A stretch of DNA of 48,077 nucleotides. Source: Terriglobia bacterium (GTDB lineage: Bacteria > Acidobacteriota > Terriglobia > Bryobacterales > Bryobacteraceae). A program made the translations under genes and the position numbers. The notes beneath the pieces are model-generated. The model did no database searches and was not told the origin of the DNA. It was given only the letters and a program-made list of their open reading frames with translations. Shown piece by piece: positions 1-48,077 of this stretch (position 1 is the stretch's first letter; each line of letters starts with the position of its first letter). Location: the NCBI GenBank assembly GCA_020073615.1, contig JAIQEX010000037.1, forward strand, positions 1 through 48,077, read 5' to 3'.

Positions 1-54
1 CTTCTTCTTCGCCTTCTTCAGGGCCACCAGGCGGTCCCGTTCGGCTTGTGTCAT
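1..54 (-). CDS. IS transposase, N-terminal fragment (ISNCY/ISDol1-like), cut by window edge
   Basis: Only the first 18 codons lie in the window; the gene runs off the left edge. The peptide begins MTQAERDRLVALKKAKKK. This resembles the start of ISNCY-type transposases, where a similar lead-in precedes a helix-turn-helix. Upstream of the start, two direct copies of an 11-bp motif (AATAGGACATT on the plus strand, at 97-107 and 121-131) look like the terminal or transposase-binding part of the element. It interrupts an IS1380-like gene just upstream. The family call rests on a short peptide and is tentative. Confidence 0.55.
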   Translation of the reverse strand, partial: MTQAERDRLVALKKAKKK

Positions 55-96
55 CAGTAGTTGTCCTTCTTGCACCTCCCCAGCCTGGATGGTGTC

Positions 97-131
97 AATA
101 GGACATTTCTACTTTGCGCAAATAGGACATT
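97..131. repeat. Pair of 11-bp direct repeats at the IS end
   Basis: AATAGGACATT occurs at 97-107 and again at 121-131, with 13 bases between. The pair lies between the ATG of the partial IS transposase (ATG at 52-54 on the minus strand) and the point near 150 where similarity to IS1380 transposase stops. I infer that this is the terminal region of the inserted IS and that its outer boundary lies between about 131 and 150. Confidence 0.6.
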
Positions 132-428
132 ATCATTTTGCGGCGACAGACCTTCCTTGATCCACTGTTCCGCTGTCCCCCGCGTGTTGTAGAATTGCAC
201 CACCGCCCGGCTGTCCGTCTCCAGGTCCGTCACAATGAACCCCACGCGAGGAAACAATTCGCCAAAGTGGAACTCCACCTTCGCCGCCACCCGGCGGACC
301 GTCTGCCAACTCGCCGCCTGGTACCGGAGACTCTTGTACCGGAGGAGCGTCTTCATCGCGTTGAACCCGCATGAATAAAGGCGCCGGAGGATATCGGCTC
401 CCCCTTTGTAAGCCGCCATCCAGCCGTA
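132..428 (-). pseudogene. IS1380-family transposase remnant, interrupted by another IS
   Basis: A minus-strand frame from 428 down to about 150 carries peptides typical of the C-terminal part of IS1380 transposases: AAKVEFHFGELFPRVGFIVT, then VVQFYNTRGTAEQWIKEG. The last block holds the conserved region with the final catalytic acidic residue of the DDE domain. Immediately after WIKEG the frame leaves the family consensus and enters the end of the neighbouring IS. The N-terminal two thirds of a normal transposase of about 450 residues are absent upstream, with a stop at 429-431. The gene is therefore a fragment and cannot be active. Confidence 0.75.
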
Positions 429-861
429 TCACTGCCGGAACGTGCAACCTTTTGTCGGTCACAGTTCCTCTGCGTCTTTCTTTTGCGCCGTTTCAATAAT
501 TTGCCGGGATATGCGCCGCAATCCGCGCGGTTCGCCTGCTACTCTGAAGTTGAAAAAAGGTTGCTCGCTCGCCGAGAGGCAACTCGTTTCGGAGCCACGT
601 CCGGCGCCATTCTGCAGATGGCATACAAGTTCGGACCCAACGTGGTGCAACGTTCGCCAGGCGGCCATAGCGGCTTGCACTCCTCCGCGAGAGGAGAAAG
701 GAACCGGTTCCTCCCAGCCCCGGCACACCAAAAGGTGCCGCACAGCAAAAGCGAATTTGCAGAAAACCTCAGCCCACCGCGGCGAAACACCAGATCACGC
801 ACAGGGCGGACGCCGCCGCTTCCTACTAACGGAGCCCGCGCCTGCCGTGCGCCGGCGGACT
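429..861. other. Intergenic stretch, no confident gene
   Basis: About 430 bases between the transposase remnant and the small YXWGXW-type gene. Open frames exist on both strands (for example 459-743 minus), but none has a convincing ribosome site or a recognisable domain, and the overlapping frames look like GC-driven shadows. It may be decayed IS flank or old coding sequence. Confidence 0.5.
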
Positions 862-1161
862 CTACCGCCAGTACCCGCGATGAAATCGCCAGCCGCGGCC
901 CTCTTGCCGCCAGGCGGGCGCTACCCATACTGCACGCCGGTGCGGCGTGCGCAGCCATCGGCCGCCTACCCAAAACCAACTGCCCCCGCGCCAGTCCCAG
1001 AAGCCCTCGGTCCAGACGAAGCCGGGACCCGGAGCCAAGCCCACAACTCCATAGCGCGGCGGCGGAGGCGCCACCCGCACGTAGTAGGCGCCGCTCCCGG
1101 CGCAGCTACTCCCAATAGTGCCAAGCATCACAAAAACCGCGGCTAGCAATTTGCGCTTCAT
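862..1161 (-). CDS. Small secreted YXWGXW-repeat-like protein
   Basis: A 99-residue protein beginning MKRKLLAAVF, with a signal peptide of about 20 residues ending near a cysteine (SSCAGSG), so possibly a lipoprotein. The mature part is rich in Tyr, Trp, Gly, Arg and Pro, and has spaced aromatic motifs (GFVWTEGFWDW, GSWFWVGGRW, WRFHRGYWR). These match the YXWGXW repeat type found in many envelope proteins of Acidobacteria and Proteobacteria. Function is unknown; an envelope or surface role is inferred. I chose the ATG at 1161 because AGGAGG and GAGGAA stand just upstream and the signal peptide starts there; a longer frame to 1281 has no such support. It reads in the same direction as the TonB receptor, but a strong hairpin separates them. 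Confidence 0.75.
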   Translation of the reverse strand: MKRKLLAAVFVMLGTIGSSCAGSGAYYVRVAPPPPRYGVVGLAPGPGFVWTEGFWDWRGGSWFWVGGRWLRTPHRRAVWVAPAWRQEGRGWRFHRGYWR

Positions 1162-1247
1162 TTCCTCGTACCTCCTGATGGATGAAACGCAGAATGGGGA
1201 ATGGGCGTTGCGGGTCTGAATTGAAGTTAATGTTAGAAGAATTTCAT

Positions 1248-1276
1248 GCGGGGGCCGGATTGCGTCCGGCCCCCGC
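1248..1276 (-). terminator. Strong hairpin terminator after the TonB receptor gene
   Basis: GCGGGGGCCGGA (1248-1259) and TCCGGCCCCCGC (1265-1276) form a perfect 12-bp stem with a 5-base loop. It lies 15 bases past the stop of the minus-strand receptor gene and is followed on that strand by an A/T-rich stretch. The shape fits a rho-independent terminator, though the T tract is poor. Confidence 0.7.
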
Positions 1277-1290
1277 CACATGCCGCCCGC

Positions 1291-4200
1291 CTAGAATTCG
1301 ATGCGGGCGCTGAACTGCATCACGCGGGGATTTCCCAGCGTGCCCGTGTAGTTTCCAAAGGTCCCCGGATCGCCCATCTGTGCGTTGATGGACTGCGGGT
1401 CGAAGCGCACCGTGTTGGTGACGTTGAACGCTTCGGCCCGTATCTGAAGGGTTCGCGGCGCGTCTTTCGTGGTGAACAGCGTGAAGCGTTTGCCCAGCCC
1501 CACATCGATGGTGAAGAAGCCGTCGCCGCGGATGCTGTTGCGGTTGCCGCTTTGGCCGGGTAGCGTCTGGCCAAAGGCGTTAAAGGCCGCCGCCGGATCC
1601 GCGAAAATGTTCGGCCCCCCGTTGGCTCCGTTTTTCACCGTTTTCAGCACCGGCAGCGGTCCCACCGAGGTGGCGTCCGGCGTGAGTTGCCAATCCGTCG
1701 GCCAGTTGCCGCCATTGCCCACGGCTGTGGGAAGACCGGAGGATTGGCGCCAGATGGCGCTCAACTGCCATCCGCCCACGATCCCGTTCACGATGGAGTT
1801 GGCGCCCTTCAGGAAGGTCTTGCCCTTGCCGAACGGCAGTTCCGCCACCATGAAAGCGCTGAATACGTGCCGGGCATCGTAATCCGACACCGCCCTGCTC
1901 TGTCCGGGATTCCAGATGTTCTGGACCAGGCCCGTGAAAGAGCCATTCCCGCTGTCGAAGGATTCGCCAAACGAGCCCAGGTCGATGGATTTCGAAAACG
2001 TGTAGTTGAAGTCGAACTGGAGACCCGAGCTGAAGCGTTTGCGGACGGTCCACTGCATGGCGTGGTAATCGCCGCTGCCAATGGACGTCAATGAGGAGAG
2101 TGCGGCAAACTGCGAGCTATAGAGCGCATTCGGCCCCAGGATGCTGCACGGGTCGCAGCCGGTGCTGGGACCATCGTCGATGATTTGCAGGGCGGTGGTC
2201 TCGTTCCAGACAAACGGCTGGAAGGCGTTCTGGTAGATGTTCTGCGTGGCCGTGAGCCCGCCGCCCGCATAGCCGGGGAACAGGTTCTCAAAGAACGGGA
2301 TCGGCTTGACCTGCGACACGTCGACGCCTCGGGCGTTGTTCTGGCGGGACAGATTGGACATGAGCGTAGCGGCCTGGAAATACGTCATGCCGCTCTTCGG
2401 GTCCACGAGGTTGGTCGGTTCCGCCAAATCGGCGCGCGCCAGCGAATGGCGGGCCAGGCGGCCCACATAGGCTCCCTGTACGAACAGCCCGTGGCCGAAC
2501 TCCCGGCCGATGCTGAAGTCCAGGTTCATGGTGTAGGGGGACTTGAGGGCTTGGTCGATGGAATTCTGAACCGCGAAAATGTCGGGGTAAGTCTGGGGGA
2601 ACCCGCCCTTGGGCGCCGGCGGCAGAAGGGCCGTCGGCAGGCTGAATTGGCCGACGAACCGCGGCGCAGTTAAAGCGTTGGCGGCCGGATTGGAGGCCGC
2701 CGGCGGCGGCGTGAGAGCCGTCGAGAAGCCCAGTTCGCTGGCGTCGAAAGAGCGGATGAGCCCCTGGCCGAAGAGATCGTAGAACATCCCAAAGCCGGCC
2801 CGGATGGAGGTCTTGCCTTCTCCGCCGAACAGCAGCTTGGAAAGGCCGGAACCCCCATGCGGAGAATAGGCCAGCGCCAGACGCGGGGAAAGATCCTTCT
2901 GGACGTCGTAGAGCCCGCGGCTGCCGGCAGCGTTTAACAATTGCAGGGAGATGGGCCCGGCCTGCGCCTGCGACTGGCCCTGGGCCGCCAGGGCGCCGCG
3001 CTGTCTCATCCAGTCGCCCAGGGCGACATTGGGACTGGTCTGAATTCCGTTGGATTCGAACACGGGCGGAGAGATGGCCACGCGCAGTCCTGCGGTCACC
3101 GTGAAGTTCCGGGCGATCTTCCAACTGTCCTGCCCGTAGAATTCGTAGTCGCGCTGGACGAAACTACGGGCAATGCCGGCGCCTTGCGGCAGCACATTTC
3201 CAGACGTGTCGTAGTTGTACTGCCCGGTGATCTGGGTGATTAATCCGAGGAGGTTCGCGAACTGCTCCCGGTAATTGGTGCTGTTGACGGCGTCCGGCGC
3301 TAGCAGGCTCTTGCCGCCATCCAGCAGCACGGCGTAATTCAGTAGCGCGTTGCTGAACGAGTGGCCGAAATCCAGCCGGTTGTTGCCGACCAGGATGGCC
3401 GTCCCCCCGAATGTCACGTTGTGGGCGCCCTTGCTCCACGCCAGGTCTTCGCCGATCTGGTGGACGGGAGTGATGCGTGTCAGGCCCGTCGACAGCGCGC
3501 TCCGCGAAGAAAGGCCGCGAATCGAGGTGAAGCCCGAGGTCAGCACACCGGTCTGTTCCTGCCCCTGCCGTGTGTACCCGTAGCGGAAACTGCTGGTGAA
3601 GGCCGGCGTCAGGACTGCGGTGTAGCCAACAGCCAGACCCTTGCTGTTGTCCAGGAAGACACTGGAAGCCGGATCGCCCGGAAACTGCGGCAGGGCCCCG
3701 CCGCTGTTGGGAATGAAGTTGTCGTTCTGTAAATTGCCGCGGAAGAAGACCTGGTGTTTGCCGGCGCCGTCAATCTGGTAGTTCAACTTGGCAATATACG
3801 TGTTCCAGCGCAGCGGCGTCGCGGCATTGAACCGGAAACCGGCCGTGTTCAAACCGTCCCCTTGACTAAAGTCGTTGGGCTGGGGATAGCTTTTGAACAG
3901 GGCCAATATGTTTGGATCGGCGCCAATGTGCAACGGGTCGAGCGCCGTGACCTGAGCGGGAGTCAGTTGACCAATGGTTCCGTCCGTTTTACTGTAAGTA
4001 AAGATTCCGTTGCGGAAGTCCGAATTGGGCACGGTCCGCAAGGCCACCTGGTCGCTGCGGTCGCGCCGGCCTTCGTAGTTCAGGAAGAAAAAGAGACGGT
4101 CCTTCTTGATGGGCCCGCCCACCGCGGCGCCAAACACGTTGCGAATCAACTTGGCGCGCGGGATGCCCGCGGCGTTGCTCAGAAAATCGTTGGCCGCGGT

Positions 4201-4983
4201 GTCGGTGTTGCGGTTGACCTCGTACAAGGAGCCGTGCAGCCGGTTGGTGCCGCTCTTGGTCACCAGCGTAATCTGGGCGCCGGAGGTACGGCCCATATCG
4301 GCCCCGGCGTTGCTGGTCACGGTGCGGAACTCCTCCACCGAATCGAGCGTCATGCGCAACACGCTGGAGAACGCCGTGTGGTTCTGCTGGTCGTTCACGT
4401 CCACGCCGTCCAGGGTGACGTTGGCCTGGTCCGACTTGCCGCCGTTCACCGCGCCGCTGCGGGCGTCCCCCACGGTGCCCGGGGCCGGCTCTCCGAGGTA
4501 CATCACACCGGGCTGGAGCGCCAGCAGGCCCACCACGTTGCGCCCCTCGAAGGGCAGCTCCGTGATCACCTTGCCGCCCACGGCGTTGCCGATCGAGGCG
4601 TCCGTGGTATTGACCTGTACGGCTTCGCCCGAAACGGAAATAGACTCGGTGACCGCGCCTACCTTCTCGAAGGTGATGGGCAGCGTGGCGGGGCTGTTCA
4701 CCAGCAACCGCACCTTGGAGACCACCACATCGGCGAACCCGGGAGCCTTGGCCGTCACCGTGTAGGTGCCCGGCTCCACCTGCAACAGCGAGTAGCGGCC
4801 CACCGAATCCGCGGTAGTGTTCCGGGTGAGGTTGGTCGCCTCGTTGACAATGGAAACGGTAGCTCCGGGCACTACGGCGCCCGAAGGATCGGATACGGTT
4901 CCGGTTAGCGAGGTCAGCGCCTGGCCCCACAGGCCAGCGACGATAAACCCCACCGCCACAATGGTTCCTGCAATTCTTTTCAT
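1291..4983 (-). CDS. TonB-dependent receptor, Oar-like, with carboxypeptidase-regulatory domain
   Basis: A 1230-residue outer-membrane protein. Residues 1-21 are a signal peptide. Residues about 22-115 form a carboxypeptidase-regulatory-like beta-sandwich (TGTVSDPSGAVVPGATVSIV; GRYSLLQVEPGTYTVTAKAPG). A plug-like segment (about 120-260) includes VTLDGVDVNDQ. The rest is a long TonB-type beta barrel ending in aromatic FSARIEF, as expected for an outer-membrane barrel. Acidobacteria encode dozens of such receptors, thought to import large or complex substrates with TonB energy. The substrate cannot be read from the sequence. AAGGA precedes the ATG at 4983. It is transcribed divergently from an Lrp/AsnC regulator, with 235 bases between, which suggests but does not prove regulation by it. 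A perfect hairpin follows the stop. Confidence 0.93.
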   Translation of the reverse strand: MKRIAGTIVAVGFIVAGLWGQALTSLTGTVSDPSGAVVPGATVSIVNEATNLTRNTTADSVGRYSLLQVEPGTYTVTAKAPGFADVVVSKVRLLVNSPATLPITFEKVGAVTESISVSGEAVQVNTTDASIGNAVGGKVITELPFEGRNVVGLLALQPGVMYLGEPAPGTVGDARSGAVNGGKSDQANVTLDGVDVNDQQNHTAFSSVLRMTLDSVEEFRTVTSNAGADMGRTSGAQITLVTKSGTNRLHGSLYEVNRNTDTAANDFLSNAAGIPRAKLIRNVFGAAVGGPIKKDRLFFFLNYEGRRDRSDQVALRTVPNSDFRNGIFTYSKTDGTIGQLTPAQVTALDPLHIGADPNILALFKSYPQPNDFSQGDGLNTAGFRFNAATPLRWNTYIAKLNYQIDGAGKHQVFFRGNLQNDNFIPNSGGALPQFPGDPASSVFLDNSKGLAVGYTAVLTPAFTSSFRYGYTRQGQEQTGVLTSGFTSIRGLSSRSALSTGLTRITPVHQIGEDLAWSKGAHNVTFGGTAILVGNNRLDFGHSFSNALLNYAVLLDGGKSLLAPDAVNSTNYREQFANLLGLITQITGQYNYDTSGNVLPQGAGIARSFVQRDYEFYGQDSWKIARNFTVTAGLRVAISPPVFESNGIQTSPNVALGDWMRQRGALAAQGQSQAQAGPISLQLLNAAGSRGLYDVQKDLSPRLALAYSPHGGSGLSKLLFGGEGKTSIRAGFGMFYDLFGQGLIRSFDASELGFSTALTPPPAASNPAANALTAPRFVGQFSLPTALLPPAPKGGFPQTYPDIFAVQNSIDQALKSPYTMNLDFSIGREFGHGLFVQGAYVGRLARHSLARADLAEPTNLVDPKSGMTYFQAATLMSNLSRQNNARGVDVSQVKPIPFFENLFPGYAGGGLTATQNIYQNAFQPFVWNETTALQIIDDGPSTGCDPCSILGPNALYSSQFAALSSLTSIGSGDYHAMQWTVRKRFSSGLQFDFNYTFSKSIDLGSFGESFDSGNGSFTGLVQNIWNPGQSRAVSDYDARHVFSAFMVAELPFGKGKTFLKGANSIVNGIVGGWQLSAIWRQSSGLPTAVGNGGNWPTDWQLTPDATSVGPLPVLKTVKNGANGGPNIFADPAAAFNAFGQTLPGQSGNRNSIRGDGFFTIDVGLGKRFTLFTTKDAPRTLQIRAEAFNVTNTVRFDPQSINAQMGDPGTFGNYTGTLGNPRVMQFSARIEF

Positions 4984-5218
4984 AAAGATATGTCCTTTTG
5001 GGCGTTCGCACCCACCGAAGCAATTCCACGAATGGATCGCGGATATTGCTTACCAGCATAGAGGCAGCGGTATTATGGAGTACAGTGGCTTTCCACGAAA
5101 TTCCGGCCCGAATCCCGTCGAAACGCCGGTTGTGGCGGCGATTCACAACGGAATCGGGCTAACGGATTGGATCCGTCCGCGTCCTACAGTCATCTGCTTG
5201 TCAGGGGAGTCATCGGCC
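4984..5218. promoter_or_regulatory. Divergent intergenic region between TonB receptor and Lrp regulator
   Basis: These 235 bases must hold the promoters of both divergent genes. I could not assign clear -35/-10 boxes. The region is the natural place to look for Lrp-type binding sites. Confidence 0.4.
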
Positions 5219-5707
5219 ATGATGGAACGGCACGTTGTAATGGACTCGATCGCACGAAAACTCCTGGAATCGCTCCAGGAAAATGCGCGCCTCTCTTTTG
5301 CCGAACTCGGAAGGCGCGCCGGATTGTCGCCCTCGGCGACCGCCGAGCGCATCAAGCGCATGGAAGATGCGGGCATTATCCGAGGCTACCGGACGGAGTT
5401 GGATCCGGCGTCGGTGGGATATCCGGTGCAGGCCATCGTCCGGCTGACTTGCGAGGGCGACCACTATAAACAGTTCCTCGCTTTTCTGAAGGGATCGCGC
5501 GAAGTTCAGGAGTGTCTCCACATCACCGGCAGCGAGGCGTTCGTTTTGAAGGTGGCCATGGCCTCGCTCGCGGAACTGGAACGGCTGACGGAATCGTTGC
5601 AGCGTTTCGGCGCCCCGGCGACCGAAGTAGTGCTGTCCTCGCCGGTCTCCGCGCGCTCGCTCCCCTTTGCGGATGAGACCGCGGCTGCCGCGGGCACGGC
5701 GTTGTAG
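5219..5707 (+). CDS. Lrp/AsnC family transcriptional regulator
   Basis: A 162-residue DNA-binding regulator. From the internal methionine the peptide reads MDSIARKLLESLQENARLSF, then ELGRRAGLSPSATAERIKRM: the AsnC-type winged helix-turn-helix (residues about 8-65). The AsnC_trans_reg ligand-binding domain follows (YPVQAIVRLTCEG; ECLHITGSEAFVLKVAM; residues about 70-145). These proteins form dimers to octamers and respond to amino acids or related small molecules. Three in-frame ATGs are possible at 5219, 5222 and 5240. I favour 5219 because GGGGAG stands about 10 bases upstream. Its divergent neighbour is a TonB receptor, a plausible target. Confidence 0.9.
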   Translation: MMERHVVMDSIARKLLESLQENARLSFAELGRRAGLSPSATAERIKRMEDAGIIRGYRTELDPASVGYPVQAIVRLTCEGDHYKQFLAFLKGSREVQECLHITGSEAFVLKVAMASLAELERLTESLQRFGAPATEVVLSSPVSARSLPFADETAAAAGTAL

Positions 5708-5714
5708 CCACCGG

Positions 5715-5738
5715 CCCGGCGAACGGCTTACCGCCGGG
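5715..5738. terminator. Hairpin between convergent genes
   Basis: CCCGGCG (5715-5721) pairs perfectly with CGCCGGG (5732-5738) around a 10-base loop. It sits in the 59-base gap between the converging regulator and glycosyltransferase genes. There is no T run, so its activity as a terminator is uncertain. Confidence 0.4.
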
Positions 5739-5766
5739 AATGGGACGGGCGGCTACGAATATCGGT

Positions 5767-7752
5767 TTATTGGCCGTAGAGCCAGGCCGGAAAGCGGGTG
5801 CGCGGCATCGGTTCTTTCGACGCTACAACATATATGCAATCGCCGCGCATGGCGGTGGAATACTTCAGTTTGGCCAGGAGTTCACCGATGCCATCCGCGT
5901 CTTCCAGCCACACGTCGTTGTATGGCCCGGTTTCGATATGGCGAACCAGGAAACCGGCATCGGAGAACAACACGCGGATCTCATCGGTGGTGTACTCTCG
6001 CGCGTGGCCCGGTTCCGGCGCGCCCCCGAGTTTTGGCCTCTCATACCGGCTATACGATGCCGGGTGCCTGCCCTTGAGCACGGCACCTACCGCGCGCAGC
6101 GAAACGATGTTCGGGGTGGTCAACAGTAGGATGCCGCCGCGTTTTAGTATCCGGTAGACCTCGTTGAGCATATGCACGGGGTCCTGTTCCAGGTGTTCCA
6201 GGAGTTCACAGCAGAGAACGGTTGAGAAATACTCGTCCGCGTACGGAAACTTGTCCACCTCGGCATCGAAAAGATCAATCCGGCATTCGAACGTCTCCCC
6301 GTCACGCGCGGTCACGGAGCCGATGCGTCCGCCGTCGGCGGAGCCCAGATAACAACCCCGGACCTCCCCGTAACCCAGGACGCGCTGCAGTGCGGGTGTG
6401 ATCTGGAAATAGCACCCCATCTCCAGGATTCGATCTTCCCCAGTCCCGGGAGGTATTAGCTGAAGAGTGCGCGCCAACCGGCGGGCATGGGTGGCGAAAT
6501 AACCTGCGGCCTCCGATTCCGGGTCGATCCACCGCTCCAGGTACCGCGTCGCATCGCAGGCGTTCCGAAAGGCGTCCGCTCTTCGGACCCGGCTCCCATT
6601 CGGCTCCGCCGGGGCTGGCGCCCCACGAACATGGTTCTCCAGAAACGATGCGTACATGCTCGCGACACGAGACCAGGAGCAGTGACCAGCCACCCATTGC
6701 TGCGCCCGGGAACCAATCTCCTGTACTAGGGACGGTTCCGCCAGCAGCCATTTCAAGCATTCGAGCAGTACCCGCCCTTCGTGTGCGTCCTCGGGAATTC
6801 GGAGGCAAATTTCTTCTGGCAGGTCGCCATTCGAGCCGTTGTCCGAAACAATCACGGTTTTGCCGAGCCCGAAGGCCCGCATCATAGTTCCCGAGGTCTC
6901 CCCGAAAGTGGGATTGCGGAGGTTGACCACAACGTCACATGCTGCAAGGTAACCGTCGAAGTCTTCCAGACTCTTCTGAAAGCCCATCAGGGAAACGTGC
7001 TGCTCAAGTCCCATTTCGCGGATCGAGTTTCGGAGATCCACCTCCGGATGCTCTACGCCGACCACCACCATATGAGCGTCAGGCACGGAGCGGCGCAAGG
7101 CCAAGAAAACCTGCAGGCACTCCAGGCTTCGTTTATCGGGCCGCTGGTAGCCATGAATGCCAATGATGGGCACGCCTGGGGCCAATCCGAGTGCTGAACG
7201 AAAAGGGCCGGCATTCAGGTTCTTGACTGTGGCACCGTGGGGAACCACCGCGAGCGGGGCTTGAAAGTTCCTCGCCCGGACGGCCCGCTCGGCATAGCTG
7301 CTGTGAACGACACAACCGGTGGACTTGCCGAGAAGCCGTCTGAGGATGCCGAAAGTCCGCGGCTGTGGGCATTGGTACAAGGACGTATCGGTTACCACTT
7401 CGCGCAGTTCGTGGCCAAAAATCTCGTACACCACCTCGCGGATGTAGGCGCTCTCATGACCGCAGTTTAGCGTCATACCCTTGATCAGGTCGTGGAGATT
7501 GGGTTCGTGAAGGACCACCACACCTGGATGCTGGAGCGCGGCTTCGTAGAAGGCCGCATGATAAGGATTGTTGGCGATGTGATACACCACCGCGTCGAAT
7601 CCCTCTGGGCGAAAGCTGCGCGGTACGCGCTGGTACACCTCAAGGGCCACCAGTTTCTTCATCTCGGCAATGAGCGAAGCCGAGTAATCTGCGGTGCCGG
7701 TCCAGGCCGGCGGCAGCGGGGTGAACATGGCAACCCGCAGTCGGTCTGGCAT
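5767..7752 (-). CDS. Glycosyltransferase (GT4-type) fused to a SAM-dependent methyltransferase
   Basis: A 661-residue two-domain protein. Residues about 1-385 form a GT-B glycosyltransferase: an N-terminal MFTPLPPAWTGTADYSASL, then VVLHEPNLHDL, IIGIHGYQRPDKRSLECLQV, and a donor-site region with NLRNPTFGETSGTMMRAFGL. Residues about 440-661 form a class I methyltransferase: RILEMGCYFQITPALQRVLG, then VLCCELLEHLEQDPVHMLNE and YRILKRGGILLLTTPN, the last part typical of methyltransferase type 11/23. The enzyme probably adds a sugar to a surface glycan and methylates it or the lipid-linked acceptor. I chose the ATG at 7752 because it shares a base with the upstream gene's stop (TGATG), giving translational coupling. 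A longer frame reaching 7938 lies inside that gene. Substrates are unknown. Confidence 0.88.
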   Translation of the reverse strand: MPDRLRVAMFTPLPPAWTGTADYSASLIAEMKKLVALEVYQRVPRSFRPEGFDAVVYHIANNPYHAAFYEAALQHPGVVVLHEPNLHDLIKGMTLNCGHESAYIREVVYEIFGHELREVVTDTSLYQCPQPRTFGILRRLLGKSTGCVVHSSYAERAVRARNFQAPLAVVPHGATVKNLNAGPFRSALGLAPGVPIIGIHGYQRPDKRSLECLQVFLALRRSVPDAHMVVVGVEHPEVDLRNSIREMGLEQHVSLMGFQKSLEDFDGYLAACDVVVNLRNPTFGETSGTMMRAFGLGKTVIVSDNGSNGDLPEEICLRIPEDAHEGRVLLECLKWLLAEPSLVQEIGSRAQQWVAGHCSWSRVASMYASFLENHVRGAPAPAEPNGSRVRRADAFRNACDATRYLERWIDPESEAAGYFATHARRLARTLQLIPPGTGEDRILEMGCYFQITPALQRVLGYGEVRGCYLGSADGGRIGSVTARDGETFECRIDLFDAEVDKFPYADEYFSTVLCCELLEHLEQDPVHMLNEVYRILKRGGILLLTTPNIVSLRAVGAVLKGRHPASYSRYERPKLGGAPEPGHAREYTTDEIRVLFSDAGFLVRHIETGPYNDVWLEDADGIGELLAKLKYSTAMRGDCIYVVASKEPMPRTRFPAWLYGQ

Positions 7753-8900
7753 CAACTCCTCGATTGGCCAGCCGGCGCCGGCGGCAGGAACGACTTGGCG
7801 ATCAGGGCGTAATCGCCGGCACCGTAAAAATGATGGTTCAGCTTTTTGACCACGTCCAGTTCCGCCAGAGGAAAACGGTCCTCGATGCGGCTGTTGTTTA
7901 ACTCTCTCCGGGAGACGACGCGAAAACCGAAATGGCACAAGAGCGCCTCGATCGTCGCATCCGGGAGCAACCGGCTATTTGCCGGGTCTTGCCAGAAGCG
8001 CTCGGAGCTCGCCAGGACATTGGCTGGGTTGGTAGCCTCGATAATCAGAAAACCCCCAGGCTTCAGAATCCTGGCAGCCTGCCGGATCGACTCAAAAACA
8101 TAGGGGAAACCGTGCCGCTCCAGTTCGTGAAATGAACTGATCACGGCGATGGAGTAGTCCGGCGCACAGCGCAAGAACTCGAGGCAATCCCGTTGTTCCA
8201 CGTCTATTCCCGCGCGGCGGCAGTCGCCGGCCGCTCTCGTGTTGGGCTCTACTCCACAAATCTCCCGTCCGGTGTCTCCCACCAGCCGGCACCACTCCCC
8301 CGCGCCACAGCCGAGATCGACCCACGGTCCCTCGGGAGGCCCGGGAGCAATACTCAGAATCGTTTCCAGATGCGACTGCAAGTTTGCCTGAAAAATTCCT
8401 GCGGATCCGCGCAGTTTGCTGCGGAACTCGAACTCAAAGGCGTCGAGAGGCGGATCGCGGACCGGGCGGCACTCCGCGCCAGCCGGAGGCGGTCCCGGCG
8501 AGCCCGTGCGCACACGGAGTTCCAAGCGAAGTTCGTCGATCTCTCCCACCAGTTGCTGCAATACCTCCATTTGCTTCTCGAAGGTCATGCAGGTTGCTTC
8601 CATCGCCAGAGTCGCGGCGCTATGGAATCGCAGGATCTGCGGCGTGTACCAGAAAAGCATGCGCTGCACGACGCTCACCAACCGGGCGCCAATCCGGGCG
8701 CGCAAAGTGTTCGGCCGCGGCGGCAATCGCCCGACTCCGCCGCGCAGCCTGCACAGTTCCTCATAGGCAAGCCGCAGCGTCCCCAAGGTTTCCAGGCCGG
8801 GCAGGAGCTTATCCGAAGTCGAGTGGAGCGGACGCACGGAATCCCGGATTACGCGGGTGTGAAAACCGCGCACCACTTCTCTTAGGTTGGTCGGAGGCAT
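7752..8900 (-). CDS. SAM-dependent methyltransferase with a cluster-specific N-terminal domain
   Basis: A 382-residue protein. The first about 150 residues are a helical region with the block RLPPRPNTLRARIG and then MLFWYTPQILRFHSAA. A near-copy of this block occurs in the small protein at 10827-11255. Residues about 180-380 are a class I methyltransferase: WVDLGCGAGEWCRLVGDTGR (motif I), FLRCAPDYSIAVISSFHELE, ARILKPGGFLIIEATNP. The N-terminal block recalls similar segments on sugar-modifying enzymes of polysaccharide clusters, where it may anchor or pair enzymes (inference). Start: the ATG at 8900 aligns the N-terminus with the paralogue; another ATG at 8963 would add 21 odd residues. No strong ribosome site is visible for either. 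Confidence 0.85.
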   Translation of the reverse strand: MPPTNLREVVRGFHTRVIRDSVRPLHSTSDKLLPGLETLGTLRLAYEELCRLRGGVGRLPPRPNTLRARIGARLVSVVQRMLFWYTPQILRFHSAATLAMEATCMTFEKQMEVLQQLVGEIDELRLELRVRTGSPGPPPAGAECRPVRDPPLDAFEFEFRSKLRGSAGIFQANLQSHLETILSIAPGPPEGPWVDLGCGAGEWCRLVGDTGREICGVEPNTRAAGDCRRAGIDVEQRDCLEFLRCAPDYSIAVISSFHELERHGFPYVFESIRQAARILKPGGFLIIEATNPANVLASSERFWQDPANSRLLPDATIEALLCHFGFRVVSRRELNNSRIEDRFPLAELDVVKKLNHHFYGAGDYALIAKSFLPPAPAGQSRS

Positions 8901-8966
8901 GTTCGGAATTCTGCGAGTATAGCAGGAATCACAAGTAGAGACAGTAAGTGAGCCCCATATCATATT

Positions 8967-9767
8967 TCATCCCTTAATCTCGCTATCCCGCGGCCTCCGG
9001 CGCATTAGGGACGAGATTGCCTTAGCCGCCCGATCGATGACTGCCTCCCGTACGTGAACCTCCGCCAACGGCTTCATCGCCTGGGCGATTCTCTCCGCCA
9101 TTCTGAAGGATGCCGTGTAGCCTGGGTCGGCCGCAGCAGCCAGGCGGTAGAGGGCGCGAACATACTCGCCGGGATCCCCGTCTTTTCCGACAGGAGAAGG
9201 CGCGAGCACGACGGGAGGGCCGGCGCGTTGCGCCAGCGCCTGCGCGAGTGTGCCATCGTGAACCAGCACGCCGGTGGCCGCTTCGAGAATCGGTTCGAGC
9301 ATCGGAAACGCCTCGGCTATCCGCTCCGGCGAACAGAGGCCGCCACGGTATATCTCTGCCGCCAGGCGGCCGGCCTGGCCGTAAATCCTCTCGCATTGGT
9401 CGACAAAATCCGGATCTTCGCAGGCCACCGGGCGCGGCGCTCTCAGGTACAGCTCGTGGATTCGCACATCGTGCAGCACGGCAATTCCCGAATGCAGCCG
9501 GAACAATCGCCAGATGGCGCCGTGGTGTTCCGCTTCGCGGCCGAGATGGAAGATTGCCCAATCGCCCCGGTTGACCTCACGCCAGGGAAAGCCGCGCAGG
9601 GAATAGCGCTGCACGCGCGCGGCTCTCTCCACCGTGGGGTCCCACGCCTCCTGCGTCGTCCAGAGCGCCACAGAAGCAGTCTGCGCCAGGAGAGGAACCA
9701 CCGCGGCGGTGCAGGCCGCGGCGGGCACGTCGATGGGCGGCAGCGGCGAGAACCAGTGGATTTGCAT
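8967..9767 (-). CDS. Glycosyltransferase-like protein with only the N-terminal half of a GT-B fold
   Basis: A 266-residue protein starting MQIHWFSPLPP, similar to the acceptor-side Rossmann half of GT4 enzymes. Diagnostic pieces are WAIFHLGREAEHHGAIWRLF and SGIAVLHDVRIHELYL, the counterparts of the 'gn..yH.y.y..l...pgv.vLHD...h' region of these enzymes, and ILEAATGVLVHDGTLAQALA. The normal C-terminal donor-binding half with an E-x7-E motif is missing. The C-terminus instead is a short helical tail rich in Arg and Lys. It may be a degenerate glycosyltransferase, or a regulatory or acceptor-binding subunit for the neighbouring enzymes. It begins 7 bases after the upstream gene's stop, so it is in an operon. 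Confidence 0.65.
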   Translation of the reverse strand: MQIHWFSPLPPIDVPAAACTAAVVPLLAQTASVALWTTQEAWDPTVERAARVQRYSLRGFPWREVNRGDWAIFHLGREAEHHGAIWRLFRLHSGIAVLHDVRIHELYLRAPRPVACEDPDFVDQCERIYGQAGRLAAEIYRGGLCSPERIAEAFPMLEPILEAATGVLVHDGTLAQALAQRAGPPVVLAPSPVGKDGDPGEYVRALYRLAAAADPGYTASFRMAERIAQAMKPLAEVHVREAVIDRAAKAISSLMRRRPRDSEIKG

Positions 9768-9774
9768 AGCGCAC

Positions 9775-10839
9775 TCAGCCCACGGAGGCCGGCGCTGCCG
9801 TGAGCGCGTCTACCACGCTATGCCAGGAGAGACCCAGGCTTTCGTAGTGCGCCCGCGCGGCGTGCCCCATTCTCACGGCCCGCGTCCGGTCTTTCCAAAG
9901 GAGGTCCAGAGCGGTGGCGATTTCCGCCGGGTCCGGCGGCACGACCAGTCCCGTTTCGCCCGGAACGACAAACTCGTTCGGACCACCCGAATCGGTGCAG
10001 GTGATCAGTGCCTTGGCTGCGAGCATGGCCTCCAGGGAAACATAGCCGTAATCCTCATCGAGCGGGGGGTAGATCACCGCGACGCATCTGGCGTAGCGCT
10101 CCACCAGCTCGTCATCCGGGATTCTGCCCAGCCACAGGATCTTATCCTGGACACCCAACCTGCGCGCCTCGCGCTGGAGCAGGTCCATATACTGCCCATT
10201 TTCCGGTACGCCGGCACTGGCGATCCGGACTCCGGAACGCGTTCTGGCCAGGGCCTCCAGAACCAGCGACTGCCTCTTGAGCGGGTTTACGCGGCTGGGG
10301 AAAAAGATGTAGTCCGCGGCCTCGGCGTGATGGAGACGGTCGTGCAGCGGCGGCGGGTGGTACAACGGCTGGGACGCTATGCCGCAATACTTCTGCAAGC
10401 GGCCGGCTACGGTCTTGGAATTAGCGAAGATTTTCCTGGCCTCGGGCAGTAACCAGCGATCGGCTTCGCGAATGGCATCGCGCACCAGTTGCCCGGCAGG
10501 CCAGAACCCCAGATCCACCTGCGGGTGATCCCACAGTTCGTAAGCGGATCGGTATTGGTGCAACAACCAGACCACCTTGTTGGGATGCCGCATGTAGTAT
10601 GCGGGAAAGCGAAGCGCGATCATCAGGTCTACGGGCCCCTGGGCAGTTTCGGTCATGTCGAGCATACGGCACGCGAGCATGCCGTCCAAAATCTGTTCGG
10701 GTGGACTCCAACGGAACGGCACCGCGACCGTATCCACGTCATGACCATGAGCTTCCAGCGCCAACCGGAGGTTCTCGGCATGCAATTCGGCGCCGCCGCG
10801 GATGAAGGGCACTTTGATGGTCGCGATCAGGATCCGCAT
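9775..10839 (-). CDS. Glycosyltransferase family 4 (group 1)
   Basis: A 354-residue GT-B enzyme that transfers a sugar from a nucleotide donor in surface-glycan synthesis. N-terminal half: MRILIATIKVPFIRGGAELH, the glycine-rich loop of the family. Then WLLHQYRSAYELWD and a junction near 200 (YIFFPSRVNPLKRQSLVLEA). Donor-binding half: VAVIYPPLDEDYGYVSLEAM and ITCTDSGGPNEFVVPGETGL, with the conserved E-x7-E arrangement. It overlaps the upstream small protein by 13 bases. I chose the ATG at 10839 because the family motif starts there; a longer frame to 11106 runs through the upstream gene. Sugar specificity cannot be read. Confidence 0.9.
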   Translation of the reverse strand: MRILIATIKVPFIRGGAELHAENLRLALEAHGHDVDTVAVPFRWSPPEQILDGMLACRMLDMTETAQGPVDLMIALRFPAYYMRHPNKVVWLLHQYRSAYELWDHPQVDLGFWPAGQLVRDAIREADRWLLPEARKIFANSKTVAGRLQKYCGIASQPLYHPPPLHDRLHHAEAADYIFFPSRVNPLKRQSLVLEALARTRSGVRIASAGVPENGQYMDLLQREARRLGVQDKILWLGRIPDDELVERYARCVAVIYPPLDEDYGYVSLEAMLAAKALITCTDSGGPNEFVVPGETGLVVPPDPAEIATALDLLWKDRTRAVRMGHAARAHYESLGLSWHSVVDALTAAPASVG

Positions 10840-11255
10840 CGGGTTCCGGGCTGCTCCGGCGCGGTGAGACGACTGAGCTCCAACTGGAGTGCGGCGGTAC
10901 GCGCCTCGGCGCGTTCCAGCCGGCGGCAGATCGCTTCGAAGAGGGCGACTTGCGTTTCCAGTGCCCCGGCTGCCGTGGACTGATAGGCAATGACTTGAGG
11001 TGTGTACCAGAAAAGGGCCTGCCGGACTATCCGGACGAGCCACATGCTGAGCCGAGCGCGGAGAGAGTCGGGTTGTGGCGGCAAAGAACCCACCGTCGAA
11101 CAGCACAGGAGGGCCTCCCGGGACGCCTCGCGAAGGCGGGACAATCCCTCGGCGACGCGGTGCTCAATTTCGCCTGTTTCCGAGCTTGCGAGCGACTGCC
11201 GCATCCGCCCCCGCACCTCGTCCAGGAAAGCCTGGCCCGGATTGCTGTTTTCCAT
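10827..11255 (-). CDS. Stand-alone helical domain protein, paralogue of the methyltransferase N-terminus
   Basis: A 142-residue protein of unknown function. It contains SLPPQPDSLRARLSMWLVRI and then QALFWYTPQVIAYQSTAAGA, closely matching the N-terminal region of the methyltransferase at 7752-8900. The C-terminal 60 residues are a predicted coiled coil (ALFEAICRRLERAEARTAAL), and no methyltransferase domain follows. It is the first gene of the minus-strand polysaccharide operon; its end overlaps the next glycosyltransferase by 13 bases. An adapter or membrane-proximal scaffold that pairs with the other enzymes is an inference. GAGAG lies upstream of the ATG. Confidence 0.75.
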   Translation of the reverse strand: MENSNPGQAFLDEVRGRMRQSLASSETGEIEHRVAEGLSRLREASREALLCCSTVGSLPPQPDSLRARLSMWLVRIVRQALFWYTPQVIAYQSTAAGALETQVALFEAICRRLERAEARTAALQLELSRLTAPEQPGTRCGS

Positions 11256-11332
11256 CGTACTCTCAGGATATTACGCTATTTCAAACAGCTCCGGGCCCTT
11301 CTGATAAGATACGGAGTTTCACGCCTTTCGTC
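11256..11332. promoter_or_regulatory. Divergent promoter region of the polysaccharide cluster
   Basis: 77 bases between the minus-strand operon and the plus-strand GT2 gene. On the plus strand TTTCAA (11279-11284) and TAAGAT (11303-11308), 18 bases apart, could be -35 and -10 boxes. This would place the start close to the ATG at 11333, so the 5' leader would be very short. Confidence 0.3.
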
Positions 11333-12193
11333 ATGGAGCAGAGACCCTTCGTCAGCATAGTTACTCCTTCACTGAACTCCGGCCGGTTTCTGGAAGAGAC
11401 GATCCAGAGCGTGCTCTCGCAGGATTATCCGTTTATCGAGTACCTGGTAATGGACGGGGGATCGACAGATGGCACGATCGCATTGTTGCAGCGGTACCAA
11501 GGCCGGCTGCAATTTGACTCCAAGCCCGATAAGGGCACTGCGGACGCCATCAACGGCGGTTTCCGGCGCGCGCGGGGGAGCATCCTGGCGTGGTTGAGCG
11601 CGGATGATACGTATCTGCAGGGAGCGGTACAGACAGCCGTCGAGCACCTCGTTTCCGCACCGGACGCCGCCGCGGTGTACGGCGACGCATACTGGACAGA
11701 TGTGGACGGCCAGTGCCTGGGATGCTACCCCACGAAGCGGCCCTACACGCCGGAGATGTTTATGCACGATTGCGGCATCTGCCAACCGGCGTGCTTCATG
11801 AGACGGGAAGCGGTGGAAGCCGTCGGCATGCTGGATTCCGCTCTCCGGTCGGCATTCGACTACGACCTTTGGATCAGGCTTTCCAAACGATTCCCGCTGG
11901 TTGCCACTGCACAATGCCTGGCCACATCCCGCATGCACCGCCAGAACATTAGCCTGAGGCAGCGGCGCCTGATGTTCGAAGAATCCATGGGGCTGTTGAG
12001 AAGGCACTACGGGTATGTGCCGTTACACTGGATTTACAGCTATCTGTGCCATCTTCACGATGGGAAAGACCAGGTTTTTGAAGCGTCCCCCGAATCGCAC
12101 AAAGCCCTATGGGAAAGCTTGCTGCGGGGGTTTTATTACAATCGCAAGCACCCCGTCCGCTTCGTGCGGGAATGGCTCGCCATGATCCATTGA
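11333..12193 (+). CDS. Glycosyltransferase family 2
   Basis: A 286-residue GT-A enzyme. Typical family 2 blocks are visible: FVSIVTPSLNSGRFLEETIQ, SVLSQDYPFIEYLVMDGGST followed by DGT, then SKPDKGTADAINGGFRRARG, and the DxD-like LAWLSADDTYLQGA that binds metal and the nucleotide sugar. ACFMRREAVEAVGMLDSALR and FDYDLWIRLSKRF mark the acceptor side. The final 60 residues are helical and family-specific. There is no transmembrane segment, so it acts in the cytoplasm or at the inner face of the membrane. It diverges from the minus-strand glycan operon and very likely serves the same pathway. The ribosome site is weak (GGAG about 17 bases before the ATG); no better start is seen. Confidence 0.9.
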   Translation: MEQRPFVSIVTPSLNSGRFLEETIQSVLSQDYPFIEYLVMDGGSTDGTIALLQRYQGRLQFDSKPDKGTADAINGGFRRARGSILAWLSADDTYLQGAVQTAVEHLVSAPDAAAVYGDAYWTDVDGQCLGCYPTKRPYTPEMFMHDCGICQPACFMRREAVEAVGMLDSALRSAFDYDLWIRLSKRFPLVATAQCLATSRMHRQNISLRQRRLMFEESMGLLRRHYGYVPLHWIYSYLCHLHDGKDQVFEASPESHKALWESLLRGFYYNRKHPVRFVREWLAMIH

Positions 12194-12224
12194 TGTCTCC
12201 GCACATGCGCGATACGATGGACCA

Positions 12225-12698
12225 ATGGCGAGGGTAAAAGAATTGCACGTCAACGGAGCGCAGCACCACATCGATGCCGATGCCGAGCGCACCCTGCTGA
12301 GCGTCCTGCGCGACGATCTGGATCTCACCGGGACCAAGTACGGATGCGGCGAAGGGCAATGCGCCGCCTGCACGGTGCTGGTCGACGGCCAGGCGACGAA
12401 ATCGTGTTTGACCAAGGTGGGCACGGTGGCCGCCAAACGCATCGTCACCATCGAGGGTCTGGCGCCGGAGGGCAGGCTGCACCCGGTGCAGGAGGCGTTT
12501 CTGGAAGCCGATGCCATGCAGTGCGGCTACTGCACGCCGGGCATGATTCTGGGCGCGGTGGCGCTGCTCGCGCGCGCTCCCCATCCGAGCGATGCCGAAA
12601 TCGTCAGCGGCATGAACGGGCACATCTGCCGCTGCGGCACGTATCCGCGCGTGGTGAGCGCGGTGCGCGCGGCGGCCAAGAAAGGGGGCCGGGCATGA
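12225..12698 (+). CDS. iorA: (2Fe-2S)-binding subunit of a molybdenum hydroxylase (isoquinoline 1-oxidoreductase alpha type)
   Basis: A 157-residue small subunit of the xanthine oxidase family. The N-terminal plant-ferredoxin cluster uses C41, C46, C49 and C61 (YGCGEGQCAACTVL). The C-terminal cluster uses C100, C103, C135 and C137 (MQCGYCTPGM; ICRCGTYPRV). It passes electrons from the molybdenum site of its partner to an external acceptor. Its stop overlaps the start of the large subunit (ATGA at 12695-12698), as expected for a stoichiometric complex. There is no FAD-subunit gene beside it, which matches the two-subunit Ior type. The true substrate may be any N-heterocycle or aldehyde; the symbol denotes family type only. 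Confidence 0.9.
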   Translation: MARVKELHVNGAQHHIDADAERTLLSVLRDDLDLTGTKYGCGEGQCAACTVLVDGQATKSCLTKVGTVAAKRIVTIEGLAPEGRLHPVQEAFLEADAMQCGYCTPGMILGAVALLARAPHPSDAEIVSGMNGHICRCGTYPRVVSAVRAAAKKGGRA

Positions 12699-14695
12699 GG
12701 CGTCGCGATTTCTTCGCGGTGCTGGGCGGCGGCATCGTGGTGCTGATGGTGGACGACGCCGACGCACAGGAATCCGGCGGCGGCGCGCGGCGGGGAACCA
12801 GGGAACCGCTGCCCCAGAATCTGAGCGCGTGGCTCCATATCGGCGAAACCGGCATGGTCACGGTGTATACCGGGAAGGTGGAGGTGGGACAGAACGCGCG
12901 CACGTCGCTGACCCAGGCGGTGGCCGAAGAACTGCGCGCGCCGGTGGAGCAGATCCGCCTGGTGATGGGCGATACCGCCCTCACGCCCTTCGACATGGGC
13001 ACGTTCGGCAGCCAGACCACGCCGCAGATGTGGCCGGTGATCCGCCGGGCCGCGGCCACGGCGCGCGAGACGCTGGTGGACCTGGCAGCGCAGAAGTGGA
13101 TGGTGGAGCGCGCGTCCGTTTCGGTGGCGGATGGCAAGGTGAGCTCGGGCAGCCATCGGGCGGGCTTCGGCGATCTGACCAGCGGGCAGAAGCTGACGCA
13201 GACGATTCCTTCGAGCGTGGCCCTGACGCCGGCGGCGGAGTGGAAGGTGGCGGGGACATCGGTCGCCAAGGTCGGCGGCCGAGATATGGTGACCGGGGCG
13301 CACAGGTACGCGTTCGACATCAAGCGTCCCGGCATGCTCTACGGCAAGGTGCTGTATCCGCCGCAGTTCGGCGCCACGCTGGCATCGCTCGACAGCGCCG
13401 CTGCGGAAGCCATGCCGGGAGTGAAGGTGGTGCGCGAAGACAATTTCGTGGGCGTGACCGCGCGCGACGCGGCCACGGCGGACAAGGCGGTAGCCGCGTT
13501 GCGCGCCGAATGGAAGCCGGTGACGGCCGAGGCTTCGAGCAAAGACGTCTTCTCCTATTACAAGAAGCACAGCCGCGATGGCGCCGCGGAGAATCCGCAC
13601 TTCACCTCCTACACCGTCGCTTACATCGCGCACGTGCCGCTCGAACCGCGCGCCGCGGTGGCCGAATGGCAGGACGACAAGCTGACCGTCTGGACCGGCA
13701 CGCAGCGGCCCTTCGGCGTGCGCAGCGAACTTGCCCAGAACCTGAAAATCCCCGAAGACCGCGTACACGTGATCATGCCCGACACCGGGTCCGGTTACGG
13801 CGGCAAGCATAACGGCGAGGCCGCATACGAAGCCGCGCGCCTGGCGTACGCATCCGGCATGCCGGTGAAGCGGAACTGGACGCGCGAAGAGGAGATGACC
13901 TGGGCCTACTTCCGTCCCGGCGGCATCATCGACGTGCACGGCACCATGAATCCCGATGGGACGCTGGCCGCCTGGGAATTCCACAATTACAACTCGGGGC
14001 CATCGGCATTGCAGACACCCTACGACGTGCCCAGCAAGACCGAGCGCTTCCATCCGTCGCAATCGCCGCTGCGGCAGGGCTCCTACCGCGGACTGGCGGG
14101 CACGGCCAACCATTTCGCGCGCGAATCCTACATGGACGAGCTGGCGCATTCCATCAAGATGGACCCGCTCGAGTTCCGCTTGAAGAATGCGAAGAACGAG
14201 CGGCTGCGCGCGGTGATGGAGGCGGCCGCCCAGAAGTTCGGCTGGAGGGACCGCAAGAAGACGTCCGGGCGCGGCTGCGGCATGTCCGCGGGTTTTGAAA
14301 AGGGCGGGTACGTGGCCACCTGCGCCGAAGTGAGCGTCGCCAGCGGCGCGGTGAAGGTGCTGCGCGTGGTCGAGGCCTTCGAGTGCGGCGCAGTGGTGAA
14401 TCCGGAGCACCTGCGCAACCAGGTGGAAGGGTCCATCGCCATGGGCCTGGGCGGGGCGCTGTTCGAGCAGATCGATTTCGCCGACAACAAAATTCTCAAC
14501 GACCGTCTTTCGCGCTACCGCGTACCGCGCTTCGCGGACATGCCCGCGATCGAGAGCGTGCTGCTCGACCGCAAGGATCTGCCCTCGGCGGGCGCGGGCG
14601 AGACGCCGATCATGGGCGTCGCGCCGGCCATCGGCAACGCCATTTTCGAGGCCACGGGCCAGCGCCTGCGCGCCCTGCCGATGAAAGTAGGGTAG
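12695..14695 (+). CDS. iorB: Molybdopterin-binding subunit of a molybdenum hydroxylase (isoquinoline 1-oxidoreductase beta type)
   Basis: A 666-residue large subunit. It starts MRRRDFFAVLGGGIVVLMVD, a Tat-like signal, so the complex is probably exported folded to the periplasm. Domain pieces include GMVTVYTGKVEVGQNARTSL, the linker typical of this group, GRDMVTGAHRYAFDIKRPGM, the cofactor-binding DTGSGYGGKHNGEAAYEAAR, and near the C-terminus AGAGETPIMGVAPAIGNA, whose Glu (about 636) is the expected catalytic base. At 666 residues it is shorter than the 700-780 usual for the family, but all key blocks are present. It overlaps the 2Fe-2S subunit gene by four bases. A hairpin overlaps its stop codon. 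The substrate cannot be predicted. Confidence 0.88.
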   Translation: MRRRDFFAVLGGGIVVLMVDDADAQESGGGARRGTREPLPQNLSAWLHIGETGMVTVYTGKVEVGQNARTSLTQAVAEELRAPVEQIRLVMGDTALTPFDMGTFGSQTTPQMWPVIRRAAATARETLVDLAAQKWMVERASVSVADGKVSSGSHRAGFGDLTSGQKLTQTIPSSVALTPAAEWKVAGTSVAKVGGRDMVTGAHRYAFDIKRPGMLYGKVLYPPQFGATLASLDSAAAEAMPGVKVVREDNFVGVTARDAATADKAVAALRAEWKPVTAEASSKDVFSYYKKHSRDGAAENPHFTSYTVAYIAHVPLEPRAAVAEWQDDKLTVWTGTQRPFGVRSELAQNLKIPEDRVHVIMPDTGSGYGGKHNGEAAYEAARLAYASGMPVKRNWTREEEMTWAYFRPGGIIDVHGTMNPDGTLAAWEFHNYNSGPSALQTPYDVPSKTERFHPSQSPLRQGSYRGLAGTANHFARESYMDELAHSIKMDPLEFRLKNAKNERLRAVMEAAAQKFGWRDRKKTSGRGCGMSAGFEKGGYVATCAEVSVASGAVKVLRVVEAFECGAVVNPEHLRNQVEGSIAMGLGGALFEQIDFADNKILNDRLSRYRVPRFADMPAIESVLLDRKDLPSAGAGETPIMGVAPAIGNAIFEATGQRLRALPMKVG

Positions 14696-14712
14696 GCCTC
14701 CGGGCCTGCCCT
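14689..14712 (+). terminator. Hairpin overlapping the stop of the molybdenum hydroxylase gene
   Basis: AGGGTAGGCC (14689-14698) and GGCCTGCCCT (14703-14712) pair over 10 positions, with one G-U, around a 4-base TCCG loop. It includes the TAG stop at 14693-14695. No T run follows, so it may be a weak terminator or an mRNA-stabilising end. Confidence 0.5.
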
Positions 14713-14759
14713 TCGCGGTGGAACCGAAGGCCCCACTCTGACCGGCGAGAGGAGGATCG

Positions 14760-14780
14760 TGTACTATTTGAATATGTACA
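14760..14780. promoter_or_regulatory. Palindromic operator upstream of the DUF1778 antitoxin
   Basis: A 21-bp imperfect palindrome with TGTAC at one end (14760-14764) and GTACA at the other (14776-14780). It lies 19 bases before the GTG start. A possible -10 box (TACTAT, 14762-14767) falls inside it, with a weak -35-like CTGACC at 14738-14743. Antitoxins with a ribbon-helix-helix fold usually bind such sites to repress their own operon. Confidence 0.6.
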
Positions 14781-14798
14781 GTAGAAAGGAGCCCAGCC

Positions 14799-15077
14799 GT
14801 GCCCAGGCGCGCAATTGAAGACAATAGCCGAATGTCGCTGCGGATTCCGGCCGGGGAGAAGGCGATCCTTCTACGGGCCGCGGCGCTACGGCGTACGGAT
14901 CTGACGGATTTCGTCCGCCAGCACAGCTTGAGCGCGGCAAGGGCAGTGATCCAGGAAGCGGAACATGTGGAGCTCTCCGGGCGAGACAGCCTGCGCGTTC
15001 TGGCCGCGTTGGAGAACCCGCCCAAACCGAACGCGAAGCTGCTGGCCGCGGCAAAGTCGCTGTCCAAGCGGAAATGA
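14799..15077 (+). CDS. DUF1778-type antitoxin (TacA-like)
   Basis: A 92-residue protein starting at GTG (14799) with AAAGGA 8 bases upstream. It has an N-terminal ribbon-helix-helix of the DUF1778 type (SRMSLRIPAGEKAILLRAAA, then LRRTDLTDFVRQHSL) and a C-terminal arm (ALENPPKPNAKLLAAAKSLS) that normally wraps around and blocks a GNAT toxin. This is the classical antitoxin of TacAT-type modules, where the toxin acetylates aminoacyl-tRNA. Its stop overlaps the start of the downstream GNAT gene (ATGA), the standard arrangement. The palindrome at 14760-14780 fits autorepression. Confidence 0.87.
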   Translation: MPRRAIEDNSRMSLRIPAGEKAILLRAAALRRTDLTDFVRQHSLSAARAVIQEAEHVELSGRDSLRVLAALENPPKPNAKLLAAAKSLSKRK

Positions 15078-15478
15078 ACGTTCGGGCCTGGCATGAGGAG
15101 CTGATCGGCAAACGGCATGATCGGGAGGCCTTCGACTGCGGCGAGACGGCGTTGAACGAATTCCTGCAGCGCTACGCCCGACGGAACCATGAGATGGGCG
15201 GCGCCAAGACCTTTCTTGCGATTGACGACGCCGGCAACAAAACGATTCTCGGCTTCTATAGCCTGAGCCCCGCCTTCGCCAATCCTCGCAGGAATCTGTA
15301 TCAGGGGGACCGGTTGGCGGACTGGCCGGAGGCCCAAGCCGCGAGCGACCTGGTGCGCGTGGTGCGGGACGATGACGCTGCCGACGGCTGCGGCGCGGCA
15401 ACGGCACCGCGTCCCCGGGAGGACCCTCACAGCGGACATCCGTGTGCTGTTCCTCGGTTCCGTCCTCCGCCCGAGTGA
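15074..15478 (+). pseudogene. GNAT toxin (TacT-like), C-terminal half lost
   Basis: The first about 80 residues match TacT-type toxins: HDREAFDCGETALNEFLQRY, ARRNHEMGGAKTFLAI, ILGFYSLSPAFA. Beyond this the frame no longer resembles the family (DLVRVVRDDDAADGCGAATA and onward). The acetyl-CoA pyrophosphate loop (R-x-x-G-x-G/A) and the C-terminal helix that complete an acetyltransferase of 160-185 residues are absent, and I did not find them in the other frames up to 15600. The toxin is therefore probably inactivated, while the antitoxin is intact. It starts at 15074, overlapping the antitoxin stop. A diverged but functional C-terminus cannot be fully excluded. Confidence 0.7.
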
Positions 15479-15525
15479 ATCTCGTGAGGACGAACGGCCT
15501 TCGGTTCCCTGTCAAGACAAAAATC

Positions 15526-15952
15526 TCAACAGGACGTTGTGCCGAAGACATATCCGCCGTAGAATACTCCAAAGCAGTCTTCAAAATTAACAAAATAAAG
15601 GCTCAGGCGCGGAAAGGCCCGCGAAATCGAGCCATTTCCGACGCCCCCAGTACCACCGATGTATACCCATTCCATCGCTTGCGCATCGACAATAGCAACT
15701 TGGCAGGAATAGTAAACCTCGATCACTGCAAAATTGTCCCGTATGGGGCATGCGGTCTGCAGTAGAGAGTCCCAACAACCGTATAGAACTCCGGCTGCGA
15801 AATCATCTTGCATCCCCCCTGGATGCCTCGTAATCCGGGTTGTTGGGATTCGTTGACCAAACGACGTACCTGCTGGGATCGCAACATTGGCCGCGAACCG
15901 GTAAGGCACACGAAGCAAAAATAAACAAGAAAATCAACGTTATGGGTTTCAC
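15526..15952 (-). pseudogene. Small secreted Cys-containing protein, reading frame broken at a G6 run
   Basis: Reading starts at GTG 15952, with AGGAG about 8 bases upstream and only 5 bases between it and the stop of the preceding gene. It gives a clear signal peptide (MKPITLIFLFIFASCALPVR, first codon GTG) and then QCCDPSRYVVWSTNPNNPDY before a stop at 15803-15805. A second frame stays open from the same area to the stop at 15526 (YGCWDSLLQTACPIRDNFAV and onward, with codon use like its neighbours). The two frames join if one G is removed from the G6 run at 15814-15819, which would give a secreted protein of 141 residues. This may be a recent mutation, a sequencing error, phase variation or programmed slippage. 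Function unknown. Confidence 0.6.
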
Positions 15953-15957
15953 AGGGG

Positions 15958-16809
15958 TTACTCCTTGACGTGATGTAACTGCGGAAGAGCAGCCTTGTCG
16001 GCTATGATGTCCTGAATCCACTGCACTGTGAACGCGCGTCCATATTGGTTTGCGTATTTGAGAACTGTCCGGGCAAAGTCCGCTTTATAGAACGCTTCGA
16101 AATCGGGAAGGCGGGTGAAGGGATCGAAGGAGGGGTTCTTGTAGGGCCTCTGGCTCTCATCGGTCAGCCATTGCAGAGCGTCAGCTTCGGAAAGAGACGC
16201 GTCCTTCATCTTTGACAGGATCGAGTTTTCGCCTTCCGATTTGCGAAGCTCACGCTCTATTAATCTGTCACGGTCCGGGCCAATAACAGTACCATCGCTC
16301 AGCACGACGGCATCCAGCGATACCGTTGCGCGAGGAAACCGGCCGGGATCAAAGCGCATAGCCAGCAATTTATCGCGATTCGCCGCAATAACCTGAGTTG
16401 AGGATGTGTCCCGTGCGGCTCCGTTCAGAAGCCGCGTCAGGCGATCATCCGGAGTAAAAATCAGTGTGGTTCCGGGATCGAACTTCAAACCTAGCGAGTC
16501 CATACTATAGGGCATTACGCCGGCAACGGATTTTCCGTCTGGTGTGAAGCGCGGGTAACGGAAAACTACCGTTGTAACGGAAAGCATACTAAGGTTCTGC
16601 AGAGCAATCATGTAGGGATGTATTGCCGTGAGAGTATCGAGCTTCTCTTTGCCTAGGAGCCTTTCCATACACTCTCGAAATGTTTTGGATGTATGAGTCG
16701 TCGTGTGTATACCGTGAACAGCGAATGCCCCATCGATATCTATCGTGACAGTCGTCTGAGCGATTCCCGCCGAAATAGAAAGTAGACTTATGGCTAGACA
16801 TTTCAGCAT
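15958..16809 (-). CDS. Secreted protein of unknown function
   Basis: A 283-residue protein with a short signal peptide (MLKCLAISLLSISAGIAQ). I do not recognise the mature domain. It holds segments such as TVTIDIDGAFAVHGIHTTTH, LGLKFDPGTTLIFTPDDRLT and VSLDAVVLSDGTVIGPDRDR, the latter suggesting beta structure, and a helical C-terminal half (ALQWLTDESQRPYKNPSF; YANQYGRAFTVQWIQDIIAD). GGGAG lies about 8 bases before the ATG. It follows the calcium-binding protein gene by 30 bases and precedes the frame-broken small gene by 5, so the three form one operon of exported proteins. Base composition is lower in GC than the neighbours, which hints at transfer. Confidence 0.75.
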   Translation of the reverse strand: MLKCLAISLLSISAGIAQTTVTIDIDGAFAVHGIHTTTHTSKTFRECMERLLGKEKLDTLTAIHPYMIALQNLSMLSVTTVVFRYPRFTPDGKSVAGVMPYSMDSLGLKFDPGTTLIFTPDDRLTRLLNGAARDTSSTQVIAANRDKLLAMRFDPGRFPRATVSLDAVVLSDGTVIGPDRDRLIERELRKSEGENSILSKMKDASLSEADALQWLTDESQRPYKNPSFDPFTRLPDFEAFYKADFARTVLKYANQYGRAFTVQWIQDIIADKAALPQLHHVKE

Positions 16810-16839
16810 ATAATTCTCCCGACTTTCCCGGGTAACTTC

Positions 16840-17535
16840 TTAGCTCCGCGGTACCACAAGAAAGACGTCGTAGATCTGTCGGTCAATTCTAGAATGTGCA
16901 GTTCCCTGAATTGTAGATCTGTAACGGAATTGGTTTCCAAACTCGTCGACACGCATCGATAGCTTGTAATCGAGAGAAATCGATAAGATGTCGAGTTCCT
17001 GCAAGGTGAACAGTTCTCCGGGTTCCGACACTCCGTTGTGGTTGCTGTCAACCCAGATGCGAAGCGAAGCGTATACACTATCTCTTGCATCAATGATACC
17101 GTCGCCGTTCCCGCCGTTCTCCGGGCGATCAAAGACTGCAAGAGCCAGAAAGCCGTTCGGGTTTCGCGATTCAGGCTGTTCTGTGAGGTTCCCAAACATC
17201 TCCTTTGCATTGTCTATGATGCCGTTATGGCTTCTATCCAGGACAAGCCAGCCGTTAGGCGAGTTCTGAGCGATCCACGAAATTCGGGTAAGCTTTCCGT
17301 TTCCAAAAAAGTCGAAATCTACTCCGTTTTCAGCGCTTGTAAGCGAAAAACCGCGCCCGCTAAGATCCACGACGATTGGACTCACGCTGCAACACCCCTG
17401 AGTCGAATCAAGCAGGCAATTGCCGTAACAGTCATAGCAGTTACAAGGGCCGCCACCGCAGGACTGTGCCAAAGCCGACGGAGCAACTGTGAGACAGATG
17501 AGCGTGACCACCTCAGAAAATTCAAGCCAATTCAT
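16840..17535 (-). CDS. Secreted calcium-binding-like protein with EF-hand-type loops
   Basis: A 231-residue protein with a signal peptide ending near ALAQ (residue about 24), then a Cys cluster (SCGGGPCNCYDCYGNCLLDS; SVSPIVVDLSGRGFSLTSAE). Three Asp/Asn loops look like calcium sites: DRSHNGIIDN, GGNGDGIIDARD and DSNHNGVSEPGE. The pattern 'spIvvDLsG.GF.lt.aenGV.FD' with these loops recurs in exported proteins of soil Acidobacteria and in large repeat proteins, where the loops resemble dockerin or EF-hand motifs. The role is unknown; calcium-dependent folding or adhesion outside the cell is likely. It is the first gene of the three-gene operon; AAGGA precedes the ATG. Confidence 0.75.
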   Translation of the reverse strand: MNWLEFSEVVTLICLTVAPSALAQSCGGGPCNCYDCYGNCLLDSTQGCCSVSPIVVDLSGRGFSLTSAENGVDFDFFGNGKLTRISWIAQNSPNGWLVLDRSHNGIIDNAKEMFGNLTEQPESRNPNGFLALAVFDRPENGGNGDGIIDARDSVYASLRIWVDSNHNGVSEPGELFTLQELDILSISLDYKLSMRVDEFGNQFRYRSTIQGTAHSRIDRQIYDVFLVVPRS

Positions 17536-17576
17536 AGTTTCCTTAAATCCTTATTGTAACTTTGTGGCCCGAAAGA

Positions 17577-17606
17577 ATTATCGGCCAGAGTCGCGAGACT
17601 TTGCAA
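17577..17606 (-). promoter_or_regulatory. Candidate sigma-70 promoter of the secreted-protein operon
   Basis: On the minus strand TTGCAA (17601-17606) and GATAAT (17577-17582) are 18 bases apart, close to -35 and -10 consensus. This puts the start about 30 bases upstream of the ATG at 17535. A perfect palindrome touches the -35 box. Confidence 0.55.
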
Positions 17607-17624
17607 TAGGGAAAAACCCCTATT
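17605..17624. promoter_or_regulatory. Perfect inverted repeat abutting the -35 box (candidate operator)
   Basis: AATAGGG (17605-17611) and CCCTATT (17618-17624) form a perfect 7-bp inverted repeat around a 6-base A/T-rich centre. The position, at and just upstream of the likely -35 element, is that of an activator or repressor site. The half-sites loosely recall those of NarL/FixJ-type regulators. No candidate regulator gene is next to it. Confidence 0.55.
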
Positions 17625-17974
17625 AAGTCCGAAATATCTTGAAACACCCGTTATGCACAATCCATTCGTTCCCCGCCCGGGGGAAGAGCCAGACTGCGCT
17701 TACCCGGCTTCTACTGGCCATTCTGGGGGGCCATTTTTCTGAAAGGATTTTAGTTAAATACGTCCTTTCCCGAATAGGCTCCCACTCCATAACCAGTCTC
17801 GCCGAACTCCTGCCTCACCACTGGGCACCCGCTCAGCCATAATCCCAAGCTCCATCGGGAATGATCGGCCCTCACCCGTTAACGGTGATTCTCGGACGCT
17901 TACGGGGGCGTGTGGCTGCTTCCGCTTTCAACCGTTGAGGCGGCCCTCCGGGCGGTGAGGTAACCGCGCCGCGC
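17625..17974. other. Intergenic stretch, no confident gene
   Basis: 350 bases between the secreted-protein operon promoter and the end of the HAD gene. It contains a 10-bp palindrome CCGTTAACGG (17876-17885) and some GC-rich dyads. A 67-codon frame at 17639-17842 has no ribosome site or recognisable domain, and I do not call it. Confidence 0.5.
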
Positions 17975-18655
17975 TCAGAGTCGACCGCGATTCAGAACCA
18001 GCGGCAGGAGCGGCTCCAGGGAGGAATCATGCGCCAGCGGAGCCGGCAGCCCCGCGGGCGCCGTCATGCCCTTGCGGTCGTGCCAGTATGTTGCCAATCC
18101 TACTTTCGACGTGCCGGCAAGGTCGTAGGCCGATCCCGCCACAAAGAGACAGCGCTGCGCATCGAGCTTGAGTTCCGCCAGCGCCAGGCGGTAGGGCTGG
18201 GGATGGGGTTTATAGAAGCCCGCCCGCTCCGCAGTGACAATGACCGCGAACTCGACTCCCAGGCGATCCGCTGCCATGCGTCCCAGCCGCTCGGAGCAGT
18301 TAGTCACTATGCCGAGCGAGACACCAGCGGCGGCGATGCTACTCAAGGTCTCACACGCCTCCGGCCAGGGTTGCAACTCGGAGTAGCGTGCCTCGAGGTC
18401 CGCCGCCAGGCTACGCGGCAGCCCCACGGCCTCAGCCGCCTCCGCGACGAGATCCTCGTAGGCCCGGTAAGCTCCGGTTTGATAGGTGATCCGCAGGTAC
18501 TCGCCGCGCCAGCGGCGGCCGCTTTCGGCATCGCCCGCGATCGCGTTCCAGAGCGACCAGCTATCGAGCAGCGCGGTCAGAAGGTCGAACAGAACGGCAT
18601 CGTAGGGGCGGTCGCGACGATCGCTGGGGGCTGCACCCATTGATTCGCGCTGCAC
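17975..18655 (-). CDS. HAD-superfamily hydrolase, haloacid dehalogenase-like
   Basis: A 226-residue soluble hydrolase. Motif I is AVLFDLLTALLDSW, with the nucleophile Asp after FxxxxF; the second acidic residue of phosphatases is replaced by Leu, as in 2-haloacid dehalogenase-like members. Motif II is LGIVTNCSER (Thr/Ser), motif III is the Lys in AGFYKPHPQPYRLAL, and motif IV is FVAGSAYDLAGTSKVGLATY with its Asp. A helical cap lies between residues about 35 and 100. A phosphatase or dehalogenase on a small molecule is the family-level role; the substrate is unknown. ATG codons at 18655 and 18640 are both possible starts. It follows the glycine-zipper gene by 4 bases. Confidence 0.85.
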   Translation of the reverse strand: MQRESMGAAPSDRRDRPYDAVLFDLLTALLDSWSLWNAIAGDAESGRRWRGEYLRITYQTGAYRAYEDLVAEAAEAVGLPRSLAADLEARYSELQPWPEACETLSSIAAAGVSLGIVTNCSERLGRMAADRLGVEFAVIVTAERAGFYKPHPQPYRLALAELKLDAQRCLFVAGSAYDLAGTSKVGLATYWHDRKGMTAPAGLPAPLAHDSSLEPLLPLVLNRGRL

Positions 18656-18659
18656 AGCA

Positions 18660-19604
18660 CTAACTGCGCCGCTCGGTGATGGTCACCGGCGCACGGAGGC
18701 GGAAGCTGAGACGCGTTTCCGAAGGCAGCGTGACCGGCTTGCCGCGGGTGAGCATGACATCGCCGGCTCCGGCGCCGCCGCCCACACCGGCCCCGATGGC
18801 CGCACCCTTGCCGCCGCCCGCAATAGCTCCGATGATCGCGCCCACGGCGGCGCCGGCGCCAACCTTTTCGGCGTCCTGCCGGTGGGTCTGTTCGGCGTGC
18901 CGCTCGAAGCTCTCGGTCTGGATGGCGACCAGCTGGCCGTCGGAAGTGTGCAGGCGGGTCAACTCCACGGCGAGCGCGGCCACACCCTTCACTTTTCCGC
19001 CGGGATCGGCAGCCACCACGCGCCCTTCCACGCGCGCGCCGCGCTCGGCGATCACCAGGCCATCCACGATGAGCTCTTTATCGAGCGTGGCGGTGAAGGT
19101 GTCGCCGGGCGCGTTGCGCTCCGTCGAGAGGCCGTCCACAAGGCGCACCGGGAGGAGCAGGCCGGCGTTCAGCGTTACCTTGCGCGGCTCAGGCGCCGGA
19201 GGCGGAGGCGGCGGAGCCGCGTTCTCCGGTTCCGCGCGCGTGGGCGGAGCGGGTTGCGGAGCCGGTGCTTCCTTCACCGGCTCCGGCGCCGGCGGGGCGG
19301 CCGGCGCGGCCGCCGGAGCCTGGTTCCGCGCCACCGCTAGCGGTTTGGCATGAGTGCGGACGCGTTGCGGCTTGGGTGCTTCTCTTCGTTCCGGGGCGGG
19401 CGCGGGCGAGGGCTTCGCCTGTTCATCGGGCGCCGCGACGGGCGCGGGCGGCTGTGCGGCCGCGGGCTCGGGAGCCGGAGCGGGCGCCGCGACTTGCGCC
19501 GTGACGGGCTCGGGCGCCGGCTGAGGCTTCTGCACCACCCTCATCACTACCGCGCCGCCGATCGCCCCTGCCAGCACCAGAAGCAGAATATGAACCGGCT
19601 TCAT
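18660..19604 (-). CDS. Membrane-anchored, Pro/Ala-rich protein with a glycine-zipper domain
   Basis: A 314-residue envelope protein. A single N-terminal membrane helix (MKPVHILLLVLAGAIGGAVV) is followed by about 130 residues of Pro/Ala-rich, low-complexity linker, suited to span the periplasm. Then comes a globular beta region (VTLNAGLLLPVRLVDGLSTE; DTFTATLDKELIVDGLVIAE; GARVEGRVVAADPGGKVKGV) and a glycine zipper (GAGAAVGAIIGAIAGGGKGA). The beta part resembles domains of TrbI/VirB10-like and other envelope proteins, which is only a loose similarity. GAGGAG stands about 9 bases before the ATG at 19604. It is divergent from dusB and heads a two-gene unit with the HAD hydrolase. Function unknown. 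Confidence 0.8.
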   Translation of the reverse strand: MKPVHILLLVLAGAIGGAVVMRVVQKPQPAPEPVTAQVAAPAPAPEPAAAQPPAPVAAPDEQAKPSPAPAPERREAPKPQRVRTHAKPLAVARNQAPAAAPAAPPAPEPVKEAPAPQPAPPTRAEPENAAPPPPPPAPEPRKVTLNAGLLLPVRLVDGLSTERNAPGDTFTATLDKELIVDGLVIAERGARVEGRVVAADPGGKVKGVAALAVELTRLHTSDGQLVAIQTESFERHAEQTHRQDAEKVGAGAAVGAIIGAIAGGGKGAAIGAGVGGGAGAGDVMLTRGKPVTLPSETRLSFRLRAPVTITERRS

Positions 19605-19693
19605 TCTGATTTTCTCCTCAAGTAAAAGGGATGCGCCGCCGGGCAGTTCCGTTTCCATCGGTTAAACCGCTAAAATCAAGTCAGCAGCGGGTC

Positions 19694-20707
19694 ATGAAGG
19701 CATTCCCCACACAGTTTTCGATCGGAGCGGTGAAGATCGCTCCCGCCACCGTGCTCGCGCCCATGGCGGGCGTGACCGACACGGTGTTCCGCAGGTTCAT
19801 TCGCAACCTGGGCGGCTGCGGGCTGATCATGACGGAATTCACCAGCTCGCACGGCGTGGCCGCTTCGTTTGGCGCGCGCAAGCCGAGCAAGACCATGACG
19901 CGGTACCTCGCCTTCGCGCCCGAGGAGCATCCCATCTCGGCGCAGCTTTTCGGCAGCGATCCTGCGGTGATGGCCGACGCCGCGCGCGTGTGCCAGGACC
20001 TGGGGTTCGATATTCTGGACATCAACTTCGGCTGCCCGGTGAACAAGGTGGTGAAGTGCAACGGCGGCTCCGGCCTCTTGCGCGATCTGCCGCTGGTGGA
20101 GCGCCTGCTGCGCGAGGTGCGCAAAGCCATCGCCATGCCGTTCACCATGAAATACCGCGCGGGATGGAACGACGAAGAGCTGGTGGCGGTGCGCATGGCG
20201 CAACTGGCCGAAGATTGCGGCTTGCAGGCGGTGGCGCTCCATCCGCGCACGCGGGAACAGGGCTACAGCGGCCGGGCCGATTGGCGGCGCATCGCGGAAG
20301 TGAAGGCGGCGGTGAAGATCCCGGTGATCGGCAACGGCGACATCGTCACGCCGCAGGACGCCATTCGCATGGTGCAGGAGACGGGCTGCGACGCGGTGAT
20401 GATCGGCCGCGCGGCGTCGTCGAATCCGTGGATCTTCCGGCAGATCCAACAGTACCTCGAGACCGGCGCTTACCAGGAAGCGACGCAGCGCGACCGCTGG
20501 GAGATGATGCGGCGCTATTACGGGATGCTGATCGAGCGCGGGGAAAGGGACGCATCCGGCAAGATGAAGCAGTTCGCCACCTACTTCACGCACGGCGTGC
20601 GCAACGGCGCGCAGCTTCGCGCGTCGATCTACCAGGCGCAGGAGGCGGCGGCCATCCTCGATCTTGTGGATCAGTTCTTCCAGGCGGAGCCGGCGCTGGC
20701 GCGGTGA
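19694..20707 (+). CDS. dusB: tRNA-dihydrouridine synthase DusB
   Basis: A 337-residue flavoenzyme that reduces uridines in the tRNA D-loop with NADPH via FMN. The TIM-barrel opens with [20 protein letters not shown] (FMN site). The catalytic acid Cys is C114 in [17 protein letters not shown]-phosphate and substrate blocks follow: [67 protein letters not shown]. The C-terminal helical domain binds tRNA. I take the ATG at 19694; the upstream codons to 19631 look unlike the family. Its stop overlaps the GTG of rnhA, so the two are coupled. It is divergent from the glycine-zipper gene. Confidence 0.93.
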
Positions 20708-21144
20708 AGAAGGTCACGCTCATCACCGACGGAGCCTGCTCGGGCAACCCCGGCCCAGGCGGCTGGGCGGCCATCCTGCGCCACAACCATCACAAGAAAG
20801 AGATGTGGGGCTGCGAGCCTCACACCACCAACAACCGCATGGAGCTGACCGCCGCCATCGAGGGCCTGCGCGCGCTGAAGGAAGGCTGCGAAGTGGAGGT
20901 CATCACCGATTCGGAGTATGTGAAGAAGGGCATCACGGAATGGATTCACGCCTGGAAGCGCAAGGGCTGGATGAAGGGGAACACGCCGGTGAAGAACCAG
21001 GATCTGTGGCAGGCTCTGGACGAAGAGGCGGCGCGGCACAAGACCACCTGGGTGTGGACCAGGGGCCACTCCTCGCACGCCGACAACAACCGCTGCGACG
21101 ACCTGGCGACGCGCGCCGCCCGCGAGCAGTGCAGCAGCAAGTAG
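20704..21144 (+). CDS. rnhA: Ribonuclease HI
   Basis: A 146-residue RNase H1 that cuts the RNA strand of RNA-DNA hybrids (R-loops, lagging-strand primers). The four catalytic acids are visible: Asp in [17 protein letters not shown], Glu in [13 protein letters not shown], Asp in [13 protein letters not shown], and the last Asp in [14 protein letters not shown], preceded by the conserved TRGHSSH loop. A basic protrusion ([19 protein letters not shown]), as in the E. coli enzyme, is present. It starts at GTG (20704), overlapping the dusB stop by four bases. Confidence 0.95.
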
Positions 21145-21182
21145 CGGGCAGCGGCCAGCGCGAGAATCACCCGAGAACGCCG

Positions 21183-21980
21183 ATGGCAGGCGATACTGAA
21201 TCGGTGGACTTCTCCAACGTGGCGGAAAACCTGCGCGAGTCGTTCCGCGTCATCGCGGCCAGCCGCCAGCCGGGCGAGGTCCGCGAACTGCTCGGTGTCA
21301 GCATTGCCGCCGCGGGGGGCGCCTTCCAGATGTTTAACGCGGCCTTTCTTTCCGCACCGGTCGAAACAGAAGCGGAGCTGGCGCGCCGCATCCTGCTGCC
21401 CATGGTTCATTTCAACGCGCGCGGCTTCGAGTGGGCTTACTGGGTGTGCGAAGACTGGCTGCAACCGCGCGCGCGGCGGCGTTCGCGGCAGATCTTCGAG
21501 CGGCACGGGCTGCGGCATTCCGTGGACCTGCCGGGCATGGTGGCCGAGCGCGTGGCGCCTCCCCTGAAGCCGCTGCCGCGCATCGAAGTACGCCGGGTTA
21601 CGGGCGGCGGCACGCGCGACGACTTCTGCGCCATCGGCTCGCTGTGCTTCCACGTGCCCATCTCGTGGTTCCGCGAGGTGTTCGAAGGCGACTCGGTTTG
21701 GGAGCGCTTCGCGGCCTACGTGGGGTACGTGGCGGAAGAGCCGGTCTCGACCGCGGCCATCGTCGCCGGCGGGGGCGCCCTGGGAGTCTACAACGTGGCC
21801 ACCGTTCCCGGGTACCAGCGGCGCGGATACGGCGAGGCGGTGATGCGCTACGCCCTGGACGCGGCGCGCCGCGAGCACGGTATCGAGCGCAGCATCCTGC
21901 AATCCACGCCGCCCGGCTATCGCCTGTATGAACGGATGGGGTATCGCACTGTGACCAAAGTGGCGGTCTACTCGACGTGA
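21183..21980 (+). CDS. GNAT-family N-acetyltransferase
   Basis: A 265-residue protein. The N-terminal half (about 1-135) is helical and not recognised (SVDFSNVAENLRESF; FNAAFLSAPVETEAELARRI). The C-terminal half is a GNAT domain, with the acetyl-CoA loop in VYNVATVPGYQRRGYGEAVM (R-x-x-G-x-G/A; here Q-R-R-G-Y-G) and the terminal strand STPPGYRLYERMGYRTVTKV. The long N-terminal region suggests a GNAT with its own substrate-recognition half. The substrate is unknown. It follows rnhA by 38 bases and converges on hutH. Confidence 0.85.
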   Translation: MAGDTESVDFSNVAENLRESFRVIAASRQPGEVRELLGVSIAAAGGAFQMFNAAFLSAPVETEAELARRILLPMVHFNARGFEWAYWVCEDWLQPRARRRSRQIFERHGLRHSVDLPGMVAERVAPPLKPLPRIEVRRVTGGGTRDDFCAIGSLCFHVPISWFREVFEGDSVWERFAAYVGYVAEEPVSTAAIVAGGGALGVYNVATVPGYQRRGYGEAVMRYALDAARREHGIERSILQSTPPGYRLYERMGYRTVTKVAVYST

Positions 21981-21990
21981 CGCCGCCGCG

Positions 21991-23484
21991 CTACACGTGC
22001 GCCAGCGAGCCAGAGGCGATGAGCGCGTCGAGCGCGGCGATGTCGCGGTAGTACGCGCGATCGCCCGTGAGCGGCGGAGAAACTTCGCGCATGCGCGCGC
22101 GCGCCACCTCGAGCGGCACGCTGGTTTTGAGCGGCGCCAGAAGGTCAAGCGCGCGGGCCGCGGCCAGGGCCTCAATGGCCAGCACCGCGCGCGTGTTGCG
22201 CACCACGCGCTGGAACTTGGTGGCGGAGGTCATCCCCATGCTCACGAAATCTTCTTTGTTGCCGCTGGTGGTGATGGAACCGGTGGAGGCGGGATGCGCC
22301 AGCACGCGGTTTTCGCCCACCAGGGCGGCGGCGGTCACCTGCGCCATCATGAGCCCGGACTCCAGGCCGGGGTGGCCGGCGAGGAAGGGCGGCAGCTCCT
22401 CGTTCAATGCCGGATTCACCAGGCGATCGATACGCCGCTCGGAGATGCCGGCCAGCGCGGCCAGCGCCACCGCCAGAAAATCGAGCTGGAACGCCAGGGG
22501 CTCGCCGTGGAAGTTCCCCCCGGAAAGAATATCGTCGCCGAACACCAGCGGATTGTCGGTGGCCGCATTCAGCTCGATGGAGAATACGCGGCGGGCTTCG
22601 GCCAGCGCGTCGCGCACCGCTCCGTGCACCTGCGGAGCGCAGCGCAGCGAGTAGGCATCCTGCACGCGCCGGCAGGCGATGTGCGACTGGCGGATTTCGC
22701 TCCCTTCGAGCAACTGGCGGAGGCGCGCCGCGCTGGCCATCTGTCCCGGGTGCGGGCGCGCGGCATGGATGCGCTCGTCGAAAGCCCGCGGCGTGCCGCG
22801 CAGGGCGTCGAGCGTGAGGGCGCACACTACATCGGCGGTTTCGGTGAGCACGCACGCCGCTTCGAGCTCCAGGCAGCCGATGGCCAGCATGGCTTGCGTG
22901 CCGTTGATCAGGCTGATGCCTTCTTTGGGATGCAGCTCGATGGGCGCGATGCTCGCGCGCGCCAGTGCCTCGGCGCCGGGAAGCACGGCGCCGCCGAATT
23001 CGGCTTCGCCCTCGCCCATCAGCACCAGCGCCATGTGGGCCAGCGGAGCCAGATCGCCTGAGGCGCCCACGCTGCCTTGCGAGGGAACCACCGGCGTGAC
23101 GCCGCCGTTGAGCAAATCGCACAGGCGTTCGGCCACCAGCGGGCGGATGCCCGAGAATCCCTTGGCCAGCACGTTGGCGCGGATCAGCATCATGGCGCGA
23201 ACGGCCTCGCGCCCGAGCGGTTCGCCCACGCCGGCCGCATGCGAACGGATGACGTTGCGCTGGAGCTGGTCCAGGTCTTCCCGCGGAATGCGCACGTCGG
23301 CCAGCAGGCCGACGCCCGTGTTGACGGCGTAGATGGGCGCCTCGCCCGCGGCCAGCCCGTCGATGAGCGCGCGCGACTTCTGCATGGTCTCGCGCGCGAC
23401 ATCGGAAAGAGCGGCGCGGGCGCCCGCGCGGGCCACGGCCAGGACATCGTCGATAGTCAGGCTGTTGCCGTCGAGGTTGGCCAA
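21991..23484 (-). CDS. hutH: Histidine ammonia-lyase
   Basis: A 497-residue MIO enzyme that removes ammonia from L-histidine to give urocanate, the first step of histidine breakdown. The self-cyclising Ala-Ser-Gly is A141-S142-G143 in SQGSVGASGDLAPLAH. YAVNTGVGLLADV (Tyr at about 52) and RSHAAGVGEPLGREAV are active-site loops; the Ser-His pair fits histidine rather than tyrosine or phenylalanine. ELNAATDNPLVFGDD and SITTSGNKEDFVSMG (with the catalytic Glu) complete it. The most likely start is TTG at 23484, five bases after the purF stop; no ATG or GTG fits and no good ribosome site is seen, so translation may depend on purF. The rest of the hut pathway is not in the window. Confidence 0.88.
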   Translation of the reverse strand: MANLDGNSLTIDDVLAVARAGARAALSDVARETMQKSRALIDGLAAGEAPIYAVNTGVGLLADVRIPREDLDQLQRNVIRSHAAGVGEPLGREAVRAMMLIRANVLAKGFSGIRPLVAERLCDLLNGGVTPVVPSQGSVGASGDLAPLAHMALVLMGEGEAEFGGAVLPGAEALARASIAPIELHPKEGISLINGTQAMLAIGCLELEAACVLTETADVVCALTLDALRGTPRAFDERIHAARPHPGQMASAARLRQLLEGSEIRQSHIACRRVQDAYSLRCAPQVHGAVRDALAEARRVFSIELNAATDNPLVFGDDILSGGNFHGEPLAFQLDFLAVALAALAGISERRIDRLVNPALNEELPPFLAGHPGLESGLMMAQVTAAALVGENRVLAHPASTGSITTSGNKEDFVSMGMTSATKFQRVVRNTRAVLAIEALAAARALDLLAPLKTSVPLEVARARMREVSPPLTGDRAYYRDIAALDALIASGSLAHV

Positions 23485-23489
23485 AGGGC

Positions 23490-27105
<3,616 letters not shown>

Positions 27106-27109
27106 GCGT

Positions 27110-27781
27110 TCACCGGACGGCCTGCGCGACCGCCAGCATCGACTGGAAGACCAGCAGGCCGTCGCAGGACCCCATAAGCGGCTCGGTGGCACGCTCGGGA
27201 TGCGGCATCATCCCCATGACGTTGCGCGCGGGGTTGAGGATGCCGGCGATATCGCGCAGCGAGCCGTTGGGATTGTCCAGGTAGCGGAAGACGATGCGGT
27301 CGCCGTCGGCGAGTTCGTCGAGCGTGCGCTCGGCGGCGTAGTAACAGCCCTCGCCATGGGCGATGGGCATGCGCAGCACCTGCCCTTCTTGGGCCGCGCT
27401 GGTGAAGGGCGAGCCGGTGGTTTCCACGCGCAGGCGGACTTCGCGGCAGATGAACTTCAAGCTGCGGTTGCGGATGAGTGCGCCGGGCAGGAGCCCGGCC
27501 TCCACCAGGATCTGGAAGCCGTTGCAGATTCCCAGCACCAGGCCGCCGGCGGCGGCGAACTCGCCGACCGCCTTCATGACCGGCGAAAAGCGGGCGATGG
27601 CGCCGCAGCGCAGATAGTCGCCATAGGCGAAACCGCCCGGCAGGATGACGGCATCGACGCCGCCCAGCGACCGCGAATCGTGCCAGATAAACTCCGCCGG
27701 CTGCCCCAGGTTGCGGCTGACGGCATGGAGAGCGTCGTGATCGCAATTACTGCCCGGAAAAACGATGACGCCAAATCTCAT
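27110..27781 (-). CDS. purQ: Phosphoribosylformylglycinamidine synthase I, glutaminase subunit
   Basis: A 223-residue class I glutamine amidotransferase supplying ammonia to PurL. It starts [20 protein letters not shown]. The nucleophile Cys lies in [20 protein letters not shown], and the His/Glu of the triad in [36 protein letters not shown] is the family block before it. It is the first gene of purQ-purL-purF-hutH. The small PurS subunit, which usually lies directly upstream, is absent: 28 to 274 bases upstream is a non-coding repeat and hypF. No good ribosome site is seen before the ATG. Confidence 0.96.
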
Positions 27782-27844
27782 GAGAAATGTTTTGGGGAGG
27801 TACACCTGTATTTTATCAGAGCCGGGGCGCGGGATGTGGCTTTC

Positions 27845-28055
27845 CACCGCCGAGGCGCCGAGACGCCGAGAATTGAGGGTTGCCCGGCGCTCTCGGCCAC
27901 CTCGGTGTCGGTACCTGTTGGGTGCAAGGGCGAGCGAGCGCTGCGAAGCAATTCGCGCTTTTTCGATTCCTTCACGTTCGCGCGGCGAGCCATCCGAACA
28001 CGCGGAGAAAACCAATAGGCTTGGATTCGCTCGGCGTCTCGGCGCCTCGGCGGTG
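27845..28055. repeat. 211-bp element with perfect 26-bp terminal inverted repeats
   Basis: The left end 27845-27870 and the right end 28030-28055 are exact reverse complements over 26 bases (core CGAGGCGCCGAGACGCCGAG on the left). Pairing stops sharply at both outer and inner edges. The 159 bases between include a C/G-rich left part and an A-rich stretch (about 28000-28020). Both strands have frames, but they translate to Arg/Ser/Pro-rich runs without domains. The ends resemble the widespread '...GCGCCTCGGCGGT...' repeats of environmental bacteria. It may be a MITE-like or REP-like mobile repeat, or a very long stem formed in RNA. Confidence 0.75.
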
Positions 28056-28147
28056 ACATCATATCGACGGATCACGGACAATCCGCAAGCTGGTGACCGC
28101 GGCGCTAGTTGGCTATGATGGCGGAGGGGCGAGGTCTGGCGGAATCC

Positions 28148-30421
28148 ATGGTGAGCGCCCGGTCCATTCGCGTCCGCGGGGTGGTACAGGGCGTCGGCTT
28201 TCGACCGTTCGTGTTTCGCCTGGCGCACGCCAATACGTTGGCCGGCTGGGTTTTGAACGGCGAAGAAGGAGTCGAGATCTACCTGGAAGGCGCCGAGCCC
28301 GCGCTCGAGGCCTTCCTGCGCGATCTCGAGGCCCAGCCGCCGCCCGCCGCGCGCATCACCGCCATCGACGTCTCTCCGGCGGCGCCCTGCGGCCTGACCG
28401 GGTTCATCATCCGCGAGAGCCGGCGGCAGGGCGCGCCGACGGTGCGAATCTCGCCCGACCTGCCGGTATGCGGCGAGTGCCTGCGGGAACTGTTCGACCC
28501 GGGCGACCGGCGCTACCAATACCCCTACATCAACTGCACCAACTGCGGGCCGCGCTACACCATCGTGCTCGCGCTGCCCTACGACCGGCGCCACACCACC
28601 ATGAGAGACTGGCCCATGGACCAGTATTGCGCGGCGCAATACCACGACCCCGCGGACCGGCGTTTTCATGCGCAGCCGGTGGCGTGCCCCGTGTGCGGGC
28701 CGCATTACCTGCTGCGCGCCGGCGGCGAAATCGTGGAAGGAGACGGCGCCGCCATCGGCCGCGCCGCCGCCCTGCTGCGCGCCGGCGCAATCGTGGCCGT
28801 CAAAGGACTGGGCGGTTACCATCTGGCCTGCGATGCCCGCAACGGCGCCGCCGTGCGCGCCCTGCGCGAGCGCAAATTCCGCAAGGAGAAGCCATTCGCG
28901 CTCATGGCGCGGGATCTCGAGGAGGCGCGGCTGCTGGTGGAGCTGGCCCCGGAAGCCGAAGCGGCGCTCGAATCGCTCGAGCGCCCCATCGTCCTGGCCC
29001 CGGCCCGGCTGGAGCTGGAGGGCGTGGCGCCGGAAAACGACGAGCTGGGCGTGATGCTCCCCTACACGCCGCTCCACTACCTGTTGTTCGCCGGGGATGC
29101 TCCGCGCGCCATGGTGCTGACCAGCGCCAACCGTTCCAACGAGCCCATCGCTTACCAGGACGAGGATTCGCGCGAGCGGCTCGGCGGCATCGCCGACGCG
29201 TTCCTGGCCGGAGAGCGGCCCATCGCGCGCCGCGTGGATGACTCCGTGGTCCGCGTGGGCGCCTTCGGACCGGCGGTCCTGCGCCGCGCCCGCGGCTACG
29301 CCCCCGGCGCCGTGGCGCGCCTGCCCAGCGAGCGCCCCATTCTGGCCGTGGGAGCGGACCTGAAGAACTCCGTCACCCTGGTGGTCGAGGGCCAAGCCTT
29401 CGTCAGCCAGCACATTGGAGACCTCGAGCATTACGAAGCGTTTCAGGCCTTCACGGAAACCATTCGCGACCTGGCGGCCATGTACGACGTTCCCTGGGAC
29501 CGCCTGCTGGTGGTCCACGACTGCCATCCGCAGTACGCGTCGACCACTCACGCCCTGGGCCTGGCCGCTCGGGAGCATGGCGCGGTGCAGCACCATCGGG
29601 CCCATCTCGCTTCCGTACTGGCCGAGCGCGAAGCCTGGGACCAGCGCGTGGCCGGCGTCAGCTTCGACGGCACCGGCTACGGCGACGACGGAACCATCTG
29701 GGGCGGCGAAATTTTCGTGGGCAGCGTGGCCGCGGGTTTCGAGCGCGTGGTTCACCTGCGCCGCGCCGTGCTGCCGGGCGGCGATGCCGCCGCGCGCTAC
29801 CCCGTCCAGGCGGCCGCGGGATTTCTCGCGCAAATGGAGGGACTGCCCGATTTCACCGACGCGCCCTTTCGCTTTCCCGCGCGCTATCGCCAGGCGCTCT
29901 CGCTCGCCCGCAAAGGCGTGCGCTCCTTCACCACCACCAGCGCCGGCCGGCTGTTCGACACCGCCGCGGCGCTCGCCGGCTTCACGCGGCCGATCAGCTT
30001 CGAGGGCCAGGCCGCCATGTGGCTGGAGCATATCGCCCGCCGGCATAAGGGCTCCGGCGGCGCGTATCCGTTTCCACTGGCCGGCGGCGAGCTGGACTTC
30101 CGCCCATTGCTTCAGGCCGTGGTCGCAGACCGGCTTCGCGGCGAAGACCCGGCCGCCATCGCCCGCCGCTTTCATCGCGCCATGGCGCAGGGCCTGTCGG
30201 ATGCCGTGCTCGCCGTCGCACGCGAACAGGGGCTGCGCACCATTGTCCTCTCGGGCGGCGTGTTTCAGAACGAATTGCTGCTTGCGGATCTTGGTCCCCT
30301 GCTGCTGGGCGCAGGCTTCCAGGTTTGGACCAACCGCGCCGTGCCTCCCAACGATGGAGGCATCAGCCTGGGACAGGCGGCGCTGGCCGCATTCGGCCGT
30401 TTTGACAAAGTCTCTACTTGA
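28148..30421 (+). CDS. hypF: Carbamoyltransferase HypF
   Basis: A 757-residue maturation factor for [NiFe] hydrogenase that makes the carbamoyl group later turned into cyanide for HypE. Domain order: acylphosphatase (about 1-90; [19 protein letters not shown]), two zinc-finger-like segments (about 105-190), a YrdC/SUA5 domain (about 195-375; [20 protein letters not shown]), and a Kae1/HypF C-terminal domain (about 385-757; [31 protein letters not shown]). The first finger has C108, C111, C130 and C133. In the second, the first Cys is replaced by Asp ([10 protein letters not shown]), while C161, C180 and C183 remain. No other hyp genes or hydrogenase are in the window. The start is uncertain (28118 or 28148). 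It converges on the DUF2911 gene with an 8-base overlap. Confidence 0.92.
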
Positions 30422-30965
30422 CCGTGAAGGGCACCGACGCGTCCACGTTTTCCCAGGCGATCTCGAGCTTGCCCTTGTTGCCGCCCGCGCCCGCGAGCGT
30501 GATCTTGAGCTGCTCCACCGGCGCCGCCGGCTTGCTCACGGTCATGGCCACGCGGCCCAGGTCCTTGCTGGCGTCGTACTCGGTGCCCCACTGTCCCGCC
30601 TGTTTGTTCACGGCGAGCTGCCACTTCCCCTTATCGAGCGCGATAAAAAGCGTGTATTCCCCTGCCGGAACTTTCAGGCCGTTCAGGTCGAGGTCGGCGG
30701 CGGTGTGCAGGAACGTGGCCTGATCGGCGCCCGCGCGCCACACGGAGTCGTCCGGCTGCAGGGCGTCCGCCCCGCCGAATATCTTCCGCCCGCGCACCGA
30801 AGGCGCGTGGTAGGCGATCCAGATCTCCTTGCCCCCGATGGTGACGGAGGTCTGCATGGGCGGGCTCTGCGGGTTGGGGGTCATGAACTTTTTCTTGTCG
30901 GTCTGTCCGAGCCCGACCGCCAGCGTCCCGGCCAACAACAAAGCGCACACGGCAATTCGTCTCAT
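30414..30965 (-). CDS. Secreted DUF2911 protein
   Basis: A 183-residue exported protein with signal peptide [20 protein letters not shown], cleaved near residue 20-22. DUF2911 blocks: [72 protein letters not shown] and [16 protein letters not shown]. The family is common in Acidobacteria and Bacteroidetes, probably a beta-sandwich; its function is unknown. GGAGGAG lies 13 bases before the ATG at 30965. Its 3' end overlaps hypF on the other strand. Confidence 0.88.
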
Positions 30966-31186
30966 GGTAAGTGGATTCTCCTCCAGCCGAGTATACCAGC
31001 GGCGCGCGGCGGTGGAACGCCTTTGCGCTGGGGTAGGGATCAGGGCCGGCACTCGCCCGCGTCGCCCGCGATCGCCGACGGCCGCGGCTTTACCGCAATT
31101 CCTGATTCTGCTATCCTCAAATACGTTGCATTCATTAAACATTGGCCATCCCGGCCGCTGAGGGCGGGCCTACCTGCGAGGTTCAC

Positions 31187-31939
31187 ATGTCGGGCCATTC
31201 CAAATGGGCCACCATTAAGCACAAGAAGGCGGCTCTGGACGCCAAGCGCGGAAAATCGTTCACGCGCATCATCAAGGAAATCAACATCGCCGCGCGCAAC
31301 GGCGGGGACCCCGATATGAACCCCCGCCTGCGCACCGCCATATTGGCCGCCAAGGCCGCCAGTATGCCCGCCGACAACATCAAGAAGGCCATCATGCGCG
31401 GCACCGGCGAACTGGAAGGCGGCCAGATCGAAGAAGTGATGTTCGAGGGCTACGGGCCGGGCGGCGCGGCGGTGCTGGTGAATGTGGCCACCGACAACCG
31501 CAACCGCACGGTCAGCGACATCCGCCATGTCTTTTCCAAGAACGGCGGGAACATGGGCGAGCAGGGCAGCGTCGCCTGGATGTTCGATCGCAAGAGCCAG
31601 ATCTTCGTGTCCAGCGAGAAGACTGGAGAAGACCAGCTCATGGCCATCGTGCTCGACGCCGGGGCCGACGATCTGCGCAACCACGGCGATCAATGGGAGA
31701 TTCTCTCGCCTCCCGAAGCCCACGAGGCCGTGCTCAAAGCCCTGGAGACCAGCGGCATCCCGGTGAGCCACGACGAGGCCGCGATCGCCATGGTCCCCAA
31801 GAACCTGGTGAAGCTGGAGGGCAAGCATGCCAGCGCGATGCTGCGCTTGAGCGAGGCGCTGGAAGAGCACGACGACGTGCAGAACGTGTACTCCAACTTC
31901 GATATCGACGAAAAGGAGCTGGAGGCAATGGCACAGTAG
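31187..31939 (+). CDS. yebC: YebC/PmpR family protein
   Basis: A 250-residue protein of the YebC/TACO1 family. It starts [20 protein letters not shown], the hallmark N-terminus. Further blocks are [60 protein letters not shown] and the C-terminal [14 protein letters not shown]. Members act as DNA-binding regulators or, as shown for several, as translation factors easing ribosome stalling. GAGG stands 6-9 bases before the ATG. ruvC starts 1 base after its stop, the usual yebC-ruvC arrangement. Confidence 0.95.
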
Positions 31940-31940
31940 C

Positions 31941-32444
31941 GTGCGGGTCCTGGGCATCGATTGCGGATCGCAACGTACCGGTTACGGCGTAATCGAGAGC
32001 GACGGCCGGGACCATCGCCTGGTCGCCGCCGGGGTAATTCGCACCAATACGAAGACGCCGTTTGAAAAGCGGCTGCTGGAGATCGCCGGCGGGTTGCGGG
32101 AGCTCATCCGGGAGCAACGGCCCGAATCGGCCGCCGTGGAAGAGGTTTTTCATGCGGCGAACGCCAAGACGGCGCTCAAACTGGCGCATGTGCGGGGGGT
32201 CGCCCTGCTGGTGGTTGCCGAGGCGGGGGTGGAGCTGGCGGAGTATTCTCCGCTGGAGGTGAAAATCAGCGTGGTGGGATATGGACGCGCGGAGAAGTTC
32301 CAGGTGCAGACGATGGTGAGGTCCCTGCTGGGGCTGGCCGAAGCCATCGAATCGGAAGACGCCTGCGACGCCTTGGCCGTGGCCATCTGCCACGCCACGC
32401 GCCAGTCCACTGCCAGGAGGCTGGCGTTGCCGGAACCGGTATGA
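31941..32444 (+). CDS. ruvC: Holliday junction endonuclease RuvC
   Basis: A 167-residue resolvase that cuts four-way DNA junctions during recombination repair, with RuvAB. Catalytic acids: Asp in [16 protein letters not shown], Glu in [19 protein letters not shown], and the pair of Asp in [16 protein letters not shown]. It starts at GTG (31941), immediately after the yebC stop. Its end overlaps the start of the next gene (ATGA at 32441-32444). ruvA and ruvB are not in the window. Confidence 0.95.
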
Positions 32445-33055
32445 AGTGGTCCCTGATTCTGCTCGCGGCAAGCGCGCTTTGGGCCGGCGACGGACCCCGG
32501 CTGTTCTATTCCCGCGCCTTCCCGGGAAGCACCCCGGCCTACCTGCAGGTCACGCTCGAAAAGAGCGGCGATGCCGAATACCGCGAGGCGGCCGACGACG
32601 ACCAGCCGCTCACGTTCCACGTCAACGAAAGCGACACCAGCGAGATGTTCGGCCTGGCGGAGAAACTGGAATATTTCAAACGCCCGCTGGAAGCGCCGGT
32701 GAAGGTGGCTTTCATGGGGACCAAGACCTTCCGCTACGAAAATGGCGCGCAGAAGAGCGAGGTCAAGTTCAATTACTCCGAAGACCCATCGGCGAGGGCG
32801 CTGCAGGACTGGTGCGAGCGCATGGCCGAATCGGCCGAGCACCGCATTGAGCTGGAGCGCGCGGCGAAGTACGACCGGCTGGGCGTGGTCAAGGCGCTGA
32901 TCCTGCTGGAATCGGCCCTGGAACGGAAGCGCCTGGTGGGACTGGAGCAGTACCTGCCCACGCTCGACCGCATCGCGAACAACGAGAACTTCATGCACAC
33001 CGCGCGCGCGCGGGCGGCGGAGATTGCCGAAGCGATCCGCAAAACGCAGCCATGA
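32441..33055 (+). CDS. Secreted protein of unknown function
   Basis: A 204-residue protein with a short signal peptide ([18 protein letters not shown]). The N-terminal half looks like beta structure ([60 protein letters not shown]). The C-terminal half is helical ([40 protein letters not shown]). I do not recognise a family, though such ruvC-linked proteins seem usual in this lineage (inference). It overlaps ruvC and the following thioredoxin gene by four bases each, so the three are translated as one unit. Confidence 0.8.
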
Positions 33056-34323
33056 ACCGGCTGCTGCCGCTGGTGCTGGCGTTGGCTGCGTGGCCGTGCT
33101 CCGCGCAGCCGGCAAAGGCGCCACCGAAAGCCGAGCTCTCGCCTCAGGAAAAGGAGGAGCTGGAGAGCGCGCTCGCGGAAGCGGGATCGAGCCCCATCGA
33201 ATTCTTGCGCGCGCTCGAAAAGCATCTCGCCAAATACCCGGATTCGCCCGGCCGGCCCGATATCGAGCGCGCCGCGGTGCGCGCCGCCATACAGGCCAAC
33301 GACGACCCGCGCATCATCGCATTCGGCGAGCGCGTGCTGCGGCGCCAGCCGGACGATCTGCAGATCCTCGACGCGGTGGCGCGCGCCCTGCTGACGAGCG
33401 ATGCCAAGACCGCCGCCGAGCGTGCCCTCAAATACGCGCGGCGCAGCGAAGAACTGCTGCGGCAAATGCAGAAGGGCGGCGCGCATGGCGGCATGAGCGC
33501 CGCCGAGTGGCAGAACCAGACGGACCGCTCGCTCAGCCGCGCGCTCGGCTTTGAAGCGCGCGCCGGCGGCAACCTGGGCCGCCTGGAGGAGGCGCTGGCG
33601 CTGGCGCAGCGCGCGTTTGAAACCTACCCCAACGCCGACGCCGCGCGGGAGAACGCGCGCTGGCAGGAGCGCCTCGGAAAGCCGGAGGCGGCGGCGCGCG
33701 CGCTGGCCGATGCCTTCGCCATCCCCGATGCGAAGACCACCGATGCCGACCGCGCCCGCGACCGCGCCCGCATGGGCGACCTCTATCGCCGGGCGAAGGG
33801 CACGGATGCCGGCTTGGGCGACCTCCTGCTGGAGGCGTACGACCGCAACCTGGCGCTGGTGCGCGCGCGCGAGATGCGCATGCGCCAGAGCGACCCCAAC
33901 GCGCTGCTCACCAACCCCATGGAATTCACCCTCGGCGGCCTGGACGGGGAGAAGCTGAACATGGCCAGCCTGAAGGGCAAGATCCTGGTGTTGGACGTGT
34001 GGGCCACCTGGTGCGTGCCTTGCCGCGCCCAGCATCCGCTCTACCAGCGGGTGAAGCAGCGCTTCCGGGACAATGCCGACGTGGTTTTCTTATCGATCGA
34101 CACCGATGAAGACCGCAGTCTGGTGAAGCCTTTCCTGGAAGCGGAAAAGTGGCCGGACAAGGTGTACTTCGAGGACGGCCTGACGCGCGCGCTGGCCATC
34201 ACGTCAATTCCCACCACCATCGTGATCGACCGGCGCGGGCAGGTGGTGAGCCGCATGAACGGCTACGTGCCCGAGCGGTTTGTGGACATGCTCAGCGAGC
34301 GCGTCCGCGACGCGTTGCGGTAG
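33052..34323 (+). CDS. Exported TPR protein with a TlpA-like thioredoxin domain
   Basis: A 423-residue protein. A signal peptide ([20 protein letters not shown]) is followed by about 260 residues of helical, TPR-like repeats (EEALALAQRAFETYPNADAA; PEAAARALADAFAIPDAKTT). The C-terminal 140 residues are a thioredoxin fold of the TlpA/ResA kind: MEFTLGGLDGEKLNMASLKG, LDVWATWCVPCRAQHPLYQR with the W-C-V-P-C active site, and ITSIPTTIVIDRRGQVVSRM with the cis-Pro. It probably reduces or isomerises disulfides outside the cytoplasm. It overlaps the preceding gene by four bases. Confidence 0.9.
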   Translation: MNRLLPLVLALAAWPCSAQPAKAPPKAELSPQEKEELESALAEAGSSPIEFLRALEKHLAKYPDSPGRPDIERAAVRAAIQANDDPRIIAFGERVLRRQPDDLQILDAVARALLTSDAKTAAERALKYARRSEELLRQMQKGGAHGGMSAAEWQNQTDRSLSRALGFEARAGGNLGRLEEALALAQRAFETYPNADAARENARWQERLGKPEAAARALADAFAIPDAKTTDADRARDRARMGDLYRRAKGTDAGLGDLLLEAYDRNLALVRAREMRMRQSDPNALLTNPMEFTLGGLDGEKLNMASLKGKILVLDVWATWCVPCRAQHPLYQRVKQRFRDNADVVFLSIDTDEDRSLVKPFLEAEKWPDKVYFEDGLTRALAITSIPTTIVIDRRGQVVSRMNGYVPERFVDMLSERVRDALR

Positions 34324-34409
34324 GTTCAGGGGGGCACGGCACCCGGTGGTGGGCGGGGCAGGAGCGGGAGCGGCACCCGGCCGCGTCATGGCGGTGGTAA
34401 ATTGGCAGA

Positions 34410-34862
34410 ATGCGAAAACTGCTCTGCGCGCTTTTGTGGACCACCCTGTTGACCGCCCTCCCGCTTCCAGCCGAAAAGAAAGTCATCGCGCCCCCGGAAT
34501 TCGCCCCCGCCGCGGGAGCGGCAGCGCCCATGTTCAGCCCGGGAATCCTGTTGGATGGGACGCTTTACATTTCCGGGCAGATCGGCCGCGACCTGAAGAC
34601 CCGGGAGGTGCCCGCCGATTTCGAAGCCGAGGTGAAGAAGTGCCTGGAAGACATCGGGGTGGTGCTGAAAGCGGCGGGGATGACCTATGAACACGTGGTG
34701 GCCGTGCAGGTCTACCTCACCGACATGGAGCTGTTCGCGCGCATGAACGCGGTCTACTCCACCGTCTTCAAAGAGCCGCGCCCCACGCGGACCACGGTGG
34801 GCGTGACCAAACTGGCGGACCCCAAGGCGCGCATCGAGATTACCGTGACCGCCAGAAAGTAA
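34410..34862 (+). CDS. RidA-family protein with a signal peptide
   Basis: A 150-residue Rid (YjgF/YER057c/UK114) protein. Family blocks: FSPGILLDGTLYISGQIGRD, VKKCLEDIGVVLKAAGMTYE, HVVAVQVYLTDMELFARMNA, PRPTRTTVGVTKLADPKARI, ending EITVTARK. Here the usual catalytic Arg of RidA proper, in the late 'R..v.v..LP' block, is not kept (TTVGVTKLAD), so it is more like other Rid subgroups. The first 22 residues are a clear signal peptide (MRKLLCALLWTTLLTALPLP), unusual because RidA normally deaminates reactive enamines in the cytoplasm. The next gene starts 5 bases after its stop. Confidence 0.88.
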   Translation: MRKLLCALLWTTLLTALPLPAEKKVIAPPEFAPAAGAAAPMFSPGILLDGTLYISGQIGRDLKTREVPADFEAEVKKCLEDIGVVLKAAGMTYEHVVAVQVYLTDMELFARMNAVYSTVFKEPRPTRTTVGVTKLADPKARIEITVTARK

Positions 34863-34867
34863 GGAGT

Positions 34868-35383
34868 ATGCGATTAACGGGAAAACCGATTCTGGGCGTG
34901 GCGCTGTTCTGCGCACTGGCCGCTGGTCAAGACGCCGGCGGCAAGGTGGAACCGGCCTGGAAGAAGCTCGAATTCCTGCTGGGAAAGTGGACGGGCATCG
35001 CCGGGGAGAAAGACACGCCGCTCGGAGCCGGGCAGGGCGGCTTCTCCTACGAGCTGCAGTTGAACCAGAAGATCGTGGTGCGCCACAACTACGCCGGCTA
35101 CGACTCGGGAGCGCGGCACGACGACCTGATGGTGATCTACCTGGACCCGCCGAGTGAGACGCCCCGCGCGATCTATTTCGATAGCGAGGGGCACATTATC
35201 CGTTACAAGCTGGCGTTTCCCGCGCCCAACACGGTAGTATTCGAGTCCGACGCGAGCGAGGCCGGGCCCAGGTATCGATTGTCGCAGTGGCTGGACAAGG
35301 GCACGCTCCACGGCAAGTTCGAAGTTGCCGCGCCGGGGAGCGACTACAGGACTTACCTAAGCTTCACCGCTAAACGAAGCTGA
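34868..35383 (+). CDS. Secreted lipocalin-like/DUF1579-like protein
   Basis: A 171-residue protein with signal peptide MRLTGKPILGVALFCALAAG. The mature part resembles small beta-barrel proteins of the nitrobindin/DUF1579 kind: PAWKKLEFLLGKWTGIAGE, GGFSYELQLNQKIVVRHNY, LMVIYLDPPSETPRAIYFDS, YRLSQWLDKGTLHGKFEVA. Such barrels often hold a lipophilic ligand, which is not shown here. A ribosome site (AAGGAG) overlaps the preceding gene's stop. It forms a two-gene unit with the exported RidA. Confidence 0.75.
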   Translation: MRLTGKPILGVALFCALAAGQDAGGKVEPAWKKLEFLLGKWTGIAGEKDTPLGAGQGGFSYELQLNQKIVVRHNYAGYDSGARHDDLMVIYLDPPSETPRAIYFDSEGHIIRYKLAFPAPNTVVFESDASEAGPRYRLSQWLDKGTLHGKFEVAAPGSDYRTYLSFTAKRS

Positions 35384-35458
35384 TCGCGTTCGCAAACACA
35401 CATCAGCCTCCTCAACTGTGAACGTCCGAGCAACCGGGAGTTCGACGGATTTGTTAGC

Positions 35459-37219
35459 ATGAAGCGACGAGCCAAGGTGCGTCGCACGGTCACTAAGAAG
35501 TCCCCGCCTCCCCGGAAGTTACAGGCAGCCGTCTCCGCAGCTCCGATCAGACTTTGGGGCCTCTGGTTACTCGGCGCGTTGTTTGTGGCGCTGGCGCTAT
35601 ACTCTCCCGCGTTGAATGGAAAGCTGGTATTTGACGACATCCCGCTTCCTCTCCATCTGAAATCGCTGCGGCAACTGATCCTCCAGACGTGGCTGGCCGG
35701 ATCGCGCCCCGTGCTGATGACCTCTTACTTCCTGAACTATTGGCTGTGGGGCGAGGGGACGTTCAGCTATCATGTGCTGAATGTGGCGATCCATGCGGTC
35801 AATACGGGGCTGGTGTGTCTGATTCTTCTGCGGCTGCTCGGCAAGGCCGGGTGGGCGAAATCGAAAGCTACGGCGGCATCCATCATCGGGGCGGGGATTT
35901 TCCTGGTCCACCCCCTGCAGACCGAATCGGTGAGTTACATTGCCGGCCGGTCCGAAAGCCTGGCTACGATGTTCGCACTGCTCGCCTACGCGGTCTGTCT
36001 GTATCGCCGGCGCGAATCCATTTCCTGGCTGGAAGCGGTAGCCGTGCTGGCACTGTTCGGGCTCGGCGTCAAAACCAAAGAGAACGTCGTCAGCCTGGCC
36101 GGAATCCTGGTTCTCACCGATGTATTCTGGCCCGCGCCGTTTACGCTGGAAGGCTTGCGCAAGAACCGGCGGCTGTACCTGCTGATGATCCCCGGCGCGG
36201 CCGGCGCGGCCATCGCGATCTTTCGCCTGCTCAGCCGATCGGCCACCGCGGGCTTTTCGGCCGCGATGTTCACGTGGTATCAGTACCTCTTCACCGAGGC
36301 CCGGGTCCTGTTTCTCTACGTCCGGCTGGCGATAATTCCGGTAGGGCAATCGATCGATCACGATTACGTGCCTTCGCGCACCGTCACCGAGCACGGCGCG
36401 ATCGTCTACATGTTGCTGCTGGCCGCGCTGGTGGCCCTGTCCGTCCTGTGGCGGCGCCGCTATCCGCTGTTTTGCTTCGGCCTGCTGTGGTTCCTGATCT
36501 GGCTGGCTCCCACGTCTTCGGTCGTGCCGCTCGATGACGCGATCGTGGAACGGCGCATGTACGGGGCTTTGATCGGACTGATTTTCATCGGGTGCGAGAT
36601 CGCATCCCGCGTACGGCTCCCGCGCGCAACCGGCTACGGTATCATGGCGGCGGTGGTAGTTGGGTTCGGCATATTGTGCTACCAGCGCAATCAACTGTGG
36701 GGAGACCCGGACCGGCTCCTGGCGCTGGCCGCCTTCGAGTCCACGCACAACCCCCGGCCCCTGCTGAATTTTGCCGAAGCCCTGGACGAGCGCAACCGTT
36801 GCGACCTGGCGATCCCCTATCTGCGGCGTGCGGAGCTGATGGCGCCCAACAGCTACTATGTGCACGCCATGTGGGGTCGGACGCTGTCGTGCCTGGGTCA
36901 TTACCCGGAGGCCCTGCAGCGGCTGCAACTGGCCGCGGCCCTTCAGCCGACTTCACAGGTGTGGGAATGGATCGGCCTCACCTACGGTCAGTTGGGAATG
37001 TCCGACGAGGCCGGCAAGGCCCTGCAAAAGGCGGTCAAACTCAATCGCGACTCCGAGAGCGCGCACGGTTCATTGGCGCTCTGGTACGAAAAGATGAACA
37101 ACCTCGCGATGGCGGAACAGGAGTACGAGATCACCGTCTCCCTGGATTTCAGCGACACCTGGGCGAAGGCCGGGCTCATGCGGGTGCATCAACTGAGAGC
37201 CGCCCGCGGCCAGCAGTGA
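35459..37219 (+). CDS. Multi-pass membrane protein with C-terminal TPR repeats, TMTC-like
   Basis: A 586-residue protein. A basic N-terminus is followed by about 10 hydrophobic helices (residues about 33-415), including LWGLWLLGALFVALALYSPA and FGLLWFLIWLAPTSSVVPLD. The first periplasmic loop has FDDIPLP and SRPVLMTSYFLNYWLWGEGT, like the acidic first loop of GT-C sugar transferases such as TMTC O-mannosyltransferases. HPLQTESVSYIAGRSESLAT and VKTKENVVSLAGILVLTDVF are typical of this family. The C-terminal 160 residues hold about four TPR units (YVHAMWGRTLSCLGHYPEAL; SQVWEWIGLTYGQLGMSDEA). A role in protein glycosylation is a reasonable inference. It converges on the next gene with a 5-base gap. 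Confidence 0.82.
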   Translation: MKRRAKVRRTVTKKSPPPRKLQAAVSAAPIRLWGLWLLGALFVALALYSPALNGKLVFDDIPLPLHLKSLRQLILQTWLAGSRPVLMTSYFLNYWLWGEGTFSYHVLNVAIHAVNTGLVCLILLRLLGKAGWAKSKATAASIIGAGIFLVHPLQTESVSYIAGRSESLATMFALLAYAVCLYRRRESISWLEAVAVLALFGLGVKTKENVVSLAGILVLTDVFWPAPFTLEGLRKNRRLYLLMIPGAAGAAIAIFRLLSRSATAGFSAAMFTWYQYLFTEARVLFLYVRLAIIPVGQSIDHDYVPSRTVTEHGAIVYMLLLAALVALSVLWRRRYPLFCFGLLWFLIWLAPTSSVVPLDDAIVERRMYGALIGLIFIGCEIASRVRLPRATGYGIMAAVVVGFGILCYQRNQLWGDPDRLLALAAFESTHNPRPLLNFAEALDERNRCDLAIPYLRRAELMAPNSYYVHAMWGRTLSCLGHYPEALQRLQLAAALQPTSQVWEWIGLTYGQLGMSDEAGKALQKAVKLNRDSESAHGSLALWYEKMNNLAMAEQEYEITVSLDFSDTWAKAGLMRVHQLRAARGQQ

Positions 37220-37224
37220 TGCGT

Positions 37225-37668
37225 TCACACAACCCGGGGAAGCCGCTTGCGGCGGGTCACCCACTCCTCACTGACGAAGACGCGCGGGCCCACATCGATC
37301 ATGCGCGGCAGCAGGCTGAAAAGCGCGCCTGGAGTCCAGGGTTTGCCGTCGCGGTTGCGGTGCCCGCGGCGGTTCAACTCGTCGGCCACCTGCGAAAGCG
37401 GGCAGTCTTCGACGATCATGTCGAGGGCGAGAATGATGATCTGCGTCTCGGCGGGATTCTCCACCAGCCGCTGGCAGTCGCCGGACACCTGTAAGCCGTA
37501 GGGGATCTCCTCGACGCGTTCGTGGGTTGCGGGGAGTTCGGCCGGGGCGGCAGCCTCGCGCTCCCATTCGAGGGCGACCAGTTTCCAGCCGGACGCCATC
37601 CGCTGGTTGAGATACTCGAGAGTCGGCGAACCGTCCAGCGGTTCGCGGATGCGTTCTTTCCGGGCCAT
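37225..37668 (-). CDS. Recombinase-domain protein lacking a catalytic domain
   Basis: A 147-residue protein. The C-terminal 90 residues resemble the middle 'recombinase' DNA-binding domain of large serine recombinases: EIPYGLQVSGDCQRLVENPA, then QIIILALDMIVEDCPLSQVA and DELNRRGHRNRDGKPWTPGA. The N-terminal 50 residues (MARKERIREPLDGSPTLEYL; MASGWKLVALEWERE) replace the resolvase catalytic domain, so no catalytic Ser is present. It may be a domesticated DNA-binding protein; chromosomal proteins of this shape seem to recur in Acidobacteria (recollection, not checked). GGAGG lies 6 bases before the ATG at 37668. Confidence 0.7.
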   Translation of the reverse strand: MARKERIREPLDGSPTLEYLNQRMASGWKLVALEWEREAAAPAELPATHERVEEIPYGLQVSGDCQRLVENPAETQIIILALDMIVEDCPLSQVADELNRRGHRNRDGKPWTPGALFSLLPRMIDVGPRVFVSEEWVTRRKRLPRVV

Positions 37669-37798
37669 GAACACCTCCGGTTGGGAGAATGCCAGCACGC
37701 GAGGTGCCGCGATACGAAGATGGCGCGCCGGGGTTTGCGCGTGCGGGCTGTCCACGGATGGGACCGCCTGTCCGCTGGTGGGATAGATCGCAGCCTTG

Positions 37799-39841
37799 TT
37801 ACTGCGCGGCCTTGCGGCTTCTACGGGCCAATTCCTCCAGCAGCAGTTTCACGGGGCGCACGGCGGCCAGCGAGACCTCGGCGGCCGGCCGTTCCATGCG
37901 CGCGCATTCCCGGGTCTGGCCGGCGATCCACTCCTCGGGCGCTGCATGGCCGGATTCCAGATCCCCCAGCGCACGCAGGCCGGTGGCGCCCAGCATGGCC
38001 AGGTCCTTCGACAGCGGCTTGAGCTCGGCCAGGAGCGCATTTTCGGCGGCGGCCGGCTGGAAGCGGGCGTCATTGCCGGCCCACTGGTCGAACTGCCGGC
38101 GCAATTGCGCGGCGTCCAACGGGTCGGGAACGCGGCTGGCAACGATCCGGGCGGCGACACGCTCGAGCGCGCGCACGCTTTCACTTTCCGGAGGCAGGGC
38201 GTCGACGAACCGGTTGAGCGGCGTTTCCGTGGTATAGCGCGAGCCGCGCCGGCCGTTGCCGAGCCCGAGCGCTTCACAGGCGTCGGCCAGCACGCGCAGG
38301 GCTTCGGCGGGATGGTTTCCGGCCAGGCGGTCGAGCATGGGGCCGGACACGGCGCGGTGCTGGACGCCGGTCCACTCCAGGAGGCGGCTGGCGACCTCCA
38401 GGCGCGCGTACATGTCGTCGGCGTCGGCGACGTCGCGGGGCGACCACAGCCGTTCGGCAATCGCCGCAGCCCGCGGCCAGATGCGCGAGTCCACGGTCTC
38501 GGCATCGATGAGCTCGCCCCACATGCAGGCTTCTCCGCCCAGGATGCGAGCGGCCTGCGCGGCATCGAGACCGGCGGCCGGTCCACCTTGCGGGTCCATG
38601 CCATAGTGGTAGCGCGCCGGTTTCAGGTGATCGAGGTAATAACCGGAAGAGAGAATTCCGCGATAGCCCTTGGCGGCGGCATCGGCCAGCGACTCTTGCC
38701 CGCGCCAGGATTGGATCACCGTACCCGGCGGGAGATCGGGACCGAGCACCTCATCCCACCCGATCATGATCTTCCCGTGCTGGAGCAGGATCTTCTGAAT
38801 GCGCTGGTTGAAATACGTCTGGATGGCGAGGGTTCCATCGAGTCCGTGTTCCCGCGCGAAAGCCTGCACGCGGGCGGACTGGTTCCACTGCTTGCCGTTC
38901 ACCTCGTCGCCGCCGATGTGAAAGTAGGGATCGGGGAAAAGCTGCGCCATCTCGCCGATGAAGGCGTCGAGAAAGGTGTAGGTCTCCTCGCGGCTGGGGT
39001 CCATGGCGGCGTCGAAGACGCCGAAGTGGCGCCCGATCTCGTAGGGGCCGGGCGCGCTGGCCAGCTCGGGGTATCCGAGAAACCAACTGGTGGTGTGGCC
39101 GGGGATGTCGAACTCGGGGACCACGCGAACGCCACGGTCGCGGGCGTAGGCCACGACGCGGCGAATTTCGTCCTGGGTATAGAAATTGCCGTCCGAGCCC
39201 AGTTGCTGCAGCCTGGGAAACAGCTTGCTCTCGGCGCGGAAACCCTGGTCGTCGGAGAGGTGCCAGTGAAACACGTTGAGCTTCACGGCGGCCATGGCAT
39301 CGAGGTTGCGCTCCACCACCGCGAGCGGCATCCAGTGCCGGGAGACATCCAGCATCAATCCGCGCCAGGGAAAGCGCGGCCGGTCCTGGATGTGGACGGC
39401 GGGAACCTGGAAGCCGTCCGCGCCGGGCTGGACCAATTGCAGGAACGTCTCCAGGCCGTGCAGGACGCCGGCGATGGTGGCGGCCTGGAGAAGCGCCGGG
39501 GAGGGACGGGTGTCCAACTGGTAAGATTCATCCTCCTCGAGAGCGGGATACGGCGGCCCGGCGGCGGCGCACGCAATGGCCAAGGACGGAACTGCGCCCG
39601 CCGCGGGGCGGTTCCATCCCGGGATGCCGGTCTGCCGCGAGAGGCGTGCCAGGAAGCGCGCGAGGGCGCCCGCGAGGCGCGGGTCCGAACACCCTGCGGC
39701 ATTGACGGTGAAGTTCCGATCGATGGCGAGCTTGCCGGAGGCGGCATCCATCGTCACCGGCAGAGGCATAAGGGAGGGGGACGCGGCGCGGGCGAGCTCG
39801 CCGCCGGCGAGAAGCGTCAGGAGAAGTGCGAAGCGGAGCAT
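37799..39841 (-). CDS. Secreted beta-N-acetylhexosaminidase, glycoside hydrolase family 20
   Basis: A 680-residue enzyme that removes terminal N-acetylglucosamine or N-acetylgalactosamine from glycans (chitin oligomers, murein fragments). A signal peptide (MLRFALLLTLLAGGELARA) is followed by a GH20b-type N-terminal domain (about 20-145) and the TIM barrel. Barrel pieces are RPRFPWRGLMLDVSRHWMPL, MAAVKLNVFHWHLSDDQGFR, GVRVVPEFDIPGHTTSWFLG, the catalytic Asp-Glu in YFHIGGDEVNGKQWNQ, IGWDEVLGPDLPPGTVIQSW and ILGGEACMWGELIDAETVDS. The C-terminal 170 residues are helical. Its ATG at 39841 is 5 bases past the DUF1080 stop, so the two form an operon. Confidence 0.93.
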   Translation of the reverse strand: MLRFALLLTLLAGGELARAASPSLMPLPVTMDAASGKLAIDRNFTVNAAGCSDPRLAGALARFLARLSRQTGIPGWNRPAAGAVPSLAIACAAAGPPYPALEEDESYQLDTRPSPALLQAATIAGVLHGLETFLQLVQPGADGFQVPAVHIQDRPRFPWRGLMLDVSRHWMPLAVVERNLDAMAAVKLNVFHWHLSDDQGFRAESKLFPRLQQLGSDGNFYTQDEIRRVVAYARDRGVRVVPEFDIPGHTTSWFLGYPELASAPGPYEIGRHFGVFDAAMDPSREETYTFLDAFIGEMAQLFPDPYFHIGGDEVNGKQWNQSARVQAFAREHGLDGTLAIQTYFNQRIQKILLQHGKIMIGWDEVLGPDLPPGTVIQSWRGQESLADAAAKGYRGILSSGYYLDHLKPARYHYGMDPQGGPAAGLDAAQAARILGGEACMWGELIDAETVDSRIWPRAAAIAERLWSPRDVADADDMYARLEVASRLLEWTGVQHRAVSGPMLDRLAGNHPAEALRVLADACEALGLGNGRRGSRYTTETPLNRFVDALPPESESVRALERVAARIVASRVPDPLDAAQLRRQFDQWAGNDARFQPAAAENALLAELKPLSKDLAMLGATGLRALGDLESGHAAPEEWIAGQTRECARMERPAAEVSLAAVRPVKLLLEELARRSRKAAQ

Positions 39842-39846
39842 GCTCG

Positions 39847-40668
39847 TTACCGCCGCGCCTCCGGCTGGTCGTAGCCGCCCAGACGGCGAATCCACACGTT
39901 GCGAAACCGCACCCTATAGCCGTGGTCCTGCAACAGCAGCGGCTCATCGCCGTGCGGCTTATAGGTTCCCAGGGCGCGGTATTCCGTATTGCCCATCAGC
40001 TCCTTGCGGTTGTGGACCACCTCTCCGTTGAAGAACAGGGTCACATAGGCGGGCTGGAGGAGCTTGGCGCCATCGAATCGGGGGGCTTCGAACACAATGT
40101 CGTAGCTGTTCCATTCCCCCGGCTTGCGGATGGGATTCACCAGCGGCGGCCACTGGCCGTAGATGGCGCCGGCCTGGCCATCGGCATAAGTCGGATTCTG
40201 GTAGGAATCGAGCACCTGCATTTCATAGCGGCTCATCATGTAGACTCCGCTGTTGCCGCGCTCCTGGCCGGCGCCCTGAATGCGGGCGGGCGCGGCCCAC
40301 TCGAGATGAAGCTGGCAATCGCCGAACTTTTCGCGCGTGATCAGGTCTCCGGTGCCCGGCCCGACCTCGAAGTAACCGTCGCCCAAGGTCCATCGCGGCG
40401 CGACGAGCTGGCCTCCCGCGCCGCGCTGAGCCCACTGCGAGAGATCCCTGCCGTCGAACAGCAGGATGGCGTCGGAAGGCGGCGACCCCGGTGCGTCGCC
40501 GGGCTCAACGGTGCGCGGACGCGGCCGGTCGGGGTCGTGCACGTGCCACTTCTGGCCGGGCAGGATGGGCGTGTCCTTGTAGCCCTCCTGGGCGCCGGCG
40601 GCGGCGGCCAAAACCGCGGCAACAACCGCGGCGATGCGGATTCTGTTACAAAAAGACGGACTGTTCAT
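39847..40668 (-). CDS. Secreted DUF1080 (3-keto-disaccharide hydrolase-like) protein
   Basis: A 273-residue exported protein. The signal peptide (IRIAAVVAAVLAAAAGAQEG) is preceded by MNSPSFCNR. The DUF1080 concanavalin-like fold shows AILLFDGRDLSQWAQRGAGG, DGYFEVGPGTGDLITREKFG, CQLHLEWAAPARIQGAGQER, GNSGVYMMSRYEMQVLDSYQ and YVTLFFNGEVVHNRKELMGN, ending VRFRNVWIRRL. Some members cleave 3-keto-glycosides and others bind glycans. It heads an operon with the GH20 hexosaminidase. Its start is divergent from the gene at 40742. Confidence 0.9.
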   Translation of the reverse strand: MNSPSFCNRIRIAAVVAAVLAAAAGAQEGYKDTPILPGQKWHVHDPDRPRPRTVEPGDAPGSPPSDAILLFDGRDLSQWAQRGAGGQLVAPRWTLGDGYFEVGPGTGDLITREKFGDCQLHLEWAAPARIQGAGQERGNSGVYMMSRYEMQVLDSYQNPTYADGQAGAIYGQWPPLVNPIRKPGEWNSYDIVFEAPRFDGAKLLQPAYVTLFFNGEVVHNRKELMGNTEYRALGTYKPHGDEPLLLQDHGYRVRFRNVWIRRLGGYDQPEARR

Positions 40669-40741
40669 GGCGAATCTACTCAGGATACCGCCGCCAGGGA
40701 CTGCGCTGTGCGGCACGCGGCGAAGTGGGAAGATAGACGGC

Positions 40742-41080
40742 GTGAGCAAGGAACTTGCACGCAAGAGTGTGCCCGCGCGGCGGGGCCTGTACCGCCGCAA
40801 TACCATGGCGTTTCCCCGCGAGCTGCGCGCGGCGATCCCGGACCTGCACACGGGCCGCGTCCTGGAGCTCGATTCCATCAACGGACAGGCGGGGAACACT
40901 CGGCTGTTCGGCCCGCTGGTCGACTTGAAGCTGGTGGTCAAGGAAACCGGCAAGCTCAAAGGCGAGTTCGTGGTGCGGATGGGGCTGCAGGTGGACGCCG
41001 CGCGCAAACTGGCGGCCACGCTCACCGAGCTGGCGGATCAGGCGGAGCAGGCGCCGCCGTCCGACATGAAGACGCAGTAG
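40742..41080 (+). CDS. Small protein of unknown function
   Basis: A 112-residue protein from a GTG at 40742 (VSKELARKSVPARRGLYRRN; next ATG at 40805). Two halves are visible: a basic N-terminus, and a segment that looks like mixed beta and helix (LVDLKLVVKETGKLKGEFVV; RMGLQVDAARKLAATLTELA). The late part resembles proteins with a C-terminal helix after a beta hairpin, but I do not recognise the family. It is divergent from DUF1080 (73 bases between) and converges on the VapC gene. The start is uncertain. Confidence 0.6.
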   Translation: MSKELARKSVPARRGLYRRNTMAFPRELRAAIPDLHTGRVLELDSINGQAGNTRLFGPLVDLKLVVKETGKLKGEFVVRMGLQVDAARKLAATLTELADQAEQAPPSDMKTQ

Positions 41081-41089
41081 CGGGCCGGC

Positions 41090-41449
41090 TCATGCGATGG
41101 GCACTATCTTTGAATTGCGCATGCGCCGATCGCGCGTCACCAGCGCGACGCGGTGAGCCAGGCTCGTCGCAGCGATTATTTCGTCGGCCGGGTCGCTTCG
41201 AAAGTCCAGGGAGCCGAGCATCCGGCACACTTCGAGATCCAGTGGCCAGACATGAATGCCGGAGAGCGCCCGGGCGAATTCCACTGCATGAATGTCGAGA
41301 TTGATCCGTCCCAGTTGCGCCAGCTTGGCCAATTCCCACAGAACGATCGCGGAGACACTCCACTGATCCCCTTGGAGCAGTGCCCTTTCCCTGGGCATGA
41401 GCCGGCCGGCCAATGCGTAGATCAGTATGTGCGTATCCAGGTTCAGCAT
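41090..41449 (-). CDS. PIN-domain toxin, VapC-like
   Basis: A 119-residue PIN-domain nuclease. The expected acidic residues are present: D5 in MLNLDTHILIYALAG, Glu in IVLWELAKLAQLG, Asp in RSDPADEIIAATSLAH, and Asp in VALVTRDRRMRNS. VapC toxins cleave tRNA or rRNA when freed from antitoxin. It starts 7 bases inside the antitoxin gene (41443-41676), the typical arrangement. Neighbours are housekeeping or glycan genes. Confidence 0.92.
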   Translation of the reverse strand: MLNLDTHILIYALAGRLMPRERALLQGDQWSVSAIVLWELAKLAQLGRINLDIHAVEFARALSGIHVWPLDLEVCRMLGSLDFRSDPADEIIAATSLAHRVALVTRDRRMRNSKIVPIA

Positions 41450-41676
41450 TTGCCGGCCGCGGCATCTGCGTTCCAATGGCTGCCGGTCGAGAGGATGTCT
41501 CCCTTGATCTTCAGCTTCCCCTTCATGCAGCCAATCAGGTCGGCGTTGGCGGAGACGATGGGGATCACCTTCGCGACCGGCTTGCCCCGCTTGGTTACGA
41601 CCACTCCTTCCGCGGTAAGCGAGTCCAAGAGACTCAGGCACTGCTCCTTGAATTTCGAAGCGTTAATCCGCTGCAT
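41443..41676 (-). CDS. Phd/YefM-type antitoxin
   Basis: A 77-residue protein with the Phd/YefM fold: MQRINASKFKEQCLSLLDSL, TAEGVVVTKRGKPVAKVIPI. The C-terminal residues (CMKGKLKIKGDILSTGSHWN) would bind and block the PIN toxin downstream. The start and overlap with the toxin gene fit a co-translated pair. A dyad at 41694-41731, 18 bases upstream, may be its operator. Confidence 0.9.
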   Translation of the reverse strand: MQRINASKFKEQCLSLLDSLTAEGVVVTKRGKPVAKVIPIVSANADLIGCMKGKLKIKGDILSTGSHWNADAAAGKC

Positions 41677-41693
41677 CGCCTTCAGGATACCTT

Positions 41694-41731
41694 ATGGTCA
41701 TCTGAATTGTCCAGTCAGATGGGAAGACCAT
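41694..41731. promoter_or_regulatory. Interrupted dyad upstream of the antitoxin (operator or terminator)
   Basis: ATGGTC-ATCTGA (41694-41705) has a reverse-complement partner split as TCAGAT (41715-41720) and GACCAT (41726-41731). It lies between the end of the epimerase gene and the antitoxin ATG. It could be an operator bound by the antitoxin or a terminator of the upstream operon. Confidence 0.45.
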
Positions 41732-41738
41732 GCGGCCT

Positions 41739-42824
41739 CTACGCCGGCGTCAAGCCCAGGCCCGGGCGGGACGGCAGCACCAGTTTGCCCTTCTCCACTT
41801 GGACGCCGTGAAAGGGATCGTTGGCGATCAGCAGGTTGCCGTCGAGGTCGGCATAATCCACCAGCGGGGAAAGATGCGCCGCCGCGGTGACGGAAACCGA
41901 GCTCGAGATCATGCAGCCGAGCATGGTCTTCATGCCCAGCGCCTTGGCGATCTGGATCATGCGGTAGGCCTCCAGCATGCCGCCGCTTTTATCGAGCTTG
42001 ATGTTGACGCCGTCGAACGCGTCCTTCAGCTTGGGGATGTCGGAGGCCCGCTGGCAAGCTTCGTCGGCGATCACGGGGATGTGCACGCGGCTGCGCACCC
42101 AGCGGGTCTCCTCGATCATTTCGGCGGGCAAGGGCTGCTCGATGAACTCCACGCCGTGCTTTTCGAGCCAGTTGATTTTGCGGACGGCCTCTTCCTTGTC
42201 CTTCCACCCTTCGTTGGCATCCACGCGCAACGGCTTGGTGGTCACGCTACGCACGGCTTCGATAGTCGGCTCGTCGGTTTCCAGGCCGACCTTCACCTTG
42301 AGAATGGGAAAATCGGCCGCTTCCCTGGTCTTCTGGCGGGTGATTTCCGGGGTATCGATGCCGATCGAAAACGTGGTGAGCGGCGTGTCGCGGGGGTCGA
42401 GTCCGAAATACGTGTAGAGCGGAATCCCGAGCCTCTGTCCCACCCAATCCATGAGCGCGATATCGATCGCCGCTTTGCCCGCCCACTGGCCAGGCACGCG
42501 GCGGAAGACTTCGGCCATGAGCTTGGCGAACTGCATGGGGCTGGCTTCAAGCAGCATGGCGCGGACGGACTCGACGGCTTCGCGGGCGCCGGCCGCGTCC
42601 TCGTGGTAGCGCACGATGGGTGCGCCCTCGCCGTGGCCGGTGATGCCGTCGCGCGCGTACGCAACATGCAGCGTGTCGCGATACGCGCTGGACGACATGG
42701 TGGTGGTCCAGGTGTGCTGCAGGTTCAGGCGCACGATGCGGGTCTCGAGCGCGGGGCCGGATGCCAAGGCGGGGAGCGCGGGCGCGAGGATCGCCGGCGC
42801 CGCCAGGAAGCTGCGGCGTTTCAT
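41739..42824 (-). CDS. Dipeptide epimerase, enolase superfamily (L-Ala-D/L-Glu epimerase-like)
   Basis: A 361-residue enzyme with a Tat-like signal ([20 protein letters not shown]), so exported, unlike the cytoplasmic E. coli YcjG. The barrel carries the KxK base in FPILKVKVGLETD, metal ligands Asp in TKPLRVDANEGWKDKEE, Glu in GVEFIEQPLPAEM and Asp in IPVIADEACQRASD, and the second Lys in GVNIKLDKSGGMLEAYRM. This arrangement is that of muconate-lactonizing/dipeptide epimerases, which turn L-Ala-D-Glu into L-Ala-L-Glu. Its ATG overlaps the stop of the NlpC/P60 gene (ATGA), recalling ykfC-ykfB of Bacillus. Dipeptide specificity is inferred. Confidence 0.87.
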   Translation of the reverse strand: MKRRSFLAAPAILAPALPALASGPALETRIVRLNLQHTWTTTMSSSAYRDTLHVAYARDGITGHGEGAPIVRYHEDAAGAREAVESVRAMLLEASPMQFAKLMAEVFRRVPGQWAGKAAIDIALMDWVGQRLGIPLYTYFGLDPRDTPLTTFSIGIDTPEITRQKTREAADFPILKVKVGLETDEPTIEAVRSVTTKPLRVDANEGWKDKEEAVRKINWLEKHGVEFIEQPLPAEMIEETRWVRSRVHIPVIADEACQRASDIPKLKDAFDGVNIKLDKSGGMLEAYRMIQIAKALGMKTMLGCMISSSVSVTAAAHLSPLVDYADLDGNLLIANDPFHGVQVEKGKLVLPSRPGLGLTPA

Positions 42825-43654
42825 TTCACTCTCCTCATGACCACCAGCAGGCGCGACCAGTGCGGATCGGTCAGATCGTCGATGCGCACCGCGGGCGTTT
42901 GCCAGGTGGTCGCGTTGATAAACTTTCCCTCGCCCAGGTAGATGCCGGTGTGGGTGATGCGCCTGTCCGAGCCGCCGAAGTAGAGCAGGTCGCCGGGCGC
43001 CAGGTCGTCCCTCGCGACGGGCGCCGCGCCGGCGAAATCGGCTTGCGGCTGGGCATCGCGCGGCAGGCGGATGCCGCGGCGCCGGCAGAGCATCTGGGCG
43101 AACCCGGAGCAATCGTATCCGAAGCTGGAGGTGCCGCCCCAGGTATAGGGGAGCCCCAGGAAGCGCCGCGCGAGCGCCAGCATTTCCGGGATGGTGAGCG
43201 GCCTGGCATCGAAGGCGAGGTCGCCGGTCTGCACCCAGCCGCTGCGGTCGTCGGGCAGCCGCACCTGCAACCAGCGCGGATTCTCCGGTGGTTCGTTCAC
43301 TACCTCCAGCCTGGTCTCGAAGGGCGCGGTGAGCAGGGGCGCGTGCGTGGTGACGTTGGCCTCGCGGTAGATGTGCGCGAACAGGCTGGCCACTTCGGCG
43401 ACGCGCCCGCCGGCGGCGTATGGCGGACCGGGGCGCAGCGCCGCCAGCGGCGTCCAGCCGGTGTAATCGTCCGCGGTACGGATGTGGGCCCACCCGTCCC
43501 GCTGCTCCAGCAGCAGCACGTTGGAGGCGTAGATCGCCTGCGACACCACGTCCGCATCCTGCGTGGGCCGCGAGTACATGTTAGCCACCGGTTGGAGCAC
43601 CACCGCGTTGGGCAAGGCTGCCGCAAAGAGCGCCACCGCTGCAAGTCCGTGCAT
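42821..43654 (-). CDS. NlpC/P60 peptidase with SH3-like domains (gamma-D-glutamyl-L-diamino acid endopeptidase-like)
   Basis: A 277-residue murein peptidase with a hydrophobic N-terminal signal ([16 protein letters not shown]). Two bacterial SH3-like regions follow (about 20-145; [40 protein letters not shown]). The NlpC/P60 domain (about 155-277) has the catalytic Cys in [19 protein letters not shown], the His in [15 protein letters not shown], and a third polar residue in NATTWQTP. The build matches YkfC, which cleaves the gamma-D-Glu to diaminopimelate bond. It overlaps the epimerase gene, so the pair would release and convert murein dipeptides. Confidence 0.9.
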
Positions 43655-43769
43655 GGTTTCCTTCAGGGTACCGCAGCGCGAGGCACACCACCGGCTGCCT
43701 TTGTGGTTTATCCTATCGGTTTACCCCTGGTTTTTCCGACGATTCGTATGGAGGAGAGAGGAACGACGT

Positions 43770-44384
43770 ATGGCCGAAAAACATGATACCGTTCAACCCG
43801 GAGATGTGACTCACCGCGTGGGCGTGGAGGTGATCCGCGCGCGCGGCGTGGATGTCGAAAAGCTGATCAAGATGCTGGTGGCGAACGCCGCCGCCGAGTT
43901 TGCCAGCACGTATTACTACTACACGATCCTGCGCATGAATCTGGCCGGCCACGAGGACTACAAGGAGATTTGCGAAGATGCGCGTCTCGAGGATCGCGCC
44001 CACTGGGAGCTGATTGTGCCGCGGATTTACGAGCTCGGCGGCAGCCTCCCCAACGATTTGAAGGCGTTCCACGACCAGGCGGGCTGCGCCGCCGCGAAGC
44101 TGCCCGACCCGCCCACGGCGGTAAACATTCTGACCCTGCTGCTCGAATCGGAACGGTGCGCCATCCGAAGTTGGAGCGCGGTGTGCGACATGACCTTCGG
44201 CAAGGACCCGCGCACCTACGACATGGCGGCGCGCATTCTCAACGAAGAGATCGAGCACGAAGCCTGGTTCATCGAATTGCTGGCCTGGGAGCGCGACAAG
44301 AAGTCGGTGCCATCGGGCCATTTCCGCCGCGGCGAACCGGGCGAGGCGCCGTACAGCAAGAACCGGGGCTTCTATAACCCGTAG
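43770..44384 (+). CDS. Ferritin-like (Dps-like) protein
   Basis: A 204-residue ferritin-like protein. The four-helix bundle has metal-type motifs: [19 protein letters not shown] (Glu in helix A), [19 protein letters not shown] (E..H), [19 protein letters not shown], and [20 protein letters not shown] (E..H in the last helix). Cys residues close to these motifs recall the Dps-like 'thioferritin' group. A role in iron storage or oxidative defence is expected. GAGAGGA precedes the ATG at 43770. The ferredoxin gene follows 28 bases after its stop. Confidence 0.85.
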
Positions 44385-44412
44385 CGAGACGGAGGGCGGG
44401 CGCGTCTTCCAT

Positions 44413-44730
44413 GTGATGCTCGACACGCCGGATGGCCGGCACGCGATCGATTGCGGCGAGGATGAATTCATCTGGAACGCCGCCGCGCGGGCGGGCATCC
44501 GGCTGCCCGCGATCTGCCATCAGGGGCGGTGCCTGACCTGCGCCGCGCGGCTGGTCGAAGGCGACTTCGACCAGTCGGCGGCGAACTCGTATTTCGCGGT
44601 CGATCGCGACTCGGGGTTCGTGCTGCTGTGCACGGCGCGGCCGCGCAGCGATCTGGTGTTGGAGACGCACCAGCAGTGGATCATGCGGGAACATCGCCGG
44701 GCGCTTGGCCTGCCGGCGCCCTACGCGTAG
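44413..44730 (+). CDS. 2Fe-2S ferredoxin
   Basis: A plant-type ferredoxin of about 105 residues. Cluster ligands: AICHQGRCLTCAARLVEG (C-x4-C-x2-C) and the fourth Cys in GFVLLCTARPRSDLVLETHQ. The start is unclear: GTG at 44413 or ATG at 44416 begins at MLDTPDG, but the codons before them (RVFH) would complete the first strand, while no start codon is present there. GGAGG at 44391-44395 is far upstream. It follows the ferritin-like gene, and electron supply for iron release is a plausible but inferred role. Confidence 0.85.
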   Translation: MMLDTPDGRHAIDCGEDEFIWNAAARAGIRLPAICHQGRCLTCAARLVEGDFDQSAANSYFAVDRDSGFVLLCTARPRSDLVLETHQQWIMREHRRALGLPAPYA

Positions 44731-44775
44731 TTCATGACGAGTCCGGAGAATGAATGTTATGGGAGGAGACCACAT

Positions 44776-45252
44776 ATGCCTGCAAAAGCCAAAGGTGGAA
44801 AGAAGCGGACGCTGCTCGCGCAGCATCCCACGCGTCTGAAGATCTCGGGTAAGCGGACTGCTACGGCGCAGATCACCGCGTGCGATTGCCGCGCGCGGAA
44901 CGCTTTTCACGAGTGGCGTGACGGCGCTCTGCCACCTTCGTTCAACATGGAATTCAACTTCTCCATTCCAGCCAAGAGCCGCCTGGTGATCGAATTCGTA
45001 ACGGCGTCCATTCTGGTGCCCGCCGGAGAGATGGCGCGGCTGCGGATGTTCACGGGGCTGGGCTCGAGCCCTTCCAACCTGGACCTGGCGCTGACCCCGC
45101 AGGGCATCGTCGGCGGCCAGCAGATTCTGGTGGCCACGCACTGCGCCAGAGCTTACGCGGACAGCCTGCTGGCATTCAACGTGAACCGGGACAATGCCGT
45201 GACCACCGGTTCCGCGCTGATCTGTGTTTCCGGGTACCTGGAGCCGCTCTAG
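44776..45252 (+). CDS. Protein of unknown function
   Basis: A 158-residue protein beginning MPAKAKGGKKRTLLAQH, with GGGAGGAG just upstream of the ATG. It looks like mostly beta structure: PPSFNMEFNFSIPAKSRLVI, EFVTASILVPAGEMARLRMF, NLDLALTPQGIVGGQQILVA, ending ALICVSGYLEPL. There is no signal peptide. I do not recognise the family. It lies between the ferredoxin and tRNA-Asp. Confidence 0.75.
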   Translation: MPAKAKGGKKRTLLAQHPTRLKISGKRTATAQITACDCRARNAFHEWRDGALPPSFNMEFNFSIPAKSRLVIEFVTASILVPAGEMARLRMFTGLGSSPSNLDLALTPQGIVGGQQILVATHCARAYADSLLAFNVNRDNAVTTGSALICVSGYLEPL

Positions 45253-45282
45253 GAAGACCGGTGGAGGCCGGCCGCGCATTTT

Positions 45283-45312
45283 TTGCAGAGGCGTGGGCCG
45301 CCGTGCTAGCAT
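45283..45312 (+). promoter_or_regulatory. Candidate promoter of tRNA-Asp
   Basis: TTGCAG (45283-45288) and TAGCAT (45307-45312) are 18 bases apart, with TG one base before the -10 (extended -10). The predicted start, near 45319, is about 15 bases before the tRNA. Confidence 0.5.
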
Positions 45313-45334
45313 CGGAGTGTCTATGTGACATCGC

Positions 45335-45411
<77 letters not shown>

Positions 45412-45417
45412 TTCCTT

Positions 45418-46584
45418 TCAATCACTTAGAGAGATTTTAGCTACTTCGATTTCGGCGTTTTTTTTGCCACCGTGAAGTAGGCGTGAACTAGATGCACCGT
45501 TTCCGCCCTCGCGGGCTTCCTTCAGCACCCCTGCAATCAGATCAACCGTTTTGCGCTTCAGCTCTTCCCGCAGATGTTGATACCGCCGCAATTCCCGGCT
45601 CTTGTGCCCAGTCAGCAGGCCGATGATGTTGTCCTCGATGCCGGCGCCGGTCAAGGTGGACGCGGCGAAATGGCGGAGATCATGGATGCGTAGAGCATCG
45701 ACGCCTGCAAGCTTCGCCACCCGCCGAAACCGCTTCCCAAAATCCCATGCGTGCGGTCTTTTGAAATTACCTTTGAACCGCGGGTTGGGTTTGGCCGGAA
45801 AGACATATTCGTGGTGGCCGTAGCTCGGTAGAGCGCGGAGGGCAATGACGGCCATGTCAGGTAGTTGAATTCGCTTGGGCTCGTCGTTCTTCGTCTGCCC
45901 GACGTATATGCAGGGGTTCCCGGAATCGAGATCGATGTCGCTCCATTTGCGGCTCAGGATTTCGCCTTTCCGCATGCCAGTAGTGGGCGCGAGCACCAGA
46001 AGAGCCTTCAGATCCAAGTCGCCCTTCTCCTCGCAGACCCGGATCATCTCGACAATCTCTTCGGGCTCCGGAAATCGGTCGCGGCCCGGGGGTTCTCTTT
46101 CCTGCGGAACCGCACTGACCGGGTTCTTGTCGTATTTTTCAAAGCGAATGGCGTAGTTGAACACGCTGCAGAGTATAGTCCGGCATTGGTTGATGCTCGA
46201 AGCCGCCAAGCCCTCTTCACGCAGGTCTATCAGGAAGCTGCGAACGGCATCAGGAGTGATCTCGCGCGCCTTCTTGGTATTAAATCGGGAGAGAACGCGA
46301 GGCGTCCTGTACTCGAATTTACTTCGGGTGCGGCTGCCGTGATTCGTCCACCAGTCATTGAAGAGGTCAACGAACTTGACGTTTTCGAAACTGAGCACAG
46401 TGAAGCGCCTTTTTAGCGCCACATCCGTCCGGGCCTGCGCAAGCATGACCTCGGCCGCCCTCACATTGGTCTGGTGAGTATTCTCGCGGATTATCCTGCC
46501 GTGCTCGTTCTTGTAGCAGATGTACAAAGAACCAGACTCATGGGGGTGGATGCCCCTGGGGAGTTTCCTACGCGGTTTGGGCAT
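45418..46584 (-). CDS. Tyrosine integrase of a tRNA-associated element
   Basis: A 388-residue site-specific recombinase. The N-terminal basic region and SAM-like core-binding domain (about 65-165; FVDLFNDWWTNHGSRTRSKF) precede the catalytic domain. Active-site residues: Arg in LVLAPTTGMRKGEILSRKW, the H-x-x-R in ALRIHDLRHFAASTLTGAG, His in GLLTGHKSRELRRYQHL, with Tyr in the same block as nucleophile (R-Y-Q-H-L). It inserts and excises the element at tRNA-Asp. Its ATG overlaps the end of the excisionase-like gene by 17 bases. Confidence 0.95.
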   Translation of the reverse strand: MPKPRRKLPRGIHPHESGSLYICYKNEHGRIIRENTHQTNVRAAEVMLAQARTDVALKRRFTVLSFENVKFVDLFNDWWTNHGSRTRSKFEYRTPRVLSRFNTKKAREITPDAVRSFLIDLREEGLAASSINQCRTILCSVFNYAIRFEKYDKNPVSAVPQEREPPGRDRFPEPEEIVEMIRVCEEKGDLDLKALLVLAPTTGMRKGEILSRKWSDIDLDSGNPCIYVGQTKNDEPKRIQLPDMAVIALRALPSYGHHEYVFPAKPNPRFKGNFKRPHAWDFGKRFRRVAKLAGVDALRIHDLRHFAASTLTGAGIEDNIIGLLTGHKSRELRRYQHLREELKRKTVDLIAGVLKEAREGGNGASSSRLLHGGKKNAEIEVAKISLSD

Positions 46585-46807
46585 TTACCACCCCATGAGG
46601 CACGCGTTGCGGCTTGACGGTGCGCTTCCGCATCCACTCGACGATTTCTGATCGAAGGAACCGAGCTTCCGACCAGGCACCCCGTTTCGGAAGTGGGACG
46701 TACGGGATCGATCCTTCACATATCCATCGCTCAACTGTGCGCTCGCTTACCTGCAGCAGTTCCGCAACGTCGCGTTTCGTAAGGATGTCACCACTGCTCA
46801 TCGGCAT
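46568..46807 (-). CDS. Excisionase-like helix-turn-helix protein
   Basis: A 79-residue DNA-binding protein with a MerR-like helix-turn-helix of the AlpA/Xis kind: LTKRDVAELLQVSERTVERW, then ICEGSIPYVPLPKRGAWSEA. Such proteins steer excision or activate the element. It overlaps the integrase start and the upstream gene's end (by 10 bases). Two ATGs (46807, 46801) are possible, and GGGGAGGG lies just upstream. Confidence 0.88.
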   Translation of the reverse strand: MPMSSGDILTKRDVAELLQVSERTVERWICEGSIPYVPLPKRGAWSEARFLRSEIVEWMRKRTVKPQRVPHGVVNAQTA

Positions 46808-47112
46808 TCCCTCCCCGCACCCGCCCTCGCCTCCTGCGAATTTCCGTTCTTGTGCGGCGTGCCGCTTCGAGACCGAGTCTGGAAGCGTCGGTCAAGGGCT
46901 TCGAGGCGTTGAAGGGCATCAAGCAATTGCATTCCCGCCTCGCGCATCGCATCGCAGGGTTTAGCAAACTGTTCGGCGTGTCTGATGGCGAATTTGATCC
47001 GGTCAATCGCGACGCGAGCTTGATAGGCCATCTCAAATTCAATCGCTGAAGGTCGCGACGTTACATCAGCTTCGATGGTCTCGATAATCTGGCGCATGAC
47101 TTCTAAGCTCAT
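46798..47112 (-). CDS. Small helical protein of the integrated element, unknown function
   Basis: A 104-residue protein (MSLEVMRQIIETIEADVTSR; EMAYQARVAIDRIKFAIRHA; MQLLDALQRLEALDRRFQTR), largely helical and possibly a coiled coil. I do not recognise a family. It is the first gene of the minus-strand operon leading to the excisionase-like protein and integrase; the 10-base overlap argues for co-expression. Confidence 0.65.
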   Translation of the reverse strand: MSLEVMRQIIETIEADVTSRPSAIEFEMAYQARVAIDRIKFAIRHAEQFAKPCDAMREAGMQLLDALQRLEALDRRFQTRSRSGTPHKNGNSQEARAGAGRECR

Positions 47113-47258
47113 AAACCCTCTGCCGCGGGCTGGACGGCTGCCCGCCGTAGAGCAATGGTACGGCGGGCGGCGTAATTCACCAAAAGCCGGCGCTGCGATT
47201 TGTTGCGGAACTGGACCTGGCGTAAATAGAAATCAGGGGCCAAGCGGACTCGGGAATC

Positions 47259-47825
47259 ATGGACGGCTCAGTAGGAGAGACGGCACAACAACGGTTCGCA
47301 CGATGGCGTCTTGCGGAAGAGCTTATTCGTCGGCAACTCCCGCGCACCGGCGGATGGAACCATTCCGGTACGCAGTTCGCGCCGGAACCGACTGCGTTGG
47401 CGTTGCTCGCCCTGTACTCGTCTCCTTGGGCGTCGTCTGCGACGGAACAGGGGCTCACAGCACTGATGTTGCGGCGGCGCTCGGACGGGCTTTGGCCTGC
47501 CGTCGGCGATGGGGCGGGTGCGAATTTCTGGGCGACCGCGATGGCGGACAACGCGCTGATGATTATTGGAGCCAACCCAGAGACGTTAGCTGCTTCCCTT
47601 CATGCGCTGGTTCAATGCCGTCCTCTGGAGGCTTCGTGGCTTGCGGCCGATTTCACGTGCGCGCGATTGATGGGACTAAATCCGTGGCGTGTGCCCCACC
47701 TGGCGCAGGCAGCCGAGTTTTTGGGCAATGGAGCGCCGGAATGCATTATCCAACTGGCGGAACCGTTGCCCCGCACGGTACAGCCGTTTGAGGTGCTGCC
47801 GGAGTTCGCCTACCTGCGCGCGTAG
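47259..47825 (+). CDS. Element-borne protein with prenyltransferase/squalene-cyclase-like repeats
   Basis: A 188-residue protein with repeat segments like the alpha-alpha toroid of terpene cyclases and prenyltransferases: LPRTGGWNHSGTQFAPEPTA, LALLAL, SDGLWPAVGDGAGANFWATA and MADNALMIIGANPETLAASL. No full catalytic motif (such as DxDD) is visible, and the size is a fraction of a cyclase. It may be a fragment or a small toroid protein with a non-enzymatic role. It is divergent from the integrase operon (146 bases between). Confidence 0.6.
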   Translation: MDGSVGETAQQRFARWRLAEELIRRQLPRTGGWNHSGTQFAPEPTALALLALYSSPWASSATEQGLTALMLRRRSDGLWPAVGDGAGANFWATAMADNALMIIGANPETLAASLHALVQCRPLEASWLAADFTCARLMGLNPWRVPHLAQAAEFLGNGAPECIIQLAEPLPRTVQPFEVLPEFAYLRA

Positions 47826-47874
47826 ACGAGCGAATCCAAGTATGAAAATCCGAGATTGACTGGCCAATCTTTCC

Positions 47875-48077
47875 TCATTTTTCGGCTGTAGTGATTTGCG
47901 CGAGCTGATCCGCTACGGCGCGGAGGCGCCGATCGAGACGTTGGAACTGGCGCCGGGCCTTTTCATCGGTTAAGCAGCGACGGTGCATCTCCAGAAGGTG
48001 GCGGGCGGCCGCCAGTGCCTGCTGGATGGCGGGAAGGCCGGCGGCGCGGGCGTGCTCGGGAAGAGAAAGCGGGGGCA
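47875..48077 (-). CDS. C-terminal end of a helical protein, cut by window edge
   Basis: A minus-strand frame is open from the right edge to TGA at 47875-47877, giving 66 residues with a regular helical pattern (ARAAGLPAIQQALAAARHLL; RRQFQRLDRRLRAVADQLAQ, ending ITTAEK). The start lies outside. Consistent heptad-like spacing suggests a coiled coil. No family can be named. Confidence 0.6.
   Translation of the reverse strand, partial: PPLSLPEHARAAGLPAIQQALAAARHLLEMHRRCLTDEKARRQFQRLDRRLRAVADQLAQITTAEK

Follow-up and report, generated by a model that had tools for sequence, protein, structure and literature searches.

The 211 bp repeat element located between a PurQ-like gene and hypF in the window (the whole 48 077-nucleotide stretch of Terriglobia DNA that was analysed) is, on balance, probably a non-autonomous, MITE-like member of a class of one-gene elements built around GxxExxY nucleases; it contains no gene itself and would have been moved in trans. 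More tentatively, and with confidence that falls somewhat short of even, we propose that GxxExxY/PDDEXK_3 nucleases drive a categorically new and widespread class of minimal mobile elements, of which the window repeat would be a gene-less derivative and which would run parallel to a class carrying 23S_rRNA_IVP genes. The traits of such a class, put forward with the same reserve as part of this proposal, would be a single nuclease gene, clade-specific inverted arrays, the absence of both a transposase and a target duplication, and frequent residence in tight gaps within operons.

Architecture, copies and distribution of the window element

The core of the element (27845–28055, 211 bp, aligned with 18 other copies) is bounded by two arms of 26 nt each, at 27845–27870 on the forward strand and 28030–28055 on the reverse strand, which are 100% complementary and are separated by 159 nt. 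The left arm consists of CAC followed by three CGCCGAG units with a spacing of 8 bp and the right arm is an inverted copy of it, such that each arm contains three units and the two ends form inverted arrays of 7 bp motifs. The exact 26 bp terminal inverted repeats described in the first-pass annotation are thus borne out: the pair is the longest perfect inverted repeat at spacings of up to 400 bp in the whole window, where the runner-up is 13 nt, and 30 first-order Markov resamplings of the window gave perfect inverted repeats of 15 at most. The sharp borders that had been placed at the arms did not hold. In 19 aligned copies, including that of the window, bases are also conserved outside the arms, namely GGCTTTC on the left (27838–27844 in the window, forward strand) and a stretch beginning ACATCTTATCGACGGAT on the right, and the true ends lie further out, at CCGTAATCCGT and ACGGATTACGG in intact copies. 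The window copy has kept its right outer end, ACATCATATCGACGGATCACGG (28056–28077, forward strand, with the end at about 28077), and its left outer end is not recognisable.

The flanking genes are divergent and agree with the location originally given: a PurQ-like glutamine amidotransferase gene (27113–27781, reverse strand; PF13507, GATase_5) on one side and hypF (28148–30421, forward strand, start codon assumed; PF22521, PF17788, PF07503 and PF00708) on the other. The names PurQ, RpoC and MoxR as used here rest partly on reading of the sequences by eye. Open frames of 94, 117, 309 and 1021 amino acids cross the element, the longest being an upstream extension of the purQ frame, and none is supported as a gene by any result obtained here.

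The copies of the end, which it had been suggested should be counted, are numerous and dispersed. BLAST with 231 bases as query returned 136 matches to the window element in its own genome (G000; 6.96 Mb in 252 contigs). At the 40 copy loci of this genome (L001–L020 and L023–L042), with an end counted if it has no more than seven mismatches of 26, both ends are present at 28, one end at 11 and neither at one (L017). Since the best copies share the interior with the window element (∼80% identical), and not the ends alone, they constitute one repeat family. The length from outer arm to outer arm ranges from 70 to 221 bp in 38 distinct elements of G000, its genus-mate G100 and G014, and the array arms rank among the best-conserved parts of the aligned copies. 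Intact copies of the window subfamily start with CCGTAATCCGT and end with ACGGATTACGG, the five longest spanning 246–262 bp; a second group in G000 consists, as judged by eye, of arrays only (L027, L030, L032, L035, L038, L039, L041 and L042). Short array elements also occur in tandem, with a period of 144 bp beside a GxxExxY gene (L181, 3100–3720, minus strand) and a period of 167 bp in L231 (747–1270). Another repeat, of ∼76 bp (L190, 12189–12264), has dozens of matches in G100; as these fall on both strands, it is probably palindromic.

The element differs in presence between species. The stretch 27826–28090 has no counterpart in the purQ–hypF gap of G100 (locus L097), the flanks of which are 88–89% identical and align up to 27825 and again from 28091. 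G100 likewise lacks the element at the sites orthologous to two other copies, which lie on contig C16, so that it is absent at all three of the sites examined. Together with the many copies in its own genome, this absence supports the earlier suggestion of a mobile repeat. The sequence found in G100 in place of the element differs, and the diverged intergenic DNA gives no readable junction; in the purQ–hypF gap, the place is filled by a different stretch containing GGGTGGGGCATGC (L097, 1229–1323). Comparison of the flanks for target duplications, also proposed in the first-pass annotation, yielded a weak 6 bp signal: adjacent 6-mers are identical at five or more of six positions in three of the six copies that possess both outer ends, and 171 of 20 000 shuffled pairings were as good. 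This gives a weak hint that the window subfamily may generate a 6 bp target duplication; the window copy itself lacks the left outer end. As for a matching transposase, none was found, and what was found is a matching element that carries a nuclease gene.

GxxExxY genes, their flanking arrays and insertion sites

We tested the expectation that GxxExxY genes lie between inverted arrays of this type. The genome of the window contains two PF13366 (GxxExxY; TIGR04256) genes, one (L021) between 46 bp inverted arrays that are 89% complementary and the other (L022) between a weak 21 bp pair below the inverted-repeat cut-off. Their units are CGCGGAG- and CGCNAAG-like and neither is the exact unit of the window element; if its mobilizer is a nuclease, it would thus have been lost, be unassembled or act across unit types. 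Nearly the same ends as those of the window element surround a GxxExxY gene in the family-mate G016 (L045, with three and one mismatches of 26), and ends with four and three mismatches of 26 surround another, with an open frame and an adjoining MoxR-like gene, in a Bryobacterales genome (L100).

The association between arrays and genes extends well beyond these genomes. We fetched 80 named GxxExxY loci from many phyla, of which 77 were usable after three had been dropped owing to short flanks; among the loci fetched, GxxExxY is annotated in many bacteria and some archaea. In 48 of the 77 loci, the best inverted match between the flanks lay above the 99th percentile of the 358 same-locus controls, and in 35 (hand count) it lay above that of 770 mismatched pairs; the latter result indicates that arms match their own partners more closely than they match the arms of other elements. 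The strict motif is present on both sides at 47 of the 80 loci, with 418–706 bp between the outer array ends. At the phylum level, 27 of 29 further loci, with the position of the gene assumed from the locus layout, scored above the 95th percentile of a set of 110 controls, although a single control reached 46.5. Most arms of GxxExxY loci are ACCRCRGAG-like, and the motif spacing in the class is ∼8–11 bp. Within the order, ten or more array-pattern sites occur in five of 26 PF13366-positive genomes and in none of 74 negative genomes (Fisher p of ∼9e-4, calculated by hand), the largest count among the latter being three; the reversed-pattern control for these counts represents the same periodic array and hence is not an independent control. 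An inverted repeat above the cut-off was present at only ten of 24 genes in the window's own genome and the order. Gene-less short array pairs were read in G014 and G087 (L221–L240), and gene-less versions are also present in G000. According to automatic ORF calls, the neighbouring gene is co-oriented with the GxxExxY gene in 51 of 71 cases upstream and 52 of 68 downstream, so many of the elements are probably transcribed with the operon.

PF13366 GxxExxY proteins are small PD-(D/E)XK nucleases (PDDEXK_3), and we know of no function assigned to them. The catalytic residues are conserved: in an alignment of 80 sequences (A2), the E, D, K and Q of the PD-(D/E)XK site are invariant and the second E is present in at least 90%. 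Modelled with AlphaFold2, the L021 core reached a mean pLDDT of 93.2. The best Foldseek match of this model is SSO0001 (4ic1; E value of 2.1e-3, probability 1.00, TM score 0.55, r.m.s.d. 13), which we take to be a Cas4 protein; lambda exonuclease is also among the best matches, none of which reaches an E value of 0.001. A sequence search for relatives of solved structure returned none up to an E value of 1. PADLOC gave no match for L021 and a weak Cas4 match for L022. With L099 as query, none of 50 697 phage records and eight of 72 556 plasmid records matched, and two other GxxExxY queries matched five and eight plasmid records; phage- or plasmid-borne spread is thus not apparent from these records.

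Across the genes compared, the unit sequence follows the nuclease clade. This set comprised 112 GxxExxY genes located by motif; genes lacking the search motifs, genes with identical cores and genes with short flanks had been left out. An inverted repeat above the cut-off flanks 74 of them, with C-N-R-AG units in 64, C-N-R-AT units in four and other units in six; the remaining 38, including L022 and L100, have none above the cut-off. On a quick IQ-TREE tree, one change is needed to account for AG versus AT genes, all four AT genes falling in a single 15-gene clade (SH-aLRT 96) devoid of AG genes, with 64 AG and no AT genes outside it; the tree is based on few columns and has many open forks, and the AT label rests on four genes. 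With unlabelled genes scored as a separate state, four changes are needed for AT, and 500 of 500 shuffles were equally low. One contig (L159) carries an AT-type gene and, in addition, GAG-type arrays beside the match that brought the contig in.

Gene-bearing elements are present or absent at defined sites in related species. In G275, the rpoB–rpoC gap contains a 470 bp element, CACCAC..GTGGTG (L291), with an open frame that begins inside the left array. We searched 47 genomes of the genus and read 32 species at this site, which is empty in 30 (by flank distance, 23 having been read base by base) and filled in G275 and G451. The flanks of G275 are up to ∼97% identical to those of empty species and ∼92% identical to those of G451, which points to two probably independent insertions or to the transfer of one of them. 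The right junction in G275 is clean (GTGGTG followed by AATCC, compared with CGACG followed by AATCC in the empty site). On the left, the gap is neither of the same length nor of the same sequence at the two filled sites; this side has diverged and the exact junction may be blurred. No target duplication was seen at the filled rpoB–rpoC site, and array-bounded elements have no detectable target duplication more generally: direct repeats of 4–10 nt at fixed offsets did not rise above shuffled pairing in 58 such elements (16 of them added by hand), nor did an earlier fixed-offset search of 42 elements give anything above this level. For L050, no empty-site comparison could be made, since in the relatives the flanks are split between contigs, and for fabD–fabG of Sphingomonas the plasmid collection held no close relative with which to make one.

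The cphB–cphA gap (Peptidase_S51 and Cyanophycin_syn domains) is nearly empty in some species and contains GxxExxY elements in five of 30 loci compared as well as in L374; gene-less hairpins also occur there. Eight loci at this gap (L337, L340, L341, L344, L346, L354, L357 and L358) carry a 23S_rRNA_IVP gene or one similar to it; three of the eight genes were checked and belong to PF05635. The arrays around these genes, which lie in a protein-coding operon, are inverted and built of other, GATTCCAGATTCCA- or GCGATTTGCGATC-like units. The IVP-type genes in this gap are a parallel element class, located where sister species have GxxExxY elements. Short hairpin-like insertions with tandem CGCAGATAAACGCGGATG-, ACAGGAT- or CACGAATTACGCGAATTT-like units, leaving no room for a gene, are present in L342, L343, L347 and L359. 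The moxR–DUF58 gap, which separates a MoxR-type ATPase gene from a DUF58 gene, is another recurrent site, occupied by GxxExxY elements with differing units in several Acidobacteria (L021, L181 and L186) and empty in G014 (L182) and G089 (L180). L098, L099 and L100 probably belong to the same gap, their neighbours having been judged from sequence; L100 ends before the second gene.

Proposed mechanism and competing explanations

In the mechanism that we propose, the nuclease would bind the array units at both ends of an element, with several protomers per array, and would cut either the element ends or a cruciform that the ends can form. Repair would then insert copies of the element at intergenic sites, leaving no target duplication. 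Copies that lack the gene would be mobilized in trans, and it is such a nuclease that would have moved the window copy. When an element lies within a transcribed operon, pairing of its inverted arrays could give an RNA stem that RNase III might cut out, an excision that would soften the insertion in the manner of 23S rRNA intervening sequences; as the window copy lies between divergent genes, this last part does not apply directly to it.

What counts against a nuclease as the mobilizer is that the window subfamily has outer CCGTAATCCGT ends and a weak 6 bp duplication, unlike the array-bounded elements, and both features would suit an ordinary DDE transposase. Further points against it are the differing units at the two GxxExxY genes of the window's own genome, the genes that lack an inverted repeat above the cut-off (38 of the 112 compared, with only ten of 24 having one in the own genome and the order), the four-gene basis of the AT label and the diverged left side of the filled rpoB–rpoC sites. 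The main rival to the nuclease is an unseen transposase of the DDE kind, which would recognize CCGTAATCCGT and produce a 6 bp duplication; the window subfamily would be its ordinary MITE, with a GxxExxY-type hairpin captured inside. We consider this unlikely, although it is clearly the most serious of the alternatives. It would account for the conservation of the outer ends in several copies and for their near-confinement to the family (the genus, with two genomes, has the exact CCGTAATCCGT sequence 13 times, ten times in such elements and three times standing alone), for the three copies of six with similar adjacent bases and for the eight array-only copies of G000 (L027, L030 and others), which lack the outer ends. 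However, six copies underlie the duplication, the aligned copies have the array arms among their best-conserved parts, and no larger element or separate IS bordered by CCGTAATCCGT is present in the loci of ∼3 kb around the 13 sites.

Two non-mobile explanations appear far less probable. In the first, the GxxExxY protein might be a regulator or a defence nuclease and the arrays its operators or processing sites, with gene-less copies spread by recombination only. The open frame that starts inside the left array of L291, the frequent co-orientation of neighbouring genes and a fold nearest to a defence-related kind of exonuclease could all be read in this manner, but we hold it to be improbable, given the presence and absence of elements at rpoB–rpoC and cphB–cphA, the inverted order of the arrays on the two sides, the dozens of gene-less copies, the PADLOC outcome (nothing for L021 and only the weak Cas4 match for L022) and the scarcity of L099 matches among phage and plasmid records. 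Least credible of all is a REP-like structural repeat or RNA element (a terminator or RNase III target) that is kept for its hairpin. The window element does fold strongly as a single strand (z of −6.4), and nine aligned copies retain most of its outer stem, no pair being broken in more than two of them. The long RNA stem envisaged in the first-pass annotation nevertheless gains no support from covariation in these nine copies (an unfavourable term of +3.68, with pairing kept by changes on both sides in four of 63 pairs); no Rfam family matched 27700–28200 up to an E value of 1, the element lies between divergent genes and it is absent at orthologous sites. Any RNA role is thus at most putative, and we rejected a REP-like or RNA element as the main reading. 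A gene-less element that would be mobilized by a GxxExxY nuclease remains the best explanation of the window segment.

Relationship to known systems

Numerous short repeats, most of them under 50–100 nt, have been reported in Solibacter Ellin6076, and the portion of that report available to us names no engine for them (PMC3174227). In one paper, GxxExxY figures only as an annotation beside a reverse transcriptase gene. In the open literature that we searched, no account of GxxExxY genes as mobile elements was found. If GxxExxY proteins mobilize their flanking arrays, a testable function would be at hand for a large orphan family and a common class of unexplained short repeats would gain an engine; a nuclease without a transposase or integrase would then be driving its own spread into operons such as rpoB–rpoC.

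The window element resembles MITEs in that it is short and non-coding, has terminal inverted repeats, exists in many dispersed copies and is present or absent between relatives. It differs in that no transposase partner was found and its ends are tandem arrays, and in that the target duplication is weak in the window subfamily and was not detected in its array-bounded relatives. The REP/REPIN repeats, of which RAYT (TnpA-REP), a Y1 HUH transposase, is the partner, offer a second parallel, with gene-less palindromic repeats and a nuclease gene family that is flanked by repeats of the same kind; here, the partner is a PD-(D/E)XK nuclease (PF13366) and the units are tandem arrays. A parallel with casposons and Cas4 is offered by SSO0001, the best Foldseek match of the GxxExxY model and a Cas4 protein; a difference is that no Cas1 gene was noticed in the elements. 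The intervening sequences of 23S rRNA (S23/IVP) are similar in size and layout. That of Coxiella is about 430 nt long, with one small gene and terminal inverted repeats that form a 28 bp stem, and its excision by RNase III has been shown (PMC4990558). The elements described here contain a different gene and occupy intergenic sites between protein-coding genes, as does the window element between the PurQ-like gene and hypF, rather than rRNA helices, and their excision by RNase III is a proposal; PF05635 genes occupy analogous elements in the cphB–cphA gap, which is also used by GxxExxY elements.
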